From: Parvularculaceae bacterium
Lineage (GTDB): Bacteria > Pseudomonadota > Alphaproteobacteria > Caulobacterales > Parvularculaceae
Direction of reading: 5' to 3'
Length of the DNA: 64,000 bases
Assembly: GCA_021776435.1 (NCBI GenBank)
Contig: JAJFFW010000082.1
Span: 1-64,000, forward strand
Under the pieces are notes generated by a model. It had not been told where the DNA came from, did not search any database, and worked only from the letters and a program-made list of their open reading frames with translations. Every line of letters starts with the position of its first letter. The first letter of the stretch is position 1. Below, in pieces: positions 1 through 64,000 of the stretch. Both the position numbers and the translations under genes were made by a program.

Positions 1-1962
1 TCACTGACACGCTAAACACTCTTCATAGTCTGTCTTGGCGGCGGCCTGCATCATGGCTTCAATGCCGACATTCTCCGCACCCGGTTCGCAGCTCATATCG
101 CGCGCCGCAACCGCGGCGTCTTCCGCCTTTTTGCTGTTGGCGAAGCTGGCGCGCTGCACCGATTTCGAGCGGCAATAGTAAAGCGACTTCATGCCTTTTT
201 CCCAAGCTGTCCAGTGCAGCATGTGGAGATCCCATTTATCAATATCGCCGGGCAGGAAGACATTGACCGACTGTCCCTGACAAATCAGCGGCGCACGATC
301 GGCGGCAAGATCAATCACCCAGCGCTGATCAATTTCAAACGCGGTTTTATAAACGTCTTTTTCTTCGTCGCTCAGGCAATCAAGATGCTGAACCGAACCT
401 TCATGCTCAAGAATCGACGTCCAAACTTCTTCCGTGTCTTGATCTTTTTTACCAAGCAGCGCCTGCAAAGCAATATTCTTAACTGTGAACGAGCCCGATA
501 GCGTCTTGTGGGTGAAGACATTGGCGGGGATCGGCTCAATACACGGACTGCAACCACCGCAGATGATCGAGATCGACGCGGTCGGCGCAATCGCCAGCTT
601 GTGCGAGAACCGCTGCTTCATACCCGCGTCGGCCGCGTCGGGGCAGGCCCCACGCTCTTCGGCGAGTGTGACAGAGGCCGCATCGGCGCCCATGCGGATA
701 TGCTTGAACAGCCGCATGTTCCACGACTTCGCCATCGCGGATTCGAAAGGAATATCCATCGACTGAAGGAAAGAATGGAACCCCATCAAGCCAAGCCCGA
801 CCGACCGTTCACGCATCGCCGAATAGCGCGCTTTGTCCATCGCAGCGGGGGCGCGATCGATGAAGTCCTGCAAAACATTGTCAAGAAAACGCATCACATC
901 TTCGATGAATTGGGGCTCGTCTTTCCATTCATTATAGGTCTCAGCATTCACCGACGAAAGACAGCACACGGCCGTTCTGTCTTCCCCCAAATGGTCGGGC
1001 CCAGTGTGAAGCATAATCTCCGAGCACAGATTGGAGGTCGAAACGTGGAGGCCAAGCTTTCTCTGATGCGCGGCCATCTGTTTGTTGACCGTGTCAGAGA
1101 ATAACAAATACGGCTCACCCGTTTGCAGACGAATTTCGAGAATTTTCTGCCAAAGCTTCCGCGCATTTATGGTGCGCATGACCTCCCCGGATTTGGGAGA
1201 GAGCAGTGGGAAGTCCGCATCTGCGGCCACGGCTTCCATGAATTCATCCGTGATGTTGACGCCGTGATGCAGGTTCAGCGACTTGCGGTTGAAATCCCCG
1301 GAAGGTTTGCGAATTTCGAGAAACTCTTCGATTTCCGGATGGTGCACATCAAGATAACACGCTGCCGACCCGCGCCGTAACGATCCTTGCGAAATCGCAA
1401 GCGTGAGGCTGTCCATTACGCGAATGAAGGGAATGATGCCGGACGTTGCGCCCGCGTGCTTCACCTTCTCACCGATTGAACGCACACCGCCCCAATAGGT
1501 GCCGATGCCGCCGCCATTTGAGGCCAAAGCCACATTTTCGTTCCAAGCGCCGACGATCCCGTCAAGCGAATCACCTACGGCATTCAGGAAGCAGGAAATC
1601 GGCAGGCCGCGATTCGCTCCGCCGTTTGAAAGGACGGGCGTGGCGGGCATGAACCAAAGTTTTGAAATGTAATCATAAATGCGCTGAGCGTGGTCGGCAT
1701 CGTCGCCGTAAGTGCGCGCGACTCGGGCAAACATGTCCTGAAACGACTCGCCTTCCAGCAGATAGCGATCTTCCATCACCTTTTTCCCGAATTCAGTCAG
1801 CAGCGCGTCGCGTGTGCGGTCAACAACAATATCGCGCACCACGCGCAGCTCTGGCCTGGACTTCGATTCGGCTTTGCCGATTTGTGGAGTCTTTAAGTTC
1901 CCGCTTGCATCACGGATATTTTGAGCGGCTTCAAGACCTTGGGCGGCTTCCTGCAACGACAT
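1..1962 (-). CDS. nrdA: Ribonucleoside-diphosphate reductase, alpha subunit (653 aa)
   Basis: Large catalytic subunit of class I ribonucleotide reductase, which reduces ribonucleotides to deoxyribonucleotides for DNA synthesis in the cytoplasm. Visible family hallmarks are the active-site cysteine in SCFLNAVGD, the region around SNLCSE, the PTASISIICG segment and a C-terminal CLACQ tail whose CxxC pair normally re-reduces the active site. The ORF extends upstream to about 2088, but I place the start at the ATG at 1962, preceded by a purine-rich GGGGAA, because MSLQEAAQ looks like a natural N-terminus and the upstream residues look like translated promoter. I see no clear ATP-cone. The stop codon is the first three bases of the window, so the gene is complete, but the expected nrdB lies outside the window. 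NrdR-like boxes lie 90-136 bases upstream. Confidence 0.93.
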   Translation of the reverse strand: MSLQEAAQGLEAAQNIRDASGNLKTPQIGKAESKSRPELRVVRDIVVDRTRDALLTEFGKKVMEDRYLLEGESFQDMFARVARTYGDDADHAQRIYDYISKLWFMPATPVLSNGGANRGLPISCFLNAVGDSLDGIVGAWNENVALASNGGGIGTYWGGVRSIGEKVKHAGATSGIIPFIRVMDSLTLAISQGSLRRGSAACYLDVHHPEIEEFLEIRKPSGDFNRKSLNLHHGVNITDEFMEAVAADADFPLLSPKSGEVMRTINARKLWQKILEIRLQTGEPYLLFSDTVNKQMAAHQRKLGLHVSTSNLCSEIMLHTGPDHLGEDRTAVCCLSSVNAETYNEWKDEPQFIEDVMRFLDNVLQDFIDRAPAAMDKARYSAMRERSVGLGLMGFHSFLQSMDIPFESAMAKSWNMRLFKHIRMGADAASVTLAEERGACPDAADAGMKQRFSHKLAIAPTASISIICGGCSPCIEPIPANVFTHKTLSGSFTVKNIALQALLGKKDQDTEEVWTSILEHEGSVQHLDCLSDEEKDVYKTAFEIDQRWVIDLAADRAPLICQGQSVNVFLPGDIDKWDLHMLHWTAWEKGMKSLYYCRSKSVQRASFANSKKAEDAAVAARDMSCEPGAENVGIEAMMQAAAKTDYEECLACQ

Positions 1963-2051
1963 CCAATATTCCCCGTTATTAGCCCTAAAAAGGCGTGCGA
2001 AAATCCCTTTGCCGGACAACCATTCTGGTCCGCTTCCGGCGCGGTTCGCTG

Positions 2052-2098
2052 TTCTTTGATGAAGTGTCGAGGTTGCCCGCCGACACAAGATATAGTGA
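2052..2098. promoter_or_regulatory. Putative tandem NrdR boxes upstream of nrdA
   Basis: Bases 2083-2098 read ACACAAGATATAGTGA and match the remembered NrdR consensus ACACTATATATAGTGT at 13 of 16 positions. A weaker copy, TTCTTTGATGAAGTGT at 2052-2067 (8 of 16), starts exactly 31 bases away, which is the three-helical-turn spacing expected for paired NrdR sites. The position 90-136 bases upstream of the chosen nrdA start suits repression by the ATP-cone/zinc-finger regulator NrdR. The strong box is fairly convincing; the weak one is supported mainly by its spacing. Confidence 0.6.
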
Positions 2099-2194
2099 TC
2101 GGACAGCCCGCCTACGTCAATATGAAGTTACAAACAGGTCATCTTTTTTTAGTTAACAGAGTCTTAACGTGGCGCACTTTGTGCGCTCTTTGCG

Positions 2195-3607
2195 TTATTT
2201 TTCGGCGTCCCCTTTGAGGTTAAAAAGGCTTCGTTTCGGCGCCGTTTTTCCGACATCACTTTTGACCGGCGGATCCATCCGCCAAGCCTTCGGGGCTGCT
2301 TGAAACCCCGGATCGATAAAATGCGCTGTGGTGTCACGGTGTCGCCAGTCAGGGTTGGCGACATCTTGCGCCTCCGTTTCGATAGCGTATCGATTCGCAT
2401 CACGGCCATCTGTTGAGAGCCGCCCAACCCGAGCACGAAAGACCTCAAGCGCATCCTCGATCCTTCTAATGACATCGACAGGCCGCGGGGCTTCACGCGC
2501 CGTAAACGCGGACCTCAGCGATTCGAGGGCTTCATCAATGCCCCGGTCATTCGCAACACTGGAAAAAGAGCGTGAAATGGCGTTCAAAATTAGACCTGAA
2601 ACCGCATACAGCACACCGCCCCCCAACAGCGCCACAACCGCCCAAGGATATTTGGCAATGGCGAGCGGAACGGCCGTTGCCTCGGGTGGTGGAGCGTATT
2701 GCAGGTAAATAAGCGCGGCGCCAGCAAGAAAGCCAAAAATGAAGACAAGAGCGCCCGGCGGCGGCGGCGGGATCGTAATCAATGCATAGGATCGCAAAAA
2801 GCCCCTAAACTTCAGGGCGGCCTCTCCATGTTCGGTTTCCGTGAGAAAGCCAAGTTCGCGGAAAAATGCCTGTGCTTCTAATGCGGTTAAATGAGCGCTC
2901 GAAAGATCGATCACTGCATCTGCCGGGTTCCTTCGTTCATCCATGTTGTGACGAAGAATATCGAGCGCATCGTCGAATTCCTTTGATTCGTTAGCTATTG
3001 TGACACCTAACTCCTCACCGCAAGCTCGCAGATTTGCGTTATCCGCACCCCCCATATAAGCAACCAGAGCCGCCGTCAGTATGGCCGCCCCGACACCGAA
3101 TGATCCGACAATGATAAACGTCTGCATAAGAACGGTGGCGTCTGAAATTTGAATACCGAAAGCGAGCGCGTCTTGTGTTGAGCGTGCATGAGAAACTTCA
3201 AAAAATAACCACCCCGCTATCGCAAGCCAACCAAGACCAATCACGAAGCGAAAGAACTGGGTCGCGAATGAGACTCCGCCTTCGTTACGGTCAGATACAG
3301 CCGCACTTACACAGAGTGCGCCGGTGCGAAGCCCCTCCCGCCGCTCGACGATGGCGCGGGCGCTGGATTCAAGGCGGGCCGCGAGCGCGTCGCCGTTACC
3401 ATCATTATGATGACAGTTTTCAATTGCAGAACTGGAACTTTCCAGAGAGTCGGCTGGCCCCAAACCAAACCCGTTACGAGCGGTTTCATGGGTAGCGGGC
3501 CACAATAGCTGACGCAGAGTTCTAAATAGGTTTGAGGGCGTTCCCTCGCGCTGTCGAACACGCAAACGACCGGATTCGTCCGGGAATTTGTCCGCTTTGG
3601 AACCCAT
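2195..3607 (-). CDS. Hypothetical membrane protein with four predicted TM segments (470 aa)
   Basis: I do not recognise this protein. An ATG exists at 3658, but the ATG at 3607 follows a perfect GGAGG with good spacing, so I use 3607 (MGSKADKFPDESGR). After a charged N-terminal region of about 110 residues come two hydrophobic segments (FVIGLGWLAIAGWLFF and TFIIVGSFGVGAAILTAALV), a hydrophilic domain of about 100 residues, two more hydrophobic segments around PPPPPGALVFIFGFLAGAAL and the YPWAVVALLGGGVLYAV stretch, then a polar C-terminal tail. The layout suggests an inner-membrane protein with cytoplasmic domains. It precedes nrdA on the same strand across a 232-base gap containing the NrdR-like boxes, so co-transcription is not implied. 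Confidence 0.75.
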   Translation of the reverse strand: MGSKADKFPDESGRLRVRQREGTPSNLFRTLRQLLWPATHETARNGFGLGPADSLESSSSAIENCHHNDGNGDALAARLESSARAIVERREGLRTGALCVSAAVSDRNEGGVSFATQFFRFVIGLGWLAIAGWLFFEVSHARSTQDALAFGIQISDATVLMQTFIIVGSFGVGAAILTAALVAYMGGADNANLRACGEELGVTIANESKEFDDALDILRHNMDERRNPADAVIDLSSAHLTALEAQAFFRELGFLTETEHGEAALKFRGFLRSYALITIPPPPPGALVFIFGFLAGAALIYLQYAPPPEATAVPLAIAKYPWAVVALLGGGVLYAVSGLILNAISRSFSSVANDRGIDEALESLRSAFTAREAPRPVDVIRRIEDALEVFRARVGRLSTDGRDANRYAIETEAQDVANPDWRHRDTTAHFIDPGFQAAPKAWRMDPPVKSDVGKTAPKRSLFNLKGDAEK

Positions 3608-3837
3608 AAACCTCCCCACTGGTTTCGACGGATTCACATTACCAGAAAAACGCGTCAACGTTAATCCTGCGTTCCATTACAATGCGCCAAATTTTTGATT
3701 CAACCTGTAGAGTCAAGTGACCACGTCAATAGCTTTTGTGGAATTGCCTTTTTTTCTCCACCACGTTGGCGTCTGATTGCAGGTTCAACAGTTTACGGCG
3801 AAATTCCTCAATCCGTCTGCAGAAAACCAACCGCTGT

Positions 3838-4323
3838 TCAGACCCATCCAAATCGCTTTCCCAGCAGCTCATCCAGGGAGTATTTCCCCGGACCGCGCGC
3901 GAGAATCAGGAGCAGCGGCGCCGTCCAAAGAAGGTGCGTTGACCAGTTGCCACTTGGTTTTAACAAGTCGCCAGGAAAAACGTAGAATTGAATAAACGCA
4001 GTCATCCCTAACAAGCCAAGGGCGCCAAATCGCGTTCCAATTCCGAAGAGCAGCATCAGCGGAAGGAAGAACTCGCCGATCGCTGCGAAGTGAGTCATAG
4101 CCGGAGCGATAGGAGCTGGTATTCCGTATACGTTTTCAAAAAGATAGTATTTCTTCTCGGCGACGTTAAATATATTCCACTTGACGCCGAGGATCGCGCT
4201 CCCATCAAGCTTGCTTTGACCTGAACGCCAAAAGTCTATCGACCCCGCAAAACGCGCGACAAACGCTAACACGGCATAGGGTATAGCCTCCGCATAGCGG
4301 ACAAATTGTTTGTAAATATTCAT
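3838..4323 (-). CDS. DoxX family membrane protein, BufD-like (161 aa)
   Basis: Small inner-membrane protein with about four hydrophobic helices, the DoxX architecture. The N-terminal FVARFAGSIDFWRSGQSKLD and central FLPLMLLFGIGTRFGALGLLG are typical of the family. The ATG at 4323 follows AGGGAAA. It is the last gene of a tight four-gene unit, 24 bases after the DUF2063 gene. DoxX proteins recur as the fourth member of bufferin (buf) and hvf operons, and the context assigns it there rather than to the thiosulfate:quinone oxidoreductases for which the family is named. Its role in the pathway is unclear; membrane redox or export support is an inference. Confidence 0.85.
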   Translation of the reverse strand: MNIYKQFVRYAEAIPYAVLAFVARFAGSIDFWRSGQSKLDGSAILGVKWNIFNVAEKKYYLFENVYGIPAPIAPAMTHFAAIGEFFLPLMLLFGIGTRFGALGLLGMTAFIQFYVFPGDLLKPSGNWSTHLLWTAPLLLILARGPGKYSLDELLGKRFGWV

Positions 4324-4347
4324 GATTTTAATTTCCCTGGCAGCTCT

Positions 4348-5109
4348 TTAACACTCAACACCCACGATCACCTGATGTTCAAATAGTGCTTTAAATACAG
4401 CCTGCGGATCAAGGCTCGACTCGAATTCCATACCCGCCTCGATCGCCGCATCGATACGATCACCTTTGGAAATACGCTTCATTGCCGCGAATTCGCCGGA
4501 TGACAAAGTCGAGACTATTACGTTACGTGATGGTCGTACAATGATAACCTGCTCTGATCCCTCGACCGATATTTTGGGAGGATCTGCATGCGCCTTATTG
4601 TGGCGCCAGATCGAAGCGACCGGATAGGGCGAGGCGAGCAACCGCAATGAAGGATGAAGCACTAGCCGCAGCCGGCCCGGATCATCACCGGCGGCGGCGA
4701 TTACCGTGTCCGTGGCAAGCGGGTCCGCATCGGGCGCGTGATAGGCGTCAAGCCAGGCGATTTCGAAACGGGCGACATCAGCGAGATAGGGAATGTTTCG
4801 CGCCGGCTCGAACCCTTCGAGAAATTCCGGCAGGACGTCTCCATACCGCATAATGAGCTGCGAACTCGGCGGATGTTCATGGAAATATTCATGCGTGAGG
4901 AATTTGAAAAAACCATCGCCAACCAGTTTTTCCACAACAGGAAATTTGGCGCCAAGCGCGCAGGTCAAGGCCGAACGCACATTGTTGCGATAGATCGCCA
5001 GTCCGGCCTCAACACCGGCGGGATCGCCGATAAAAACCGGCGCGCTTTTAACCGGTCCGCGCGCCAGAAGCGCTTGCGAGAATATGTCGAAATAATCCCT
5101 GTCAGACAT
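4348..5109 (-). CDS. DUF2063 / HvfC-BufC family RiPP-maturation partner (253 aa)
   Basis: Member of the DUF2063 family that pairs with DUF692 enzymes, as MbnC does with MbnB in methanobactin maturation. The N-terminus (FSQALLARGPVKSAPV followed by GLAIYRNNVRSALTCALGAKFPV) carries the family IYRNN pattern. The start at 5109 (MSDRDYFD) overlaps the end of the DUF692 gene by 8 bases, implying translational coupling; a longer ORF to 5148 has no better signal. Known partners form a stable complex with the DUF692 protein and help present the precursor leader. Function here rests on family and operon. Confidence 0.87.
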   Translation of the reverse strand: MSDRDYFDIFSQALLARGPVKSAPVFIGDPAGVEAGLAIYRNNVRSALTCALGAKFPVVEKLVGDGFFKFLTHEYFHEHPPSSQLIMRYGDVLPEFLEGFEPARNIPYLADVARFEIAWLDAYHAPDADPLATDTVIAAAGDDPGRLRLVLHPSLRLLASPYPVASIWRHNKAHADPPKISVEGSEQVIIVRPSRNVIVSTLSSGEFAAMKRISKGDRIDAAIEAGMEFESSLDPQAVFKALFEHQVIVGVEC

Positions 5110-5980
5110 TTCCAGTGACTCGTTTGTGCTCACCCATCGCTCCCGCATCCTTCATCCATGCACTCGCTCTGGCCGCTTCTTCGAGCAAGATAGTGAAGTC
5201 GGGCACGTCGGTGTCCCATTCTATAAGGGTTGGCTTAGGTCCCGAGCAAGCGATGAACCGCTTGTAAAGCGCACTTACTTCGTTGCACACGGGTGATCCA
5301 TGATTGTCGACCCTGATGTCATAACCGTCCAGATGATCGAGCGCATGCCCCGCCAGATGGATTTCGCCAACATGCTCCGAATCAATCGAATCAACAAAAG
5401 CCTCGGCGTCGAAGTTCAAATTGCAGGCGCTCACATAGGCGTTGTTAACGTCGAACAGGATTCCGCAACCCGTGTGGCGCACAAGCTCGTTGAGCACTTC
5501 CGGCAAAGGGATTTCCGCCCCGCTATTTAAATATTGCGACGGGTTTTCAATCAGAATGCGCCGGCCCAGGACGTTTTGCGTCTGATCGACATTGTCGCAA
5601 AGACGGCAGAACGTCTCTTTCGTGATCGGCGGCGCGAGAAGGTCGTGATAATAGGTCCCGTTGTAGACGCACCAAGCGAGATGTTCGGATACGATCGCCG
5701 GGTTGTAACGGTCGACAACGGTCTTCAGCCGCGCCAAGTGATCCTTGCTAAGAGGATCAAGCCCTGCCAATGACAGGCTCACGCCGTGCACGGTTATTGG
5801 AAACTGCTCGCGAATAGCTGAAAGCCAGGCGTGGGGCGGCCCTCCCGCACCCATAAAATTTTCCGCATGCACCTCAAAAAAATCGACGCCTGCTGGCCGC
5901 GCTAGCGCCTCTTTATAGTGGGAGGGTTTGAGACCGACCCCGACGCTATGCGCCGGGATCGAACGTTCGGTTTGTGTCAT
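5102..5980 (-). CDS. DUF692 multinuclear iron RiPP-modifying enzyme, HvfB/BufB-like (292 aa)
   Basis: TIM-barrel, metal-dependent oxidative enzyme of the DUF692 (MbnB/TglH/HvfB) family, which rewrites cysteine residues of a precursor peptide using an iron cluster. Likely metal ligands are visible across the protein: EVHAENFM, HGVSLSL, SEHLAWC, LIENPSQYL, DVNNAYVSA, HLAGH, VDNHGSPV and TLIEWDTDVP. The length is usual for the family. The ATG at 5980 lies 2 bases after the stop of the precursor gene, and the 3' end overlaps the DUF2063 gene. Homologues install thiooxazole or oxazolone-thioamide groups; which chemistry happens here cannot be read from sequence. Confidence 0.93.
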   Translation of the reverse strand: MTQTERSIPAHSVGVGLKPSHYKEALARPAGVDFFEVHAENFMGAGGPPHAWLSAIREQFPITVHGVSLSLAGLDPLSKDHLARLKTVVDRYNPAIVSEHLAWCVYNGTYYHDLLAPPITKETFCRLCDNVDQTQNVLGRRILIENPSQYLNSGAEIPLPEVLNELVRHTGCGILFDVNNAYVSACNLNFDAEAFVDSIDSEHVGEIHLAGHALDHLDGYDIRVDNHGSPVCNEVSALYKRFIACSGPKPTLIEWDTDVPDFTILLEEAARASAWMKDAGAMGEHKRVTGNV

Positions 5981-5982
5981 TG

Positions 5983-6279
5983 TTAGGCGTTCGGAAGGTC
6001 ACGTTCTAGCGCGTCGGGGCTGCCTGTACGCCCGCCAGGCAGGCTGATGCTTTCGCATGCCCCCGAAGGAACCAGACTCCAGGCATTACCCTGGTAATCT
6101 ATGGTTGAGGTGCCTTCACACGTCGTGCCCGGTCCAGCGGCACAGTCATTTTCACCCGCAAGCGACACGCCAAAGCATTTATCCATACCCTCTGCAGAAG
6201 CGGGCGCGGACGCGACAAGTGACGCGGCTGCTGTGAATGAGGCGGCGAGAACGGTTTTCGTGAGAGTGGCTTTCTTCAT
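5983..6279 (-). CDS. DUF2282 bufferin-type RiPP precursor, HvfA/BufA-like (98 aa)
   Basis: Small secreted cysteine-containing precursor peptide. The ATG at 6279 follows AAGGAGA; residues 1-29 are a clean Sec signal peptide ending APASA. The mature part has four cysteines, in KCFG, ENDC, GTTCEG and SGAC, the arrangement of bufferins. The middle pair is, from memory, the reported site of thiooxazole formation that makes these peptides copper-binding. The charged C-terminus ([10 protein letters not shown]) is unlikely to be modified. It is first in the precursor-DUF692-DUF2063-DoxX unit, with a 2-base gap to the next gene. Copper or iron stress control would be expected but no recognisable operator is visible. 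Confidence 0.9.
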
Positions 6280-6425
6280 AGAGTTCTTGTCTCCTTGGGT
6301 TGTGGGTTCCCGGCAGGATTTACTCAACATCGCCGGACAAGGGTGAGGTAACAGCCGTTCACTCAGTATACAATTCACATAACCTCACGAGCGAGTGAGC
6401 GAGACTTTATCCAGATTTTCAGAAC

Positions 6426-8234
6426 CTACCTGCCTTCCAGAGATTCGCGTTTAACTTCCAAAACCAACCACTCTTCTTCCGCCGCACAAAGACTATTCTG
6501 TGCAATATCAAGTGTTTTCACAGCTTTCTCAAATGCGTGTCTATCTCGTTCATAAAGATTTTGATCATCGAGCTTTAATTTCAATTCCGCGATTATTTCT
6601 TCTAGACCCGCAATGCGATCAGGTAATCTTTCAAGGGCATATTGCTCCTTATAACTGAGCTTTGCCGTCGTGGGCTTCAAAACCACGGGGGTCTTCTTGT
6701 GCAAGCTTGCGCCAGCTTTCCAGGGCGGCAAACTGCTTTCGGGTTTGACGAAGGAGAGCATATCAGAATATCCGCCGACATATTCACACCAACGCCCTTC
6801 GGGGCTACGAGTATCCGGCGCGACAACAGAGGTGACAGTACGATCAAGAAAACTTCTGTCATGACTAACTAGAAGCAACGTGCCCGAATACCCTGCAAGC
6901 AGTTCCTCAAGAAGGTCGAGTGTTTCCAGATCGAGATCATTGGTTGGTTCATCAAGGATCAGCAAGTTCGATGGTTTTGCAAGCGCCGCCGCCAGCGCCA
7001 ATCGCCCGCGCTCTCCTCCCGAAAGCGAACGAACGGGCGCCCGCCACTGTTCAGGCGCAAACAGAAAATCCTTTAGATAAGTCGCTGCATGGCGTTTTTC
7101 GCCAGCAATCGTCACCCAATCGCCACGCCCATCCGTTATCGCATCCGCAACCCGCATGTCAGGCTCGAGACTGGCGCGACGTTGGTCTAAAGACACGGTT
7201 TCCAAATGGGTCCCCAGACGAACAATGCCCTTATCAGGCGTTAATGCGCCGCTCAGCAGATTAATGAGCGTTGTCTTGCCAGCGCCATTTGGCCCCACAA
7301 ATCCAACTCGATCACCACGTGAAATCTCAATCGAAAAGTCCTGCACCACCGCACGACCATCAAATTCTTTTGACAGATTTTCTGCAACAATTACCCGTTT
7401 TCCGGATCCTTTCCCTTCATTCAGTGAAAACTTCACTTTCCCCGTCGCAAGGTGCGCCTCACGACGCTCTGTACGCATTGTATCAAGCTCACGCATACGC
7501 CGCACATTACGGCGCCGCCGAGCAGTAACGCCATACCGAACCCAATGCTCCTCAGAAACGATTTTCCGATCTAGCTTATGGCGAGCAATCTCTTCTTCCT
7601 CCAACACTTTGTCGCGCCAGGATTCGAAGCGGGAAAAACCCACACCAGTCGTTCGCGTCTCACCTCTATCAATCCATACCGTCTTTGTAGAGAGTCTTTC
7701 AAGAAATTTCCGATCATGACTAATTAGCACCAACGCGGCACGCGTTGTGGCAAGTCGATCTTCAAGTTTGGCAATCGCCGGTAGATCGAGATGGTTGGTG
7801 GGCTCATCCAATAAAAGAATATCCGGCGCCCCCGCTAAAGCGCGCGCTATGGCGGCGCGGCGCGCCTCACCACCGGAAAGTGTTTCACATATTAAGTCTG
7901 GCGACAGACCGAGTTCGTTGAGCTCTCGTACGATTTCATGCTGGTCCAAACCGAGCGGCAAATCAGTCAAAACGTAATCACCAACAGTCTTGAAACCAGA
8001 AAGATCTGGCTCCTGCGGCAGGTAGCTCACCCGCGTTCCGGGACTTACAAACCGGTCGCCTGTGTCAGCTTCAACGGACCCTGCCGCAATTCTTAACAAA
8101 GTGGATTTTCCCGACCCGTTGCGCCCCACGAGCGCTATTCGGTCACGAGGGTCAATTGTCAGCGAGGCGCCTTTGAACAGCGGTGCGCCTCCAAAGGTAA
8201 GCCGTATATCGGCGAGGTAAAGAAGTGGCGGCAT
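6426..8234 (-). CDS. uup: ABC-F family ATPase Uup (602 aa)
   Basis: Soluble tandem ATPase of the ABC-F group, acting on ribosomes or nucleic acid rather than in transport. Two nucleotide-binding domains are complete: Walker A GRNGSGKST near residue 37 with LSGGE and LLLDEPTNHLDL, and a second Walker A GPNGAGKT with LSGGERGRLALA and LILDEPTNDLDL. The last 70 residues (YKEQYALERLPDRIAGLE onward) form a C-terminal coiled coil, the feature that separates Uup from EttA. No transmembrane domain is present. It runs divergently from the regulator gene starting at 8409; the intergenic region carries a repeated operator-like motif. Confidence 0.93.
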   Translation of the reverse strand: MPPLLYLADIRLTFGGAPLFKGASLTIDPRDRIALVGRNGSGKSTLLRIAAGSVEADTGDRFVSPGTRVSYLPQEPDLSGFKTVGDYVLTDLPLGLDQHEIVRELNELGLSPDLICETLSGGEARRAAIARALAGAPDILLLDEPTNHLDLPAIAKLEDRLATTRAALVLISHDRKFLERLSTKTVWIDRGETRTTGVGFSRFESWRDKVLEEEEIARHKLDRKIVSEEHWVRYGVTARRRRNVRRMRELDTMRTERREAHLATGKVKFSLNEGKGSGKRVIVAENLSKEFDGRAVVQDFSIEISRGDRVGFVGPNGAGKTTLINLLSGALTPDKGIVRLGTHLETVSLDQRRASLEPDMRVADAITDGRGDWVTIAGEKRHAATYLKDFLFAPEQWRAPVRSLSGGERGRLALAAALAKPSNLLILDEPTNDLDLETLDLLEELLAGYSGTLLLVSHDRSFLDRTVTSVVAPDTRSPEGRWCEYVGGYSDMLSFVKPESSLPPWKAGASLHKKTPVVLKPTTAKLSYKEQYALERLPDRIAGLEEIIAELKLKLDDQNLYERDRHAFEKAVKTLDIAQNSLCAAEEEWLVLEVKRESLEGR

Positions 8235-8350
8235 CAGTAATAATCAACAATTGGTTTTTTGGATCGAAAATTTCCTGGTGGATATTCGTGTGTAAGAGTG
8301 CATGTGCTTCTCGGCAATCATTCCACATTTACTCAAAAGGCAATATTTTG

Positions 8351-8396
8351 TTACAATTTACGTGACAATGTTAACGTGAGTTACATTTCACGGGAC
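8351..8396. promoter_or_regulatory. Triplicated ACGTGA-type motif, candidate operator of the 8409 regulator
   Basis: Two related 16-mers lie 30 bases apart, TTACAATTTACGTGAC at 8351-8366 and TTACATTTCACGGGAC at 8381-8396. A middle TTAACGTGAG stands at 8371-8380. The ACGTGA or ACGGGA cores start at 8360, 8374 and 8390, that is 14 and 16 bases apart. The array ends 13 bases before the ATG of a Cro/CI-like protein and sits in the divergent gap with uup, a natural place for autoregulation. Binding is inferred from repetition and position only. Confidence 0.45.
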
Positions 8397-8408
8397 GAAA
8401 AGATAGGA

Positions 8409-8999
8409 ATGACGGAGCAAACCCATCCTCTAAAGGAATACCTCAAGGAAACGCGCGAGTCCGTGCCGTCATTCGCGGGGCGCATCGGAGTATCGCGTCA
8501 GACGCTTTATCGAATTATCAAAGGCGATCAAATCCCTAAACCGTCGTTGGCTCGACGCATTGTCGAAGCGGCTGGTGGCTCAATCATATTTGCTGATCTT
8601 TACGCTTATTCAGTGGCGCCAAACGCGCAAACCGCAGAATCCATTATCGACATTGAGATTTCTCGCTCACAAAAGCTGGAATTGAACGTTGATATTCTTG
8701 CACAGTGTCTCGAAATGATCGTTCTTTGTTTGAAGACAAAAAACGACCTTTCATTGTCTCCAGGGATCTTAAAACTAGCCGCAGAGGCAATCGCAAATAC
8801 ACATTCGGCGTTAGCCCGGGTTACGACCCGTCACGGTCAGGCTCGTCTCGCCCAAGCTCTTCGACCAGTCCTTGAAGAAATTCTGAAAGAGCATTCTGCG
8901 ACCCTGCCTCCGGTGCACCATCTTGAGGAAGCCGCTTCCTGCGCTGCGTCGCTTTATTATCGTTGCTTACAATTGCAGACCTCTGTGACAGGCCAATGA
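8409..8999 (+). CDS. XRE/Cro-CI-like helix-turn-helix regulator (196 aa)
   Basis: DNA-binding protein with an N-terminal helix-turn-helix at about residues 8-55. The SFAGRIGVSRQTLYRIIKGD stretch gives the two helices, followed by PSLARRIVEAAGGSI. The C-terminal 140 residues are mostly helical and match nothing I recognise; a phage-repressor-like dimerisation role is possible. The ORF extends upstream through a TTG at 8259, but that part looks like translated promoter, so I start at the ATG at 8409, with AGGA directly before it and GGGAC further up. A repeated motif upstream could be its operator. Genes after it are small and unknown, giving an accessory or phage-remnant flavour. Confidence 0.8.
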   Translation: MTEQTHPLKEYLKETRESVPSFAGRIGVSRQTLYRIIKGDQIPKPSLARRIVEAAGGSIIFADLYAYSVAPNAQTAESIIDIEISRSQKLELNVDILAQCLEMIVLCLKTKNDLSLSPGILKLAAEAIANTHSALARVTTRHGQARLAQALRPVLEEILKEHSATLPPVHHLEEAASCAASLYYRCLQLQTSVTGQ

Positions 9000-9099
9000 A
9001 AGCAGCCGACCGGGTCGCCGCTTCTTCCGCCCGCCGTTTTGCAAGCCGCCACATACTCCGGCCTACGCGAGCCGCATAGACGTCCTCATCCGTCGCCAT
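8821..9099 (-). CDS. Doubtful small ORF antisense to the end of the 8409 regulator (92 aa)
   Basis: An ATG at 9099 preceded by GAGGGAAAAAGG opens 92 codons with a charged, helix-prone N-terminal half (SMWRLAKRRAEEAATRSAAF) and a polar C-terminal half. The last 179 bases are antisense to the 3' end of the regulator gene at 8409-8999. In favour of a real gene are the ribosome-site-like purine run and the otherwise empty 204 bases before 9204. Against it are the long antisense overlap and the lack of any family I know. A further in-frame-looking peptide upstream (ATG at 9205) has no ribosome site. Confidence 0.28.
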   Translation of the reverse strand: MATDEDVYAARVGRSMWRLAKRRAEEAATRSAAFIGLSQRSAIVSNDNKATQRRKRLPQDGAPEAGSQNALSEFLQGLVEELGRDEPDRDGS

Positions 9100-9203
9100 A
9101 GCCTTTTTCCCTCATCGCGCGAATTTTTGGCTTCCACTCGCGTCGAGTCACCATACTGTTCCGCAAGTAGCGTACCAAACTTTTTTCAGAAAGGGTATAA
9201 GAC

Positions 9204-9518
9204 ATGACAAAAGATGTTCGAAAAGAACAAGTGGTTCTGTTACGATTCGAAAAGAAAATCGCCGGCCTTGCAGCAGCATTAGCGGCGAGCCTCGCTGCCG
9301 CAAAAGCCGCCGATGGCAAGCTTCATGCAGAGGGAGCAACCGATGCCTACATGGAAATTGAAGCGGCCTTGCTCCATCTCGCGGACGTCACTTCAACCGC
9401 TCACGCGTCATTAGAGGCGCATGCCCAAACTATTGGCGCGCAAATATTAAACGCTGGTGGCGGAATTCCAAAGGGTGACATTTCTGGAGTTGTGCGATCA
9501 GCCTTGGGTCTTGGATAA
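9204..9518 (+). CDS. Small alanine-rich helical protein, unknown function (104 aa)
   Basis: The ATG at 9204 follows AAGGG at workable spacing. The protein is soluble, alanine-rich and probably helical throughout (KKIAGLAAALAASLAAAKAA, then AYMEIEAALLHLADVTSTAH), ending in a glycine-rich tail. No motif is recognised. It stands between the Cro/CI-like regulator and a small membrane protein on the same strand and is followed by a strong hairpin terminator at 9574, so it likely ends its own transcript. A phage or mobile-cassette origin is possible from context only. Confidence 0.65.
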   Translation: MTKDVRKEQVVLLRFEKKIAGLAAALAASLAAAKAADGKLHAEGATDAYMEIEAALLHLADVTSTAHASLEAHAQTIGAQILNAGGGIPKGDISGVVRSALGLG

Positions 9519-9573
9519 CTGTTATCTTTTATGCGGCGCTGTTAAGCGGCGCTATCACAATCTCTTTAATATC

Positions 9574-9610
9574 GCGGTCGCGGCAAATAACCGCGGCCGC
9601 TTGTATTTTG
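9574..9610 (+). terminator. Intrinsic terminator after the 9204 gene
   Basis: GCGGTCGCGG at 9574-9583 pairs with CCGCGGCCGC at 9591-9600 over ten positions with one G-U pair and a 7-base loop CAAATAA, followed by TTGTATTTTG. This is a good rho-independent terminator. It ends just before the GGGGGGA ribosome site of the next gene, so that gene would need read-through or its own promoter. Confidence 0.75.
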
Positions 9611-9625
9611 TCGGGGGGATGGCTG

Positions 9626-9931
9626 ATGACCCTCCTGGCATGGTGGACCGTTGGCCGCCAGGGGCAAGAATGGGGTTACGCTCTCATTGATTTCACTCTT
9701 GCGATCATCTTCTGGCGCATGTCAAAGGGGTATTGGTTTCCCGTCCCATTGTTTTTTGTCCATGCCGCTCTGGTCGTCTATTATCTTTACGCGACTCTGG
9801 TGGGGGTCACACCCTGGTGGCTGGCGGCGTTTGTGAACCGTGTATTGGAACTCGAGGTCGCCTACATCATCGGATGCGCGATCTATCGCATCTGGCGGTT
9901 ACGCAGACGCCGATCCAATTCCTCAACCTAA
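9626..9931 (+). CDS. Small integral membrane protein, unknown function (101 aa)
   Basis: Starts at the ATG at 9626, which follows a GGGGGGA run with ideal spacing; a TTG at 9608 in the same frame is less likely. About three hydrophobic segments are visible (YALIDFTLAIIFWRM, VPLFFVHAALVVYYLYATLV and the VAYIIGCAIYRIW stretch), with an arginine-rich cytoplasmic tail RLRRRRS. Many tryptophans are present. No family is recognised; holin-like or immunity-like roles would be guesses. It follows a terminator hairpin by 16 bases and converges on the DHS-like gene ending at 9950. Confidence 0.65.
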   Translation: MTLLAWWTVGRQGQEWGYALIDFTLAIIFWRMSKGYWFPVPLFFVHAALVVYYLYATLVGVTPWWLAAFVNRVLELEVAYIIGCAIYRIWRLRRRRSNSST

Positions 9932-9949
9932 CCGCACAATACGCGACCG

Positions 9950-11002
9950 TTACGCGAACAGCTTTGCCCATTCACGGCGTTTACGACGATTCCAGGCGCC
10001 ACGGTGATAGGCATCGGAAACGATGAGCGGAACGACCGAAGACGCCTCCGCGAACACCATCTGCTCGAGGGCCACATCAACCTTACCCCATGAACACGCC
10101 TCTTTTAGTGTTGATGAGGAACACGCACCGTCGCGCACGTCAGCAATCGAGACCTGAATCGCGTATTTGTGCATCTCGACATTTTCGTGCCCAAGAATCT
10201 CAGCACAAACGACCGTGTCTTGAACGAAATTCTTTGGCACACCACCGCCGATCATGAAAAGGCCGGATGTCCCTCCGTTTATCTTGATATCGGTCAGTTC
10301 ACGAAAATCTGCGACTGAGTCGATAGACACATACGGCTGCCCCGCTTTAATGCGCTCCACTTGGTGCTTGACGAGCCCGAAACCGGCCGAAGAATCCGAG
10401 AAAGCCGGACAAAATATCGGGACCCCGGACTTATGCGCCTCTTCAATGAGAGACCCTTCCTTGCGGGCATTGCCAGCGGCAAGCCACTCACCCATTGCGT
10501 GGATAAACCTTCGCGAAGACATGGGCCCCGGCGGCAAGGCGTCCGCAATCTCCTTGATAGTCGCATCGCAGGCCTGGAGGTCTTCCTCATCGATATAGGT
10601 GTCATAGATACGATCAATATAGAGATCTCTCAAAACCCGATCGTCGGGGATCTCTTTTGCTTGATAGTGTCTAAATCCCAGGGCTTCAAAAAAATCCATA
10701 TCGACGATGGAGGCACCCGTCGCAACGACAGCATCCACCATGTTGTAGCGCACCATGTCGCGCCATACATGCATGCAGCCGCCAGCTGATGTTGAGCCTG
10801 CGAGCGAAAGGAATAACGAACAGTCTTGATCTTCCAACGCCGTGTTGAAAATACGCGCCGCACGCGCCGCATCGCGAGACGTGAAAGACATCTTCTCCCA
10901 GGCATCGATCACGGGCCGAGCGTCAAATGACGCAATGTCTATGTGCTCGACGGGCGCGCTGAGAAGTTCAGCTTTGCGGTTATCGGCGGGAGATCCGGCC
11001 AT
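9950..11002 (-). CDS. Deoxyhypusine-synthase-like protein (350 aa)
   Basis: Member of the deoxyhypusine synthase (DHS) fold family, NAD-dependent enzymes that transfer an aminobutyl group from spermidine or putrescine. The catalytic-lysine region of DHS is visible as KEACSWGKVD near the C-terminus, with the conserved VPLIVSDAYHRG following and GSTSAGG, ATGASIVDMD and IGGGVPKNF earlier. The ATG at 11002 follows AAAGGA. Bacteria lack eIF5A, the DHS substrate, so the real reaction is probably polyamine synthesis such as homospermidine formation. The next gene upstream on the same strand is an ornithine/lysine decarboxylase, which supports that inference. A palindromic repeat lies between them. 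Confidence 0.85.
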   Translation of the reverse strand: MAGSPADNRKAELLSAPVEHIDIASFDARPVIDAWEKMSFTSRDAARAARIFNTALEDQDCSLFLSLAGSTSAGGCMHVWRDMVRYNMVDAVVATGASIVDMDFFEALGFRHYQAKEIPDDRVLRDLYIDRIYDTYIDEEDLQACDATIKEIADALPPGPMSSRRFIHAMGEWLAAGNARKEGSLIEEAHKSGVPIFCPAFSDSSAGFGLVKHQVERIKAGQPYVSIDSVADFRELTDIKINGGTSGLFMIGGGVPKNFVQDTVVCAEILGHENVEMHKYAIQVSIADVRDGACSSSTLKEACSWGKVDVALEQMVFAEASSVVPLIVSDAYHRGAWNRRKRREWAKLFA

Positions 11003-11087
11003 AATTCGGTCCTTTCGTCAGAAACGGTTTTCTAGACGTGGTCTTTCAACAGGTTGTCCCAATTTATGCAGATGGTTACATTTTTTC

Positions 11088-11199
11088 CCGCTCATCCCGG
11101 CGAAAGCCGGGACCCAGAACTGAGTCCGCGCTGGATCCCGGCTCCTCATCCCGAGGAGCCGCCGCAAGGCGGCGTCTCGAGGGGCGCCGGGATGAGCGG
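11088..11199. repeat. 112-bp palindromic intergenic element with 15-bp perfect inverted ends
   Basis: CCGCTCATCCCGGCG at 11088-11102 is the exact reverse complement of CGCCGGGATGAGCGG at 11185-11199. Inside are smaller hairpins: GGCG-aaa-GCCGGG near the left end, and GCCGCC-gcaa-GGCGGC flanked by CTCATCCCGAGGAG and CTCGAGG. It occupies most of the 254-base gap between the decarboxylase and DHS-like genes. It resembles the non-autonomous CATCCCGG elements scattered in many alphaproteobacteria. It has no coding capacity and could attenuate transcription between the genes. Confidence 0.85.
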
Positions 11200-11256
11200 A
11201 GAAGGAAACAATAGTAGAGGCGACCTGGATCAAGATCACCTATTGAGACTCCACAT

Positions 11257-12459
11257 CTACTCCCCTTGCGTCAGCGCGACGACGTTTTCATTGGCGGCTT
11301 CGTCGCCCACTGATCCATACATCGAAAGCATCGGCAGATCGTCAACAATGACTTCGAGATATTCACCAAAACCATTAAATTTTCCAGCCAGTGCTGCGCC
11401 ATAGGCGCCAGTCAGACCAAATTCGATATAATCGCCCTCACTGACATCATCAGACAGGAAGAATGGGCCAGGCATCGCGTCGATGGAGTCACAGGTCGGG
11501 CCGAACAACCGATAGGGTGTTAAGGACCGACGCAATTGCCGTTCCGGTCTCAACAATTGACTTGGGAACACAAGGCCATCATGAGCCGCATCGAACAGGG
11601 CGCCATAAGCGCCATCATTCAAATAAAGCGCGTCGCCTTTGCGCAGTTCCACTCGGGTGATGTGGCTTCCCGCTTCTGCGCATAATGCACGCCCCGGCTC
11701 GCACCATAAATCTGCATTTTCAAGTACCGGCATCTCTTCAAACGCCGCCTTGATCTCGTCCACATAATTTTCGAGTGGCGGCGGCACAAGTCCCGGATAA
11801 ATCGCTGGAAAACCACCGCCAATATCGACAATGTCAACAGTTACAGACGCCTGGCGTATCAATTCACTCACCGGCCCAATGGCCAATCGATACGCTTCAG
11901 GGCGCATGCATTGCGACCCGACATGGAAACTCACGCCCAGCCTTTCAGAGCATGACCGCGCTTCACGCAACAACATCACGGCCTCCGCGCCGGAAGCGCC
12001 AAATTTCCCGCTCAGCTTGTGCGCCGCATAATCGGATGGCGCCGCCAGCCTGATGATCAGCTGCAAATTTTTCGCGCCATTCGTTTCAGTGACAATCTTG
12101 TTTAGCTCGTCCAGCGTATCGAGTGCGAAGGTCCGTACACCAAATTCTTGATAAGCTCGACGGATCGTCGTGCGCGATTTCACTGGGTGCATGAGAGCGA
12201 TGCGTGCATCCGGGTAACGCGAAGCAACAAGTTCAATTTCAGGCAGTGACGCGACATCAAACCCCCTGACGCCCGCCCTATGGACAGCATCGAGGATGAT
12301 CGGATTCGGATTGGCTTTAACGGCATAGAGAACCTCGCCCGGAAAATGATCGACGAACCATTCAGCAGCGCGATGCGCCGCATGCGGCCGAAGACAATGG
12401 ACCGGAAGATCAGGCCGGGTCGCTAGAACCAGCGCAAGCGCAGAGTTGTACCTATCCAT
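11257..12459 (-). CDS. Ornithine/lysine decarboxylase, fold III PLP enzyme (400 aa)
   Basis: Pyridoxal-phosphate decarboxylase of the alanine-racemase-fold group (eukaryotic ODC type), producing putrescine or cadaverine. LYAVKANPNP near residue 48 carries the PLP lysine; HVGSQ, DIGGGFPAIYPG and the WCEPGRALCAEAG phosphate-binding segment follow; GPTCDSIDAM supplies the catalytic cysteine and substrate-binding aspartate contributed across the dimer. Length and motif order match ODC rather than diaminopimelate decarboxylase. The ATG at 12459 follows GAGGT. A stable hairpin and a small overlapping reading frame occupy the leader, where the speF RNA motif occurs in relatives. It stands upstream of the DHS-like gene on the same strand. 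Confidence 0.93.
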   Translation of the reverse strand: MDRYNSALALVLATRPDLPVHCLRPHAAHRAAEWFVDHFPGEVLYAVKANPNPIILDAVHRAGVRGFDVASLPEIELVASRYPDARIALMHPVKSRTTIRRAYQEFGVRTFALDTLDELNKIVTETNGAKNLQLIIRLAAPSDYAAHKLSGKFGASGAEAVMLLREARSCSERLGVSFHVGSQCMRPEAYRLAIGPVSELIRQASVTVDIVDIGGGFPAIYPGLVPPPLENYVDEIKAAFEEMPVLENADLWCEPGRALCAEAGSHITRVELRKGDALYLNDGAYGALFDAAHDGLVFPSQLLRPERQLRRSLTPYRLFGPTCDSIDAMPGPFFLSDDVSEGDYIEFGLTGAYGAALAGKFNGFGEYLEVIVDDLPMLSMYGSVGDEAANENVVALTQGE

Positions 12460-12493
12460 GTCATGGAACCTCGCAAGAGCAGCTTATACCAAG

Positions 12494-12528
12494 CGCCAAT
12501 CTTGCGGAGAGGTCCCATGGGATTGGCG
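12494..12528 (-). promoter_or_regulatory. Leader hairpin upstream of the decarboxylase, possible speF-type element
   Basis: CGCCAATC at 12494-12501 and GATTGGCG at 12521-12528 form a perfect 8-base-pair stem 35-69 bases before the decarboxylase start. The loop contains the short palindrome TCCCATGGGA. An ATG at 12518 in the loop opens a 31-codon frame (MGPLRKIGAWYKLLL and on) that overlaps the decarboxylase start and ends at 12423. Structured leaders named speF are known before alphaproteobacterial ornithine decarboxylases. I cannot confirm a match from memory, and the small frame lacks a ribosome site. Confidence 0.35.
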
Positions 12529-12736
12529 AACTGGCCAAATAGAAAGTGCCAGCCGGTTTGTAAAGAAAAAATATTGCCTATCAGCCTCACTCCGGGTCTG
12601 AGCTTGGCAGCAGTCACCCTGCATGGCTGCTAATATATTGTTTTTAATGATGTTTTTTCAATAAAGAGCTTGCTCCACCAAGCCTGATGGGTAGCCTTGA
12701 GACGAGGCCTGAGTTGTGTTTAGACAGGAGGCGGGG

Positions 12737-13006
12737 ATGAAATGTGAAACTGCTGTGTTACGCCAGCTAAAAGGATATCGCTTGGCGACCGCCGAAATTC
12801 TTTATCGCCTTCCCGATCATCCCGACATTTTGCAAAGCTATGTCTGGCAAGATTACGATATCGCCCCAGACTATCCGGTTCTCCTCGGCTTTCTCAATTT
12901 TTGGTTGAGGGAACTCGATGGCCCGCTTCATTCAGTAAAAGTTGCAGGCAAACGGATCATCTCCGCGGCCGAAATTGGAGCGGCGCGGATATTTCACCTC
13001 CATTAA
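12737..13006 (+). CDS. usg: Usg family protein (89 aa)
   Basis: Small soluble protein of the Usg family, named for a gene found near tryptophan-biosynthesis genes and of unknown function. The family core is clear: LKGYRLATAEILYRLPDHPD, then LQSYVWQDYDIAPDYPVL, FLNFWLRELDGPLHSV and the AGKRII end. A GTG at 12716 is possible, but the ATG at 12737 sits 5 bases after AGGAGG, so I use that. It stands alone here, with no trp genes nearby, preceded by 277 bases without another gene apart from the decarboxylase leader. Confidence 0.87.
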   Translation: MKCETAVLRQLKGYRLATAEILYRLPDHPDILQSYVWQDYDIAPDYPVLLGFLNFWLRELDGPLHSVKVAGKRIISAAEIGAARIFHLH

Positions 13007-13055
13007 CGATCAAGCGTTGAGACACACCGCACCCCGCGGAATCGGCTCATTCAAT

Positions 13056-13505
13056 TCAGCGGATAATTAAAGCGTCAGGGCGAACAGGCGCTGTCGCAGC
13101 CCCTTCTCCGCCTATGTAAGTCGCGAGCCCACCGACGATCAGACCAAACAGGGCGCCTTCAGCAACAAACCACCACGGCGATGAAAGACCCATCACCGGA
13201 TGAGCCGCAAGAATTGACGCAAACATATCAAAAACAAACAGTGTCAGCACGAAATTCATCCAGGCGCCAAGGAACAACCCTCGCGCCCACCACGGCAACG
13301 GAATTCTCAATACCGGATGAAAATTCAATACGCCGAAAATGCCGATGATCGCGCCGAGAGTAATATACCAAAACAAAACACCCAAACGAATCTTCAGATC
13401 ATCCACACCGAACGCGGGTAGGATAAAAAAACCAATTAAACCAAATATGAGGCCGACGAGCTTGCCGACAGCAATACGGGTCACAAGTGACGGTTTCAAA
13501 GTCAT
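13056..13505 (-). CDS. Small membrane protein, about four TM segments (149 aa)
   Basis: The ATG at 13505 follows AAAGGAGG, which decides the start against an ORF running to 13625 through repeat sequence. The protein is largely hydrophobic: LVGLIFGLIGFFILPAFGV, LFWYITLGAIIGIFGVLNF, WARGLFLGAWMNFVLTLFVF and FVAEGALFGLIVGGLATYIG. No catalytic motif is visible; it resembles uncharacterised small alphaproteobacterial membrane proteins. It converges on usg and is separated from acnA by palindromic repeats, so nothing in the context suggests a function. Confidence 0.75.
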   Translation of the reverse strand: MTLKPSLVTRIAVGKLVGLIFGLIGFFILPAFGVDDLKIRLGVLFWYITLGAIIGIFGVLNFHPVLRIPLPWWARGLFLGAWMNFVLTLFVFDMFASILAAHPVMGLSSPWWFVAEGALFGLIVGGLATYIGGEGAATAPVRPDALIIR

Positions 13506-13597
13506 GGCCGCCTCCTTTCCGCTGATCTTTTGATGTGGGAGCCGTACAGGAGCGAGACAAGCGGCAATGGACGAAACGACGCACGCGGCGTGCTCCC

Positions 13598-13803
13598 CCT
13601 CCCTTGCAAAGGGAGGTAATCGCATATGGCGCGGGAGGGATTCCTCCCCCGTTTACGGGGGAGGTGTCGAGCCCGGCGTTAAGCCGGGCGAGACGGAGGG
13701 GGTAGACTCATCCATTTGTATTGAGCGTAGAAACTCTCGTCGCCTAAACCCCCTTCGACCCACGCCTTGCGGCGCGGGCCACTTCCCCCGCAAGCGGGGG
13801 AAG
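13598..13803. repeat. Cluster of GC-rich palindromes filling the gap between acnA and the 13056 gene
   Basis: The 353-base gap 13506-13858 has no gene. It carries several perfect hairpins: CCTCCC-GGGAGG at 13598-13616, the 22-mer with arms CCTCCCCCGT/ACGGGGGAGG at 13643-13664, GCCCGGC-GCCGGGC near 13670-13688, and arms CTTCCCCCGC/GCGGGGGAAG at 13782-13803. The second and last modules recur almost exactly at 42608-42629 and 42657-42678, so this is a dispersed REP-type element. It may also end acnA transcription. No coding potential is seen. Confidence 0.8.
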
Positions 13804-13858
13804 AATAGAGCCATATGCGATTGCCCTGGCTCCGCGGGGGAGAAAGGCCTTCGGCAGC

Positions 13859-16618
13859 TTACGCCGCGAGGCTGCGGATCACATAGTGCAAAATGCCGCC
13901 ATGACGGAAGTAGTCAAGTTCATCTGCAGTATCGATCCGTACAAGGAGCTCGAGGTCTTTCGTCTCGCCATTCGCGAAGGTGACCGTCGCCCTGGCGTTC
14001 TGGCGCGGTTCAATGGAATCGACGCCGTGAATGGTCACTTTCTCATCGCCAGTCAGACCCAGCGCCTTCCAACTGTCATCATCTTTGAACTGCAGCGGCA
14101 ATACACCCATGCCGATTAAATTCGAGCGATGAATGCGTTCAAAACTCTGGGCAATGACCGCCCTGACGCCAAGAAGAACGGTCCCCTTTGCCGCCCAATC
14201 GCGCGAAGACCCTGTGCCGTATTGCTCGCCCGCGAAAATAACAAGTGGTTTGCCCACCTCTTTGTATTTCATCGCCGCGTCATAGATCGCCATTTGCTCG
14301 CCGGTCGGCACATACTTCGTGACACCGCCTTCCGTACCAGGAAGCATCTGATTCTTGATGCGAATATTGGCGAAGGTGCCGCGCATCATAACGTCATGAT
14401 TACCACGCCGCGAACCGTAGGAATTAAAGTCGGATGCCGCCACCTGGTGCGCTTTGAGATATTCACCAGCAGGACCATCCGCCTTTATAGCGCCAGCAGG
14501 TGAAATGTGATCCGTAGTGATCGAATCCGCAAATAACGCCAATATACCGGCGCCTTCGATTGGCTGAACTGGAGCGGGCTTTCGTGACATGCCTTCGAAG
14601 TATGGTGGGTTCGCCACATAAGTGGAAGAAGGCCAGCTATACGTTTGGCCATCGCCGGAATCAATTGCTTGCCATTTTTCATCGCCCTTAAAGACGTCTG
14701 CGTAGCGGGTGGCGAACATCTCCGCTGTAACGAATTGGCGAACGACGTCGGCGATTTCGAGATTGGTCGGCCAGATGTCTTTCAGATAGACATCATGACC
14801 GTCCTTGCCCTTGCCGAGGGGCTCGCTCGTCAGATCCAGATGAAGCGAGCCAGCCAGCGCGTAAGCAACGACCAGCGGCGGCGACGCCAGATAATTGGCG
14901 CGGACATCCTGGCTGATGCGCCCCTCGAAATTGCGGTTACCGGATAGGACCGAACAGGCGACGAGATTGTTCTTGTTGATCGCATCGGAGATCGGCGCCG
15001 GCAGCGGGCCAGAATTGCCAATACAGGTCGTGCAGCCATAACCGACAAGATTGAAGCCGAGCGCGTCAAGGTCGTCCGACAGCCCGGCCTTGCCCAGATA
15101 GTCGGTGACAACCTGGCTGCCTGGGGCCAGCGACGTCTTGACCCAGGGCTTGACCTGCAGGCCAAGCTTGCGGGCTTTGCGCGCAACGAGGCCGGCCGCG
15201 ATCAGGACCGAGGGGTTCGATGTGTTCGTGCACGACGTAATCGCGGCGATCACGACAGACCCATCATGAATGGAATAGTCCGAGCCATTCACAGGGTAGC
15301 TCGGCACGCCATAATCGCCGTGTTCGGAGTTGGCCAGATTGGCGCCTTCATCTTCGAAGCGCGCTTCGCCGTTCGATGCTGGCGCTGTGTTCTCGGCAAC
15401 GGGGCCGCCCTTGATCTTGCCGATGTCTTTTTTGAATTGCGACGCAGCATTCTGCAAAAGAATACGGTCCTGCGGGCGCTTGGGTCCAGCGATCGAGGCA
15501 GTGACGGTAGAAAGATCAAGCGACAGAGTATCGGTGAAGATCGGGTCAGGCGTATTCTTGTCACGCCACATCCCTTGTTCTTTTGCATAGGCTTCGACTA
15601 ACGCAATGCGATCTTTGGTGCGGCCAGTGGCTTTCAGATACCGCAGGGTTTCCTCATCGATCGGGAAAAAGCCGCAAGTCGCGCCATATTCCGGCGCCAT
15701 ATTGGCGATCGTCGCCTGGTCTTCCAACGACAGATGGTCAAGGCCAGGCCCAAAAAATTCTACAAATTTCCCGACAACGCCTTTCTTACGCAGCATTTCA
15801 ACGATGATCAGAACGAGATCCGTCGCGGTCGACCCTTCCGGCAGCTTGCCGCTCAGTTTAAAGCCGATAACTTCAGGTATGAGCATTGAAACTGGCTGGC
15901 CCAGCATCGCGGCTTCCGCTTCAATGCCGCCGACACCCCAACCGAGAACCGCAAGCCCGTTGACCATTGTGGTGTGGCTGTCGGTGCCGACCAGCGTGTC
16001 AGGGTAAGCGTATGTCTCGCCGTCGCGGGTCGCCGTCCACACGGTTTGCGCGAGATATTCGAGATTGACCTGATGGCAGATGCCGGTGCCGGGCGGCACG
16101 ACGCGGAAATTGTCGAACGCGCCCTGACCCCATTTCAGGAATTCATAACGCTCACCATTGCGCTCATACTCTCGGTCGACATTTTTCTTGAAAGCGTCGG
16201 GACCGCCGAAATAATCCACCATCACCGAATGATCGATGACGAGGTCCACCGGGGCGAGTGGATTGATTTTTTCCGGGTCTTCGCCAAGCGCCTTCATCGC
16301 GTCGCGCATGGCCGCGAGGTCAACAACCGCCGGCACGCCGGTAAAGTCCTGCATCAAAACCCGCGCCGGCCGATACGCTATTTCGCGGCTTGTGCGGCCA
16401 GCCTTCAGCCAGTCGGCAAAAGCTTTAATGTCATCGACTGTAACTGAGCGCCCATCTTCAAACCGCAGCAGGTTTTCAAGTAACACTTTCAGGGAAAAGG
16501 GCAGGCGAGAGACGTCCCCCAGATGCGTTTCAGCCTCCTTCAAGCTGTAGATCGCATAGGTCTTGCCGCCGACGGCAAGACTCTTCTTGGTTTTGAGCGC
16601 ATCACGTCCTGGAATCAC
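13859..16618 (-). CDS. acnA: Aconitate hydratase A (919 aa)
   Basis: Iron-sulfur aconitase that interconverts citrate and isocitrate in the TCA cycle. Cluster ligands are the cysteine in SCTNTSNPS and the pair in GYGCTTCIGNSG; VGTDSHTTM, GQPVSMLIPEVIGF and the C-terminal GEQYGTGSSRDWAAKG and FERIHRSNLIGMGVLP swivel-domain segments are intact. I start at the GTG at 16618, preceded by CCGGAGA and giving VIPGRDALKTKKS, because the longer TTG start at 16669 adds residues unlike the family. The size is normal for AcnA/IRP-type aconitase. It is monocistronic, followed by palindromic repeats. Confidence 0.96.
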   Translation of the reverse strand: MIPGRDALKTKKSLAVGGKTYAIYSLKEAETHLGDVSRLPFSLKVLLENLLRFEDGRSVTVDDIKAFADWLKAGRTSREIAYRPARVLMQDFTGVPAVVDLAAMRDAMKALGEDPEKINPLAPVDLVIDHSVMVDYFGGPDAFKKNVDREYERNGERYEFLKWGQGAFDNFRVVPPGTGICHQVNLEYLAQTVWTATRDGETYAYPDTLVGTDSHTTMVNGLAVLGWGVGGIEAEAAMLGQPVSMLIPEVIGFKLSGKLPEGSTATDLVLIIVEMLRKKGVVGKFVEFFGPGLDHLSLEDQATIANMAPEYGATCGFFPIDEETLRYLKATGRTKDRIALVEAYAKEQGMWRDKNTPDPIFTDTLSLDLSTVTASIAGPKRPQDRILLQNAASQFKKDIGKIKGGPVAENTAPASNGEARFEDEGANLANSEHGDYGVPSYPVNGSDYSIHDGSVVIAAITSCTNTSNPSVLIAAGLVARKARKLGLQVKPWVKTSLAPGSQVVTDYLGKAGLSDDLDALGFNLVGYGCTTCIGNSGPLPAPISDAINKNNLVACSVLSGNRNFEGRISQDVRANYLASPPLVVAYALAGSLHLDLTSEPLGKGKDGHDVYLKDIWPTNLEIADVVRQFVTAEMFATRYADVFKGDEKWQAIDSGDGQTYSWPSSTYVANPPYFEGMSRKPAPVQPIEGAGILALFADSITTDHISPAGAIKADGPAGEYLKAHQVAASDFNSYGSRRGNHDVMMRGTFANIRIKNQMLPGTEGGVTKYVPTGEQMAIYDAAMKYKEVGKPLVIFAGEQYGTGSSRDWAAKGTVLLGVRAVIAQSFERIHRSNLIGMGVLPLQFKDDDSWKALGLTGDEKVTIHGVDSIEPRQNARATVTFANGETKDLELLVRIDTADELDYFRHGGILHYVIRSLAA

Positions 16619-16779
16619 GGGTCGTCTCCGGTTTGAAATGGTGAAAAATTCGTCGCCCTTATGAACCAAGCGCGCCGCGCACGCAATTCACAGTCCTGCG
16701 CGGCCTGTCGCCCATTGCCATGAAGTATGTTATCCGGGCATGAAAGAGGCTGGTGAGGATCAAAAGGAGTCGGATCCAC

Positions 16780-17298
16780 ATGCTGCGACATGTGCTTACA
16801 ATCATACTAACGTCTAGTCTCGCCGCCACGGCGCTCTTCCCCTTATCGGCCATAGCGGAAGAACCGACCGCGGTCGCCACTTATCGGGACTGGAGTGTTT
16901 TCGTGCGCGATATTAGCGGTGACCGAATCTGTTTCGCCGCCACCGAAGCCAAGGATAAGTCACCGAAATCAGCCAATCACGGCGACGTCTTTTTTCTGGT
17001 CGCCTCATGGAGATCAGGGGCGGCAAAAAATCAACCCAGCTTGATGACGGGTTATGCTCTCAAAGACGCGCCCGAGCCCGCTGTTCGCATCGGCTCGGAC
17101 AAGTGGGAAATGTATATATCGGAAAACGAGGCCTTCATCGAAAGCGCGAGTGACGAGGAGCGGCTGATCAAGGCAATGCGTCGTGGCTCCGATATGCGGA
17201 TTTCCGCCATGTCTGCGCGCGGGACCGCCACAAGCTATATAATCTCCCTACTTGGCATATCCGCAGCCCTCGACCGGATCGAGAAAGACTGCCGATAG
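16780..17298 (+). CDS. Invasion-associated locus B (IalB) family exported protein (172 aa)
   Basis: Periplasmic protein of the IalB family, common in alphaproteobacteria. The ATG at 16780 is preceded by AAAAGGAG; an upstream GTG at 16753 lacks a ribosome site. Residues 1-27 form a signal peptide ending SAIAEE. The mature part has the family layout: YRDWSVFVRD, a cysteine in RICFAA, beta strands such as DVFFLVASWRSG, and a C-terminal cysteine in EKDCR that could pair with the first. Function is not known beyond association with host invasion in Bartonella; here a general periplasmic role is more likely. Confidence 0.82.
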   Translation: MLRHVLTIILTSSLAATALFPLSAIAEEPTAVATYRDWSVFVRDISGDRICFAATEAKDKSPKSANHGDVFFLVASWRSGAAKNQPSLMTGYALKDAPEPAVRIGSDKWEMYISENEAFIESASDEERLIKAMRRGSDMRISAMSARGTATSYIISLLGISAALDRIEKDCR

Positions 17299-17319
17299 AG
17301 CGCGACGATCTTTCTTTAT

Positions 17320-17679
17320 CTAAGGCAAATCGTAAGAGCAGGATTCTCCGATCGACGGGCGCGCAACCCTGACCTGACGCAGTCCTGAAAACCGCGCGCT
17401 TAACCGATGAGCCACCCATCGACATATATTTTCAAGCGTTGGTCTCTCTAATCCTTTGACTTCATTGAGAAGCCTGTGGTCGAGCGCCTCATGAATCTCG
17501 TCGAGCGCCTCGGCGATATCCGCAAAATCAGTGACCCAACCGGTGATCGGGTCAGGCTCGCCTTCGATCGCCACTTCCAAGGTGAAAGAATGGCCATGAA
17601 GGCGCGCATAGGGACGCGCTTCAGGGTCGTGATCCAGAAAATGCGCGGCGTCGAAATGGATCGACTTTACGATGCGCAT
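17320..17679 (-). CDS. queD: 6-carboxytetrahydropterin synthase QueD (119 aa)
   Basis: Converts 7,8-dihydroneopterin triphosphate to 6-carboxytetrahydropterin, an early step toward the queuosine precursor preQ0. The zinc-binding histidines appear in FDAAHFL and LHGHSF; GWVTDFADIAEAL and LDHRLLNE follow, with the terminal PTLENICRWVAHRL and RPSIGESCSYDL segment typical of QueD. The ATG at 17679 follows AAAGGAG, fixing the start against a longer frame to 17715. It is the third gene of queC-queE-queD, 45 bases after queE. Confidence 0.94.
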   Translation of the reverse strand: MRIVKSIHFDAAHFLDHDPEARPYARLHGHSFTLEVAIEGEPDPITGWVTDFADIAEALDEIHEALDHRLLNEVKGLERPTLENICRWVAHRLSARFSGLRQVRVARPSIGESCSYDLP

Positions 17680-17724
17680 TATAAACTCCTTTACAAACCG
17701 GCCCGAAAATCCCACCGCCAGTTT

Positions 17725-18372
17725 CTAAGGAATGCCTATCAACTTGTGGGTTTGAAGGCTCAAACGCCAGCGCGGATGGGTTTTACAATACTCGACGGCG
17801 GCCGCTGTATGGCCCGAAAGCTCGGGTCCGTCCATAGGCTGTAGAAAGAAGTGGTTGAAATTGAGGGATTCAAATGTTTCAGGCGGCGCATTCTGCTGAG
17901 GGTAGACAAGCTTCAGCTCATCCCCGGACCGTTGTTCAAGTGGAGCTTGTCCCTTGGGGCTCACACAAACCCAATCGAGCCCTGTAGGCGCGGCAATCGT
18001 ACCATTGGTTTCGACCCCGACCTCAAAGCCGGCAAGGTGGAAAGCATCTAGAAGCGCTTCATCAAGCTGCAGAAGGGGCTCTCCTCCCGTGCAGACAACA
18101 TAGGGGCGCACGCCTGGAGAAGTTGGGCGTCCTGGCCAACATCTGGCGACTGCTTCGGCGAGCGCATCGGCAGATACGTATTTGCCCCCGAGCACGCCAT
18201 CAGTCCCAACAAAATCGGTATCACAAAAAGTACACACCGCACTTTGTCGGTCACGCTCAAGACCCGACCAAAGATTACAACCAGCAAACCGCAGGAATAT
18301 CGCCGGACGGCCCGTATGAGCGCCCTCGCCCTGAAGGGTATAATATAATTCCTTTACAGAATAAGTTATCAT
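17725..18372 (-). CDS. queE: 7-carboxy-7-deazaguanine synthase QueE, radical SAM (215 aa)
   Basis: Radical SAM enzyme that contracts 6-carboxytetrahydropterin to 7-carboxy-7-deazaguanine. The cluster motif is the wide-spaced QueE form: cysteine in FAGCNLW, then 14 residues later [27 protein letters not shown] precedes it and [13 protein letters not shown] is the SAM-binding GGEP motif. The start ATG at 18372 overlaps the queC stop as ATGA, so translation is coupled. The C-terminal LQPMDGPE and [14 protein letters not shown] are typical of the family. Confidence 0.96.
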
Positions 18373-19088
18373 GTTTCGCTAAGACCTTGACGGTATTCCG
18401 CCCACCCCTTCTCTCGTAAGGCGCACGCTGGACAGTCGCCGCAACCATACCCCCAAGGGTGTCGTGTCGCCCGAACGCCACGATAGCAAGTGTGGCTGTG
18501 CTCGTTGATAATTTCAACGAGACGCCGGCCGCCTAGCTTTTCCGCAAGGCTCCAACTCTGAGCTTTGGTCATGTGCATTAACGGCGCTTCAAATCGAAAA
18601 TCCGCATCCATGCCCAAGCTTAACGCATGGATCTGTGCGGTGAGCGCAGCTTCACGACAATCCGGATAACCGGAATAATCCGTCTCACACATACCGCCGA
18701 CCAATACGCCCGCGCCGCAACGATAAGCGAGAGCGCCGGCGAAGACGAGAAATGCGAGATTGCGGCCAGGCACGAAGGTATTGGGAAGCCCATCTTCAGC
18801 CTCAGCAATCTCCCCGAGACTTGTCATCGCGCTTTCGCTCAAACGGCCAAACCCTGCAAGGTCACAGAGCGTGTCTGGTCCCAGCTTCACCGCCCAATGA
18901 GGAAAGGCATTCAGTAACTCCGTGCGCACTATCGAACGGGCGCCGAGTTCAACCGCATGGCGCTGGCCATAATCGAATCCTAGGGTTTCGACAGCCGGAA
19001 AACGGTCTAGCGCCCAGGCCAGGGCGATAGAGGAATCCTGTCCGCCGGAAAAAATTACCAGGGCTTTATTCGGATCAAGCGTTCGCAT
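18369..19088 (-). CDS. queC: 7-cyano-7-deazaguanine synthase QueC (239 aa)
   Basis: ATP-dependent enzyme converting 7-carboxy-7-deazaguanine to preQ0. The PP-loop [14 protein letters not shown] lies near residue 14, FDYGQRH follows, and [10 protein letters not shown] and [14 protein letters not shown] are family signatures. The C-terminal zinc site has cysteines in TCYRGV, GCGDC and PACA. First gene of the que operon; its stop overlaps the queE start. No tRNA-guanine transglycosylase gene is nearby and no preQ1 riboswitch is evident in the short leader. Confidence 0.96.
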
Positions 19089-19173
19089 CTGTTATACTCA
19101 CTTCTATCATACAATACCCAGCGCCGCCCTCTCCACTTGAGCGGATGTAACCGTGTGCAGAAAACAGCGCAAT

Positions 19174-19506
19174 ATGACAGAAGTAGACATAAAAATTCTC
19201 TATGTGACCGTCCCCGATGCCGAAACAGCAGAGCGGATCGGCCGAGCATTAATCGAGGATCGTCTTGCGGCCTGCGTGAATATTCTCCCTGGAATGCGAT
19301 CGCTCTATCGATGGCGCGACGCTATTGAAACGTGTGAAGAAACCGTCCTCATCGTCAAAACAACAAAACCCTCGGTGAACGAGGCTCGCAAGCGTATTAT
19401 CTCTTTGCACCCTCACGAAATACCCTGTGTTATTGTCTTTCCAGTTGATCGAGAGAGCTCACACTCCGCTTATCTCGATTGGCTCATACAGGAAACATCT
19501 TCGTGA
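19174..19506 (+). CDS. cutA: Divalent-cation tolerance protein CutA (110 aa)
   Basis: Small trimeric ferredoxin-like-fold protein, originally linked to copper tolerance and of debated function. Recognised by ILYVTVPDAETAERIGRALI, LAACVNILPGMRSLYRWRD and EETVLIVKTTKP, followed by LHPHEIPCVIVFPV. I use the ATG at 19174; a GTG at 19153 would add seven residues and neither has a strong ribosome site. Divergent from queC and followed by msrA on the same strand after 78 bases, a loosely stress-related pair. Confidence 0.93.
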   Translation: MTEVDIKILYVTVPDAETAERIGRALIEDRLAACVNILPGMRSLYRWRDAIETCEETVLIVKTTKPSVNEARKRIISLHPHEIPCVIVFPVDRESSHSAYLDWLIQETSS

Positions 19507-19584
19507 TAGTGGTTGAAAGTTCCGTACTCCATTTCCTATGTGTATTCGTCGTTAGAAAGCAGAAACCTATTCAATGAGGAAGAG

Positions 19585-20070
19585 ATGACAGAGATTGCTA
19601 CTTTTGCCGCCGGTTGTTTCTGGGGGGTCGAGCAAGCCTTTCGCGACGTCGACGGTGTCATAAAAACAGAGGTCGGCTATACTGGCGGCGCGAAAGCCGG
19701 CCCAAGTTATGAGGATGTGTGTGGCGGGACTACCGGTCATGCGGAAGCGGTGCGTGTTACTTTTGATCCTTCAAAAATAAGCTATGATGACCTTGTCGCG
19801 CTCTTTTGGACGATCCACGACCCAACCGTGCTGAATCGCCAGGGCCCCGATGTTGGCGCCCAGTATCGCTCCGTTATTTTTTACCATTCTGAAGCGCAGG
19901 CCAAAGCTGCTGAAAACGCCCGCAGTGAAGAAGACAGCCGCGGCCATCATCCGGGGCCAATCGTTACGATAATCGAAGCCCTCAAAGAGTGGTGGCCAGC
20001 AGAAGACTACCACCAACACTATTTTGAAAAACGTGGAGGCGGCGTCTGTGCGGTTTCAACGAAAAAGTAA
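19585..20070 (+). CDS. msrA: Peptide-methionine (S)-S-oxide reductase MsrA (161 aa)
   Basis: Repairs S-isomers of methionine sulfoxide in proteins. The catalytic cysteine is in AAGCFWGVEQAF near the N-terminus; GYTGGAKAGPSYEDVCGGTT, HAEAVRVTFDP, FWTIHDPT and QGPDVGAQYRSVIFYHS are all family signatures. The start at 19585 follows GAGGAAG; the ORF extends upstream to 19513 without a ribosome site. The late AEDYHQHYFEK segment is intact. A candidate structured RNA begins about 60 bases after the stop. Confidence 0.95.
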   Translation: MTEIATFAAGCFWGVEQAFRDVDGVIKTEVGYTGGAKAGPSYEDVCGGTTGHAEAVRVTFDPSKISYDDLVALFWTIHDPTVLNRQGPDVGAQYRSVIFYHSEAQAKAAENARSEEDSRGHHPGPIVTIIEALKEWWPAEDYHQHYFEKRGGGVCAVSTKK

Positions 20071-20130
20071 TCTGTCATTCACTATAAATTTCTGAGAGAT
20101 GAAACCTTCTGTTAATATTATGCACGTATA

Positions 20131-20313
20131 GGTTGTGTTGTTGTGGTGACGGTATCGCCCCCAGAATCCGGGTTCCTGCCCCTCACCAATGCCAGCCCCG
20201 GTAGCCGACGCCGCAACCAAAAACGTCTAACGCTTTGACCCTCCCCTCAGCGTTAGAACAAATTAACGCCGCGGGTATTTGTTTCGTAGTCTCATCAGCC
20301 CGCGGCGTTTTTT
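20131..20313 (+). ncRNA. Candidate small RNA with C-rich hairpin loops and intrinsic terminator (about 180 nt)
   Basis: Between convergent msrA and the 20295 hydrolase gene lies a transcript-like unit without an ORF. A TATTAT box at 20116-20121 precedes GGTTGTG (20131-20137), which pairs with CGCAACC (20212-20218) to enclose a folded domain containing TGGTGA/TCACCA pairing and the unpaired-looking TGCCCC. A second hairpin has arms TCTAACGC and GCGTTAGA (20226-20253) with a loop bearing CCCTCCCC. The unit ends in an 11-base-pair terminator and T run. C-rich loops able to pair with Shine-Dalgarno sequences are typical of regulatory RNAs. I do not recognise it as 6S, SRP or tmRNA. Confidence 0.5.
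20265..20313 (+). terminator. Strong rho-independent terminator
   Basis: AACGCCGCGGG at 20265-20275 and CCCGCGGCGTT at 20299-20309 form a perfect 11-base-pair stem around a 23-base loop, running into TTTTTT at 20308-20313. The right arm overlaps the last codons of the convergent hydrolase gene. It would end either msrA transcription or the candidate small RNA just upstream. Confidence 0.8.
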
Positions 20314-21242
20314 GATCCAGCTTTTCGCACTCTGACCCAATCCGCGACATCGCGCCAAACGACTTCAGCCTTGAGGTCGCGAAACAATAGATGCCATCCA
20401 TCCGGATAAGCCCGCGCATCAACCTCCCCTTTGATGCGCCGCTGAGTGGCTTGCATCGCTTCTAAGGGGATAATCTCATCTCGCTGGCCGTAGATGAATA
20501 AGATATCTCCCGACACATTCTCTGCGTCTTCATAGGCCTCTCCCATGAGCCGCACGACACCAAGAATGGCGTCCATTCGTGTCGGTTTAATCACATGGGG
20601 ATCATCAAGCATCGCCCTCAGCACTGGAATATTGTCCGTCGATTGCCGATGGGTGCGTTTTCCGGTCAGTGTTTTTCCCGGCGTAACACGCGCTGCAAGA
20701 TTAAGAGTGAAGCGGTAGAACGGCGACATTTGTCGCCCTCCCCACACCCCGGGACTGGCCAAAATAAGGCCGTCCGCATCTAGCGGAGCTTCTGCGGCCG
20801 TCACCATGACAACCGCCGCTCCCATAGAGTGGCCAAGAACGAAAACGGGAATATCGGGATGTTTCTCGTGAGCAGCAGCAACCGCCGCACGCAAGTCGGC
20901 TTTCATCGCTCCCTCACCTGGCCAGCGACCAAAACCCGGAGAGCGCCCAAAGCCACGCTGATCATAGGCATAGGTGGTGATGTCAGCGTTTTCAGCCCAC
21001 CATTTGCCCGCCATAGAGAAGGCGTTGGCGTAATCATTCATGCCATGTACGGCGATGATAACAGCGCGGGGGGTTTCGGCGCGCCAAACATCAAACCCCA
21101 GATGCGCGCCGTCAACGCTGACAAGTACGTCATTTTCAAACTCAGCTTCGCCCGTGATCGCTGGCGGCGGCGGGAACGTTACGCAGCCAGATGTCAGCAT
21201 AATTACGAGTGCAAGACTGGCAAGCTTATGAATTCGCCTCAT
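20295..21242 (-). CDS. Alpha/beta hydrolase lipoprotein, monoacylglycerol-lipase-like (315 aa)
   Basis: Membrane-anchored serine hydrolase. The N-terminus is a lipoprotein signal with lipobox LTSGC at about residues 16-20. The hydrolase-4 fold follows: VIIAVHGMNDYANAF (oxyanion region), YDQRGFGRSPG, the nucleophile elbow VLGHSMGAA, an acid in YGQRDEIIP and the catalytic histidine in DGWHLLFRD. These features match monoacylglycerol lipase or lysophospholipase-type enzymes; the substrate is unknown. The ATG at 21242 lacks a strong ribosome site. The 3' end carries one arm of the terminator at 20265-20313. Confidence 0.87.
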   Translation of the reverse strand: MRRIHKLASLALVIMLTSGCVTFPPPPAITGEAEFENDVLVSVDGAHLGFDVWRAETPRAVIIAVHGMNDYANAFSMAGKWWAENADITTYAYDQRGFGRSPGFGRWPGEGAMKADLRAAVAAAHEKHPDIPVFVLGHSMGAAVVMVTAAEAPLDADGLILASPGVWGGRQMSPFYRFTLNLAARVTPGKTLTGKRTHRQSTDNIPVLRAMLDDPHVIKPTRMDAILGVVRLMGEAYEDAENVSGDILFIYGQRDEIIPLEAMQATQRRIKGEVDARAYPDGWHLLFRDLKAEVVWRDVADWVRVRKAGSKNAAG

Positions 21243-21293
21243 GTCTTTAAACCGTGGATTTTGTTCGTGGGCGTCTGTATTATTCCTGAGATT

Positions 21294-21806
21294 CTATTCC
21301 TTGTTAACCTCCGTGGCGAAATCTAAAACCCCGCTCTCAGGCGCGACGGTATAAGTCGCACGCTCCAGCTTGGCGAGCAACTTGTCGAAACTTTCCCGCT
21401 CCTCCAAAGACAGCGCTGATAGCAGTTTCTTTTCAAAGCTGAGCGCCAATACAGCAACGCGTTCAAAAACAGCCCTGCCCGATACTGACAATGACAGAGA
21501 AGAAACGCGGCGATCTTTGGGGTCCGTGACACGACAAACAAGTCCCTTAACTTCCAGACTCGTCGTCGCACGGCTCACCGCCATTTTGTCCATAGGCGTA
21601 TTGGCGACGACGTCGCGCGCAGCAATCGCATCCGCCTGACTGATTGTCGCCAGAACACGCCATTCAGGAATAGTTAAACCCTCGCCGGCATAAGCACGCG
21701 AAAGACATCGACTGAGTTCATGCCCCATCGCGACAATGCGATAAGGCGCGAATCGCGAGAGCACGAATTCATTAACGTGGAATGATGGGCCGCAATTCTC
21801 GCTCAA
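21294..21806 (-). CDS. MarR family transcriptional regulator (170 aa)
   Basis: Winged-helix regulator: LTIPEWRVLATISQADAIAA leads into the recognition region and KMAVSRATTSLEVKGLVCR, with wing VTDPKDRRVSSLSLSVSGR. The start is a TTG at 21806, supported by GGAGGAGAG five bases before it, and it overlaps the hppD stop, so the two genes are translationally coupled. Its likely target is the perfect palindrome at 22919-22932 between hppD and maiA. The context suggests control of tyrosine/homogentisate degradation by a pathway intermediate. Confidence 0.9.
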   Translation of the reverse strand: MSENCGPSFHVNEFVLSRFAPYRIVAMGHELSRCLSRAYAGEGLTIPEWRVLATISQADAIAARDVVANTPMDKMAVSRATTSLEVKGLVCRVTDPKDRRVSSLSLSVSGRAVFERVAVLALSFEKKLLSALSLEERESFDKLLAKLERATYTVAPESGVLDFATEVNKE

Positions 21807-22870
21807 GCGCTCTCCTCCAATACGCCGCGGCGAATCTGATCAAGTTCGATCGACTCAAACAACGCCTTAAAATTACCTTCACCGAACCCCTCATTGCCTT
21901 TCCTTTGAATGACTTCGAAAAAGATTGGCCCGATAGCGTCCTGAGTGAAGATCTGTAAAAGCAACCCCTGCCCTTGCGTCGGGGCGCCGTCGATCAAGAT
22001 GCGGTTCCTTTGCAACCGTGGCAGATCTTCGCCGTGCTCTCCAACACGTTCGTTGGTTTGCTCGTAATAGGTATCCGGTGAATCTTGAAAAAGCACACCG
22101 CGCTCGCGTAATTTTTCAACCGTTGTGTAAATGTCATCCGTACCAAGTGCGATATGCTGAATGCCTTCGCCGTTATAACGCGTTAAGAATTCCTCTATTT
22201 GTGATTTATCGTCTCGGCTCTCATTGAGAGGAATACGGATTTTTCCACACGGACTGGTCATTGCCTTAGAAACCAACCCTGTCAGTTTTCCTTCAATATC
22301 AAAATACCTGATTTCACGGAAATTGAAGATGTCTTCATAATACGACGCCCACTTGTTCATATTACCGCGTATAAGATTATGTGTGAGGTGATCAATATAG
22401 GTCATCCCCACATCGTTCTTGGCGGTGTCAGCGCCTTCAATCGGCTCGAAGTCGACGTCATAGATATTCTTGGCGCCATACCGATCGACGAAATAAACGA
22501 GGATGCCGCCGATCCCTTCGATGGCCGGAATATTCAGTTCCATTGGGCCGGTTTTCGGTTCGACCGCCGTCGCCCCGCGCTTGATCGCTTCCCGGAATGC
22601 ACGGGCGGCGTCTTTCACACGAAAAGCCATGGCGTTGGCGCCAGCCCCGTGCACATCCCGAAACCCGCTTGGCTGACCATTATGTTCGCGATTCAAGATG
22701 AAATTGATATCGCCCTGCCGGTAATGAATGACGTCTTTAGAACGATGGCGCCCAACGGCTGTAAATCCGAGCAATTCAAACAGGCGCCCAAGCGCTGCCG
22801 GGTCAGGCCCCGTATATTCGACAAACTCAAAACCATCGGTTCCGATCGGGTTTTTGAAAAGGTCGGCCAT
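21803..22870 (-). CDS. hppD: 4-hydroxyphenylpyruvate dioxygenase (355 aa)
   Basis: Non-haem iron dioxygenase converting 4-hydroxyphenylpyruvate to homogentisate in tyrosine catabolism. Two VOC-type repeats are seen; the iron ligands are the histidine in YIDHLTHNL, that in GIQHIALGTDD and the glutamate in FFEVIQRKG. QNEGFGEGNFKALFE-like C-terminal residues (RKGNEGFGEGNFKALFESIE) close the active site in the family. The ATG at 22870 follows CAGGAG. The first gene of the minus-strand unit with the MarR regulator, and divergent from maiA, which acts later in the same pathway. Homogentisate dioxygenase and fumarylacetoacetase are not in the window. Confidence 0.96.
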   Translation of the reverse strand: MADLFKNPIGTDGFEFVEYTGPDPAALGRLFELLGFTAVGRHRSKDVIHYRQGDINFILNREHNGQPSGFRDVHGAGANAMAFRVKDAARAFREAIKRGATAVEPKTGPMELNIPAIEGIGGILVYFVDRYGAKNIYDVDFEPIEGADTAKNDVGMTYIDHLTHNLIRGNMNKWASYYEDIFNFREIRYFDIEGKLTGLVSKAMTSPCGKIRIPLNESRDDKSQIEEFLTRYNGEGIQHIALGTDDIYTTVEKLRERGVLFQDSPDTYYEQTNERVGEHGEDLPRLQRNRILIDGAPTQGQGLLLQIFTQDAIGPIFFEVIQRKGNEGFGEGNFKALFESIELDQIRRGVLEESA

Positions 22871-22918
22871 GGCGTGCTCCTGAGATTGATGTATTTTGGT
22901 GAAGGTAGCTCACCTTTG

Positions 22919-22932
22919 GTAACATATGTTAC
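22919..22932. promoter_or_regulatory. Perfect palindrome, candidate MarR operator between hppD and maiA
   Basis: GTAACATATGTTAC is a perfect 14-base palindrome centred in the 112-base divergent gap, about 50 bases from each start codon. MarR dimers bind such sites, and the regulator gene is the second gene of the hppD unit. A second weaker dyad, GGTGA-aggtagc-TCACC, lies just to the left at 22899-22915. Confidence 0.65.
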
Positions 22933-22982
22933 TAATGGCTCGCAACTATTCCATTCCGCATCGCACCGGTAGGAGCAAGCTT

Positions 22983-23624
22983 ATGAAATTGTTTGGATAT
23001 TGGCGCTCTAGCGCGACTTACCGAGTGCGGATCGCGATGGCGCTCAAGGGGCTCGACTACGATTATGCCGCCGTCAATCTGTTGAAGGGCGAGCAGCGCG
23101 AAGCAAGTTACGGCGATCTTAATCCGCAAAACCTGGTGCCGGCGCTCGTCACCGATGATGGCGCAACGCTGACCCAGTCCCTGGCAATCATCGAATATCT
23201 GGAAGAGGCTTTTCCCGACCCGTCAATCCTGCCGGCCGGTCTTGCGGACCGGGCGCATGCGCGCGCGATCGCCGCGGCGATCGCCTGCGAAGCGCAACCG
23301 TTTATGAATCTCCGGATGCAGACGTTTTTGAAAACCGAGCGCGCATTCGACGAGACCGCCATGAAGGACTGGCTGAACCGCTGGGCCGGCGCCGCCATGG
23401 CGGCGGTTGAAAAAATAGTCGCACAGACTGGCGGCGATTATTGCGTCGGTGATACGCCTACAATCGCAGACGCCTGTCTCGTGCCGCAAATGTATGGCGC
23501 GGCGCGCTTCAGCGTCGACATTTCGGCGTTTCCGCGCCTTAATGAAATCTGGAAACGCTGCAACGCGCTCGAGGCGTTCCGAAAAGCCCATCCCGACAAC
23601 CAACGGGATGCAACTCAAACTTGA
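22983..23624 (+). CDS. maiA: Maleylacetoacetate isomerase, zeta-class GST (213 aa)
   Basis: Glutathione-dependent isomerase converting maleylacetoacetate to fumarylacetoacetate downstream of homogentisate. The zeta-class SSATYRVR motif supplies the catalytic serine; QNLVPALVTDDG and LTQSLAIIEYLEE form the glutathione site, and GDTPTIADACLVPQMYGAAR is the helical-domain signature. The ATG at 22983 follows TAGGAG; upstream in-frame residues from 22926 are translated promoter. Divergent from hppD across the palindromic operator. Confidence 0.94.
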   Translation: MKLFGYWRSSATYRVRIAMALKGLDYDYAAVNLLKGEQREASYGDLNPQNLVPALVTDDGATLTQSLAIIEYLEEAFPDPSILPAGLADRAHARAIAAAIACEAQPFMNLRMQTFLKTERAFDETAMKDWLNRWAGAAMAAVEKIVAQTGGDYCVGDTPTIADACLVPQMYGAARFSVDISAFPRLNEIWKRCNALEAFRKAHPDNQRDATQT

Positions 23625-23648
23625 GCGAAAAGCCGGGGGGATGACAAA

Positions 23649-24086
23649 ATGCGCGGCAGCCGGTTAACGTTTTCAGATTTTACCGGGCATTTGGCGGTTA
23701 GTTGGATAAAGCATGTCACGTTATATTTGGTTTTCGTCGGCGTGGTTTTTCTTGTCTTTTCCGAATTTGATTTTGCAAACTGGATCGAATGGATTCGTGA
23801 AATGCTTACAAAAGGCGTTGTTTGGCTCATTTTATTTTTAGGCTTTTGCGTAGGATGGGCTGGGGCCGTTCATAAGAGCGGCGCGCGTCCCTTTCCTCTC
23901 CTGGTTATTGGTGCCCTAATCACAGGACTTGTCGGGACAATCATACTTGCATTTATCATGGTTCAAGACGGGCCGCTCAGTTTGGAGGGCCTAGTTGTAA
24001 TCTGGGCAGGCGCAAGCTTTACTCTTTGGTTGCTGATCTCTTGGGCTCATTTCGTCCTTGGCATATATGGCGAATGGCTGTGGTGA
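23649..24086 (+). CDS. Hypothetical membrane protein, four TM segments (145 aa)
   Basis: Unrecognised small inner-membrane protein. Hydrophobic segments are VTLYLVFVGVVFLVFSEF, VVWLILFLGFCVGWAGAV, LVIGALITGLVGTIILAFIM and VVIWAGASFTLWLLISWAHF. Short polar loops and no catalytic residues are seen. The ATG at 23649 follows a GGGGGGA run. It lies 24 bases after maiA, so it might be co-transcribed, but nothing links it to tyrosine degradation. Confidence 0.7.
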   Translation: MRGSRLTFSDFTGHLAVSWIKHVTLYLVFVGVVFLVFSEFDFANWIEWIREMLTKGVVWLILFLGFCVGWAGAVHKSGARPFPLLVIGALITGLVGTIILAFIMVQDGPLSLEGLVVIWAGASFTLWLLISWAHFVLGIYGEWLW

Positions 24087-24108
24087 ACGTTTAAAGGCGC
24101 GAAAGCTC

Positions 24109-24213
24109 ATGAAACCCCTCATCTTCGCCATCGACGGCAAGGCGCCGAAGATTCACATGACCGCCTTCGTCGCAGTACGGAAGATTCCCTCTCCCCATCG
24201 GGGAGAGGGTTAG
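24109..24213 (+). pseudogene. 5' remnant of a second gamma-carbonic anhydrase gene
   Basis: Reading from the ATG at 24109 gives MKPLIFAIDGKAPKIHMTAF, closely matching the start of the intact gene at 24389 (MNPLIFAIGDKKPIIHESAF), with about 14 of 23 residues identical. Similarity stops after about 23 codons, where a palindromic element begins, and the frame ends at a TAG at 24211-24213. The divergence argues for an old paralogue truncated at the repeat rather than a recent duplication. Confidence 0.6.
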
Positions 24214-24318
24214 GGTTAGGGTGAGGGGGTAGGTGAGTCAGCGTAACCCACTGATTCCTCTTCCCCCTCACCCGGAATTCGCTTGGCGAATTCCGACCTC
24301 TCCCCGAAGGGGAGAGGT
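24187..24318. repeat. 132-bp palindromic (MITE/REP-like) element
   Basis: Built of hairpins: arms CCCTCTCCCC/GGGGAGAGGG at 24187-24209, GGAATTCGC/GCGAATTCC near 24273-24293, and arms ACCTCTCCCC/GGGGAGAGGT at 24296-24318. The outer modules are also inverted relative to each other, and GTTAGGGTGAGGGGG-type sequence pairs with CCCCCTCACCC. This element makes up most of the 302-base gap before the carbonic anhydrase gene. It is non-coding and marks the break in the remnant at 24109. Confidence 0.8.
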
Positions 24319-24388
24319 ATGATTCCGCGTGCGCAGAATGCGTTATGAACAACGCAAGCTGGTGTAATTCTTTGATTGGAGCTTTAAT

Positions 24389-24979
24389 GTGAACCCCCTC
24401 ATTTTCGCCATTGGCGACAAGAAACCAATCATCCACGAAAGCGCTTTTATCGCGCCCGGTGTGGTGATTTGCGGTGATGTGGAAGTCTGCGAGAATGCTT
24501 CCATCTGGTACGGCTGCGTATTGCGCGGCGACCAACACAAAATCGTCGTAGGCAAAGGTTCTAATGTGCAGGACGGCACAATCATTCATGTGGACAATCC
24601 TGATTGGGGCGGACTACCGACACTGATCGGCGAGAATGTATTGATCGGCCACAGATGCATGTTGCATGGCTGCACTATCGAAGACGGCGGGTTTGTGGGC
24701 ATGGGCGCAACTATGCTCGATGGGTCCGTGGTCAGCTCTGGCGGTTTTCTTGCCGCTGGCGCCTTTCTAAGCCCGAGAAAAATCGTTCCCACAGGAGAAA
24801 TGTGGGGCGGCTGGCCTGCCAAAAAACTGCGCGACCTGCGAGAAGGCGAAGACAAACATGCTGTGCTCGGCTCGGGACATTACATCCACGAAGCCCGCAT
24901 GCATGCTGACGCTTTAAAGTCTCAAGAATTGAATATAACGCCCGCGACGGCGCAATCTTTAAAAGACGCCAGGGATTAA
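24389..24979 (+). CDS. Gamma-class carbonic anhydrase family protein (196 aa)
   Basis: Left-handed beta-helix hexapeptide protein of the gamma-carbonic anhydrase/YrdA/PaaY group. IIHESAFIAPGVVICGDVEV and ASIWYGCVLRGDQHKIVVG open the helix. The zinc histidines are in GDQHKIVVG-to-IIHVDN and IGHRCMLHGC, followed by FVGMGATMLDGSVV. It starts at a GTG (24389) eight bases after GGAG. The 3' end overlaps the convergent methyltransferase gene by 21 bases. Activity as a carbonic anhydrase is not assured; several family members bind metal without clear catalysis. Confidence 0.9.
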   Translation: MNPLIFAIGDKKPIIHESAFIAPGVVICGDVEVCENASIWYGCVLRGDQHKIVVGKGSNVQDGTIIHVDNPDWGGLPTLIGENVLIGHRCMLHGCTIEDGGFVGMGATMLDGSVVSSGGFLAAGAFLSPRKIVPTGEMWGGWPAKKLRDLREGEDKHAVLGSGHYIHEARMHADALKSQELNITPATAQSLKDARD

Positions 24980-25636
24980 TCTGGATCGAACCCGACCGGC
25001 AAATGCCCGATAGTCCGGATCCGCTAACAACATCCGTTCTTCAGCAAAGACTCGCGCCACGAGTAATGTCCACACGCCGATATAGATCGCCAGATTTCTC
25101 CATGACGGTTCAAGAAATAAAAATCCGAATTGAGAGATGATGTAACCCGCATACATCGGATGACGGACAATCTTATACATGCCTGATGCTTTCACGCCGC
25201 GATTGGCAGCCACCAGTCCGAAGCTTCTGTTCAGGCTTAACTTCGCTCCAATGTGGATCACCATACCTATGATCATCAAAATTGCGCCGGCCTGAAGAGA
25301 GATCGGGTCTCCGCCCCGCCCAACGAGAAGAGCCAAAAACGTTCCGCTGGCTGCGATCACCCAATCACCGGTTTTAATCGAAATCTGGGTGGTTGGGCGC
25401 CTGATCACGAGCAGAAAGACAACGACGCCTTCTGAAAGAAGCAACAACACCGGATAAAGATTCTCCGGAGAGAAATTCTCCGGCCACAACCGCGCCACCA
25501 ACATGAGATAAAGTGCAAACGCAGCAACCTGTTCAACCCGATCAAGTCCTCCCCTTAATGAAAAGGGCAAGCCATGTTTCGGCCCTTCATTCTGCGGGTC
25601 CGTTTGTGTTTGTTCAGAGAGCGCGCCTGCTTTCAT
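24959..25636 (-). CDS. Isoprenylcysteine/phospholipid methyltransferase-like membrane protein (225 aa)
   Basis: Integral membrane methyltransferase of the ICMT/PEMT-like group. Five or six hydrophobic stretches are seen, with the C-terminal SAM-binding signature GMYKIVRHPMYAGYI, then RVFAEERMLLADPDYRAFAG. Substrates are unknown; bacterial members methylate lipids or isoprenoid-like acceptors. The ATG at 25636 is used; a TTG at 25648 gives a longer form and neither start has ideal ribosome-site spacing. It neighbours a sterol-desaturase family gene, perhaps hinting at lipid modification. Confidence 0.82.
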   Translation of the reverse strand: MKAGALSEQTQTDPQNEGPKHGLPFSLRGGLDRVEQVAAFALYLMLVARLWPENFSPENLYPVLLLLSEGVVVFLLVIRRPTTQISIKTGDWVIAASGTFLALLVGRGGDPISLQAGAILMIIGMVIHIGAKLSLNRSFGLVAANRGVKASGMYKIVRHPMYAGYIISQFGFLFLEPSWRNLAIYIGVWTLLVARVFAEERMLLADPDYRAFAGRVRSRLIPGVF

Positions 25637-25750
25637 GGCTTTGCCCAATCCACCTGAGGTTAAATGCAGTAGCCAAGCTACTCAACGCGAATACAAAAAT
25701 ACGTTAACTGTGTCTCAACCATTGTTTTAGTGGGGAGAATTAAATTTTAA

Positions 25751-26614
25751 GTGAATGGGAGTTTACTCAATCCAACGAAACTTTCAGGAATCAGAACCGT
25801 GTTTGGATTTGATATTCTCGACTTCTTAATAATCGCTCTAATCTTCTCGCCCCTGGAAAGATTAGCGCCAACAATACGTGGTCAGAAAGTTTTTCGTAAA
25901 CTGCTGCTTCTTGACCTTTTTCATGTAGTTTTCACCGGCATGCTTATCACAGGCGGAGTCAGCATCTTATTGCTTATGGCGTCATACGCACTGAAGGGGT
26001 CATTTCTTGAAGAAATATCCCCAGCGATTCAAGCTCAACCCGTCTGGATTCAGTTTTTTGAAATTCTGCTTATAGCAGATTTAATCTTTTACGCCGCGCA
26101 CAGAGCATTTCACAAGATTTCTTTTCTGTGGCAATTTCATGCTGTTCATCACAGCATTCAAGAGATGGACTGGCTGGCGGCCCATCGCGTTCACCCGTTT
26201 GACCAGACATTGACGAAAGGCCTGTCGATAATCCCGGTGATATTGCTGGGCTTTTCTCCAACCGCGATCGCTCTCTTCATTTTGCTCTATAAGTGGCAAT
26301 CACTCCTCATCCATTCGAACATCAACGTGCCCTTCGGTCCTTTTCGCTGGGTGCTGGCCTCACCTGTATTCCATCATTGGCACCACGCGAATGAAGCGGA
26401 AGCACTCGATACAAACTTCGCTGGCCAACTCCCCTTTCTCGACTTGCTCTTTGGGTCTGCCTATATGCCGCGCCATAAGGCGCCGCAAAAATTTGGGACG
26501 AACGACCCGGTGCCCGATGATTATTTAGGGCAATTGGCATACCCAATCCGGCGGTGGATCAGTCCGCAAAACTCCAACGACGAGAGCCGAGATCGCATTG
26601 CCGCCGCAGAGTAA
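25751..26614 (+). CDS. Sterol desaturase / fatty acid hydroxylase family protein (287 aa)
   Basis: Di-iron membrane oxygenase of the fatty acid hydroxylase superfamily. The histidine clusters that bind iron are HRAFH, HAVHHS, HRVHP and HHWHH, embedded among four or so transmembrane helices (ILDFLIIALIFSPLE, LDLFHVVFTGMLITGG, FEILLIADLIFYAAH, LSIIPVILLGFSPTAIALFI). Starts at a GTG at 25751, with GGGGAG about 14 bases upstream, a little far. The substrate is not predictable; family members hydroxylate or desaturate sterols, hopanoids, carotenoids and fatty acids. Its transcript meets a bidirectional terminator 18 bases past the stop. Confidence 0.9.
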   Translation: MNGSLLNPTKLSGIRTVFGFDILDFLIIALIFSPLERLAPTIRGQKVFRKLLLLDLFHVVFTGMLITGGVSILLLMASYALKGSFLEEISPAIQAQPVWIQFFEILLIADLIFYAAHRAFHKISFLWQFHAVHHSIQEMDWLAAHRVHPFDQTLTKGLSIIPVILLGFSPTAIALFILLYKWQSLLIHSNINVPFGPFRWVLASPVFHHWHHANEAEALDTNFAGQLPFLDLLFGSAYMPRHKAPQKFGTNDPVPDDYLGQLAYPIRRWISPQNSNDESRDRIAAAE

Positions 26615-26631
26615 CCTTGAATATCATCCAT

Positions 26632-26661
26632 AAAAAAAGCGCCGCATTTTGCGACGCTTTT
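26632..26661. terminator. Bidirectional intrinsic terminator
   Basis: AGCGCCGC at 26638-26645 pairs with GCGACGCT at 26651-26658 around ATTTT, with A7 before it and TTT after it. It can end transcription from the sterol desaturase-like gene on the plus strand and, with the longer U tract, from the 26691 gene on the minus strand. Confidence 0.8.
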
Positions 26662-26690
26662 GTGTTCAAGACATGTTGAATGATAAGGCG

Positions 26691-27155
26691 TTAACGGCCT
26701 CGCGCGCCCGCTAGCCCGGATATGAGCGTTAAAAGCCCCCCACCCCCAGCGAGGTAAGACCCCCATTGAACGCCAGCAAGACCTTCATCCGTTCCCATCA
26801 TTGTGAGGGCGAAATAACCGATCGCCGCAATCACAACGACACCTGCCAGCATGGTGATAAAACTCGTCAGACGGCCGATGACTGGCAACAGCCCAAGCAC
26901 GCCAAGCGCTGCTGCGACAGCCGAGATGAATACGGCCCCGAAAATCGCTTTGCCCCGAATACCGCCTTCAGGCTCACAATCGCCGCTGAGAATAAAGTTT
27001 CGATCCATCCAGCAATCAATCGTGTTTCCAACATAATCATACCCTGTAACGGTAGTCGGCTTTACGATACCGGCGACTTCAGCCGAGGGCCCTGCAAAAA
27101 TCGGTGGAAGCAGCAACGCGGCGATGACGGCAAGCGGCAATAGAATTCTGATCAT
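26691..27155 (-). CDS. Hypothetical exported/membrane protein (154 aa)
   Basis: Unrecognised. The ATG at 27155 follows GGGGAT; a TTG at 27161 is the only longer alternative. A cleavable-looking N-terminal signal (LLPLAVIAALLLPPIFAGP) precedes a periplasmic-looking segment with two cysteines (TIDCWMDRN and SGDCEPEGG) that may form a disulfide, followed by three hydrophobic helices ending in GLAGARGR. Divergent from the nitrilase gene across 252 bases in which I see nothing distinctive. Confidence 0.65.
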   Translation of the reverse strand: MIRILLPLAVIAALLLPPIFAGPSAEVAGIVKPTTVTGYDYVGNTIDCWMDRNFILSGDCEPEGGIRGKAIFGAVFISAVAAALGVLGLLPVIGRLTSFITMLAGVVVIAAIGYFALTMMGTDEGLAGVQWGSYLAGGGGLLTLISGLAGARGR

Positions 27156-27407
27156 GATCAATCCCCATTAAACCCAACAATTTCCTATAGCCAGCTTAAC
27201 CCGCGGGACGTTATTAGCCAAGCGGTGTCATTCAAGTCGGACGTTTTTATCAAAACCCAGATTCACATTCGCAAATGCTGCACTGCGGTCGTTTCTTCCC
27301 TGGTATGTTTCACCTATGTTTTCCAAACCAAACATCGATTGGCTCTTCTCGGAACCAACCCTGGCCCCTCACCAGTTGAAACCGTATTTTAAGGGACACC
27401 CCCGCCT

Positions 27408-28415
27408 ATGACCTCTAATAATTTCCGTCTGGCGGCCATCCAAGCCGCGCCTGTTCTTTTCGATAAGGAAGCCTCAACACAAAAAGCCTGCACTTTAATT
27501 GTCGAGGCGGGAGACAAAGGTGTGGATTTCGCCGTTTTCGGTGAAACCTGGTTGCCAGGCTATCCATTCTGGGTTGATGGCCCGGTCATTGACCTTACCT
27601 GGAAGGCGAGTGCGGTCTATCTGGAGAACGCTGTCGATATTCCGGGGCCTGAAACAGATGCACTGTGCGCTGCAGCAAACAATGCGGGCATCGATGTGAC
27701 CATCGGCGTCGCGGAACGTGACCCGTTTACCGAAGGCACCGTCTATTGCACCGCTCTGACAATCAGTCGCGAGGGCGAAATTCTCAACCGTCACCGCAAG
27801 CTGAAACCAACACATAGCGAACGCATTATTTGGGGCGACGGCGACGGAGCTGGCCTGCGCACCATCGCTCGACCTTACGGACGGATCAGCGCACTCAATT
27901 GTTGGGAACATCAAATGATGTTGCCGGGATACACACTCGCCGCCCAGGGGACGCAGATCCATGCAGCCCTGTGGCCCGGTTGGGAAAAAACCCCAAAATC
28001 TGACGATTATTGCTGGTCCCGCCAGCTTCTTCTTTCCCGCGCCTTCGCAAGTCAGGCCGCCGCATATGTGATTTGTTCAGCAGGTGTGCGGTTAAAAGAA
28101 CATATTCCGGAACGCTGGCGCCCTCTCGGCGTGTGGGAGCATACCGGTCAATCCGCAATCATCGACCCGCGCGGCGAAATTATCGCCGGTCCGATGGAGG
28201 GCGAAGGCATTCTCATCGCGGAAGGTTCGCTCGACATCGTCCGTGCAGCAAAAGCCGCTTGCGATATTGCCGGGCATTACTCTCGGCCAGACATATTTGA
28301 GTTGCGGGTAAATGATGAACTGGCGTCCGGATGTGTGAATTTCACAAGTGATGACGGATGGACCGACAGCGATTGGGAAGAAGCGTTCGACAGCCCACCG
28401 CATGAAGACGATTAG
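27408..28415 (+). CDS. Nitrilase family carbon-nitrogen hydrolase (335 aa)
   Basis: Thiol hydrolase of the nitrilase superfamily. The catalytic triad is visible: glutamate in FGETWLPGYPFW, lysine in HRKLKPTHSERIIWGDGDG and cysteine in LNCWEHQ. The second conserved glutamate region lies near LWPGWE. These signatures match true nitrilases/cyanide hydratases rather than amidases such as NAD synthetase domains, so hydrolysis of a nitrile to its acid is likely, substrate unknown. The ATG at 27408 has AAGGGA about 11 bases upstream. The stop TAG overlaps the stop of the convergent glycosyltransferase gene. Confidence 0.9.
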   Translation: MTSNNFRLAAIQAAPVLFDKEASTQKACTLIVEAGDKGVDFAVFGETWLPGYPFWVDGPVIDLTWKASAVYLENAVDIPGPETDALCAAANNAGIDVTIGVAERDPFTEGTVYCTALTISREGEILNRHRKLKPTHSERIIWGDGDGAGLRTIARPYGRISALNCWEHQMMLPGYTLAAQGTQIHAALWPGWEKTPKSDDYCWSRQLLLSRAFASQAAAYVICSAGVRLKEHIPERWRPLGVWEHTGQSAIIDPRGEIIAGPMEGEGILIAEGSLDIVRAAKAACDIAGHYSRPDIFELRVNDELASGCVNFTSDDGWTDSDWEEAFDSPPHEDD

Positions 28416-29620
28416 AGAACGCCCAATCGCTTCATCGCGTCACCAAACCGATCAAGACGGGCGCTCCAGTCATAGTCGGCGATGACACAGGCTCGCGCGG
28501 CCCGCCCGATGGCGTCGGCTGCACCTTTATCAGCAATGAGTCTCTCAAGCTCTGTCGCGAACGCAGTACCATTTTCAGCAACCACATACTCTTTTCCGGC
28601 TGTCGCCTTAATGCCTTCAGCGGCAGCCGGGGTGAGGATCACCGCCTTCGCCATAGCCATCGCCTCGAGCACCTTATTTTGAATGCCACGAGCGACACAC
28701 ATTGGCGCAATCACAACTTTCGCACCTGAGAGCCATGGTCTGACGTCATCGACGCGCCCGGTCACTGTAATGCCATTCGACCCATGAAGGGTACGCACCT
28801 GACGTGTTGGCCGTGCGCCTACAATCGCAAATGTCGCATCAGGTTTTCGTTTCCGAAGCATTGGCCAGGCCTCCCGGACAAACCCATTGATCGCATCAAC
28901 ATTCGCCCGGTAATCCATCGCCCCTACAAAAACAACATCGGCGCGGCAACCTTCATTCTTAGACTTCCTGTCTGGATCATAATAAGTCGTATCTACACCG
29001 TTCGCCCACCAATCAACTTTTCTTTGCACACCAGGGCGATCATTGAATATGGCCGCCTCTTGGGGGGTAATTGCGAAACTTGCCTCAGCCCAGTTGGCAA
29101 TATCTGTTTCCGCCTCACTTAAACACGTTGCTTCCCGTGAATATATAAAACGCATCAGGCCGCGAGAGGATCGGGAGTATTGGCGCCATTTTTCCGAATC
29201 TGCGTCACATAGATCGATGAACCGGGGTCGACCGTGAGCAGAGCGCATCAGATAAGGCGCCACCGAAGAAGAAAAAGCAAATTCTGCATGGAGGGGCCGA
29301 CGGCGTAAACGCGTGACGTGGTCCTCCATTCGCCGATCACGATAATAAGAAAGCGTGAGCGGTTCTTTCTTGAGGAATCCAAATAAGCTTCGTACACGAG
29401 CGAATAAAGGATTTAAAGGAACAAGCGCTACGGATTCACAAACGGCTTCTAGGGTTTGAGCATGCTTCATGTCTGACGAATCATCAACGAAACATGCAAG
29501 ATGAACACGAAACCGTTCACTCAAAAATCGGAGCAGCTGCCATGACCGTATCTTATCGCCTTTATCAGGCGGATAAGGGATCCGGTGACAAAGAAACAGA
29601 ACTTCGGGCTTCGCGTTCAT
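28412..29620 (-). CDS. XrtA/PEP-CTERM-associated glycosyltransferase (TIGR03087-like, 402 aa)
   Basis: GT-B fold glycosyltransferase, group 4-like. The opening VLFLCHRIPYPPDKGDKIRS is the signature of the family linked to XrtA/PEP-CTERM systems. CDADSEKWRQYS, VVFVGAMDYRANVDAINGF and the nucleotide-sugar region CVARGIQNKVLEAMAMAKAV follow. It is the last gene of the polysaccharide operon; its ATG at 29620 overlaps the FemAB stop as ATGA. It presumably adds a sugar to the exopolysaccharide repeat at the cytoplasmic membrane face. Confidence 0.88.
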   Translation of the reverse strand: MNAKPEVLFLCHRIPYPPDKGDKIRSWQLLRFLSERFRVHLACFVDDSSDMKHAQTLEAVCESVALVPLNPLFARVRSLFGFLKKEPLTLSYYRDRRMEDHVTRLRRRPLHAEFAFSSSVAPYLMRSAHGRPRFIDLCDADSEKWRQYSRSSRGLMRFIYSREATCLSEAETDIANWAEASFAITPQEAAIFNDRPGVQRKVDWWANGVDTTYYDPDRKSKNEGCRADVVFVGAMDYRANVDAINGFVREAWPMLRKRKPDATFAIVGARPTRQVRTLHGSNGITVTGRVDDVRPWLSGAKVVIAPMCVARGIQNKVLEAMAMAKAVILTPAAAEGIKATAGKEYVVAENGTAFATELERLIADKGAADAIGRAARACVIADYDWSARLDRFGDAMKRLGVL

Positions 29621-30684
29621 GGAAGATGGCGCGCAATGAGAGGGCCAATCATGTTCGCGACCGGCAACGGCAACCGGCGCCAGGCCTGCGTCGCCATCTT
29701 GAATTTAGGATTGTCTGGATTGACATTCGGCGTTTGGTTCGCCTCAATCAGCGCGTATTGATATTCAAGCGGTTCCGGGTCTAATCCCCAATAAACCTTG
29801 TGATCAAAGGCCCCCGAGCCATATTTGCTGCGCCCAAAATCGAAAACACACGCCCCTTTTTCAACCGCGTGACGCATCAGCTTCCAGTTAAGATAAAAAG
29901 ACGCGCGATCATCCCGAGCGCGGGGCGCGGCGCCCAGATAATAAGGCATGACCCGATCACGGAAATAAAAACTTAAGAGCGCCGCTACAGGTTCGTTTTT
30001 CTGTTCAACAACAGCAATATCTACTCTGTCGCCGAAGCGCCCCAGAATTTCGTACAGAAATTTTTTGGAAAAAACGGGTGTTCCGTGATTCCGCATCGAC
30101 TTTGCAAACAGGTCGTAAAAAACATCTGGTTCGCAATCAAACCGAACGGCGATGTCGCCTGCCTCTGCGAGTGTTATCGCCTTTTGTATATTCCTGCGCC
30201 GCCTCCTCGGTAAGCTTGCAAAATGTTCTTCTTCATCTTTCAACATGGTTTTTTTGAAACTTGCATAGACACCGCTTTTGGTCTGCCATCCTTCCAATAG
30301 CGCCTGTTCACTGCGAAGTTCTACATAACGAACGCGCCGTATACGTCCAATATCAACAGCCACACCCGCCAACGCCGACGCCGCTTGAGCATCATCAGCG
30401 ACAATTCCTCCGCCCACCGTGAACGCTGTCGAAATCAAGGAGCGACCAAGAAGTGAACTCGTAACATCAACCAAGGGCAATATACCGACGACTTTACCGG
30501 CGCGATGAGCAACCAATCGGATGGGTGCATAACCGTAAGCCGATTTCGTAACCTCTCCCCATTCCCACAGATGAAAGAAGGATGCGGATGACGTCTCATT
30601 CACATACCCATTCCAGTCAACAGCATCACGGTCTTCCGCCATGCGGATATCGACAGAGGCAATGGTTGGCGTCTGCGCATTCAT
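29617..30684 (-). CDS. FemAB family protein, XrtA-associated (355 aa)
   Basis: GNAT-fold protein of the FemAB/peptidoglycan-bridge type found in XrtA loci. Features are WNGYVNETSSASFFHLWEWG near the N-terminus, RRRRRNIQKAITLAEAGDIA centrally, and the C-terminal VFDFGRSKYGSGAFDHKVYW segment that closes the fold. It may transfer an amino-acyl or other acyl group onto polysaccharide precursors, an inference from the fold. Both ends overlap neighbours by ATGA (deacetylase upstream, glycosyltransferase downstream). Confidence 0.88.
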   Translation of the reverse strand: MNAQTPTIASVDIRMAEDRDAVDWNGYVNETSSASFFHLWEWGEVTKSAYGYAPIRLVAHRAGKVVGILPLVDVTSSLLGRSLISTAFTVGGGIVADDAQAASALAGVAVDIGRIRRVRYVELRSEQALLEGWQTKSGVYASFKKTMLKDEEEHFASLPRRRRRNIQKAITLAEAGDIAVRFDCEPDVFYDLFAKSMRNHGTPVFSKKFLYEILGRFGDRVDIAVVEQKNEPVAALLSFYFRDRVMPYYLGAAPRARDDRASFYLNWKLMRHAVEKGACVFDFGRSKYGSGAFDHKVYWGLDPEPLEYQYALIEANQTPNVNPDNPKFKMATQAWRRLPLPVANMIGPLIARHLP

Positions 30685-31577
30685 GCTGCTTTCCTGTCGT
30701 AAGAAAACTGTAACGCATCATCGATGCGTCCCCACGTGAAGTCATGTAATAAACGATTCAACTTTCCCTCCATGCTGGAGAGATTGATGTAATGCCGAAG
30801 TCGCGATTTTAGAGACGCACCTTTTATACGCGGTTGAAGGGCATCGATTTCCCAGGGATGGAAATAAAATATGGCAGGGCCTTCGAGAGTTGATGCAGCG
30901 CGGGCGAAAAGTTTTTTGGAAAGCGTATAAGGCCGCGCACGAAACCACCCGCCCCCTGCACAGCTAATCCGGCGCCCGAACACTTCGGTAGTCGCGACCG
31001 GAGCCTCAATAAAAGGCGTCCCATTGATAGGACAGAAGGGAGCGCTAGACGCATGCGGATCGCCATAGTGGTCATGCTCAATCGGATGGGTGCTTGATGA
31101 GTATCGATAACCAACGTCGGCGAGCACCTCATACGCCCAAAGAGAGCGCGCATCGACGGAGAAGCCTGGCGCTCGATAACCAACCACTTCAACGCCGGAA
31201 ATATCTTCCAGGATTTCCTTCGCAAGTCTTACATCATCGCGAAACTCCGTAGGTGTCTGATCGAAGACTTTCTGGTGATCATATCCGTGACTTGCGAGCT
31301 CATGACCGCGATCAACGATTTCACGGATCAACCCATGATCGCGCTCTGCGACCCAACCCAACGTAAAAAAAGTTGCTTTGGCGCCGGATAGATCGAAAAG
31401 GTCCAAAACCCTTCGCGTTGACTCGCCCACCCGTAACGTTAGACCTTCCCAACTGGAGCGCGGTATCACATTTGAAAATGCCCAAACTTGAAAATAATCC
31501 TCAACATCGACAGAAAGTGCTGAGCGCCGTCGATAATAAGAATCAATTGCCCCTCTTTTTTCGTTGTGGTTCTTCAC
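30681..31577 (-). CDS. XrtA-associated polysaccharide deacetylase (298 aa)
   Basis: NodB-fold carbohydrate esterase 4 enzyme. Motif 1 is ALSVDVEDYFQ (catalytic aspartates), motif 2 HELASHGYDHQKV (zinc histidines), and YRAPGFSVDARS and FYFHPWEIDA complete the active site; the tail matches the DUF3473 extension of the XrtA-linked subfamily. The start is uncertain: I choose the GTG at 31577 after TTGAGGG; an ATG at 31613 would overlap the ATPase gene by 14 bases. It probably removes acetyl groups from the exopolysaccharide. Confidence 0.88.
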   Translation of the reverse strand: MKNHNEKRGAIDSYYRRRSALSVDVEDYFQVWAFSNVIPRSSWEGLTLRVGESTRRVLDLFDLSGAKATFFTLGWVAERDHGLIREIVDRGHELASHGYDHQKVFDQTPTEFRDDVRLAKEILEDISGVEVVGYRAPGFSVDARSLWAYEVLADVGYRYSSSTHPIEHDHYGDPHASSAPFCPINGTPFIEAPVATTEVFGRRISCAGGGWFRARPYTLSKKLFARAASTLEGPAIFYFHPWEIDALQPRIKGASLKSRLRHYINLSSMEGKLNRLLHDFTWGRIDDALQFSYDRKAA

Positions 31578-31599
31578 ATTGCCCTCAAGCACATTGCAC

Positions 31600-33324
31600 C
31601 TAACGCCACACATCACGAATTTCGGAAAGCAACGATTCCGCGCGCGCGAGTCTTGTCGCAATCTTTTCACGGCTTTTACGGTGGTGTGCTTCGATAGTGT
31701 TCAATTTGCGACGTAGGCTGGCGACGTTTTCATGCGCCAGTTTGAGTTCATCGCGCGTACCATTAATCGACTGCACGAGCGACCGGCGCCAATCGTCGAT
31801 ATCGAACTTCGAGGGAGGCTTAGCAACTTCATTTGGATCGCTCTCTTTATGAGGACTGTCCACCAATGACGCAGCCTCAACAGCGGCAATTGCTGAAGCG
31901 ACGTCGCTTAACGTCGCCGGTGATGGTGAAGCATCGACCGTTACAGTGGCTTCTTCAATGTCATCTTCTGTAATAGCCCCCGATTTCTGTTCGACGGAAG
32001 GCCCGGATGAGGGGCGTCTCAAGCTCCGCAAACGATCAAACGCACTTACCTCGGAACTTGGCGAGACCACCCTTTCCGCTGGTTGCTTTTTGTGATCATT
32101 AGCTGTCACTTGTTCTTTTGCATGATCGATGGTTGTTTTTTCCGCAACAGGAACGGTGTCCGATTTGCCTTCCGTAGCATCCTCTTTGCTCACATCCCCT
32201 TCTGACGGAACGCTTTCTTCCTTGATGCCTTGAGTGACTTTACCTTTGACCGTTCGATCATGGCGCCGATCAGATTCGTCGCTGACGCCCACCTGAGGAC
32301 CATGATCGTCTCTAACGCCCTTCGCGGGGTTCACTTTTTCCTTTGAACGATCTGGATTAAAAGCGACAACTACGTTTCCATCTGTACCCGTTGCGGATTG
32401 CTGTTGATCCGCGCTATCGACGTCAAAATCAACCTTGATTTCTTCTTCAGGTCCTTCGTCAGTCAATAATTTCGTCTCTTCTGAGTTGTCCATGCCCTGC
32501 TCATGCATAGAAAATCCCTCGGTACGAAGTTCATTTGCGACAGAGGCGACAGTCGATGCATCAATTTCGTGGCGTTTTTCCAATGCGCAAAACAACAGGA
32601 GTCGATTAAAAAGCGTATTGATACGCCTTGGCACGCCGCCCGACTCTTTGAAGATGAGAGAAAACGCGTCATCAGAAATTGTGGGATCTTCACGCCAACC
32701 AACAACCGAGAGACGGTGCTCAATATAGTTTCGCGTTTCAGTTTCACCCAATGGTTCCAGGTGATAAGACGCAATCACGCGTTGTCGCAATTGCTCCATA
32801 TTCGGCCCCGCAAGAATTTCACGGAATTCTGGCTGACCGACCAGAAACACCTGGAACAATGGTGTTCCTTCGTAATCCATATTGGAAAGCATGCGTAATT
32901 CTTCAATCGTACGCGGAGGAAGATTTTGCGCTTCATCAACCACTAGAAGAACTCGTCTTCCGCGTTCAAGTTGATCGTAAAGAAATTCTTCAAACGCCTC
33001 GAGTTCGCCAGATTTTCCACCACCCTCTGCTGATATGCGAAAAGCAGAAAGGATGTGCGCCAGCAAATCTGAAGGTTCCAGATTGGATGTTAACAGATTT
33101 GCCGCGATCACATTGGAACGATTCAACTGATCGAGCAGGTGACCGATTAGAATTGATTTTCCTGCCCCAATCTCGCCTGTTACGACGATAAACCCTTCGG
33201 CCTGGCGAACCCCATAGTGTAGATAAGCCATAGCCTTATTATGGCTGCGACTGCCATAAAAGAACTTAGGGTCTGGGTTAAGCCTGAACGGCGCACCCGA
33301 CAGAGAGAAATAATCTTCATACAT
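31600..33324 (-). CDS. XrtA-associated ExeA-like AAA ATPase with long tail (574 aa)
   Basis: The N-terminal 270 residues are an ExeA/TIGR03015-type ATPase. MYEDYFSLSGAPFRLNPDPK opens it, Walker A is GEIGAGKSIL, Walker B LLVVDEAQNLPPRTIEELRM, and sensor regions follow (FLVGQPEFREIL, SGGVPRRINTLFNRLLL). The remaining 300 residues are unusual: a low-complexity acidic and lysine-rich linker, then a helical coiled coil (ENVASLRRKLNTIEAHH to SLLSEIRDVW). The family is usually much shorter. It may energise or organise the export assembly, possibly through the coiled coil. It sits 18 bases after the barrel gene. Confidence 0.88.
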   Translation of the reverse strand: MYEDYFSLSGAPFRLNPDPKFFYGSRSHNKAMAYLHYGVRQAEGFIVVTGEIGAGKSILIGHLLDQLNRSNVIAANLLTSNLEPSDLLAHILSAFRISAEGGGKSGELEAFEEFLYDQLERGRRVLLVVDEAQNLPPRTIEELRMLSNMDYEGTPLFQVFLVGQPEFREILAGPNMEQLRQRVIASYHLEPLGETETRNYIEHRLSVVGWREDPTISDDAFSLIFKESGGVPRRINTLFNRLLLFCALEKRHEIDASTVASVANELRTEGFSMHEQGMDNSEETKLLTDEGPEEEIKVDFDVDSADQQQSATGTDGNVVVAFNPDRSKEKVNPAKGVRDDHGPQVGVSDESDRRHDRTVKGKVTQGIKEESVPSEGDVSKEDATEGKSDTVPVAEKTTIDHAKEQVTANDHKKQPAERVVSPSSEVSAFDRLRSLRRPSSGPSVEQKSGAITEDDIEEATVTVDASPSPATLSDVASAIAAVEAASLVDSPHKESDPNEVAKPPSKFDIDDWRRSLVQSINGTRDELKLAHENVASLRRKLNTIEAHHRKSREKIATRLARAESLLSEIRDVWR

Positions 33325-33342
33325 AGCGTAAGACCCAAAACT

Positions 33343-35043
33343 TCAAAAGGTCAAAACAAGCCCAGCAACGCCAGCGTTTTCACCAAATTCAAGAAGTGAA
33401 CTCTTGGAGAACCGTTCCGTATGCGCGTACTCACCAAACACAGATATATTCTTATAGACCTGATAGCGCGCCCCAAGAGTGCCTCCCACCGTATTGGTGC
33501 GATCATTAGCACTTGCATCTGCCGTGCATGCAGTCACCGCGTCAAACAGAGGGTCAGTCGCATCGAACCCGAAGAGGAACGGATTCAAAAGGCATTGCAC
33601 GGGATCAAACTCGCTGTTTATGTGGCGAAACAAAGCATTGCCATAAATGTCCAGACGGCGTGATAGGCGTCGATTAACATCTAGCGTCGCACTCACCACT
33701 TCAGTACTTCGGAAACCAAAATCTGTATCTTCGTAGTTTACACGAGCCAGCACTTGAAGTTGATCATAAGTACCAGACAGGCCCAAATAGGCAATATCAG
33801 AAGCGCCAATCCCGACTGTCTGAGCGTTTATATCTCCATCGATAAATCGTGTTGCAGCCTCGACGATACTCTGGCTTGAAAGGCCGACATCGTCGCGAAG
33901 CTTGTCCGCAAAATCAAAGCTCTCGCGTTGAAGAACTCTGAATTCGGTGCTTATAGCCTGCGCTCGCGTACGGAAGGTGCGGCTGGCCCCGCCTGAAAGG
34001 GAAAAGCGTTTAGAAAGGTCATAGCTGAGTTCTGCCTCAATGAAATCATCATCAAAGCGCTCGCCGTACTCTATCTGGATGCGGGTCTTCCGCCCCGGCT
34101 GCACGATAAAGCCTGCGCGCCAGAACACGCCGGATAACTCATCATCATCAAAAAACCCTGGGGACCCATCCGTATCGATTTCATCATACCCGACGGCGCC
34201 TGAGATTGAGAATTGATGATTGACCGCAAACTGGGCTTCACCCACTACCGTTCCTTGTTCAAACTCAAAGCGCGGCAGCACAAGCGATCCGTCTTCCACT
34301 GTGCGATTACCGTATGCACTGGCGGTAAAGCGCAGTCGATCGAACATATAACCACTGTAATAACTTGCGACAACCTCATGTGAATCCGAATTATTGAGAA
34401 AATCGCCACCGGTTAAATTTGCAACGGATTTATCATCGTCAATAAACACCTGAGAAAAACGATAACGAACTTCTGCGGTGGACTGATTGGGAAACTGATG
34501 AAAGACATACGGACTGACAGAATATGAGTGTACATCTGCGCGTTGATTTCTCGAACCATTGATGTTCGAAGAAAACCGCGCGTTATCTCCCACCAGCTGG
34601 CGTGACGTTCCACCCGCGACATCTAAATAGAGCAAATTATCAGCAAGCGTTACAGTGCCGGCGGCGCCAACATTCTGGTTGATAACCAGATCGGACTGAT
34701 CGGTTAGGTATGAAAAATCCAAGTCACCACTGAACACAGCCGTTAATCTTCTGTGACTGAAGACTGCGCCAGCTGAAAATAAAGTCGATAGAATCGTTTC
34801 ATCCCGCTCAAAGCCATCGGGCGCTAACTCTATATTATCCGAATAGGCAACCCTCGGGCTAACACTCGCAGTGTAGCCAAAATAATCCGTCTTCATGCGT
34901 AGCGGTGAGGATGGTGATGATATCTGCGCGCTCACCATTGGGACAATGAAAGTCACCAGGGCCGAGATGGCCACCGTTCGTTTCACCGCTCGCGCACGAT
35001 ACCGTCTGTTTGGCTTCGCCGCCTCTCTAGTTTGCTTCATCAT
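33343..35043 (-). CDS. Outer-membrane beta-barrel protein of the XrtA/PEP-CTERM EPS locus (566 aa)
   Basis: Exported barrel of the TIGR03016 type found in these loci. Starts at paired ATGs 35043/35040 after GGGGGAAAG, overlapping the kinase 3' end by 17 bases. An N-terminal signal (AVKRTVAISALVTFIVPMVSAQ) precedes many alternating amphipathic strands with aromatic girdles, such as VAYSDNIELAPDGFERD and RKTRIQIEYGERFDDDFIEA, and ends in the barrel-closing motif AGVAGLVLTF with terminal phenylalanine. Two cysteines (QCLLNPF and TACTADAS) lie in one loop. It may form or support the polysaccharide exit path, an inference from location. Confidence 0.85.
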   Translation of the reverse strand: MMKQTREAAKPNRRYRARAVKRTVAISALVTFIVPMVSAQISSPSSPLRMKTDYFGYTASVSPRVAYSDNIELAPDGFERDETILSTLFSAGAVFSHRRLTAVFSGDLDFSYLTDQSDLVINQNVGAAGTVTLADNLLYLDVAGGTSRQLVGDNARFSSNINGSRNQRADVHSYSVSPYVFHQFPNQSTAEVRYRFSQVFIDDDKSVANLTGGDFLNNSDSHEVVASYYSGYMFDRLRFTASAYGNRTVEDGSLVLPRFEFEQGTVVGEAQFAVNHQFSISGAVGYDEIDTDGSPGFFDDDELSGVFWRAGFIVQPGRKTRIQIEYGERFDDDFIEAELSYDLSKRFSLSGGASRTFRTRAQAISTEFRVLQRESFDFADKLRDDVGLSSQSIVEAATRFIDGDINAQTVGIGASDIAYLGLSGTYDQLQVLARVNYEDTDFGFRSTEVVSATLDVNRRLSRRLDIYGNALFRHINSEFDPVQCLLNPFLFGFDATDPLFDAVTACTADASANDRTNTVGGTLGARYQVYKNISVFGEYAHTERFSKSSLLEFGENAGVAGLVLTF

Positions 35044-35947
35044 CTTTCCCCCTTTTGGCGCGATGCATATACGCGCGACCCGCATGGTCTTCTTCGGGAT
35101 AGTATTCTTTATACGAGCCATAATGTGATCCGCCGGCGTTAATCAAACAGCGATTGAGCAAGAGGCTGACATTTGGGTTTACATCGAGTAATTCGTCGAC
35201 AGCCGAGGCGACAGCCGGCTGGGGCGTTGCGTCAGCCTCAACGACGAATATGATCTCATCGACGTGTTTCGCCAATAAAACCGTGTCGGTCATAGCAAGC
35301 ACAGGCGGAGCATCGATGATCACGAGGCCATCTGGTTGATAAGTCGAAAGTTGAGAAAATAAGTGCTTCGCTTCACCGGAAGCAAAAAGCTCCCCCGCGC
35401 GATTGACCCATGACCCTTCCGGTAAAATCGATAAATTGGCTTGACGCGCCTTCCACAGGAGATCGGAAAGAGGCAGGGCTGGGTCCAGAAGACGGTCAGT
35501 TAGTCCAGGGAGCCCTTTCTCTAACCCGAAATGGGACATAACTTTCGGGCGTGGCGTGTCGGCGTCGACGAGAAGCACATTTATCTCATCTTCAAGTGCT
35601 AAGCTGAGAGCCAGATTGAGCGCCGTGAACGTCTTACCTTCACCAGGCCGTGCCGACGCAACGAGAATAATATTACGCTGACGGCCTGCCCTGCGTAATA
35701 GACGCGCCGTCCCACCGGAACGTAAAAACCCTATGCGACGTAATAATCGGCGTTTCACAGCGCGGAGCTCAAGTTCTAGCTGCGAGGCGCCGTCCGAGGG
35801 CGCAAACAACCCTTGGTCAATGAGCCGATCAAAATCGATGTCGAATAGTTGTGGCGCACACTCATCAGCGCGAACCGGTGATTCCTCCTTGCCTACAGAT
35901 TCGCGGAACTCACCAGCAGCTTTTTCAATTAAGCCTGCACTTTTCAC
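35027..35947 (-). CDS. XrtA-associated tyrosine autokinase, CpsD/BY-kinase (306 aa)
   Basis: Bacterial tyrosine kinase that controls polysaccharide polymerisation together with the Wzz-like partner. Walker A is ASARPGEGKTFTALNL, Walker A' VLLVDADTPRPK and Walker B LVIIDAPPVLAMTD; the tyrosine-rich tail GGSHYGSYKEYYPEEDHAGR supplies autophosphorylation sites. The start is the GTG at 35947, preceded by AAGGAAA and overlapping the wzz stop as GTGA. The longer ORF to 36070 would run 127 bases into wzz. The kinase is separate from the membrane activator, as in Gram-positive systems and this XrtA family. Confidence 0.92.
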   Translation of the reverse strand: MKSAGLIEKAAGEFRESVGKEESPVRADECAPQLFDIDFDRLIDQGLFAPSDGASQLELELRAVKRRLLRRIGFLRSGGTARLLRRAGRQRNIILVASARPGEGKTFTALNLALSLALEDEINVLLVDADTPRPKVMSHFGLEKGLPGLTDRLLDPALPLSDLLWKARQANLSILPEGSWVNRAGELFASGEAKHLFSQLSTYQPDGLVIIDAPPVLAMTDTVLLAKHVDEIIFVVEADATPQPAVASAVDELLDVNPNVSLLLNRCLINAGGSHYGSYKEYYPEEDHAGRAYMHRAKRGKDDEAN

Positions 35948-37482
35948 CGCACTTTTCCTTTTAGATTTCCATCGGCGATCTCCACACCGGGTTCTGGTGA
36001 CTCTGAGAGATGCAGCACTTCGACATAGATCAGCCCAATCGTTGCGATCACGAGACCCACACAAGCACAACCGAGCCTCGAGTAATCTAAACGACGCGCG
36101 GCAAGGATATGTTTCGTCTTGACCTCACCAAACGCCCCTAGAATTGGCAAGCCAAACCCATCTTGCAAATCAGCAACCTGCGCATAACTACGATCAAGAT
36201 AAGTAAAAAGAAGTCCGACACCGACACCACCAACCACCGCCAATATCGAAACCCCAATAATCAGTAAAAACCTGGGAGGATCGCTTGGCGCCATTGTCGC
36301 TGTCGGCCGCTCAAAGATCATATATTCTACACCCTGCCCACCGGCGCCAAAGGAAGAAGTCAAAGAGAGCCGATCTCTTCGCGCGATGAGATCTTCATAG
36401 GTTTTTTGTGTCTGCTCATAGTCGCGAATTATACGCTGTAGTTCAGCTTCGACTGCAGGCGCATCACCGATTGTGACCGCGAGAGAACTAATTTCGTTGC
36501 GCACTCGTTCTTGGCGAGCTTTAATTTCGTCTATAGAATCCTCGACACCTCGTATTTCGGCCTGTAGCCGAATATACTCTTGGTTGGCAGGCAACGCGCC
36601 GCCGCCCACCAATTTCAGTTGCTCAATTCGCGCTTTTAGAGCCTGTATGTCTGGATAGCTTTCTTTATACTGACTACGAAGTTTGGCGAGATCGACTTTT
36701 AATTCATCGAGCTCGTCACCGGATGACGTTTTCGGAGTCGTCGCCAATAAGCTTTTGAGCGTATTCAATCGTCGACCTGCCTGACTCAAATCATCGCTTG
36801 CTCGCACGATCTCGGCTTCCCGTAATTCGCGCTGGCGAACATTACCTTGGCTCAAAGCGAGTTCATCGGCATGTGTGCGTCGATAAAGGGCGGCTTCGCG
36901 CTCTTTCGCTGTTAGCTTTGCATCAAATTCTGCTATACGTTGTTCGATATTGCGTCGAGCATCCTCTTTTTCAGAAAGACTGGCCCCAATATCTTGTTCG
37001 ATGAGAAGATTGAGAACGGAATCGACGACTTCGCGGGCAATAATCGGATCGCCGTTTTTATAAGTAATCACGAAATACAGAGCCCGCGGGCTTTCGATCA
37101 AAATTTTGTCCGCTACGGAATCGACCATTTTTTCCAACTGAGCGCGGCGTTGAATCTCAGATTTGGTTTTGATCTGTTTCTCCATCCCTGAACGGCGTAT
37201 TATCTCTGCGACATTAGGCCGAGTCAGGAGTTGAAGGCGCATCACCTCAACGCGTTTTTGGTAATTCGGCTGAGCGATTATGCCATTTAAGACTGGCTCT
37301 AGGATGGTTTCGGTTTGAACAAAAACCTGCGCACGCGATTCGAACTTGTCCGGAATAAGCCAGACTAAAAACCAACCCACTAGCGTGATCGCCCATATGG
37401 CCGTCACGACCAGCCAACGCCGTCGCCACAGCCCTATGCCGTATCGAATCACATCTCTGGGTAAGTCTGATACGTCTAACAC
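35944..37482 (-). CDS. XrtA-associated chain-length determinant, Wzz-like (512 aa)
   Basis: Inner-membrane polysaccharide co-polymerase. An N-terminal hydrophobic segment (WLVVTAIWAITLVGWFLVWL) follows a short cytoplasmic stretch; the long periplasmic region is helical coiled coil (residues about 170-360, for example YKESYPDIQALKARIEQLKL), and a second membrane helix (FLLIIGVSILAVVGGVGVG) leads to a cytoplasmic tail with one more hydrophobic stretch. A GNVR motif is present (QGNVRQREL). Begins at GTG 37482 after AGAGG. It would set chain length and activate the kinase encoded next. Confidence 0.92.
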   Translation of the reverse strand: MLDVSDLPRDVIRYGIGLWRRRWLVVTAIWAITLVGWFLVWLIPDKFESRAQVFVQTETILEPVLNGIIAQPNYQKRVEVMRLQLLTRPNVAEIIRRSGMEKQIKTKSEIQRRAQLEKMVDSVADKILIESPRALYFVITYKNGDPIIAREVVDSVLNLLIEQDIGASLSEKEDARRNIEQRIAEFDAKLTAKEREAALYRRTHADELALSQGNVRQRELREAEIVRASDDLSQAGRRLNTLKSLLATTPKTSSGDELDELKVDLAKLRSQYKESYPDIQALKARIEQLKLVGGGALPANQEYIRLQAEIRGVEDSIDEIKARQERVRNEISSLAVTIGDAPAVEAELQRIIRDYEQTQKTYEDLIARRDRLSLTSSFGAGGQGVEYMIFERPTATMAPSDPPRFLLIIGVSILAVVGGVGVGLLFTYLDRSYAQVADLQDGFGLPILGAFGEVKTKHILAARRLDYSRLGCACVGLVIATIGLIYVEVLHLSESPEPGVEIADGNLKGKVR

Positions 37483-37526
37483 AAACCAATCCTCTTCCCA
37501 CCTACACAGTTAATTCGCCGACGAGA

Positions 37527-38177
37527 TCAAAATACGCTTTCAGGGATCAAGATAACGTCTCCCGGCAATACGGGGGCATTGGCTGAAATACTTCCTTTAC
37601 GAAGCAGGTCATCGAGCCGAAGCCTATAGGATTTGCGCTTCGCCCCTTTACCGCGAATCAGCACGGCGCGGTTACCGGCGGCAAACTCTGTTAACCCGCC
37701 AACCGAGACCATCACATCAAGGACTGTCATACCCGCCTGATATGGCAGGGCGACAGGCTTTTGCGCTTCACCGAGAACGCGTACTTGCTGGTCGAAAGTT
37801 GACGAGAAGTTACTGACAATAACCGTCACTTCCGGCGCTTTAACGTATTCGCGCAGTGCTATCTTTACGTCGCTCGCCAGGTGGGTTGGAGTCTTTCCTG
37901 CGGCGACCATATCTGCAACCAGCGGCGTGGAAATTCGCCCATCTGGCCGAACGCTGACCTTGGTTGAAAGCTCGGGCGCGCCCCATACAAAGATCTCAAG
38001 TTCATCCAGCGGACCGATAAGATAATCTGGCGAGTCGGAAACGGCCCCCTCTGCAGTTTGGGGCGCAGCGCTTAACGATTCGCCCTGGCCGAATAAACCA
38101 TTCGATGCACAACCAGACGCAACCGACACAACAATAATCGCCGAAATGCTGCGAATAATTCTTTTCAAATCTTTCAT
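37527..38177 (-). CDS. Polysaccharide export lipoprotein, Wza/GfcE-like (216 aa)
   Basis: Outer-membrane/periplasmic export protein. The ATG at 38177 follows GAGGGTG; an upstream ATG at 38195 is unlikely. Lipobox VASGC anchors the mature cysteine at about residue 23. The poly-export domain begins YLIGPLDELEIFVWGAPELS and continues with VRPDGRISTPLVADMVAAGK, then an SLBB-type domain (VRVLGEAQKPVALPYQAGMT and PVLPGDVILIPESVF). Shorter than E. coli Wza, normal for the XrtA-linked type. First gene of the long minus-strand operon; the 212-base gap upstream should hold its promoter and includes the palindrome TTAACGTTAA at 38308-38317. Confidence 0.92.
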   Translation of the reverse strand: MKDLKRIIRSISAIIVVSVASGCASNGLFGQGESLSAAPQTAEGAVSDSPDYLIGPLDELEIFVWGAPELSTKVSVRPDGRISTPLVADMVAAGKTPTHLASDVKIALREYVKAPEVTVIVSNFSSTFDQQVRVLGEAQKPVALPYQAGMTVLDVMVSVGGLTEFAAGNRAVLIRGKGAKRKSYRLRLDDLLRKGSISANAPVLPGDVILIPESVF

Positions 38178-38389
38178 AGTTTCACCCTCAAGCAATTCAG
38201 GGACGCATCCCGGATGATGATTGCGGTCGCCGCCAAGGCATTTCGCAATTTTCTTGCCATGAATCTATGACCGAAGACCTAACAAAGACGTACCAAGCGG
38301 GCGGAAATTAACGTTAAGCCGCAAAAGATCCGCATTAGTCGCAGCGCTTATCATTTTCTGAATGGCCATTAGCGCCATATTTGCTCAAT

Positions 38390-39289
38390 TTAACGACTGC
38401 CTATGCCAAAGAACGCGACACGTATCGTCATCAATATGATGAGGATATCGAAGAGTGGATTGAAGTTTTTGAGATAAAAGAGGTCGAATTTAAGTTTTTC
38501 CCGCGCGTCCTCAACTGAGGCGCCATATGCGTATTTCACTTGAGCCCACCCTGTTATACCGGGTTTGACACGGTGACGTTCATGATAAAGAGGGATTTCG
38601 CGCTCAAGCACGTTAACGAATTCAGGCCGTTCCGGTCGCGGTCCGACAAAACTCATCTCTCCTTTCAATACATTAAGCGCTTGTGGCGCCTCATCGATAT
38701 GAGTTTTTCGCAAAATGGAACCAATCCGCGTCACCCGCGAATCGTCTATATCGGCCCACTGAGCTCCATTTTGTTCGGCATCGACCATCATCGAGCGGAA
38801 TTTGTAGACTTGAAAGACCCGCCCGCGGAGCCCCACCCGGGTCTGCCGATAAATTACCGGCCCTGGGGATTCAACTTTAACCAATAACGCAACAAGCAAC
38901 AACAACGGAGCAAACATGGTTAACAAGGTGAGACTGGCCACAATATCGATCACGCGCTTCCAAAACGCACCCCAAAAATTCAGGGACGTCCGAGCTGACC
39001 CTTTAAGCTCGGCAGACGAGAATAATTCCAAATTGGCCCGCCCCGACAAAGACGACTCGGATAGGTCGAACGTGTCGCTCCTGTCGGACATGCTTAACAA
39101 AGTGTCTGCGGGCCGCCTCGCCGCATGAGACGCCTGAAACAGTCCGGCGCCAATCACGGCCAGCATTACCCCGGCGCCAAGCGTCACCGCAAAATAAGGC
39201 GCGAACCCAGCTATTTCCATCATTGTCAGTACTTTCTCCAGCCCCGCCAAGATGCCCAGAAAACGGAGAACCGTTTCGAGATGGGACAT
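38390..39289 (-). CDS. Initiating sugar transferase, WcaJ/ExoY family (299 aa)
   Basis: Bacterial sugar transferase that loads the first sugar phosphate on undecaprenyl phosphate. The catalytic domain is complete: FWKRVIDIVASLTLLTMFAP membrane hairpin, VYKFRSMMVDAEQ, IGSILRKTHIDEAPQALNVL, FVGPRPERPEFVN, and HRVKPGITGWAQVKYAYGAS. N-terminal is only one membrane segment (FAVTLGAGVMLAVIGAGLFQ), making it longer than ExoY but much shorter than WcaJ. The ATG at 39289 lacks a ribosome site; an internal ATG at 39223 follows TGGAGAAAG and may be the true start (277 aa). Divergent from the fused glycosyltransferase gene at 39450. Confidence 0.9.
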   Translation of the reverse strand: MSHLETVLRFLGILAGLEKVLTMMEIAGFAPYFAVTLGAGVMLAVIGAGLFQASHAARRPADTLLSMSDRSDTFDLSESSLSGRANLELFSSAELKGSARTSLNFWGAFWKRVIDIVASLTLLTMFAPLLLLVALLVKVESPGPVIYRQTRVGLRGRVFQVYKFRSMMVDAEQNGAQWADIDDSRVTRIGSILRKTHIDEAPQALNVLKGEMSFVGPRPERPEFVNVLEREIPLYHERHRVKPGITGWAQVKYAYGASVEDAREKLKFDLFYLKNFNPLFDILIILMTIRVAFFGIGSR

Positions 39290-39449
39290 TCATGTGAGGG
39301 AAGAGCAGATTTTGTGCCTAACGCATGCAGAACAGTTAACGCTCATCTGGATAGCGCCGGTGCAGCGTTATTTTTGAATTACCAAACGTAAACATCTCTT
39401 TGGGACACTGGAGCATTAGGGGTAGTGACCGGGAAAGAGAACGAAGCGC

Positions 39450-41633
39450 ATGCGAATTTTATCGTTAACAACGCTTTACCCTAATGGTGCTTCACCTACG
39501 CATGGCGTCTTTGTAGAGAACCGTCTTCGCGCTTTGATGAACACTTGCGATGCAGAAGTGCGGGTCATCGCGCCTGTTCCCTTTTTTCCTTTTAAACATT
39601 CAGTTTTCGGTCGCTATAGCGAATTTTCCCGTGCGCCATATATTGAACACCGACACGGTATAGAGGTTCATCATCCCCGGTACTTAATTCCACCAAAGAT
39701 CGGTATGACTTACGCCGTGACGGCGCTTGAACGTTGCTTTCTAAAGTCCGCCCGGGCGCTGATCGAAGAAGGGTGGGATTTCGATATTATCGATGCGCAC
39801 TATTTCTACCCTGACGGTGTTGCAACCGCTCGTATCGCTGAAAAGCTTGGAAAACCCATCACCATCACTGCTCGCGGAACCGACATTAACCTCATTCCGA
39901 AGTTTCCAAGACAACGATCGATGATACTCGAGGCCGCGCGAAAGGCAGATGCGAGCATCACTGTCGCAAGGGCGCTCAAGGAAGAGATGGTGCGCATCGG
40001 CGCGGTAGCTGAGAAAATTGAGGTCTTGCGCAATGGTGTTGATCTCGAAACTTTTCAGCCACTTGATCGCCAGAGTATCCGCAACCGAATGAAGCTTTCG
40101 GGACCGGTGATCACGAGCGTCGGCCATCTGATTGAACGCAAGGGCCATCACCTGGTCATCGAAGCGCTGTCCGGGATTCCCGATGCAACCCTCCTCATCG
40201 CGGGAAAAGGAAATGCGTTGCCAGCCCTGAAAGAGCGCGCCGCCGCGTTGGGTTTAGAAAACCGTGTTCGGTTTCTGGGCGCTGTTCCCCACGAGGGCCT
40301 TGCCGATATCTATAACGCTGCTGATGTCCTCGCCCTCGCATCTTCTCGGGAAGGTTGGCCGAACGTACTTCTTGAGGCGATGGCATGCGGGACGCCCTGC
40401 GTCGCTACGCCAGTATGGGGGTCTAGTGAAATCATCACGACGCCGGTCAGTGGGACTCTTGCGCCAGAGCGTTCTGCTGGAGCCATCGCAAAAGCAATCC
40501 GAGCCGTGTTGGAAAACCCGCCCGATCGCACAGCTACCCGGACTTATGCAGAAAAGTTCTCCTGGAATGAAACCGCGCACGGCTTACACGCATTATTTCA
40601 ACGCATTATAGAAAAGCGTAATCGCGCAGATGCATACAAAATTCACCCTGCTGCTCCTTCCAAGAGAAAGTTTCCAAAGCTGGTCGTCACCGTCGATACA
40701 GAAGAAGCATTCGACTGGTCGACTTTCTCCGCTGAAGAACACCTCGTCCATTCGCCTTCAGACGTAAACCGCTTTCAGGCGCTGTGCGAAAATTTCGGCG
40801 CCAAACCACTTTATCTCATCACCTATCCCCTACTGAGGGACCCTGAAAATGTGGCTTATTTTCATTCCCTGCGCGCCAGGGGAAAAGCCGACACCGGCAT
40901 TCACCTTCACGCCTGGACGACCCCGCCTTTTGATGGTTTAGGAGGTGAGTTTTATTCTTATCAATCAAACTTACCCGTTGAGGTTCACCAACAAAAACTG
41001 AATACGCTTGCTGAATTATATGATTCTGCATTCGGTGAAAGTGCACGCGCCCATCGGGCAGGACGCTACGGTCTCAAACTCCTCGATTACTCGCTTTTAA
41101 GTACTGTCGGGATCGATTTTGACTTTAGCCCGAGCGTCGGATTTGACTTCTCCGCCTCCGGAGGGCCGAACGAGTCCATACGCTCTAATCATCCGATGAC
41201 GGTTGAATGTCCGGATGGAAATAAAATCACCATTATTCCTGTCAGCGGCGCTCATGCGGTGCGTCATACTCAGGTTTTTCTGACTCAAGAACGCTCTTCC
41301 GCGAACCACTTCCGGCGTTGGACGGAACCTGTTCGCCTCTCCCCTGAAGGGGCAAATTTCGCAGAGCTTAAAGCGTTGACAAAACGACTCATCAAAGACG
41401 AGGTTCCCGTTTTGACCTACACGCTACACTCCTCAAGCTTGACATCTGGTGCTAACGCCTATGCTCCTGACGCTGCCGGAGTGAACAGGATCCTGGAAAC
41501 CACTCGACAATTTTTCGATTGGTTCACTAAGGAACTCGACGGCGCATTTGTTTCTCTCGACGACCTCGAAGAGGATTACAGGGGGAAAACACCAATTTCT
41601 ATCCTTAACGACCCATTAAGCAACGTCGCATAA
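39450..41633 (+). CDS. Fused glycosyltransferase (GT4) and WalW-like deacetylase-type domain (727 aa)
   Basis: Residues 1 to about 390 are a GT-B group 4 glycosyltransferase: RILSLTTLYPNGASPTHGVF, DIIDAHYFYPDGVA, VGHLIERKGHHLVIEAL, and the EX7E region SSREGWPNVLLEAMACGTP. From about residue 405 (KLVVTVDTEEAFDWSTFSAE) the protein changes into a WalW-type polysaccharide-deacetylase-like domain, with HLHAWTTPPFDG and HRAGRYGLKLLDY and a late TYTLHSSSL. In other genomes these are usually separate neighbouring genes. No stop codon or clear internal start interrupts the junction, so a true bifunctional protein is likely. It probably acts in the adjacent polysaccharide pathway. Confidence 0.88.
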   Translation: MRILSLTTLYPNGASPTHGVFVENRLRALMNTCDAEVRVIAPVPFFPFKHSVFGRYSEFSRAPYIEHRHGIEVHHPRYLIPPKIGMTYAVTALERCFLKSARALIEEGWDFDIIDAHYFYPDGVATARIAEKLGKPITITARGTDINLIPKFPRQRSMILEAARKADASITVARALKEEMVRIGAVAEKIEVLRNGVDLETFQPLDRQSIRNRMKLSGPVITSVGHLIERKGHHLVIEALSGIPDATLLIAGKGNALPALKERAAALGLENRVRFLGAVPHEGLADIYNAADVLALASSREGWPNVLLEAMACGTPCVATPVWGSSEIITTPVSGTLAPERSAGAIAKAIRAVLENPPDRTATRTYAEKFSWNETAHGLHALFQRIIEKRNRADAYKIHPAAPSKRKFPKLVVTVDTEEAFDWSTFSAEEHLVHSPSDVNRFQALCENFGAKPLYLITYPLLRDPENVAYFHSLRARGKADTGIHLHAWTTPPFDGLGGEFYSYQSNLPVEVHQQKLNTLAELYDSAFGESARAHRAGRYGLKLLDYSLLSTVGIDFDFSPSVGFDFSASGGPNESIRSNHPMTVECPDGNKITIIPVSGAHAVRHTQVFLTQERSSANHFRRWTEPVRLSPEGANFAELKALTKRLIKDEVPVLTYTLHSSSLTSGANAYAPDAAGVNRILETTRQFFDWFTKELDGAFVSLDDLEEDYRGKTPISILNDPLSNVA

Positions 41634-41672
41634 TTGTAACGACTAAGATTATCGCATGCAGAAGGCATCGCT

Positions 41673-42077
41673 ATGGAATGGGTTGATTACTCCCGAATTG
41701 TATTTGCTTTGCTCGGCGTATTGGGGGCCATCGCCCTGGCGGCGCTGGCGGCAAAAAAGGCAGGGCTTGCGCAAAGCGGCTTTTCATTGGCGCGCAAGAA
41801 GCGATTAATGTTGGTCGAAAGCCTGACGCTCGACGCACGCAGAAGACTGGCCATCATACGATGCGATGACAAAGAACATCTCATTATTTTGGGCTCCACT
41901 GGCGAAACCATCGTCGAAACCGGTATGGCGGCGGTCGAACCAGAGGCCGGGGAGCTTGCACAAGAACCTCTCGAAGGGGTTTCAGCGCAGACATTTAATG
42001 TCTTCCGAAAAGCCATCGCGAGGAACAATGTCTCGCCTCAATCGGCAGATGCGGCATCAAAGATTGAGGCCGCCTAA
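41673..42077 (+). CDS. fliO: FliO/MopB family protein (134 aa)
   Basis: Small membrane protein like FliO, an assembly factor for the flagellar type III export gate (FliP). A single N-terminal membrane helix (VFALLGVLGAIALAALAAKK) is followed by a compact cytoplasmic domain with the family pattern KKRLMLVESLTLDARRRLAI and EHLIILGSTGETIVETGM. No other flagellar genes are in the window; a separate fliO is usual in alphaproteobacteria. The C-terminus is polar and low-complexity. It follows the fused glycosyltransferase gene by 39 bases. Confidence 0.82.
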   Translation: MEWVDYSRIVFALLGVLGAIALAALAAKKAGLAQSGFSLARKKRLMLVESLTLDARRRLAIIRCDDKEHLIILGSTGETIVETGMAAVEPEAGELAQEPLEGVSAQTFNVFRKAIARNNVSPQSADAASKIEAA

Positions 42078-42163
42078 GCTCATTCCGCACGGCGTCGCCA
42101 AATATGCGACAGTCGCGACCAGCATCGACTTCTGGCCTATCCGCCATTGATCGAGAGCGCAGC

Positions 42164-42541
42164 ATGGATCTGAATCAAGTCACCATAGGCGTCCGCGACC
42201 TTCAACGGTCGATTGCATTCTATCAAAAACTTGGCCTGAAATTGATCGTCAATTCGGGTAATCCGTATGCCCGGTTTGAGTGCCCTTCCGGCGGCGCGAC
42301 GTTTTCGATTCATGTTGTCGATGATCCAGCGCCAAACGCTGTCATGCTTTATTTCGAAGTTGATGATGTGGTCGCGACAGTCACAAAGTTAAAAGAGGCT
42401 GGAATCACCTTCGAAACGGAACCAACCGATGAGAGTTGGTTATGGCGCGAAGCGCGCCTTAGCGACCCGGACGGCAACCGTCTGTGCATCTATCACGCAG
42501 GCCCTAATCGGCGCTTCCCTCCCTGGCGAATCAAGAGGTGA
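42164..42541 (+). CDS. VOC (glyoxalase/bleomycin resistance) family protein (125 aa)
   Basis: Single vicinal-oxygen-chelate domain: MDLNQVTIGVRDLQRSIAFY, LGLKLIVNSGNPYARFEC, AVMLYFEVDDVVATVTKLK and the ending WLWREARLSDPDGNRLCIYH. Metal-site candidates include the glutamate in LYFEVDD and the histidine in ICIYHAG-like ending LCIYHAGPN. The substrate is not predictable. I use the ATG at 42164; the ORF extends to 42104 without better signals and the ribosome site is weak. It is followed by a dispersed palindromic repeat. Confidence 0.82.
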   Translation: MDLNQVTIGVRDLQRSIAFYQKLGLKLIVNSGNPYARFECPSGGATFSIHVVDDPAPNAVMLYFEVDDVVATVTKLKEAGITFETEPTDESWLWREARLSDPDGNRLCIYHAGPNRRFPPWRIKR

Positions 42542-42582
42542 GACGATCAGCGGGCAGGTTGACGCCGCACCCCCTCCGTCTC

Positions 42583-42678
42583 GCCCGGATCAAGTCCGGG
42601 CTCAACACCTCCCCCGTAAACGGGGGAGGAATAGGCTGTGCTTGCGGCTGGGTGTTCTTCCCCCGCTTGCGGGGGAAG
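42583..42678. repeat. Second copy of the palindromic repeat seen near 13.6 kb
   Basis: Arms GCCCGGA/TCCGGGC at 42583-42601, CCTCCCCCGT/ACGGGGGAGG at 42608-42629 and CTTCCCCCGC/GCGGGGGAAG at 42657-42678 repeat the modules at 13643-13664 and 13782-13803 in the same order. It fills the 181-base gap between the convergent VOC gene and aspS. Confidence 0.8.
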
Positions 42679-42722
42679 TGCCGACACCGGATTTATTCCG
42701 GGGGAGGCGATGGGGGCGCCCC

Positions 42723-44522
42723 CTAGGCCTTCTTCTCTTCAATCGGTTTGACAACACGGATGTGGATTTCTTTGAGCTGCTCAGGTGAAGCTTCGGCAGG
42801 CGCATCGAGGAGAAGGTCTTCGGCCTGCTGATTCATCGGGAACATCGTCACTTCACGGATGTTTTCCTGATCGGAGAGCAGCATGACGATGCGCTCAAGT
42901 CCGAGCGCGCAGCCGCCATGCGGCGGTGCGCCGAATTTGAAGGCGTTCAGCATGCCGCCAAATTTTTCTTCAACCACGTCAGGGCCATAGCCCGCAATCT
43001 CGAACGCCTTAACCATCGTATCGGCGCGATGATTACGGATCGCGCCCGAACCCAGTTCATAGCCATTGCATACGATGTCATATTGATAAGCAAGGATCGA
43101 GAGTTTTTCTTCGTCGGTCTTCGCCGCCTCGAGAGCCTCAATCCCCCCCTGGGGCATGGAGAAAGGGTTGTGGCCGAATTCGACTTTTTTGTTTTCCTCG
43201 TCCCATTCATACATCGGAAAATCGACGATCCAACAAAACTCGAAGCGATCTTTGTCGGTCAGCTTCAATTCTTCGCCGATCAGCACCCGCGCCTTGGCGG
43301 CGACGGCGAGAAAGTCTTCGGGCTTGCCGGCGAGGAAGAAGGCGGCGTCGCCGGCCTTGAGGCCGAGCTGGGCGCGGATCGCCTCTGACCGCTCGGGGCC
43401 GATGTTCTTGGCCAGCGGTCCTTTCGCTTCATTCTCGTCAAAAATCATATAGCCCATACCGGGCAGGCCTTCGCGCTGGGCAAAACTGTTCATACGGTCA
43501 CAGAAGGCTCGGCTGCCGCCACCCGGCGCCGGGATCGCGCGGATTTCGTTGCGCGGATCGCTTTCGAGAATCTGCGAGAAAATCTTAAAACCGGAACCAC
43601 GGAAATGGTCCGAAACTTTCTGCATTTCTATCTTACAACGAAGGTCCGGCTTGTCGGTGCCGTATTTCTCCATCGCATCTTTATAGGCGATCATCGGGAA
43701 GGGATAGTCCGTCACCGGACGGCCCCCTGAAAACTGCGCGAACACATCGTGGGTCACAGGTCCGACCGCATCAAAAACGTCCTGACGTTCGACAAAACTC
43801 ATCTCAAGGTCGAGCTGGTAAAATTCTCCAGCAGAGCGATCAGCCCGCGCATCCTCATCACGAAAACACGGCGCGATCTGGTAATAGCGATCAAAGCCCG
43901 AGACCATGATCAGCTGCTTAAAGATTTGCGGCGCCTGTGGCAGCGCATAGAAACGCCCTGGATGAAGCCGTGACGGCACCAGAAAGTCGCGCGCGCCCTC
44001 AGGACTTGAAGCCGTCAGGATCGGTGTCTGAAAATCTGTGAACCCTTGACCTTCCATGCCCTCGCGGATCGTTTTAGTCACTGCCGCACGCAGCATGATA
44101 TTGGCGTGCAGGGTCTCGCGCCGCAGGTCCAGATAACGATACTTCATGCGAATGTCTTCGGGGTAGTCCGGCTCACCAAAGATTGGCAGCGGCAATTCAT
44201 CCGCAGGGGAGAGAACTTCGAAGGCTTCAAGCCGGATTTCAACGTCGCCAGTCGGCAGATTCGGATTGATGACTTCGTCAGAGCGGGCGACCACGCGCCC
44301 CTCGACACGGACTACGCTCTCAGCCCGCACAAGCTCAACTGAGTTAAAAAATGCCGCTTCCGGCTCTACCACAAGCTGTGTGAGACCGTAATGATCGCGT
44401 AGATCAATAAATAACAACCCACCATGGTCTCGTTTTCTATGGACCCAGCCCGATAAGCGGACTGTTTCACCAACGGCGGCCTTACGTAATTGGCCGCAAT
44501 TATGCGTGCGGAAGGCGTGCAT
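42723..44522 (-). CDS. aspS: Aspartyl-tRNA synthetase (599 aa)
   Basis: Class II synthetase charging tRNA(Asp). N-terminal OB-fold anticodon domain ([20 protein letters not shown]), then class II motifs: [20 protein letters not shown] (motif 1), [37 protein letters not shown] (motif 2) and [13 protein letters not shown] (motif 3). The bacterial GAD insertion domain is present around residues 290-430. Normal length. The ATG at 44522 follows GAGAGGGAA. Whether it also charges tRNA(Asn) cannot be judged here. Divergent from rnd. Confidence 0.97.
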
Positions 44523-44685
44523 TGAATTCCCTCTCGAAAATGCGGAAGCGCCGAATTGGCCTTGGCGGGACGCGATGTCAAGAGAGGGCGCTTGGTCAAA
44601 CGCCCCTTCGCACAGTTGATTAATCAGATATACACATGGGATTCACAGGTGACGCGGGCCAGAGCCCCTGCTAGAAGCGCGCCCC

Positions 44686-45840
44686 ATGCAAGTAATTACT
44701 GACACCGACTCCTTAAAAGAATTTTCCTCAGCCCTGCGTCAGCGGCCATATGTGGCGGTTGATACGGAGTTCATGCGTGAAAAGACCTATTGGCCCATCC
44801 TATGCCTCGTTCAGGCGGCAGCCGACGGCATCGAGGCGATCATCGATCCTCTGGCTCCGGGTATAGATCTTAGCCCCCTGCTCGAGGTTCTCGCCGACGA
44901 TCAGGTCGTGAAGGTCTTTCACGCGGCGCGGCAAGATATTGAGATTTTTCACCGATTGATGGACGCAGCGCCTGAGCCTCTCTTTGACACCCAGATCGCC
45001 GCGATGGCGTGTGGGTTTGGCGATCAGATAGGGTATGAACCGCTCATGCGCGAATTACTGGACGCGCGTATCGACAAGGGGCACCGCTTCACGGACTGGG
45101 CGCGACGGCCGCTATCATCCTCTCAGCTTACCTATGCGCTCTCGGATGTCACATATCTGCGCGATGCTTATCCAATCTTGAACCACAAGCTCGACCTCGA
45201 AGGGCGCAAAATGTGGGTCGAGGAAGAAATGACCGCTCTGCTCGCCCCCGAACTTTATTATGTGGAGCCAGTCAAAGCATGGATGAGGATGAAACTCAAA
45301 AGTGTGCGCGCCAGAGAGATTGGGCCGCTGATAAAGATCTGTGAATGGCGAGAGCGCGAAGCGCAAACACGGGACCTTCCACGCGGTCGCGTTCTAAAAG
45401 ACGAGGCGATATTCGAGCTCGCCCGTTTGCGGCCTGCCAGTCCGGCGGACCTGACGCGCGCCCGATCAATTCCGTCCGGCTTTGAACGGTCCAGGTCAGG
45501 CGCCGCCCTTTTCGACGCCATCGCCGAAGGGATGGCGTTACCGCAAGAAGAACTGCCCCAGCTCGAAAAACTGGCGCGACGCAAACCGGCTCCAGCGGAT
45601 GTAGTCGACCTTTTGCGTGTATTGCTCAAGCGCCAATGCGAGGTCTTCCACGTCGCCCCGAAACTGATCGCATCATCAGCAGACCTTGAGGCGATTGCCC
45701 TTGACGACAATGCCGCGGTGCCGGCTCTCAGCGGGTGGCGACGCGATGTTTTCGGCGATGTCGCGATAAAGCTCAAAAGTGGTGAGATCGGTTTGAAACT
45801 TAAATCCGGTGCAATTGAGCTGATTGAAAACGACCACTAG
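44686..45840 (+). CDS. rnd: Ribonuclease D (384 aa)
   Basis: 3'-5' exoribonuclease of the DEDD family acting on tRNA and small RNA 3' ends. ExoI is VAVDTEFMREKTYWPILCLV; ExoII lies in KVFHAARQDIEIFHRLM; ExoIII follows with the SQLTYALSDVTYLRDAYPIL stretch (YxxxD). HRDC domains occupy the C-terminal half (ICEWREREAQTRDLPRGRVL). The ATG at 44686 has a weak ribosome site. Divergent from aspS and convergent with ppx, as I recall for other alphaproteobacteria. Confidence 0.95.
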   Translation: MQVITDTDSLKEFSSALRQRPYVAVDTEFMREKTYWPILCLVQAAADGIEAIIDPLAPGIDLSPLLEVLADDQVVKVFHAARQDIEIFHRLMDAAPEPLFDTQIAAMACGFGDQIGYEPLMRELLDARIDKGHRFTDWARRPLSSSQLTYALSDVTYLRDAYPILNHKLDLEGRKMWVEEEMTALLAPELYYVEPVKAWMRMKLKSVRAREIGPLIKICEWREREAQTRDLPRGRVLKDEAIFELARLRPASPADLTRARSIPSGFERSRSGAALFDAIAEGMALPQEELPQLEKLARRKPAPADVVDLLRVLLKRQCEVFHVAPKLIASSADLEAIALDDNAAVPALSGWRRDVFGDVAIKLKSGEIGLKLKSGAIELIENDH

Positions 45841-45939
45841 AACGCCGAGCAAAGCCAATCTGCTAGGGTTTTCGCCTGAAACGACGTGAGCGCTCTAAGC
45901 GAGAGTAATATGTGTGCATCCCATTGATCGCATTGTGCT

Positions 45940-47439
45940 TTAGCCCTCAAACTGCGCTTCAGGCGTGGCGCCAAATGCTTCCGCGAGTGACGCCAGGCGC
46001 TTACGAGGGAACTCCGTCATCAGCGCACGACAATTGGCCGGCGCGCTAAAAATAAGCTGACCGTCGTCCAGGCAAAGCGATGCGTTGCGCAATCGCGCCT
46101 CTGCCTTAGGAGCAAACGCCGCCAAAAAGCGAAGCGTTAGACCAAGTCTGGCGGCGTATTGTTGATCCTCAGGCGACAAAAGCGCAATGGCCTTTTCACT
46201 TGGCAAAGACGCACGACCCCCGCCATGACGCCGATAGAGCGCAAGCGCTGCGATGACACGCTCTCTGTGGCTGAGTCCGGCAAACGGGGCTCGCAAAACC
46301 GTCTCAAAGGCGTGTAGGGCACGCTGGTCAGGGTGGAAAAACGCGCCGATATCCACCAAAAGGCTTATCGCCTCACGTAAACGACGTTCTTCCCGCCCCT
46401 CCCCGGCGAACAAAGGATCCGCCGCCGCCATCGTCGCCGGACCGAACGCACTCCCAGGCGCAAGTCGTTCGGCATAAAATCGACAAGCTGCGAGCAATGG
46501 ATCTTCCGCACGTTCGTCTTTAGATAGATCCTTATACAAAAGGCCTTCGCGTAAGCCCGCGGCGGAAACGATTACACGTTTTACACCCGTGTGCTTTAGC
46601 AACGACCGCAAAACGACCGCAGCGTATGGCAACGTATCAATACGCTGACGTGGAATATGGGGAATATCTTCAAGTGAGCGACGACTCTGTCGCGCAATGA
46701 GATTGCATATCTCAACCGCATCCATTGACGAAAGTTCATAGTTATGAAGGACCGTGAGCGGATAGCTCTTTACCCGCATATGAATGCGCGCCACCGCTCT
46801 CCAGGCGCCGCCTACGGAATAAAGGGTATCAAACCGACCGTGCGTCAGCCAGTCGAGTCCGGTTATCGCCTGCTCGGCGATTGGCGCCGCAGCCGCCACA
46901 TTTCCTTTGGTTTCCTGCATCAGCCGCAAGGGGCCGACCGAAAGGCTGGCGCTTTCTAGCATCGCGCCGCCCTGAAGGCCGACAAGCTCGAGGCTTCCCC
47001 CGCCCATGTCGCCGACAAGTCCGGTCGCGCCGGGCTCAAAGGAAACGACCCCCATCGCCGTCAGCGCGGCTTCTTCAGCGCCTGAAATAATCTTGACGCC
47101 AAAGCCCAGCGCTTTCACTTTTTTCATGAACGCCTTGCCGTCGCGCGCTTCACGCACCGCCGCTGTGGCGATTGTATGGACCGGCGGGCTTCCATGTTCA
47201 TCAAGCAATAAGCGGAAGCGCTTCAGCGTTGAAAGCGCGTCCTCCTCCGCCGCTGGGTTGAGCGCGCCGTCCGGCGTCAAGTCGCGTCCGAGCCCACACA
47301 ACGCTTTTTCATTGCATATGGGGATGGGCGCGCGCGGTGACCCGCCGTAAATCACCAGGCGGACAGAATTCGACCCGATATCGACCACCGCACGACGCGG
47401 CGCATCTTTGTCAGTTTCGGGAACTCCTAACGGGACCAT
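45940..47439 (-). CDS. ppx: Ppx/GppA family exopolyphosphatase (499 aa)
   Basis: ASKHA-fold phosphatase removing terminal phosphate from polyphosphate or pppGpp. Phosphate-binding loops are VVDIGSNSVRLVIYGG and VGDMGGGSLELVGL; IISGAEEAALTAMGV and RRSLEDIPHIPRQRIDTLPY lie between, and RVIVSAAGLREGLLY is conserved. The C-terminal 190 residues form an HD-like helical domain, typical of longer family members. The ATG at 47439 follows AGAGGCG. It is 46 bases after ppk on the same strand, so synthesis and breakdown of polyphosphate are probably co-transcribed. Confidence 0.94.
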   Translation of the reverse strand: MVPLGVPETDKDAPRRAVVDIGSNSVRLVIYGGSPRAPIPICNEKALCGLGRDLTPDGALNPAAEEDALSTLKRFRLLLDEHGSPPVHTIATAAVREARDGKAFMKKVKALGFGVKIISGAEEAALTAMGVVSFEPGATGLVGDMGGGSLELVGLQGGAMLESASLSVGPLRLMQETKGNVAAAAPIAEQAITGLDWLTHGRFDTLYSVGGAWRAVARIHMRVKSYPLTVLHNYELSSMDAVEICNLIARQSRRSLEDIPHIPRQRIDTLPYAAVVLRSLLKHTGVKRVIVSAAGLREGLLYKDLSKDERAEDPLLAACRFYAERLAPGSAFGPATMAAADPLFAGEGREERRLREAISLLVDIGAFFHPDQRALHAFETVLRAPFAGLSHRERVIAALALYRRHGGGRASLPSEKAIALLSPEDQQYAARLGLTLRFLAAFAPKAEARLRNASLCLDDGQLIFSAPANCRALMTEFPRKRLASLAEAFGATPEAQFEG

Positions 47440-47485
47440 TTATCGCCTCTAAAAATGCTGTGCACTTGTTATCCGCCATCGACAT

Positions 47486-49738
47486 TCATCGATTCGTAGG
47501 TCGCCGTCTCATTTGCTTGCGATGAGTAAGTGTTTTGGGCGCATTGTAATCGATGGCCGCTCCACGTCCCGACAAGCTTGGATTGGTCATCATGAAAGTA
47601 TGCACATTGAATGGCTTAGAGCCTTCGGGTGTTTCAATACGGAGATAACGACCATCGGGGGTCAGTCGCCAACTCTGCGCTTCGTCGTTCAGATTAGCGA
47701 CCATGATCTGGTTGAGAACCTGCGAATGCACAGTCGGGTTCTCTACGGGGCAAAAAACCTCAACACGGCGGTTCAAGTTTCTAGGCATCAGATCCGCTGA
47801 GGAAATATACACGCGCGCATGCTTGCTTGGCAGCGGATGTCCGGCGCCGAAGCAACAGATGCGGGCGTGTTCAAGAAATCGCCCGATGATACTTTTTACA
47901 CGAATGTTTTCTGATAACCCTGGAACACCTGGACGCAAACAACAAACACCGCGAATCACCAAGTCGATCTGCACACCAGCGCCGCTCGCTTCATAAAGTT
48001 TGTCGATAATATGGCCATCCACAATGGCATTCATTTTTGCCCAAATCGTAGCCGGTCGGCCAGCCTTTGCGTGTTTGATTTCCTCGTCAATTAAAGCTGA
48101 AATTTTTTCGCGTGCATCGATTGGCGCCACCGCAAATTTTTCAAATTTTTCAGGGGCGGCATAACCGGTTACATAATTAAATACTTTCGCCGCGTCTCGC
48201 CCGATGGCGGGATCGCAGGTAAAAAGTGACAAATCTGTATAAATGCGAGCCGTTATAGGGTGATAGTTTCCCGTACCGACATGCACATAAGTGCGCATGT
48301 CGTCACCTTCACGCCGCGCGACAAACGAAAGCTTTGCATGCGTCTTATATTCAACAAATCCATAGACTACATTGACGCCGGCTCTCTCAAGGGCGCGCGC
48401 CCATCGAATGTTCGCCTCTTCGTCAAACCGGGCTTTCAATTCCACGAGGGCGGTAACATTTTTCCCTGCTTCAGCTGCTTCAATCAACGCTTCGACGATC
48501 GGAGACTGTTTTGAAGTGCGGTAAAGCGTTTGCTTGATCGCTGCAACATTCGGATCCGCCGCCGCCTGTTTTAAAAACTGCACAACGACATCAAAAGATT
48601 CATAAGGATGATGAACCAGAATGTCCTTAGCTTGAATGGCAGAAAAACAGTCGCCGCCATGCTCGCGGATACGTTCTGGAAATCGCGGATCATAAGGTTC
48701 AAACTGAACTTCAGGTCTGTCCGGGGGAATCAGCTCACTCGTTTGAGACAAACCAAGAATGCCATCGACGACAACTATATCTTGTCCGGCGGCGTGGAGT
48801 TTTTCACTAATTAATTCTTGCATATGGTGTGGCGTAGTTGCATCAATCTTTACACGGATAACATCACCGCGGCGGCGGCGCTTTAGCATTGTTTCAAATT
48901 CACGCACCAGATCTTCAGCTTCTTCTTCAATCTCGACATCAGAGTCACGCAAAATCCGTAACGCGCCAGAGCTGAGGATTTTATAGCCAGAAAAAACATG
49001 ATGAAGAAACAGCGCAATTACTTTTTCAAGGGCGATAAACCGCACCGGTGGTCGACGGTCTTTATCTGACCCGGCCGGCAAGCGAATAAACCGCCTGATT
49101 TTTAACGGTACGGGTATCAGCGCTGTCAGCACCGATCCGTCCGGCTTCTGAAGATCGAAGCAGAGAACAAAACCAAGATTAGGAATGAATGGAAAGGGGT
49201 GCGCCGGATCAAGCGCCAAGGGCGTTAAAACCGGAAAGATGTTTTTTAAAAATTCTTCGTCAAGCCAGGCACTCTCATCCGCACTCAAATCATCTGCGTT
49301 TACGGATTCAATACCGGCGTCACGCATCTTTGGCAACAGTTCAAGCCAACAGCGTTGTTGCTCTTTCATCAAATGAAGGGCTTTTTCGTTGATCAGGGTC
49401 AACTGTTCTTGCGGCGAAAGACCTTCTTGACTTAAAACGCTCACACCTTCGCGCACCTGACCGCGCAGCCCGGCAACCCGCACCATGAAAAACTCATCAA
49501 GATTGCTGGCCGAAATCGACAAAAACCTAAGGCGCTCGAGCACTGGGTGACATGCGTTGAACGCCTCTTCGAGGACACGCATATTGAACGAAAGCCACGA
49601 TAACTCACGATTGATAAACCGATCCGTAGAATCCAGACCAATCGCCCCCACAGCCTCTGTGATAGGCCGAGTGCTCGATCCATCCAATGGATCTCCATTT
49701 CCGTCGATGGGCTTCAAACCATCATCGGCGCTCTCCAT
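47486..49738 (-). CDS. ppk: Polyphosphate kinase 1 (750 aa)
   Basis: Makes long-chain polyphosphate from [23 protein letters not shown] is the N-terminal domain signature; the two catalytic histidine regions are [16 protein letters not shown] and [17 protein letters not shown], flanked by [20 protein letters not shown] and [13 protein letters not shown]. Normal length. The ATG at 49738 follows CAGGAG. Upstream 44 bases is hdaA and downstream is ppx. The hydrophilic first 35 residues are poorly conserved in the family. Confidence 0.96.
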
Positions 49739-49782
49739 AGGGATAACTCCTGTAACCTTCGTGAGGTTGGCGCAGGTTCAAT

Positions 49783-50535
49783 TTATGCTCCCTGAGCACC
49801 TTCAAAAAGATTATTTAATATTTTTCTCGCTAATGCGATGGAAATTGGTCGCTTTTCTTCAAGGCTAGCCCGGTTCGCGACCTCCGCAAAAGCGTGCGCG
49901 GCGGCAAAAGTACGCGAAAGTCGAGGCACGGCGTATAAAATCACCGCTTCTTCAACAATCATCTGGCGATCGCTAAACGCCTTGGCCAATACCTGGCGCA
50001 TGAGGGCTTCATCCGGCTGAACGAGCGTGACACGGGCCATCGACTCAAGCCGTGTAGCGAGGTCCCTTAGCCCTTTCGCCCACTCACCTGGAACGCCTCG
50101 CCCAATTAATAATACCCGGGCGCCAAGTCCTCTCAAATCTTCAATGACCCCCAGCATGGTCTTAGGGTCCTCGATGGCGTCGACGTCATCGATCAATATG
50201 ACAGCGCCTTCAGATGCGCCGGCGTCAGCGAGAGGGGATCCCAGTTTCGCGAACCGCCCGCCAGCATCCTCAGCTAAAATATGCGCCAGATGCGTCTTGC
50301 CTGATTTTTCTTCACCACAAATTACGAGCGCCGGATCACCGGATTCTCGCCAGCCCATCGCCATCTGAAAAGCGGCGGCGTTTGCTTCAGTCACCAAATA
50401 ATTTGATCGAGCGTAATCAGCAGGAACTTCCGGCAGAGTCAATGACAACTGCCGTGGCGCATTAATGGGGTGATTCAATCTTTGTTTCCGCTTCTTCGTC
50501 TTTATACGCTGAAGCCTGTTCGATTCCCGGCTCAT
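49783..50535 (-). CDS. hdaA: HdaA, DnaA-related regulator of replication initiation (250 aa)
   Basis: DnaA-like AAA protein that, bound to the sliding clamp, stimulates DnaA-ATP hydrolysis. The clamp-binding motif QLSLTLP sits at about residues 29-35, followed by a DnaA-type ATPase core with Walker A GEEKSGKTHLAH, Walker B AVILIDDVDAI and an arginine-rich region RDLATRLESMARVTL. Only the ATP-binding domain is present. The start is uncertain: the ATG at 50535 overlaps the DUF2066 gene by 74 bases and has no ribosome site; a TTG at 50478 closer to the clamp motif is an alternative. Confidence 0.92.
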   Translation of the reverse strand: MSRESNRLQRIKTKKRKQRLNHPINAPRQLSLTLPEVPADYARSNYLVTEANAAAFQMAMGWRESGDPALVICGEEKSGKTHLAHILAEDAGGRFAKLGSPLADAGASEGAVILIDDVDAIEDPKTMLGVIEDLRGLGARVLLIGRGVPGEWAKGLRDLATRLESMARVTLVQPDEALMRQVLAKAFSDRQMIVEEAVILYAVPRLSRTFAAAHAFAEVANRASLEEKRPISIALARKILNNLFEGAQGA

Positions 50536-51949
50536 CCCAGAAATCTTCGTTTTCGCTCACCCCACCCCGCCGACGGCGGCGCGAGTCTCCTCCACGGATC
50601 GCACTCGCTGTTTCCGGTGTTGCGATCATCCAGCGCTTACCGTCTTCAATCCAAAGTGTCACGCCTTGGTCTTCCATCGCGACAATTAACTTTCCGGTGT
50701 CCCCGAAAGCGCGAATAGATAATTCAGCGCCGCGACGCGACAACGCCCCCACCTGGACAGACCCAACCAGGGGTGTGGCGACAAGGGCGGAACGGATTTG
50801 TATCCATTCTTCAATGGTCCGAAAAAATGCACTCGCTTCTAAAACAATGGCGGCCGAATGGTCGATCAGTGTGCGTGATTTCCAATCGCTCGCATATTTT
50901 GCAATAGCTGTCTCGATTGCTTCCTCAGCAAGACGCGGGAAATTACCTGATGGTTCACGAAACCAGGTTTCTGCAAGAACATCACCATCTCTGACGATAG
51001 AGTCATTTTGCACAACACCTTCGAAGGGCTGAAAGACAGCGGCGCGCTCATCGCGAATGGCTTGATTGGACCCTGAGTCTTCGTTTTCGAATCCGGTCAG
51101 TACGTCATCAAAATCATTGCTCATGGAGAGTGCTGCGGATTCGCGATAACCATTAATGAGACGAACAAGCAGGTGGTCTTCGCCATCTACCTGTTGCAAT
51201 CTGGCATGGGCGACGATCACTTGGCTTACAGCATAGCGCAGGGCCATCTCACGTAATCGATCTTCATCGAGCGTCAGCGCCTGACGGGCGCTAATTGACG
51301 CCGCGTCTTCCAAATCGCCTAGCGGCGCCGTCATTGGCGTTAATTCGTGGCTGAGCGGTCGCGCTTTCCATGCCGCCATCCATGGGTTATTTTCTTCCCA
51401 CAGATAAAGTCCATTATCCGTTTCCAGGACGGGAAGGACAAGCGCCATACGGGTTTGCGCCTCGCTGTAGGGAAGGCGTGCTTCTCTCAATAAGTCCCGC
51501 ATAGCGGACGGTTTGAAACGATAGGTGACAATGGCGCGATAGGTCGTTGATGAAGTCTTTTCATCAAAAACCTCAAAACCCGATTCGAGCGATTCAAGAT
51601 CACGGTCGCTGAGGGAAATCGGCGCCTTGCCAAATCCGCCATCGACGCCCGAGAGTTCGGCCATTGCTTCCGCTGGCTCTGACGTCACCAGGCGGGGAAG
51701 GAAAATCCAATTGTCTTCAGGGATTAAACGCCTCAATAGGATGTCCATAGCCCGCCGGCGCCCAAGTCGTTGAGCGGACACTTTTGCCGCCGTGGCGTTT
51801 ACGGCTTGAGCCTGAACTGGCACGCGCGGCACGACGAAAACATCTTCGCCTGCGGCCTGCACCGACCCCGCTTGAACACTCACCGCCAAAATCATTACCG
51901 TAAAAATAACGATAAACCGCATTTTCAATCCGTTCGCCCTCAACGCCAT
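50462..51949 (-). CDS. DUF2066 domain-containing exported protein (495 aa)
   Basis: Periplasmic protein of unknown function, commonly beside hdaA in alphaproteobacteria. A signal peptide ends near SVQAAGED; if translation starts at the second ATG (51922, MRFIVIFTVMILAVSVQAGS) the signal has a more usual length. The DUF2066 region covers about residues 40-270 (RRAMDILLRRLIPEDNWIFL and similar). The C-terminal tail is charged and arginine-rich (RGGDSRRRRRGGVSENEDFW). The 294 bases between this gene and the 52244 ORF hold no gene I can support; a 65-codon frame there is unconvincing. Confidence 0.85.
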   Translation of the reverse strand: MALRANGLKMRFIVIFTVMILAVSVQAGSVQAAGEDVFVVPRVPVQAQAVNATAAKVSAQRLGRRRAMDILLRRLIPEDNWIFLPRLVTSEPAEAMAELSGVDGGFGKAPISLSDRDLESLESGFEVFDEKTSSTTYRAIVTYRFKPSAMRDLLREARLPYSEAQTRMALVLPVLETDNGLYLWEENNPWMAAWKARPLSHELTPMTAPLGDLEDAASISARQALTLDEDRLREMALRYAVSQVIVAHARLQQVDGEDHLLVRLINGYRESAALSMSNDFDDVLTGFENEDSGSNQAIRDERAAVFQPFEGVVQNDSIVRDGDVLAETWFREPSGNFPRLAEEAIETAIAKYASDWKSRTLIDHSAAIVLEASAFFRTIEEWIQIRSALVATPLVGSVQVGALSRRGAELSIRAFGDTGKLIVAMEDQGVTLWIEDGKRWMIATPETASAIRGGDSRRRRRGGVSENEDFWDEPGIEQASAYKDEEAETKIESPH

Positions 51950-52243
51950 CCGGTGAAGACCCCTATATTACCCCATCAACTTTCGTTTTATACCCGTCTC
52001 TGATCGCTCATGCACCCCTTCGGGGCTATTCAGCCCGCCAGATCGTCAATCCGACCGGATCATACCCGACATTGCGCATGCGGCGTACGGCCAATACTAC
52101 CATTAATATAACACCGTTCACCCCAGAGGGGGCCGGAATCCAGCTTACTGAATTAATGGTTAAAATTAAGGCGCGCGTCACATGCGGCCAATTTACAACC
52201 ACACGGCGCACGCGCCAATCCAATCACGCTTTCCCGCAAATCC

Positions 52244-54709
52244 TCACTTATCCGGCGCGGGATCGCCGGCGTCGACAAATTCCCCCGAGAGGAACAAACG
52301 GCTGGCGCTCATATCAAGCGTGCTTGAAAACCCGACCGGATTCACATTTGTGAATTTGACGGGAAGCCCATGCCCGTAATTCATATCCGCGGTGTCGGTG
52401 ACCGAAAAATGCAGATGCGGTTCAAACCCGTCGCCCGATATGCCGAGTTGACCAATCACTTGGCCCTGTTTGACCTTGTCGCCCGGAGTGACCGTTACGC
52501 TATTATGGCGCATATGAACGTAAACAGAGTATTCTTTACCCGGATGTTCGATAACGACATAATTGCCTCCGGCGATTCTGCCTGTCGGGTCCTTTTCCCA
52601 CATTGCGCCTAACACGCGCTGTGCGAAATCATTTCGCGCCTCGCCCGGTTTTGGCATTTCCGTTTCCGGTATGTCTTTTTCGGCGGCGATAACTGTTCCG
52701 TCCGCTATCGCCAACACATCTTCCCCAAATGCGTAATAATCCTCAGGGCTGGATCCATCTGTGCGAAAACTCTTACCCCCGTCTCCAATCCTCATTAGGT
52801 CGAGAGCGAACTCATGCGCAGGGCGCGCACGGTGATGGCTGCGAATGGATGATGACGAACTTAGATACCAGCGCCCTTTAAGAGGAAAAATAAACTCATT
52901 CTTCGCCTCATACTTTACGACCGGAAGGCTGGTCTCAGCCGCTATCGATTTTCCGCTAGCATCGACAAGTTTTGCGCGGACGCGAACCGTATCCGGCAGA
53001 ATGTATCCCGACAATGCCAACAGACGATTCCGAACGAGGATCGCCGTTCCCGGTTCGAGCATAAGCGTCGGCGAAACGCTCACGCCTTCCGGCAAGGTCT
53101 GGCTGAACAAGACCAGCGTATCATCTGACTTCTGCGTTTCAGGGTTGGAGAAATAAGGGTAAAATGCGTTCCATACTTCCAGATAATTTTCAGCCAGAAG
53201 GCGGTCCGTTAAAATGACATCGCCTTCTTCAAGAGCCTCGATAACGACATCTTCCAACGTTACTGGTTCGTCAGAATTATTTATGACTGATATGGTTTGC
53301 ACCATGATGTCATAAATTCCAATCCTTCGATTATTTTCATTGGTGTATATGACGTCGGACGGCGCGACGCGAACTTCAATGTCCTGGGCGATCGCAGACG
53401 CATTGCCCCACGACAACGCCGCTAAAACGGCTGTAAGAATTTTTTTCACGTTATTTCCACCTCCCTCTTGCCCAGCACATATTCCATCTCGCGTTTGGGC
53501 GCACTCAAGATGTCTTAATGTAATTTTACCGAGCTCCTCTATATAATCCTGTGTGTAGGAATCAAATAATCTGTTCACTTGCACGGCGACTGCAAATCCA
53601 TGATCCGCGGCGTACCTCATGCGCGAGGTATACCCGAACATCACGCCGCCATGGCCGTAAAGCGTTCCAAGCGGCGAGTCATGGACATAAACCGCGAGGC
53701 CGTAGCGATAGGGGCCAATCGACGGAACGTCCGTGATCGGCGCCCTGCTGTCATCCACATTCAGGATTTGCTCCACATAAGGAACGTCAAATGCAGCACC
53801 GGAATAGAGGCTCCAGCCCCATTTGGCGAGATCCGCCGATGTGGAAGCGAGCCCGCCGCCGGTCCATTCGAATGTAGGGTCATAATACAATCGACCAATA
53901 TCAGCGATGCGGTCAGGAAATCCGAACTCTGCGAATTCATTGTCCGCGCCCATATAGCCGACGGCGAGGCTGGGAATATCGCGGCCGACCAGGGGGACGG
54001 TGTGCTCAAGGCCGAGCGGATCCAGAATCTCGCTTTGAAGAACGGCATAATAATTCTCGCCCGCGACCAGCTCGATGATCCAGCCGGCAAGAATGTAATT
54101 CGTGTCGCTATACGCGAAACCTTCGCCAGCGGGAAACAGCGGTGGTTTGTCGAGCACCATCGTCACGAGTTCTTCATGACTCGGCCGGTATGAGCGTTCC
54201 GGGTCAAAAGTAGCGCCCGTCGATTCGATGACTTTGGGATACCAGGCGTGATTTTCGAGACCTGAGCTGTGATTGAGCAGCATGCGGATGGTGATGTCGC
54301 GACCGTTCGGCAGGTGCGAAAACCAAGGGCGCTCACCGAACCATTTCTCGATCTGGTCGTCGAGGTCCAGCCGGCCATCATTGTGCAGCTTGACGAGCAG
54401 GGCGGCGACGAAGGTTTTGCCGATGCTGCCGGCCTGCATCTTGTGGTCGGCGCGCATGGGGATTTTTTCTTCGACATCGGCGAGGCCGGCCGCAACCGCG
54501 ATCACCGTTCCGTCGGGCAGCACAACAGAAGCGGTGGCGCCGGGAAAACCATATAATGCTTGCAGGCTTTCAAGCTTCGCAGTGAGCGCCCGCTCTAACC
54601 GCTCATGCTCGGATTGGGGCGACGGCGCGCACGCCCAGGCGCCGCACAAAACCACCGCCAGGGCAAACCCCTTAAACCAGCCGAATATCCCCAATGGATT
54701 TGGCTTCAC
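52244..54709 (-). CDS. In-frame fusion ORF: beta-lactamase-family serine hydrolase plus M23 peptidase (821 aa)
   Basis: Residues 1-420 form an exported beta-lactamase/DD-peptidase-fold hydrolase: N-terminal signal (LALAVVLCGAWAC region), nucleophile motif GSIGKTF, LLNHSSGLEN, tyrosine motif YSDTNYILAGW and the GHGGVMFGY triad. Residues 421-821 are a second exported protein: signal peptide VKKILTAVLAALSWGNASAI, a beta-rich domain and an M23 LytM peptidase with AHEFALDLM, VYVHMRHNSVTVTPGDKVKQ and HLHFS. The second half keeps a Shine-Dalgarno and GTG at 53449, and a TAA lies out of frame just before it. Probably two genes whose boundary was lost by a small indel, or two products from one ORF. 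Cell-wall or peptide hydrolysis is likely. Confidence 0.85.
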   Translation of the reverse strand: MKPNPLGIFGWFKGFALAVVLCGAWACAPSPQSEHERLERALTAKLESLQALYGFPGATASVVLPDGTVIAVAAGLADVEEKIPMRADHKMQAGSIGKTFVAALLVKLHNDGRLDLDDQIEKWFGERPWFSHLPNGRDITIRMLLNHSSGLENHAWYPKVIESTGATFDPERSYRPSHEELVTMVLDKPPLFPAGEGFAYSDTNYILAGWIIELVAGENYYAVLQSEILDPLGLEHTVPLVGRDIPSLAVGYMGADNEFAEFGFPDRIADIGRLYYDPTFEWTGGGLASTSADLAKWGWSLYSGAAFDVPYVEQILNVDDSRAPITDVPSIGPYRYGLAVYVHDSPLGTLYGHGGVMFGYTSRMRYAADHGFAVAVQVNRLFDSYTQDYIEELGKITLRHLECAQTRDGICAGQEGGGNNVKKILTAVLAALSWGNASAIAQDIEVRVAPSDVIYTNENNRRIGIYDIMVQTISVINNSDEPVTLEDVVIEALEEGDVILTDRLLAENYLEVWNAFYPYFSNPETQKSDDTLVLFSQTLPEGVSVSPTLMLEPGTAILVRNRLLALSGYILPDTVRVRAKLVDASGKSIAAETSLPVVKYEAKNEFIFPLKGRWYLSSSSSIRSHHRARPAHEFALDLMRIGDGGKSFRTDGSSPEDYYAFGEDVLAIADGTVIAAEKDIPETEMPKPGEARNDFAQRVLGAMWEKDPTGRIAGGNYVVIEHPGKEYSVYVHMRHNSVTVTPGDKVKQGQVIGQLGISGDGFEPHLHFSVTDTADMNYGHGLPVKFTNVNPVGFSSTLDMSASRLFLSGEFVDAGDPAPDK
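53447..53465 (-). promoter_or_regulatory. Internal ribosome site and GTG start for the M23 peptidase half
   Basis: On the minus strand GGGAGGTGG (53465-53457) precedes GTG (53449-53447) by about 8 bases, exactly where a new signal peptide begins. A TAA in another frame overlaps this spacing. It marks the original start of a separate M23 gene inside the long ORF. Confidence 0.75.
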
Positions 54710-54806
54710 TCGCCGAGGTCCTCTTCATTATTCACCACCAAATACGGTGGAGGAGGTGCGCAAATGGTCGGCGCGCAAAAAGCATCGACAGCCTGCGCTT
54801 GTATAA

Positions 54807-54830
54807 TATATGAACATACCTGTTCATATA
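54807..54830. promoter_or_regulatory. Perfect inverted repeat upstream of the hydrolase-peptidase ORF
   Basis: TATATGAACA at 54807-54816 and TGTTCATATA at 54821-54830 are perfect inverted repeats around TACC, followed by another TGAAC. The site lies about 100 bases before the GTG at 54709, in AT-rich DNA likely to contain the promoter. It is a strong operator candidate for the adjacent XRE-cupin protein or another dimeric regulator. The GAAC-N6-GTTC spacing does not fit known LexA boxes. Confidence 0.65.
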
Positions 54831-54934
54831 TGAACCTTTACATAGTCGTGCGGGTGGATGCAAGGCCAGAGCAGAGACGCAGTAAACCCCACATAGCACA
54901 AGGAATTTTTGAGGCCTCCGAAGCGGCCTGTTGG

Positions 54935-55594
54935 TCAATCCGACGCCGGACTGGTGGCTATGGTCAATACCAATGCGTCATCGTCGCTGAGCGAAATCAT
55001 TCCATGAGGCATGGTCGCATCGATATAAATTGCATCGCCTTTGGAAAGTCTGATGGGCTCATAAAAGGCGGTGTGAAATTCAATCTCGCCCTCAAGAACG
55101 AGATCGAACTCTTCGCCGGGATGATCGGTCAGCTCTCCAAACTCTTCAAGTGAATGCGCTTTCACCCTGACCTGACAGGGCGCCATTCGCTTTTGACGAA
55201 ATTGTCCACAAATGTATTGGGTTCTATAGGCGGGCGTATCAAAAGGCTCACTGTCGCCAATATGGTCACAAGCATATCGCCCCATAACGGTAAGCCCTTT
55301 GGGCGATTGGGCGTCAGTTCGAAAAAACTCCTCCACATCCACATTGAGACCGCAGCTGAGATCGACGAGCTTGTCATAGGTAAGCGAAACCCCCGAATTT
55401 TCGACTTTGTACAATGTCGACCGGGAGATTCCGGTGAGCGCGCTGACTTCGGCCAGACTCAACCCGGCGCGTTTACGAATGGCAGCGAGTCGAACCGCAA
55501 GATTTGACTTTTTCGAGGCTTTTCGTTTCGCCGGACGTCGTCGAGCTGGCTCGACGCGATTGGTTGTAGTTTCTAGCTGATCGTTCTTCTTCAT
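54935..55594 (-). CDS. XRE-cupin transcriptional regulator (219 aa)
   Basis: The N-terminal 30 residues are basic and low-complexity. An XRE helix-turn-helix follows at about residues 33-90 (LAAIRKRAGLSLAEVSALTG, then ISRSTLYKVENSGVSLTYDK). The C-terminal third is a cupin sensor domain with HPGEEFDLVLEGEIEFH and KGDAIYIDATMPHGM, the two cupin motifs. Such proteins usually repress nearby catabolic or transport genes and sense a small ligand. It lies upstream of the hydrolase-peptidase ORF on the same strand, with the inverted repeat at 54807 between them. The ATG at 55594 is used. Confidence 0.92.
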   Translation of the reverse strand: MKKNDQLETTTNRVEPARRRPAKRKASKKSNLAVRLAAIRKRAGLSLAEVSALTGISRSTLYKVENSGVSLTYDKLVDLSCGLNVDVEEFFRTDAQSPKGLTVMGRYACDHIGDSEPFDTPAYRTQYICGQFRQKRMAPCQVRVKAHSLEEFGELTDHPGEEFDLVLEGEIEFHTAFYEPIRLSKGDAIYIDATMPHGMISLSDDDALVLTIATSPASD

Positions 55595-55979
55595 TTTCGC
55601 GTCACGTCTAGGATTTGCATTCTACTTTCCCGGCCTTTCTCATTCGGCGCATCACGTCCTTGAGCCTGCAAAACCGGGTCGATCATCGAAGCCGGCAAGG
55701 CGCGGGCATTGGGGCTGAACGGCGCTGCTCTAAGGCTAGTAATATATTACACATAGTGACAGAATTCATCGACTTTTGTGCACTTTTTCCATAAACGCCT
55801 TTCGGTCTCATGGGACCGGTTGGGTTTCGGCCCGGCTTGCGTCCCGCCTGTCTTTACGCCAGAGGTTGCGCCATACAGACCGTATTCACGGGAGTTGGTG
55901 AAAATACGGCAAGGCTAAAGGCAATGGTGACCACTCACGCTGAATCGGTATTGAATGGCAGACGCAAGAGGAAGTGACG
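55595..55979. other. Divergent intergenic region between the XRE-cupin gene and purM, with palindrome
   Basis: No gene is seen in these 385 bases. GTAATATATTAC at 55739-55750 is a perfect 12-base palindrome in AT-rich sequence, a plausible operator or promoter element. GGGAC and GTCCC near 55813-55846 bracket nested GGG/CCC pairing that could fold in the purM leader. I recognise no riboswitch; a PurR-type site is not evident. Confidence 0.5.
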
Positions 55980-56984
55980 ATGAGCGACGCATATAAAAAA
56001 GCTGGTGTGGATATCGACGCCGGCGCTCGTCTTATCGAGACAATCGGGCCAATCGCACGTTCTACGGCCCGCGCCGGAGCTGATGCCGCGCTTGGCGGGT
56101 TTGGCGCCGCATTTGACCTCAAGGCTGCCGGATTTAATGACCCGATCTTGATCTCTGGCTCGGATGGGGTCGGCACAAAGCTGAAAATTGCTTTTGAAAC
56201 TGGTTGTCACGAAACAATCGGTATCGATCTCGTCGCCATGTGCGCTAATGATGTTCTGGCACAGGGCGCTGAACCGCTTTTCTTTCTCGATTATTTTGCA
56301 ACAGGCGCCCTCGATGAAGGCATCGCCGCAACCGTGATTTCCGGGATCGCTGAGGGCTGCAGGCAAGCCGGTTGCGCGTTGACCGGCGGGGAAACGGCGG
56401 AGATGCCGGGTATGTACCCTCCTGGCGAATATGATCTCGCGGGATTTTGTGTCGGGGCTGCTGAGCGAAATCGACTGTTGCCACGCCCGGTTGCGCCTGG
56501 CGACATGATGATCGGGCTCGCCTCGTCCGGGCCGCATTCGAACGGCTATTCGCTGATCCGCAAAATCGTAGACGACGGCGATCACGACTATACCGCACCG
56601 GCCGCCTTCGCGAGAGAAACAACGCTGGGCGAAGCTCTGCTGGCGCCCACCCGGATTTATGTGAAATCTCTACTGCCGTTGTTTTCAAACACGCAGGTCA
56701 AAGCATTCGCGCATATCACGGGCGGCGGCCTGACTGAAAACATCCCTCGAGTCATCGGCGAGCATATGAGAGCGCGCCTGGACGATTCTGTTTTGGCGAT
56801 GCCCCCAGTATTTGAATGGCTGCAACATGAAGGCGCACTCACCCAGTCCGAAATGCGCCGGGCTTTCAATTGCGGTATAGGCGGCGTTCTTATCGTCGCG
56901 CCGGAAACTGTCGACGATTGCATGGCGGCGCTGACTGCTTCAGGTGAAGATGTACGGATCATCGGCGCCGTTGTGGAGGCATAA
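55980..56984 (+). CDS. purM: Phosphoribosylformylglycinamidine cyclo-ligase (334 aa)
   Basis: AIR synthetase of purine biosynthesis, cyclising FGAM to AIR with ATP. Recognised by [77 protein letters not shown] and [19 protein letters not shown]. The ATG at 55980 follows GAGGAAG; a GTG at 55974 is the only longer option. It is followed by purN after 2 bases, so the two are co-transcribed. Confidence 0.97.
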
Positions 56985-56986
56985 CC

Positions 56987-57646
56987 ATGGCGAAAACCAA
57001 GGTCGGCGTTCTTATCTCCGGACGGGGAACCAATCTACAGTCGCTCATTGCCGCTACTGCCGCGCCGGATTACCCGGTTGAAATTGCACTCGTCATTTCC
57101 AATCGCCCTAGGGCTTCCGGCCTTAAGTACGCGGAGATGGCCGCAATCAAGCACACCGTCATTGATCATAACGCTTTTCCGGACCGGGAAAGTTTCGAAA
57201 CCGCGATCAACGCCTTACTGCGCGAAGCAAAAGTAGATTATGTCTGCCTTGCAGGGTTCATGCGCATACTGACCGACAGGTTTGTCGGGAACTGGCGCGG
57301 TCGTCTATTGAATATTCACCCATCCCTTCTGCCGTCATTCAAAGGCCTGAATGTGCACGAGCGGATGATTGACGCGGGCGTGAAAATCGCCGGCTGCACG
57401 GTTCATTTCGTTAGTACAGAAATGGATGCAGGCGCCATCATTGGTCAGGCCGCCATAAAAGTCTTGCCCAATGACAACGCTAAAAGCCTTGCTGCACGCA
57501 TTCTTAAAATTGAGCACAGGCTGTACCCAACCTGCCTTCAGGCTGTCGTAGAAGGGTCGGCCCGTCTTTCTGGCGGTGTCGTCAAATTTGACGCCCCCAT
57601 AAAAGCGGGCCACGCCCTTCTAAATCCGACGACTAGCGGTGCTTGA
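56987..57646 (+). CDS. purN: Phosphoribosylglycinamide formyltransferase (219 aa)
   Basis: GAR transformylase using 10-formyltetrahydrofolate. VGVLISGRGTNLQSLIAA binds the phosphoribosyl group; the catalytic trio is in LLNIHPSLLPSFKGLNVHER (asparagine, histidine) and TEMDAGAIIGQAAIKV (aspartate), with AGFMRILTDRFV between. The ATG at 56987 follows GGAGG and lies 2 bases after purM. The last 14 bases overlap the end of the convergent hsp20 pseudogene. Confidence 0.97.
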   Translation: MAKTKVGVLISGRGTNLQSLIAATAAPDYPVEIALVISNRPRASGLKYAEMAAIKHTVIDHNAFPDRESFETAINALLREAKVDYVCLAGFMRILTDRFVGNWRGRLLNIHPSLLPSFKGLNVHERMIDAGVKIAGCTVHFVSTEMDAGAIIGQAAIKVLPNDNAKSLAARILKIEHRLYPTCLQAVVEGSARLSGGVVKFDAPIKAGHALLNPTTSGA

Positions 57647-57858
57647 TGGCGATCTTTTTCGGTTCTGATATGGCTTCCTTCGGCTTGGGTAAGGTCAGCT
57701 TCAAAAGGCCATTTTTCAATACTGCGTCAACCACATCCGGATCGACGTCAAACGGAAGCGGAATTGAACGCGCAAAGGAACCATAAGACCGTTCCTTCAT
57801 GTAATAGCCATCAGTATCTTTTTCTTCGCTTTCTGATCGCTTTTCACCACGGATCGTC

Positions 57859-57905
57859 CAGTCGTATCGCTCGAAAACGCTGCGGCGCCTAACGCCGACG
57901 GCAGG
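57859..57905 (-). repeat. 47-bp direct repeat, inserted copy inside hsp20
   Basis: Identical over 47 bases to 58003-58049; the copies start 144 bases apart. It encodes LPSALGAAAFSSDTT a second time. Because 47 is not a multiple of three it throws the hsp20 frame after the insertion. Confidence 0.92.
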
Positions 57906-58002
57906 TTGTCCACGATTTGAACGTCGATATCGTCCTCGGCGACACCAGGCAGCTCTGCTTCCACCTCAATCGTGTCGTTGGTTTCGCGCACATTGATGCG
58001 TG

Positions 58003-58049
58003 CAGTCGTATCGCTCGAAAACGCTGCGGCGCCTAACGCCGACGGCAGG
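58003..58049 (-). repeat. 47-bp direct repeat, original copy inside hsp20
   Basis: This copy lies in the expected place, encoding LPSALGAAAFSSDTT between the N-terminal arm and the alpha-crystallin domain, with family-like sequence on both sides. It is therefore the likely template of the copy at 57859-57905. Confidence 0.92.
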
Positions 58050-58332
58050 CCGAAACCCGCAAAAGCGTCATCGAACAATCTGTTCATTTCATGTTGGAGT
58101 CGAAAGAAGGAATCACCGGAATTCCGTTCAACTGGCTCAGTCACATGACGGTTTCGATGAAACGGCATCAAAGATTGGAACATTTCTACCTCCATTATGA
58201 TTGATTACGGGGGGGGGCTGGTGGACCGGAATACTCCTGACCAGCGAGCTCTCCCAGTCACACCACTCACAACAGATTAGAGATAGGCGCGCGCTCCCAA
58301 CTTTCAATGATCGAAATCAAAACCGCTTCACG

Positions 58333-59115
58333 TCACAGGGTCGCATCGAGCGCTTCAAGAAAAGCACGAACACGCTTGGCGTTGGCGCCGAGATCGGACC
58401 CTCCGACCCGCGACTGCGATCGCACGTCAACGCGGGTCCCTGAACCATCGGGGGTCAAGCGCACTATGAAATCGTCCTTAAAACCGTACCAGAACGACGT
58501 TTGTACCGCCTCTATGCGCCAGCCGGCCTCAATTTCATGGTCAGCCAGGATGTCCATCCCCATATCCGCCAACGTCGCTCGCACCGCTCGCGCGGTATCC
58601 TCAAGCCCACTGCTTACGATGAGCGGTTTGATGTCTGGGAAAGCTTCACGTTGAGAGTCCGCCACAGTCTTTTCAGAACGGATGGCTTTATTATCGCCCA
58701 TATACTGCGCCGGATTTTTACGCGGTAAATCCGCAGCCGTGACAATCTGCGGCGGGTTTTCGAAATCGGTGGTGATGTCGTGGATGAAGGGATTGGCTTC
58801 AACCAGTTGCTTCATCTTGATCGGAACATAACCGGCCGCGCCGGCCGCGATCGTCGCAATGAGCGCCAACACGGCGAGCCCGCCGCGCCGCATGAACAGC
58901 GCAATAACGAACCCCAGCGCCGACAACCCGAGCGCCGTAAATAAAGGCGATAATGCAACCGGACCGGCAATTTTTATGGGCGCACTGACTTTGCCCAATA
59001 TCGTGAGACCCATCCCATAATCCCATAAACCGAAACGGGTTCCAGGCCCTGCGATCAAAATCGCTACGGCAAGTCCAAGCGCCACAAGGCTGACAAGAAA
59101 AATAATGATACGCAT
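58333..59115 (-). CDS. DUF1499 domain-containing membrane protein (260 aa)
   Basis: Three N-terminal hydrophobic segments (IIIFLVSLVALGLAVAILIA, VALSPLFTALGLSALGFVIA and LAVLALIATIAAGAAGYVPI) precede a soluble DUF1499 domain recognised by ANPFIHDITTDFENPPQIVT and RIEAVQTSFWYGFKDDFIVR, ending RSQSRVGGSDLGANAKRVRA. Function unknown. Two close ATGs exist; the one at 59115 has GAGGA at ideal spacing, better than 59121. It begins 9 bases after the stop of the upstream amidohydrolase and is probably co-transcribed with it. Confidence 0.85.
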   Translation of the reverse strand: MRIIIFLVSLVALGLAVAILIAGPGTRFGLWDYGMGLTILGKVSAPIKIAGPVALSPLFTALGLSALGFVIALFMRRGGLAVLALIATIAAGAAGYVPIKMKQLVEANPFIHDITTDFENPPQIVTAADLPRKNPAQYMGDNKAIRSEKTVADSQREAFPDIKPLIVSSGLEDTARAVRATLADMGMDILADHEIEAGWRIEAVQTSFWYGFKDDFIVRLTPDGSGTRVDVRSQSRVGGSDLGANAKRVRAFLEALDATL

Positions 59116-59124
59116 ATTCATTCC

Positions 59125-60516
59125 TCACTGTGTTGTAGTTTGCGCCATCAAATCGAGCGCGGCGGCTGTCATCGCTTCAACTCCGGTTTTCAGAGTCGGT
59201 TCAGGCACAGGGGCAAAAAACGGCGAGTGATTAGAGGGCGGCATCGGGCCTTTACCCTCTTTCGCGGCTTTGATTGCTTTTGGATCGGCGCCACCGATCC
59301 AAAACATAAAACTCGGCACGTCTTCATCCGTACGCCCATAAAGGGAGAAGTCCTCTCCGCCCATCACAGCCGGGACAGCGTAAACGCGCTCATCGCCGAA
59401 GCGTGTTTCAAGCGCGGCGACGACACGATCAGCAAGCGCAGGATCATTATACGTAGATGGAGTATAATCCTGTTCCATTTGAACGACTGGCATCAGATCT
59501 TCCGGCAGGCCAGCCGATATCGCTTGCGCGCGCGCTATGCGTTGAATTCCAGATAGAAGTTTTTCTCGAACATCATCGGAATAAGACCGAACGGTGATCT
59601 TTAGATGCGCCTCATCTGGTATGATATTGTGCTTGAAGCCTGCATGAATTGCCCCAACTGTCACGACACCGGCTTCTTGTGGATCTGTCTCGCGCGAGAC
59701 CAGCGTCTGCAAGGCGTTGATAATCTCTGCCGAGATTACAATCGGATCTTTTCCCAGATGCGGCGTCGAGCCATGCGCGCCAATGCCCTTAACGGTGATG
59801 TCGACGGAGTCCACATTCGCAAGCGCCCACCCGCTCGTATATGTAACCGTGCCAGCCGGATCGCGGCCGGTCACATGAAGCGCAAGATTGAAATCCGGCG
59901 CCGGAAACCGATCATAAAGCTTGTCTTCAAGCATCGCCTTAGCTCCAAGACCAATTTCTTCCGCGGGTTGCGCGACCATCACAAGGGTGCCCGACCATTG
60001 ATCTTTCATGGCGGCGAGCCGACGCGCCGTTCCCACCCAAATGGCCATATGCGTATCGTGACCGCAGGCATGCATGACTGGTGCTTCCTGGCCGAGATAG
60101 TCCGTACCCATCGCCTTGCTGATATAGGATACGCCGGTTTTTTCTTGCAATGGAAGCGCATCCATATCTGCACGGATCATCACTGTTGGGCCCTCACCAT
60201 TCTTGAGAACACCCACAACGCCGTAACCGTCAACACCCGACAGGACTTCACCCGCGTCCGCTTTTGCTTTTTTCTTGACCCAGGGCGATCCGACCCTTGA
60301 AGTTACTTCAAAACCAAGCGCTTCGAGTTCTTGCGCGAGTCGTTTAGATGACTCGACTTCTTTGAACGAAAGCTCAGGGTGCGTGTGAAGGTGTTCATAA
60401 AGGGCATTGATGTAACTGTAATCGGCGCCAACCGCATCGGCGAGATCGTCAGCGTGGGCCGGGGCGGCCGTGACCAAGGCCAATGCCGACACGGCGGTGA
60501 GAATTTTTTTGGTCAT
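59125..60516 (-). CDS. Exported M20D amidohydrolase, hippurate-hydrolase-like (463 aa)
   Basis: Metallo-amidohydrolase of the IAA-amino-acid/hippurate hydrolase group, secreted by a signal peptide ending APAHADD. HLHTHPELSFKE opens the domain; metal ligands are in MHACGHDTHMAIW, PAEEIGLGAKAM and LHVTGRDP, with the late AVMGGEDFSLYG and SNHSPFFAPVPE. The bridging region is complete. The ATG at 60516 has AGGGAAG upstream; an ATG at 60552 lacks a signal-peptide-like start. Likely deacylates N-acyl amino acids in the periplasm. First partner in a run of three exported hydrolases with the two upstream genes. Confidence 0.92.
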   Translation of the reverse strand: MTKKILTAVSALALVTAAPAHADDLADAVGADYSYINALYEHLHTHPELSFKEVESSKRLAQELEALGFEVTSRVGSPWVKKKAKADAGEVLSGVDGYGVVGVLKNGEGPTVMIRADMDALPLQEKTGVSYISKAMGTDYLGQEAPVMHACGHDTHMAIWVGTARRLAAMKDQWSGTLVMVAQPAEEIGLGAKAMLEDKLYDRFPAPDFNLALHVTGRDPAGTVTYTSGWALANVDSVDITVKGIGAHGSTPHLGKDPIVISAEIINALQTLVSRETDPQEAGVVTVGAIHAGFKHNIIPDEAHLKITVRSYSDDVREKLLSGIQRIARAQAISAGLPEDLMPVVQMEQDYTPSTYNDPALADRVVAALETRFGDERVYAVPAVMGGEDFSLYGRTDEDVPSFMFWIGGADPKAIKAAKEGKGPMPPSNHSPFFAPVPEPTLKTGVEAMTAAALDLMAQTTTQ

Positions 60517-60563
60517 GCTCTTCTTCCCTTTCAGCGCCGGACTTCGGCGCATTATTCCAATGC

Positions 60564-61868
60564 TTAATCTTGTGCATCAATGGCGAGGATCGTTCTGGCG
60601 AGTACGTTGGCTCCGTTCGCCATGTCTCGCGCTTCGGTGAATTCTTTCGGCGAATGACTGACGCCGGCGACTGAGGGGACGAAGATCATCCCAGTCGGCG
60701 CAACGCGCGCCATGTCCTGCGCATCATGTCCCGCTCCGGAGGGCATGAGCTTATAACTCAAACCAAGCCCTTGCGCCGCCGCCGCGATTTTGGCGCGAAT
60801 GCTTTCATCGGTCAGAGCCGGATGAGAAGCGACATCAATTCGATCAAAGACTATCGAAACCCCCGCCTCTTTCGCGAGTTTCCCGGAAGCTCGTTCGATT
60901 TTATCGAAAAGGTTTTCAATCTTTGCTGTTTCGAGATCACGGATTTCAAGACTCATTTCAACCCGCCCCGGAATAACGTTTGGCGCGCCCGGGAACGCCT
61001 TGATGCGCCCCACCGTCGCGACATGGCGGCCGGGCGTTTCCAACGCAATTGTATTCACAGTCTGAATGAGTTTTCCAGCAGCAAGAAGGGCGTCGTTCCG
61101 TTTGTTCATGGGCGTCGTGCCGGCGTGGTTCGCAACGCCCGTGATCGTCACGTCCCACCATTCAATGCCGACAATGCCCTCGACGACGCCGATGTCGACG
61201 TCCTCCTCATCCAATATGGCGCCCTGCTCGATATGGACTTCAAGAAACGCCTTGAGTGCGCCCGGCTTGACGACGTCGCGATCAATCCGGTCCGGATCGC
61301 CGCCGATCTTTTTTAACCCGTCGCGAATAGCAAGACCCGCGGCGCTCATCACGTCGAGGGTTTCAGGCGTCATGGCGCCGGTCAGCGCAAGGCTGCCGAC
61401 AAGGCCGCCTTCCTCATTGGAGAAAATGACGACATCGAGCGGGCTGCGGGTTTCGATGTCGGCGGCGTTTAACAGATCGATCACTTCCAGCGCGGCGATG
61501 ACGCCGACATCGCCGTCGTAATTACCGCCGCCGGGGACCGAATCGATATGCGAGCCGAACATGATCGGCTTGGCGCCGGGCATTGTTCCGGGCCGGCGGG
61601 CAAGGATGTTCCCGCCCGCGTCGATACGCACATCCTGAAGCCCCTGGGCGCGCATCAGATCCATCGCCCAGGCCCGCGCCGCGAGATCGGCCTCGGAATA
61701 CGCGACGCGGTCAACGCCGCCATCGGCATTGGCGCCGAACGCAGAGAGCATCTCGATGCGCGACGCCATGCGCCCCGCATCCGCTGGACTCAATCCGGTC
61801 TCGGCCAGCGCCGGCGCCGCGGCGCCAAACATCAATAAAGTCGAAATCAATCCAATCGCTGACCGCAT
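60564..61868 (-). CDS. Exported M20 hydrolase, N-carbamoyl-L-amino-acid hydrolase-like (434 aa)
   Basis: Binuclear-metal hydrolase of the hydantoinase/carbamoylase (AmaB) family. A signal peptide ends PALAETG, unusual because classical carbamoylases are cytoplasmic. Metal-binding segments are MFGSHIDSVPGGGNYDGDVG, FSNEEGGLVGSLAL and HIEQGAILDEE, and GVANHAGTTPMNKRNDALLA carries the dimerisation-domain histidine, with a late PSGAGHDAQDMARVAPTGMI. Cleaves carbamoyl, allantoate-like or acyl amides; exact substrate unknown. Lies 5 bases after the upstream amidohydrolase and 47 before the next, so probably one operon. Confidence 0.92.
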   Translation of the reverse strand: MRSAIGLISTLLMFGAAAPALAETGLSPADAGRMASRIEMLSAFGANADGGVDRVAYSEADLAARAWAMDLMRAQGLQDVRIDAGGNILARRPGTMPGAKPIMFGSHIDSVPGGGNYDGDVGVIAALEVIDLLNAADIETRSPLDVVIFSNEEGGLVGSLALTGAMTPETLDVMSAAGLAIRDGLKKIGGDPDRIDRDVVKPGALKAFLEVHIEQGAILDEEDVDIGVVEGIVGIEWWDVTITGVANHAGTTPMNKRNDALLAAGKLIQTVNTIALETPGRHVATVGRIKAFPGAPNVIPGRVEMSLEIRDLETAKIENLFDKIERASGKLAKEAGVSIVFDRIDVASHPALTDESIRAKIAAAAQGLGLSYKLMPSGAGHDAQDMARVAPTGMIFVPSVAGVSHSPKEFTEARDMANGANVLARTILAIDAQD

Positions 61869-61873
61869 GCGCG

Positions 61874-63502
61874 TTACTCCGTCTCCTCACCTTTGAGTTC
61901 AAACCCCACGATCGGCATCGCTCCCGGCGCCACGCCAAGGCGCTCTTTTTCAGCAGCGACCATCGCTTTTATATCCGCCCGCAATGCAGCGCCGTCATAG
62001 ATGATCCCGTCTTTAATAACGATATCAACGCCGCCGACACGCTCAGGCTCGCCGGTTTCCGAGTTGAGTTTAATATGTCCTGAGGCGTAAAGCACCTTCA
62101 GATTGGCCAGCGGGTTTTCACCGACGACAATCAGATCGGCCTTCTTGCCGACTTGAATCGACCCAATGTCATCCTCGGCGCCGAGGATCTGCGCGCCCAT
62201 GAGAGTCGCCGAGCGGATCACCTCCAGCGGGTGAAAGCCAGCCTCGCGCAGCAATTCCAGTTCCTGGATATAACCGAAGCCATAGGTCGAATAGATATAG
62301 CCGGCGTCCTCGCCGACGCCGACCTTACCACCTGCATTCTTGTAACCGTTTATAAAGCGCATCCAGAGCTTATAGTTTTCGCGCCAGGCGACTTCCTGTT
62401 CCGTTCCCCAGTCAAACCAATAAGATCCGTGAGCGTTGCGATCTGGTCGAAAAAAAGACCAGAGTGTCGGCATTGTATATTCGTCGTGCCATTCAGCGCG
62501 CCGTGAACGCATCCAGTCGCGGCTCGCCATATATATTGTAAATGTCGGAATGATTGAAAAATTTCGCTCCAACAGTGTCTGCGTTACAGAATTCCAAAGC
62601 TCACTGCCCGGCTTCGCCGCCTGCTTCCACAGTCGGCCTGCTTCGCCAAAACGATGTTGTTCATTTTGATAGACATAATCGACGGGATAGTCCTGCAGGA
62701 CGCGGTCTTCAAACAACGCCTCGGGCAGGCCATACCAGTGCTCCATCGAACCGAGCCCGTGCGCGGAGGTGTCAAGAACATCGGCATGCGCAACATCGAG
62801 CTGGGCGTGATGCATTGTGGTCTTGAGACCCTGCTTTTTCGCCTCGTCAAGACCCGCCCACAAAATTTCTTCCGGCGCGCCGAAAAATTTGACGCCCTTT
62901 GCGCCGTCGCGTTTCAACTGACGGATTTTTGCTCGCGCATCCGCTGGCGTATCAACCTCGCCCGCCGACCAGCCGCGGAAAACCGGATAAGGATAAATCC
63001 GCGGCGCGGTGATTTCGTTATTCGCGCTTGACCGTGCGGCATCAGCCGTCCATTTGGCGCCGCTTCCATTGCCAAGTTCTCGCACCGTCGTAATGCCGTG
63101 CGCGAGCCAAAGCTTGAAAATGTATTCCGGCGGCACCTGCTGCCCTGACTCCAGGGAATGAATGTGTCCGTGCAAATTGACGAACCCTGGCAGGATATAT
63201 CGACCGGTGACATCAATCTCACGAACACCCCCCTCAGGCCGGTTGGCAGGATCAATAGCAAGCCCCGGCGCACCGACCGACACAATCTCGGCGATCCGGC
63301 CACCTTTAATGACGATGTCGACAGGGCCCTGAGTTGGCGCGCCGGAACCGTCGATCAAATACCCGCCGCGCAGAACAAGACTGTCAAACGGGCCTTCACC
63401 CTCCGCGCGTTCCGCAATGACCTGCCCATACGCGGTTGGGGCCAGCGCCAATGCACAAGAGCAAAGCGCAAGCCAAAGATGATTCCGTTTCTTTCGTGTC
63501 AC
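61874..63502 (-). CDS. Exported amidohydrolase, imidazolonepropionase/prolidase-like (542 aa)
   Basis: TIM-barrel metal-dependent hydrolase of the amidohydrolase superfamily. It starts at GTG 63502 after GGAGGGG, giving a signal peptide (WLALCSCALALAPTAYGQ). Metal ligands are in FVNLHGHIHSLE, HHAQLDVAHADVL and GVGEDAGYIYST, and the flanking beta domain includes LVLRGGYLIDGSGAPTQGPV and VGKKADLIVVGENPLANLKV. Family members with this layout hydrolyse Xaa-Pro dipeptides or cyclic amides. First gene of the three-hydrolase unit; upstream is a dyad-rich region that may control both this gene and the divergent BlaI-like gene. Confidence 0.92.
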   Translation of the reverse strand: MTRKKRNHLWLALCSCALALAPTAYGQVIAERAEGEGPFDSLVLRGGYLIDGSGAPTQGPVDIVIKGGRIAEIVSVGAPGLAIDPANRPEGGVREIDVTGRYILPGFVNLHGHIHSLESGQQVPPEYIFKLWLAHGITTVRELGNGSGAKWTADAARSSANNEITAPRIYPYPVFRGWSAGEVDTPADARAKIRQLKRDGAKGVKFFGAPEEILWAGLDEAKKQGLKTTMHHAQLDVAHADVLDTSAHGLGSMEHWYGLPEALFEDRVLQDYPVDYVYQNEQHRFGEAGRLWKQAAKPGSELWNSVTQTLLERNFSIIPTFTIYMASRDWMRSRRAEWHDEYTMPTLWSFFRPDRNAHGSYWFDWGTEQEVAWRENYKLWMRFINGYKNAGGKVGVGEDAGYIYSTYGFGYIQELELLREAGFHPLEVIRSATLMGAQILGAEDDIGSIQVGKKADLIVVGENPLANLKVLYASGHIKLNSETGEPERVGGVDIVIKDGIIYDGAALRADIKAMVAAEKERLGVAPGAMPIVGFELKGEETE

Positions 63503-63594
63503 CAATTCGCCCCTCCACTCATTCGACAGCTCGCATCCTATGCAATTGCGCTGCACTAGCAATCTTTCAATCAGTTAATCCTAACTCTATTGAC

Positions 63595-63631
63595 TACGAT
63601 CGTAATCGCTCACTACGATTACGGCCGTAGT
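63595..63631. promoter_or_regulatory. Two dyads, candidate BlaI-type operators
   Basis: TACGATCGTA at 63595-63604 is a perfect 10-base palindrome. ACTACG at 63612-63617 and CGTAGT at 63626-63631 form a second dyad; the same ACTACG also precedes the first palindrome at 63593-63598. BlaI/MecI repressors bind TACnnnGTA-type dyads and repress their own genes. The sites end 15 bases before the regulator ATG and lie 93-129 bases from the divergent amidohydrolase start. Confidence 0.65.
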
Positions 63632-63645
63632 CACGACGAGGTCAC

Positions 63646-64000
63646 ATGCCTGATAAAATTACTCAAGCTGAATTCAATATCATGGACGTTCTGTGGACCG
63701 AGGCGCCCCTCGCAGCGTCAGATGTCGCCGAGCGCCTTAGCGGCCGCAAGGCTTGGAACGTTCGAACCATAAAAACACTGCTGAGCCGTCTCGTGGAAAA
63801 GGGGGCTGTAGCGCACCGGCCCGATGGAAGGCGCTATCTCTATCGTCCGCTGATTAGCCGTCAATCCTATACAGGTGACGCCACACGAACACTTATTGAT
63901 CGGCTATTCGACGGTCGAGCAGCGCCGCTTGTGGCAAATCTGGCCAAATCCGGCACTCTGTCCGATGATGACATCACCGAGTTGGAGCAACTTCTAGAGG
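63646..64000 (+). CDS. BlaI/MecI/CopY family transcriptional repressor, 3' end cut by window
   Basis: Winged-helix repressor. The ATG at 63646 follows GAGG. KITQAEFNIMDVLWTEAPLA is the first helix region, SDVAERLSGRKAWNVRTIKT and LLSRLVEKGAVAHRPDGRRY the recognition helix and wing, followed by the linker YLYRPLISRQSY and the start of the dimerisation domain. About 118 codons are visible, nearly the usual 120-130, before the window ends. A BlaR-type sensor protease often follows such genes but is not visible. Upstream dyads fit self-repression. Confidence 0.93.
   Translation, partial: MPDKITQAEFNIMDVLWTEAPLAASDVAERLSGRKAWNVRTIKTLLSRLVEKGAVAHRPDGRRYLYRPLISRQSYTGDATRTLIDRLFDGRAAPLVANLAKSGTLSDDDITELEQLLE

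Follow-up and report, generated by a model that had tools for sequence, protein, structure and literature searches.

A short copy of its own coding sequence probably broke an hsp20 gene in a Parvularculaceae bacterium

The window (that is, the whole 64 kb stretch of DNA analysed, from the draft genome of an uncultured Parvularculaceae bacterium) contains an hsp20 gene whose reading frame is broken next to an exact repeat of part of the gene itself. Does this repeat mark a reversible switch, an error of assembly, or the scar of a single event? A reading made from the sequence alone, without database searches, proposed that the gene is disrupted by a recent duplicate of its own coding sequence and that recombination between the copies might restore it. 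The disruption by a self-copy holds, its recency is plausible, and the restoration does not hold; the feature is real but ordinary, most likely a pseudogene that arose when a short piece of the gene was copied into it.

The repeat and the broken gene

Direct comparison confirms that 57859-57905 and 58003-58049 are exactly identical (47/47 bp), on the same strand and with starts 144 bp apart; when one mismatch is allowed, the repeat grows to 57855-57905 and 57999-58049 (50 of 51 bp identical). The window has no other direct exact repeat that reaches 20 bp, and the number of exact 47-mer pairs within 500 bp expected by chance in a 3 Mb genome is ~1e-19, so chance cannot explain the pair. No further copies of the 47-mer were found in the 2.96 Mb draft genome, allowing up to 3 mismatches on two overlapping halves. 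The 47-mer includes a small hairpin, and its folding is no better than that of shuffled sequences (z of -0.5 and -0.8). Elsewhere in the window, 13640-13805 and 42569-42680 form a pair of inverted repeat elements ~29 kb apart, with the short palindromes CCCCCGTTTACGGGGG and CCCCCGCAAGCGGGGG. The parts of the broken gene are as follows.

57797..58195, minus strand: 132-codon ORF of the disrupted hsp20 from the ORF list; native N-terminal part, 14-15 duplicated residues, out-of-frame residues and a premature stop
58181..58195, minus strand: alternative starts, ATG at 58195-58193 or the likelier ATG at 58183-58181 (MFQSL..., preceded by GGAGGT)
58003..58049, minus strand: the repeat's native (source) copy; it codes for part of ...FGLPSALGAAAFSSDTT..., lies in its normal position ahead of the alpha-crystallin domain and aligns to relatives with no insert
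57906..58002, minus strand: native spacer of 97 bp that separates the copies and codes for the alpha-crystallin domain's first half (ARINVRETNDTIEVEAELPGVAEDDIDVQIVDN)
57859..57905, minus strand: new (inserted) copy between the DN and TIRGEKR codons, with ~6 bp replaced and the frame shifted, from alignment to relatives and exact identity
57633..57860, minus strand: detached 3' part, WTIRGEKR...KIAIKHR followed by a stop, open in another frame, PF00011

The detached tail matches PF00011 in a Pfam search at 58 bits (gathering cut-off 20.8; E=1.1e-15; profile positions 34-102, and 33-102 in the genome-wide search), which supports the assignment to hsp20. The 132-aa ORF has no Pfam match at E<=1e-3; its residues 8-97 match NCBIfam Hsp18_Clos weakly (E=6.9e-7), and the 5' part of the gene is 44-56% identical to the N-terminal part of the Hsp20 proteins of Parvularculaceae relatives. 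Together, the two fragments make up one member of the PF00011 Hsp20/alpha-crystallin family like those of the relatives; compared with intact members, however, the window gene is frameshifted in mid-domain, no single reading frame contains the whole domain, and the truncated ORF lacks the C-terminal half. The start at 58183-58181 agrees with those of the relatives (MF) and gives an ORF of 128 rather than 132 codons. The tail is still stop-free over its 75 codons, and its first in-frame ATG yields merely a 55-aa fragment.

A run of nine G residues (58209-58217), one of the two longest G/C runs in the 714 kb sampled, lies immediately upstream of the hsp20 start and may act as a leader prone to slippage or be a weak spot for sequencing. 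An Rfam search of the locus found neither a thermometer nor any other RNA (both hits were to eukaryotic families and far under their gathering scores), and neither a sigma-70 promoter-like nor a terminator-like site was found there. Synteny with purN was not seen at the hsp20 loci of the relatives.

Which copy is new, and how it may have arisen

The nearest relatives, which place the genome in the Parvularculaceae, are Parvularculaceae bacterium, Parvularcula sp. and Marinicaulis flavus; no same-genus genome was among those returned by the search. In the relatives, the stretch that precedes the alpha-crystallin domain is about as long as the 58003-58049 region of the window, which marks this copy as native. 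At the target site, most relatives read DN-[I/L/V]-[L/I]-T-[I/L/V]-RGEKR or similar, with no insert; thus the 57859-57905 copy is the new one. The flanks of the target are kept in the window (GAC AAC on one side, ACG ATC CGT on the other), and between them 47 nt stand where the relatives have 6 nt, that is, a net gain of ~41 nt that shifts the frame. Relative to the start, the tail is in frame 2, and 47 leaves a remainder of 2 on division by 3; taking away 47 bp therefore puts the tail back in frame, as had been claimed from the sequence alone. The related claims that the restored join would be about two residues short and that a few target bases were replaced agree with the alignment, in which the relatives carry DN-x-[L/I]-T at this point and ~6 bp are replaced.

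The junction comparison relies on relatives that are only ~50-56% identical in protein, from which the ancestral 6 bp are inferred. An ancestral CTG CTG (Leu-Leu) would have provided CCTGC common to source and target at the left junction; the Leu-Leu at the target site of Marinicaulis is encoded by CTC CTC. At the right junction the microhomology may have been CTG/ACG; if the ancestor had CTG ACG, this junction needs one extra G or the replacement of part of a codon.

We consider it probable that a templated insertion inactivated hsp20, leaving a recent pseudogene in a genome that retains an IbpA-like Hsp20. The insert duplicates exactly (47/47 bp) a stretch that lies 144 bp away. While the DNA was being replicated or a break repaired, synthesis that had reached the DN/LT join would have jumped ~144 bp to coding sequence farther upstream in the gene, copied ~42-47 nt in the orientation of the source, and returned near its point of departure, with ~6 bp replaced and a net change of ~+41 bp; the resulting frameshift would deprive the alpha-crystallin domain of its second half and so create the pseudogene. 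An exact copy in the same orientation from 144 bp away, with a small replacement, can be accounted for by a double template switch, by slippage, or by break repair with a templated insert; for the chemistry, we infer template switching. No Ku gene was found in the genome, which makes classical bacterial end joining (NHEJ) an unlikely route.

In Escherichia coli, template switching produces short insertions of nearby sequence, complexity and junctions with microhomology (PMC3161906). The template-switch (MMBIR-type) events of the E. coli Lac system (PMC3161906) resemble the hsp20 event in that nearby sequence appears at a novel junction and in that a few bp of possible microhomology, without extensive homology, are enough; however, those events are amplifications and rearrangements on the kilobase scale, whereas in hsp20 47 bp would have been copied from 144 bp away within one gene, by a mechanism deduced from a single allele. 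The delins made by polymerase theta in animals are also similar: in them, too, a little target sequence gives way to an exact copy of the DNA beside it (PMC5068794). Most polymerase theta inserts are <25 bp and are primed <=10 bp from the break (PMC5068794); the enzyme is eukaryotic, and the likeness to hsp20 is limited to the scar. We found little literature on short, non-tandem partial gene duplications in bacteria.

The insertion is likely recent, although its age is not sharply bounded. The perfect identity from which a recent event had been proposed is a weak bound, as 0 differences in 47 sites limit the divergence of the copies to ~6% (95%; our own arithmetic); the proposal is plausible, and the 75-codon tail is likewise still free of stops.

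Artefact, switch, mobile element or recoding

The second copy could be absent from the cell, having been introduced by a mis-join in the assembly graph, by local assembly or by a chimeric molecule: the genome is a draft in 142 contigs, two short contigs read as all N (possibly masked stretches), and the nine-G tract lies just upstream of the gene. However, contigs share exactly 141 bp at their ends (138 ends were examined, with nine overlaps and two shared termini). MEGAHIT or metaSPAdes leave contig-end overlaps of maxK (PMC10914622), and 141 stands in the MEGAHIT k-list quoted in the same paper; the overlaps thus point to de Bruijn assembly with a final k of 141. The 47-bp repeat is far shorter than this k and lies in the interior of a 122-kb contig, so its structure should be supported by reads; in addition, the two new junctions share merely ~5 bp with their native context, so the graph needs reads that contain them, and low-level chimeras are normally removed. 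The literature yielded little on mis-assembly of metagenome-assembled genomes resembling a 47-bp self-copy. On balance, we regard an artefact as unlikely. A phase-variation switch, in which recombination between the copies would toggle hsp20 on and off, has in its favor that identical direct repeats of 47 bp are able to recombine; however, loop-out removes one copy together with the 97-bp native spacer, that is, 144 bp, a multiple of 3, so the tail stays in the wrong frame, coding sequence that the protein needs is lost, and the computed product has 84 residues. The genome contains no extra copy of the repeat, and the gene contains no long inverted arrangement. The repeat is thus a scar that does not act as a switch by simple recombination, and the reversibility suggested by the sequence-only reading is highly improbable; for an exact reversion, either template switching, itself rare, would have to happen again or the gene would have to be repaired from an intact allele of another cell.

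A small mobile or palindromic element that inserts into coding sequence, in the manner of the Rickettsia palindromic elements, would also place a short piece inside an ORF of an alphaproteobacterium, and the hairpin in the 47-mer might be read in this way. Yet the only two copies in 2.96 Mb are both in hsp20 rather than dispersed, one of them is ordinary native coding sequence at its usual position, folding does not exceed that of shuffles, and the insertion breaks the frame; we give this explanation hardly any weight. Programmed frameshifting or other recoding that rescues the gene, to give an Hsp20 with an inserted loop, could use the G AAA AAG run after the junction, where a -1 shift enters the frame of the tail. 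However, the residues between the junction and the run would still replace TIRGEKRSESE, a domain strand that is well conserved in the relatives, and the run belongs to the ordinary gene; recoding is therefore scarcely credible. hsp20 is most likely a recent, ordinary and non-switchable pseudogene.

Consequences for the gene and its genome

From the sequence, the truncated gene is predicted to have lost its chaperone function. A genome-wide search with PF00011 identified the broken hsp20 and one full-length Hsp20, on contig C140, that is IbpA-like according to NCBIfam, yet below the curated cut-off of that model. Among 36 relatives, 34 have one to four Hsp20 genes each; the other two, with none, are draft genomes that are <90% complete. 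None of the Hsp20 genes found in these relatives is split, and the domain is covered in one frame every time. The type of Hsp20 to which the broken gene belongs is apparently missing from many relatives, so its loss is tolerable in principle.

We also scanned ~1.29 Mb of the bacterium's own genome for local direct duplications (>=30 bp, >=88% identity, within 2 kb), in which, besides hsp20, the ends of several genes are duplicated as partial copies 0.5-1.5 kb from the original.

L050:11404-11600 and 12210-12406: duplicate of the 3' end of rho, 197 bp
L066:9285-9357 and 10765-10837: duplicate of the 3' end of a serA-like gene, 73 bp
L170:644-827 and 1126-1309: duplicate of the 5' end of a serine dehydratase gene, 184 bp
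L157:7291-7504 and 7904-8117: duplicate in a short-chain dehydrogenase-like gene, 214 bp
L172:2505-2554 and 3394-3443: duplicate of the 3' part of an acyl-CoA dehydrogenase-like gene, 50 bp
L176:869-920 and 2383-2434: duplicate at an LMW phosphatase gene, 52 bp

In some cases the copies enclose coding sequence, namely for a DUF891/HTH toxin-antitoxin-like pair, for a nucleotidyltransferase-HEPN protein, or for a protein that has weak SLOG-type matches. The same scan of three relatives gave 0 in 400 kb (G016), 0 in 400 kb (G029) and 3 in 389 kb (G001); sampling was uneven, some matches in the own genome are paralogues (L071, L136), and two stretches were left out, a repeat-protein one in G001 and a repeat-rich one in the own genome. 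These counts suggest that short local duplications of gene ends are numerous in this genome and rarer in the three sampled relatives. That the lineage has an unusually active process of short local duplication, which sometimes encloses a small defence or toxin-antitoxin gene and of which the hsp20 break would be a cargo-free product, we consider doubtful. Repeats of other kinds are also present: an imperfect 46-bp repeat (87%) that includes the start of mnmG (L050:6422-6467 and 6529-6574, 107 bp apart), a dense cluster of ~2.5 kb with complex direct repeats of up to 107 bp and TGTCATTCCGGGGCG...CCCGGAATGACAA units (L068:12579-15120), and a tandem repeat of ~2.3 copies of a 111-bp unit (L059:10632-10893).

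For the gene itself the break matters little: it is one loss-of-function allele, and the draft genome keeps another Hsp20. The locus offers a clean example, in one allele, of a short templated insertion from the same strand, in a genome where no Ku was detected. An exact direct repeat within a gene, as this case shows, need not be a switch.
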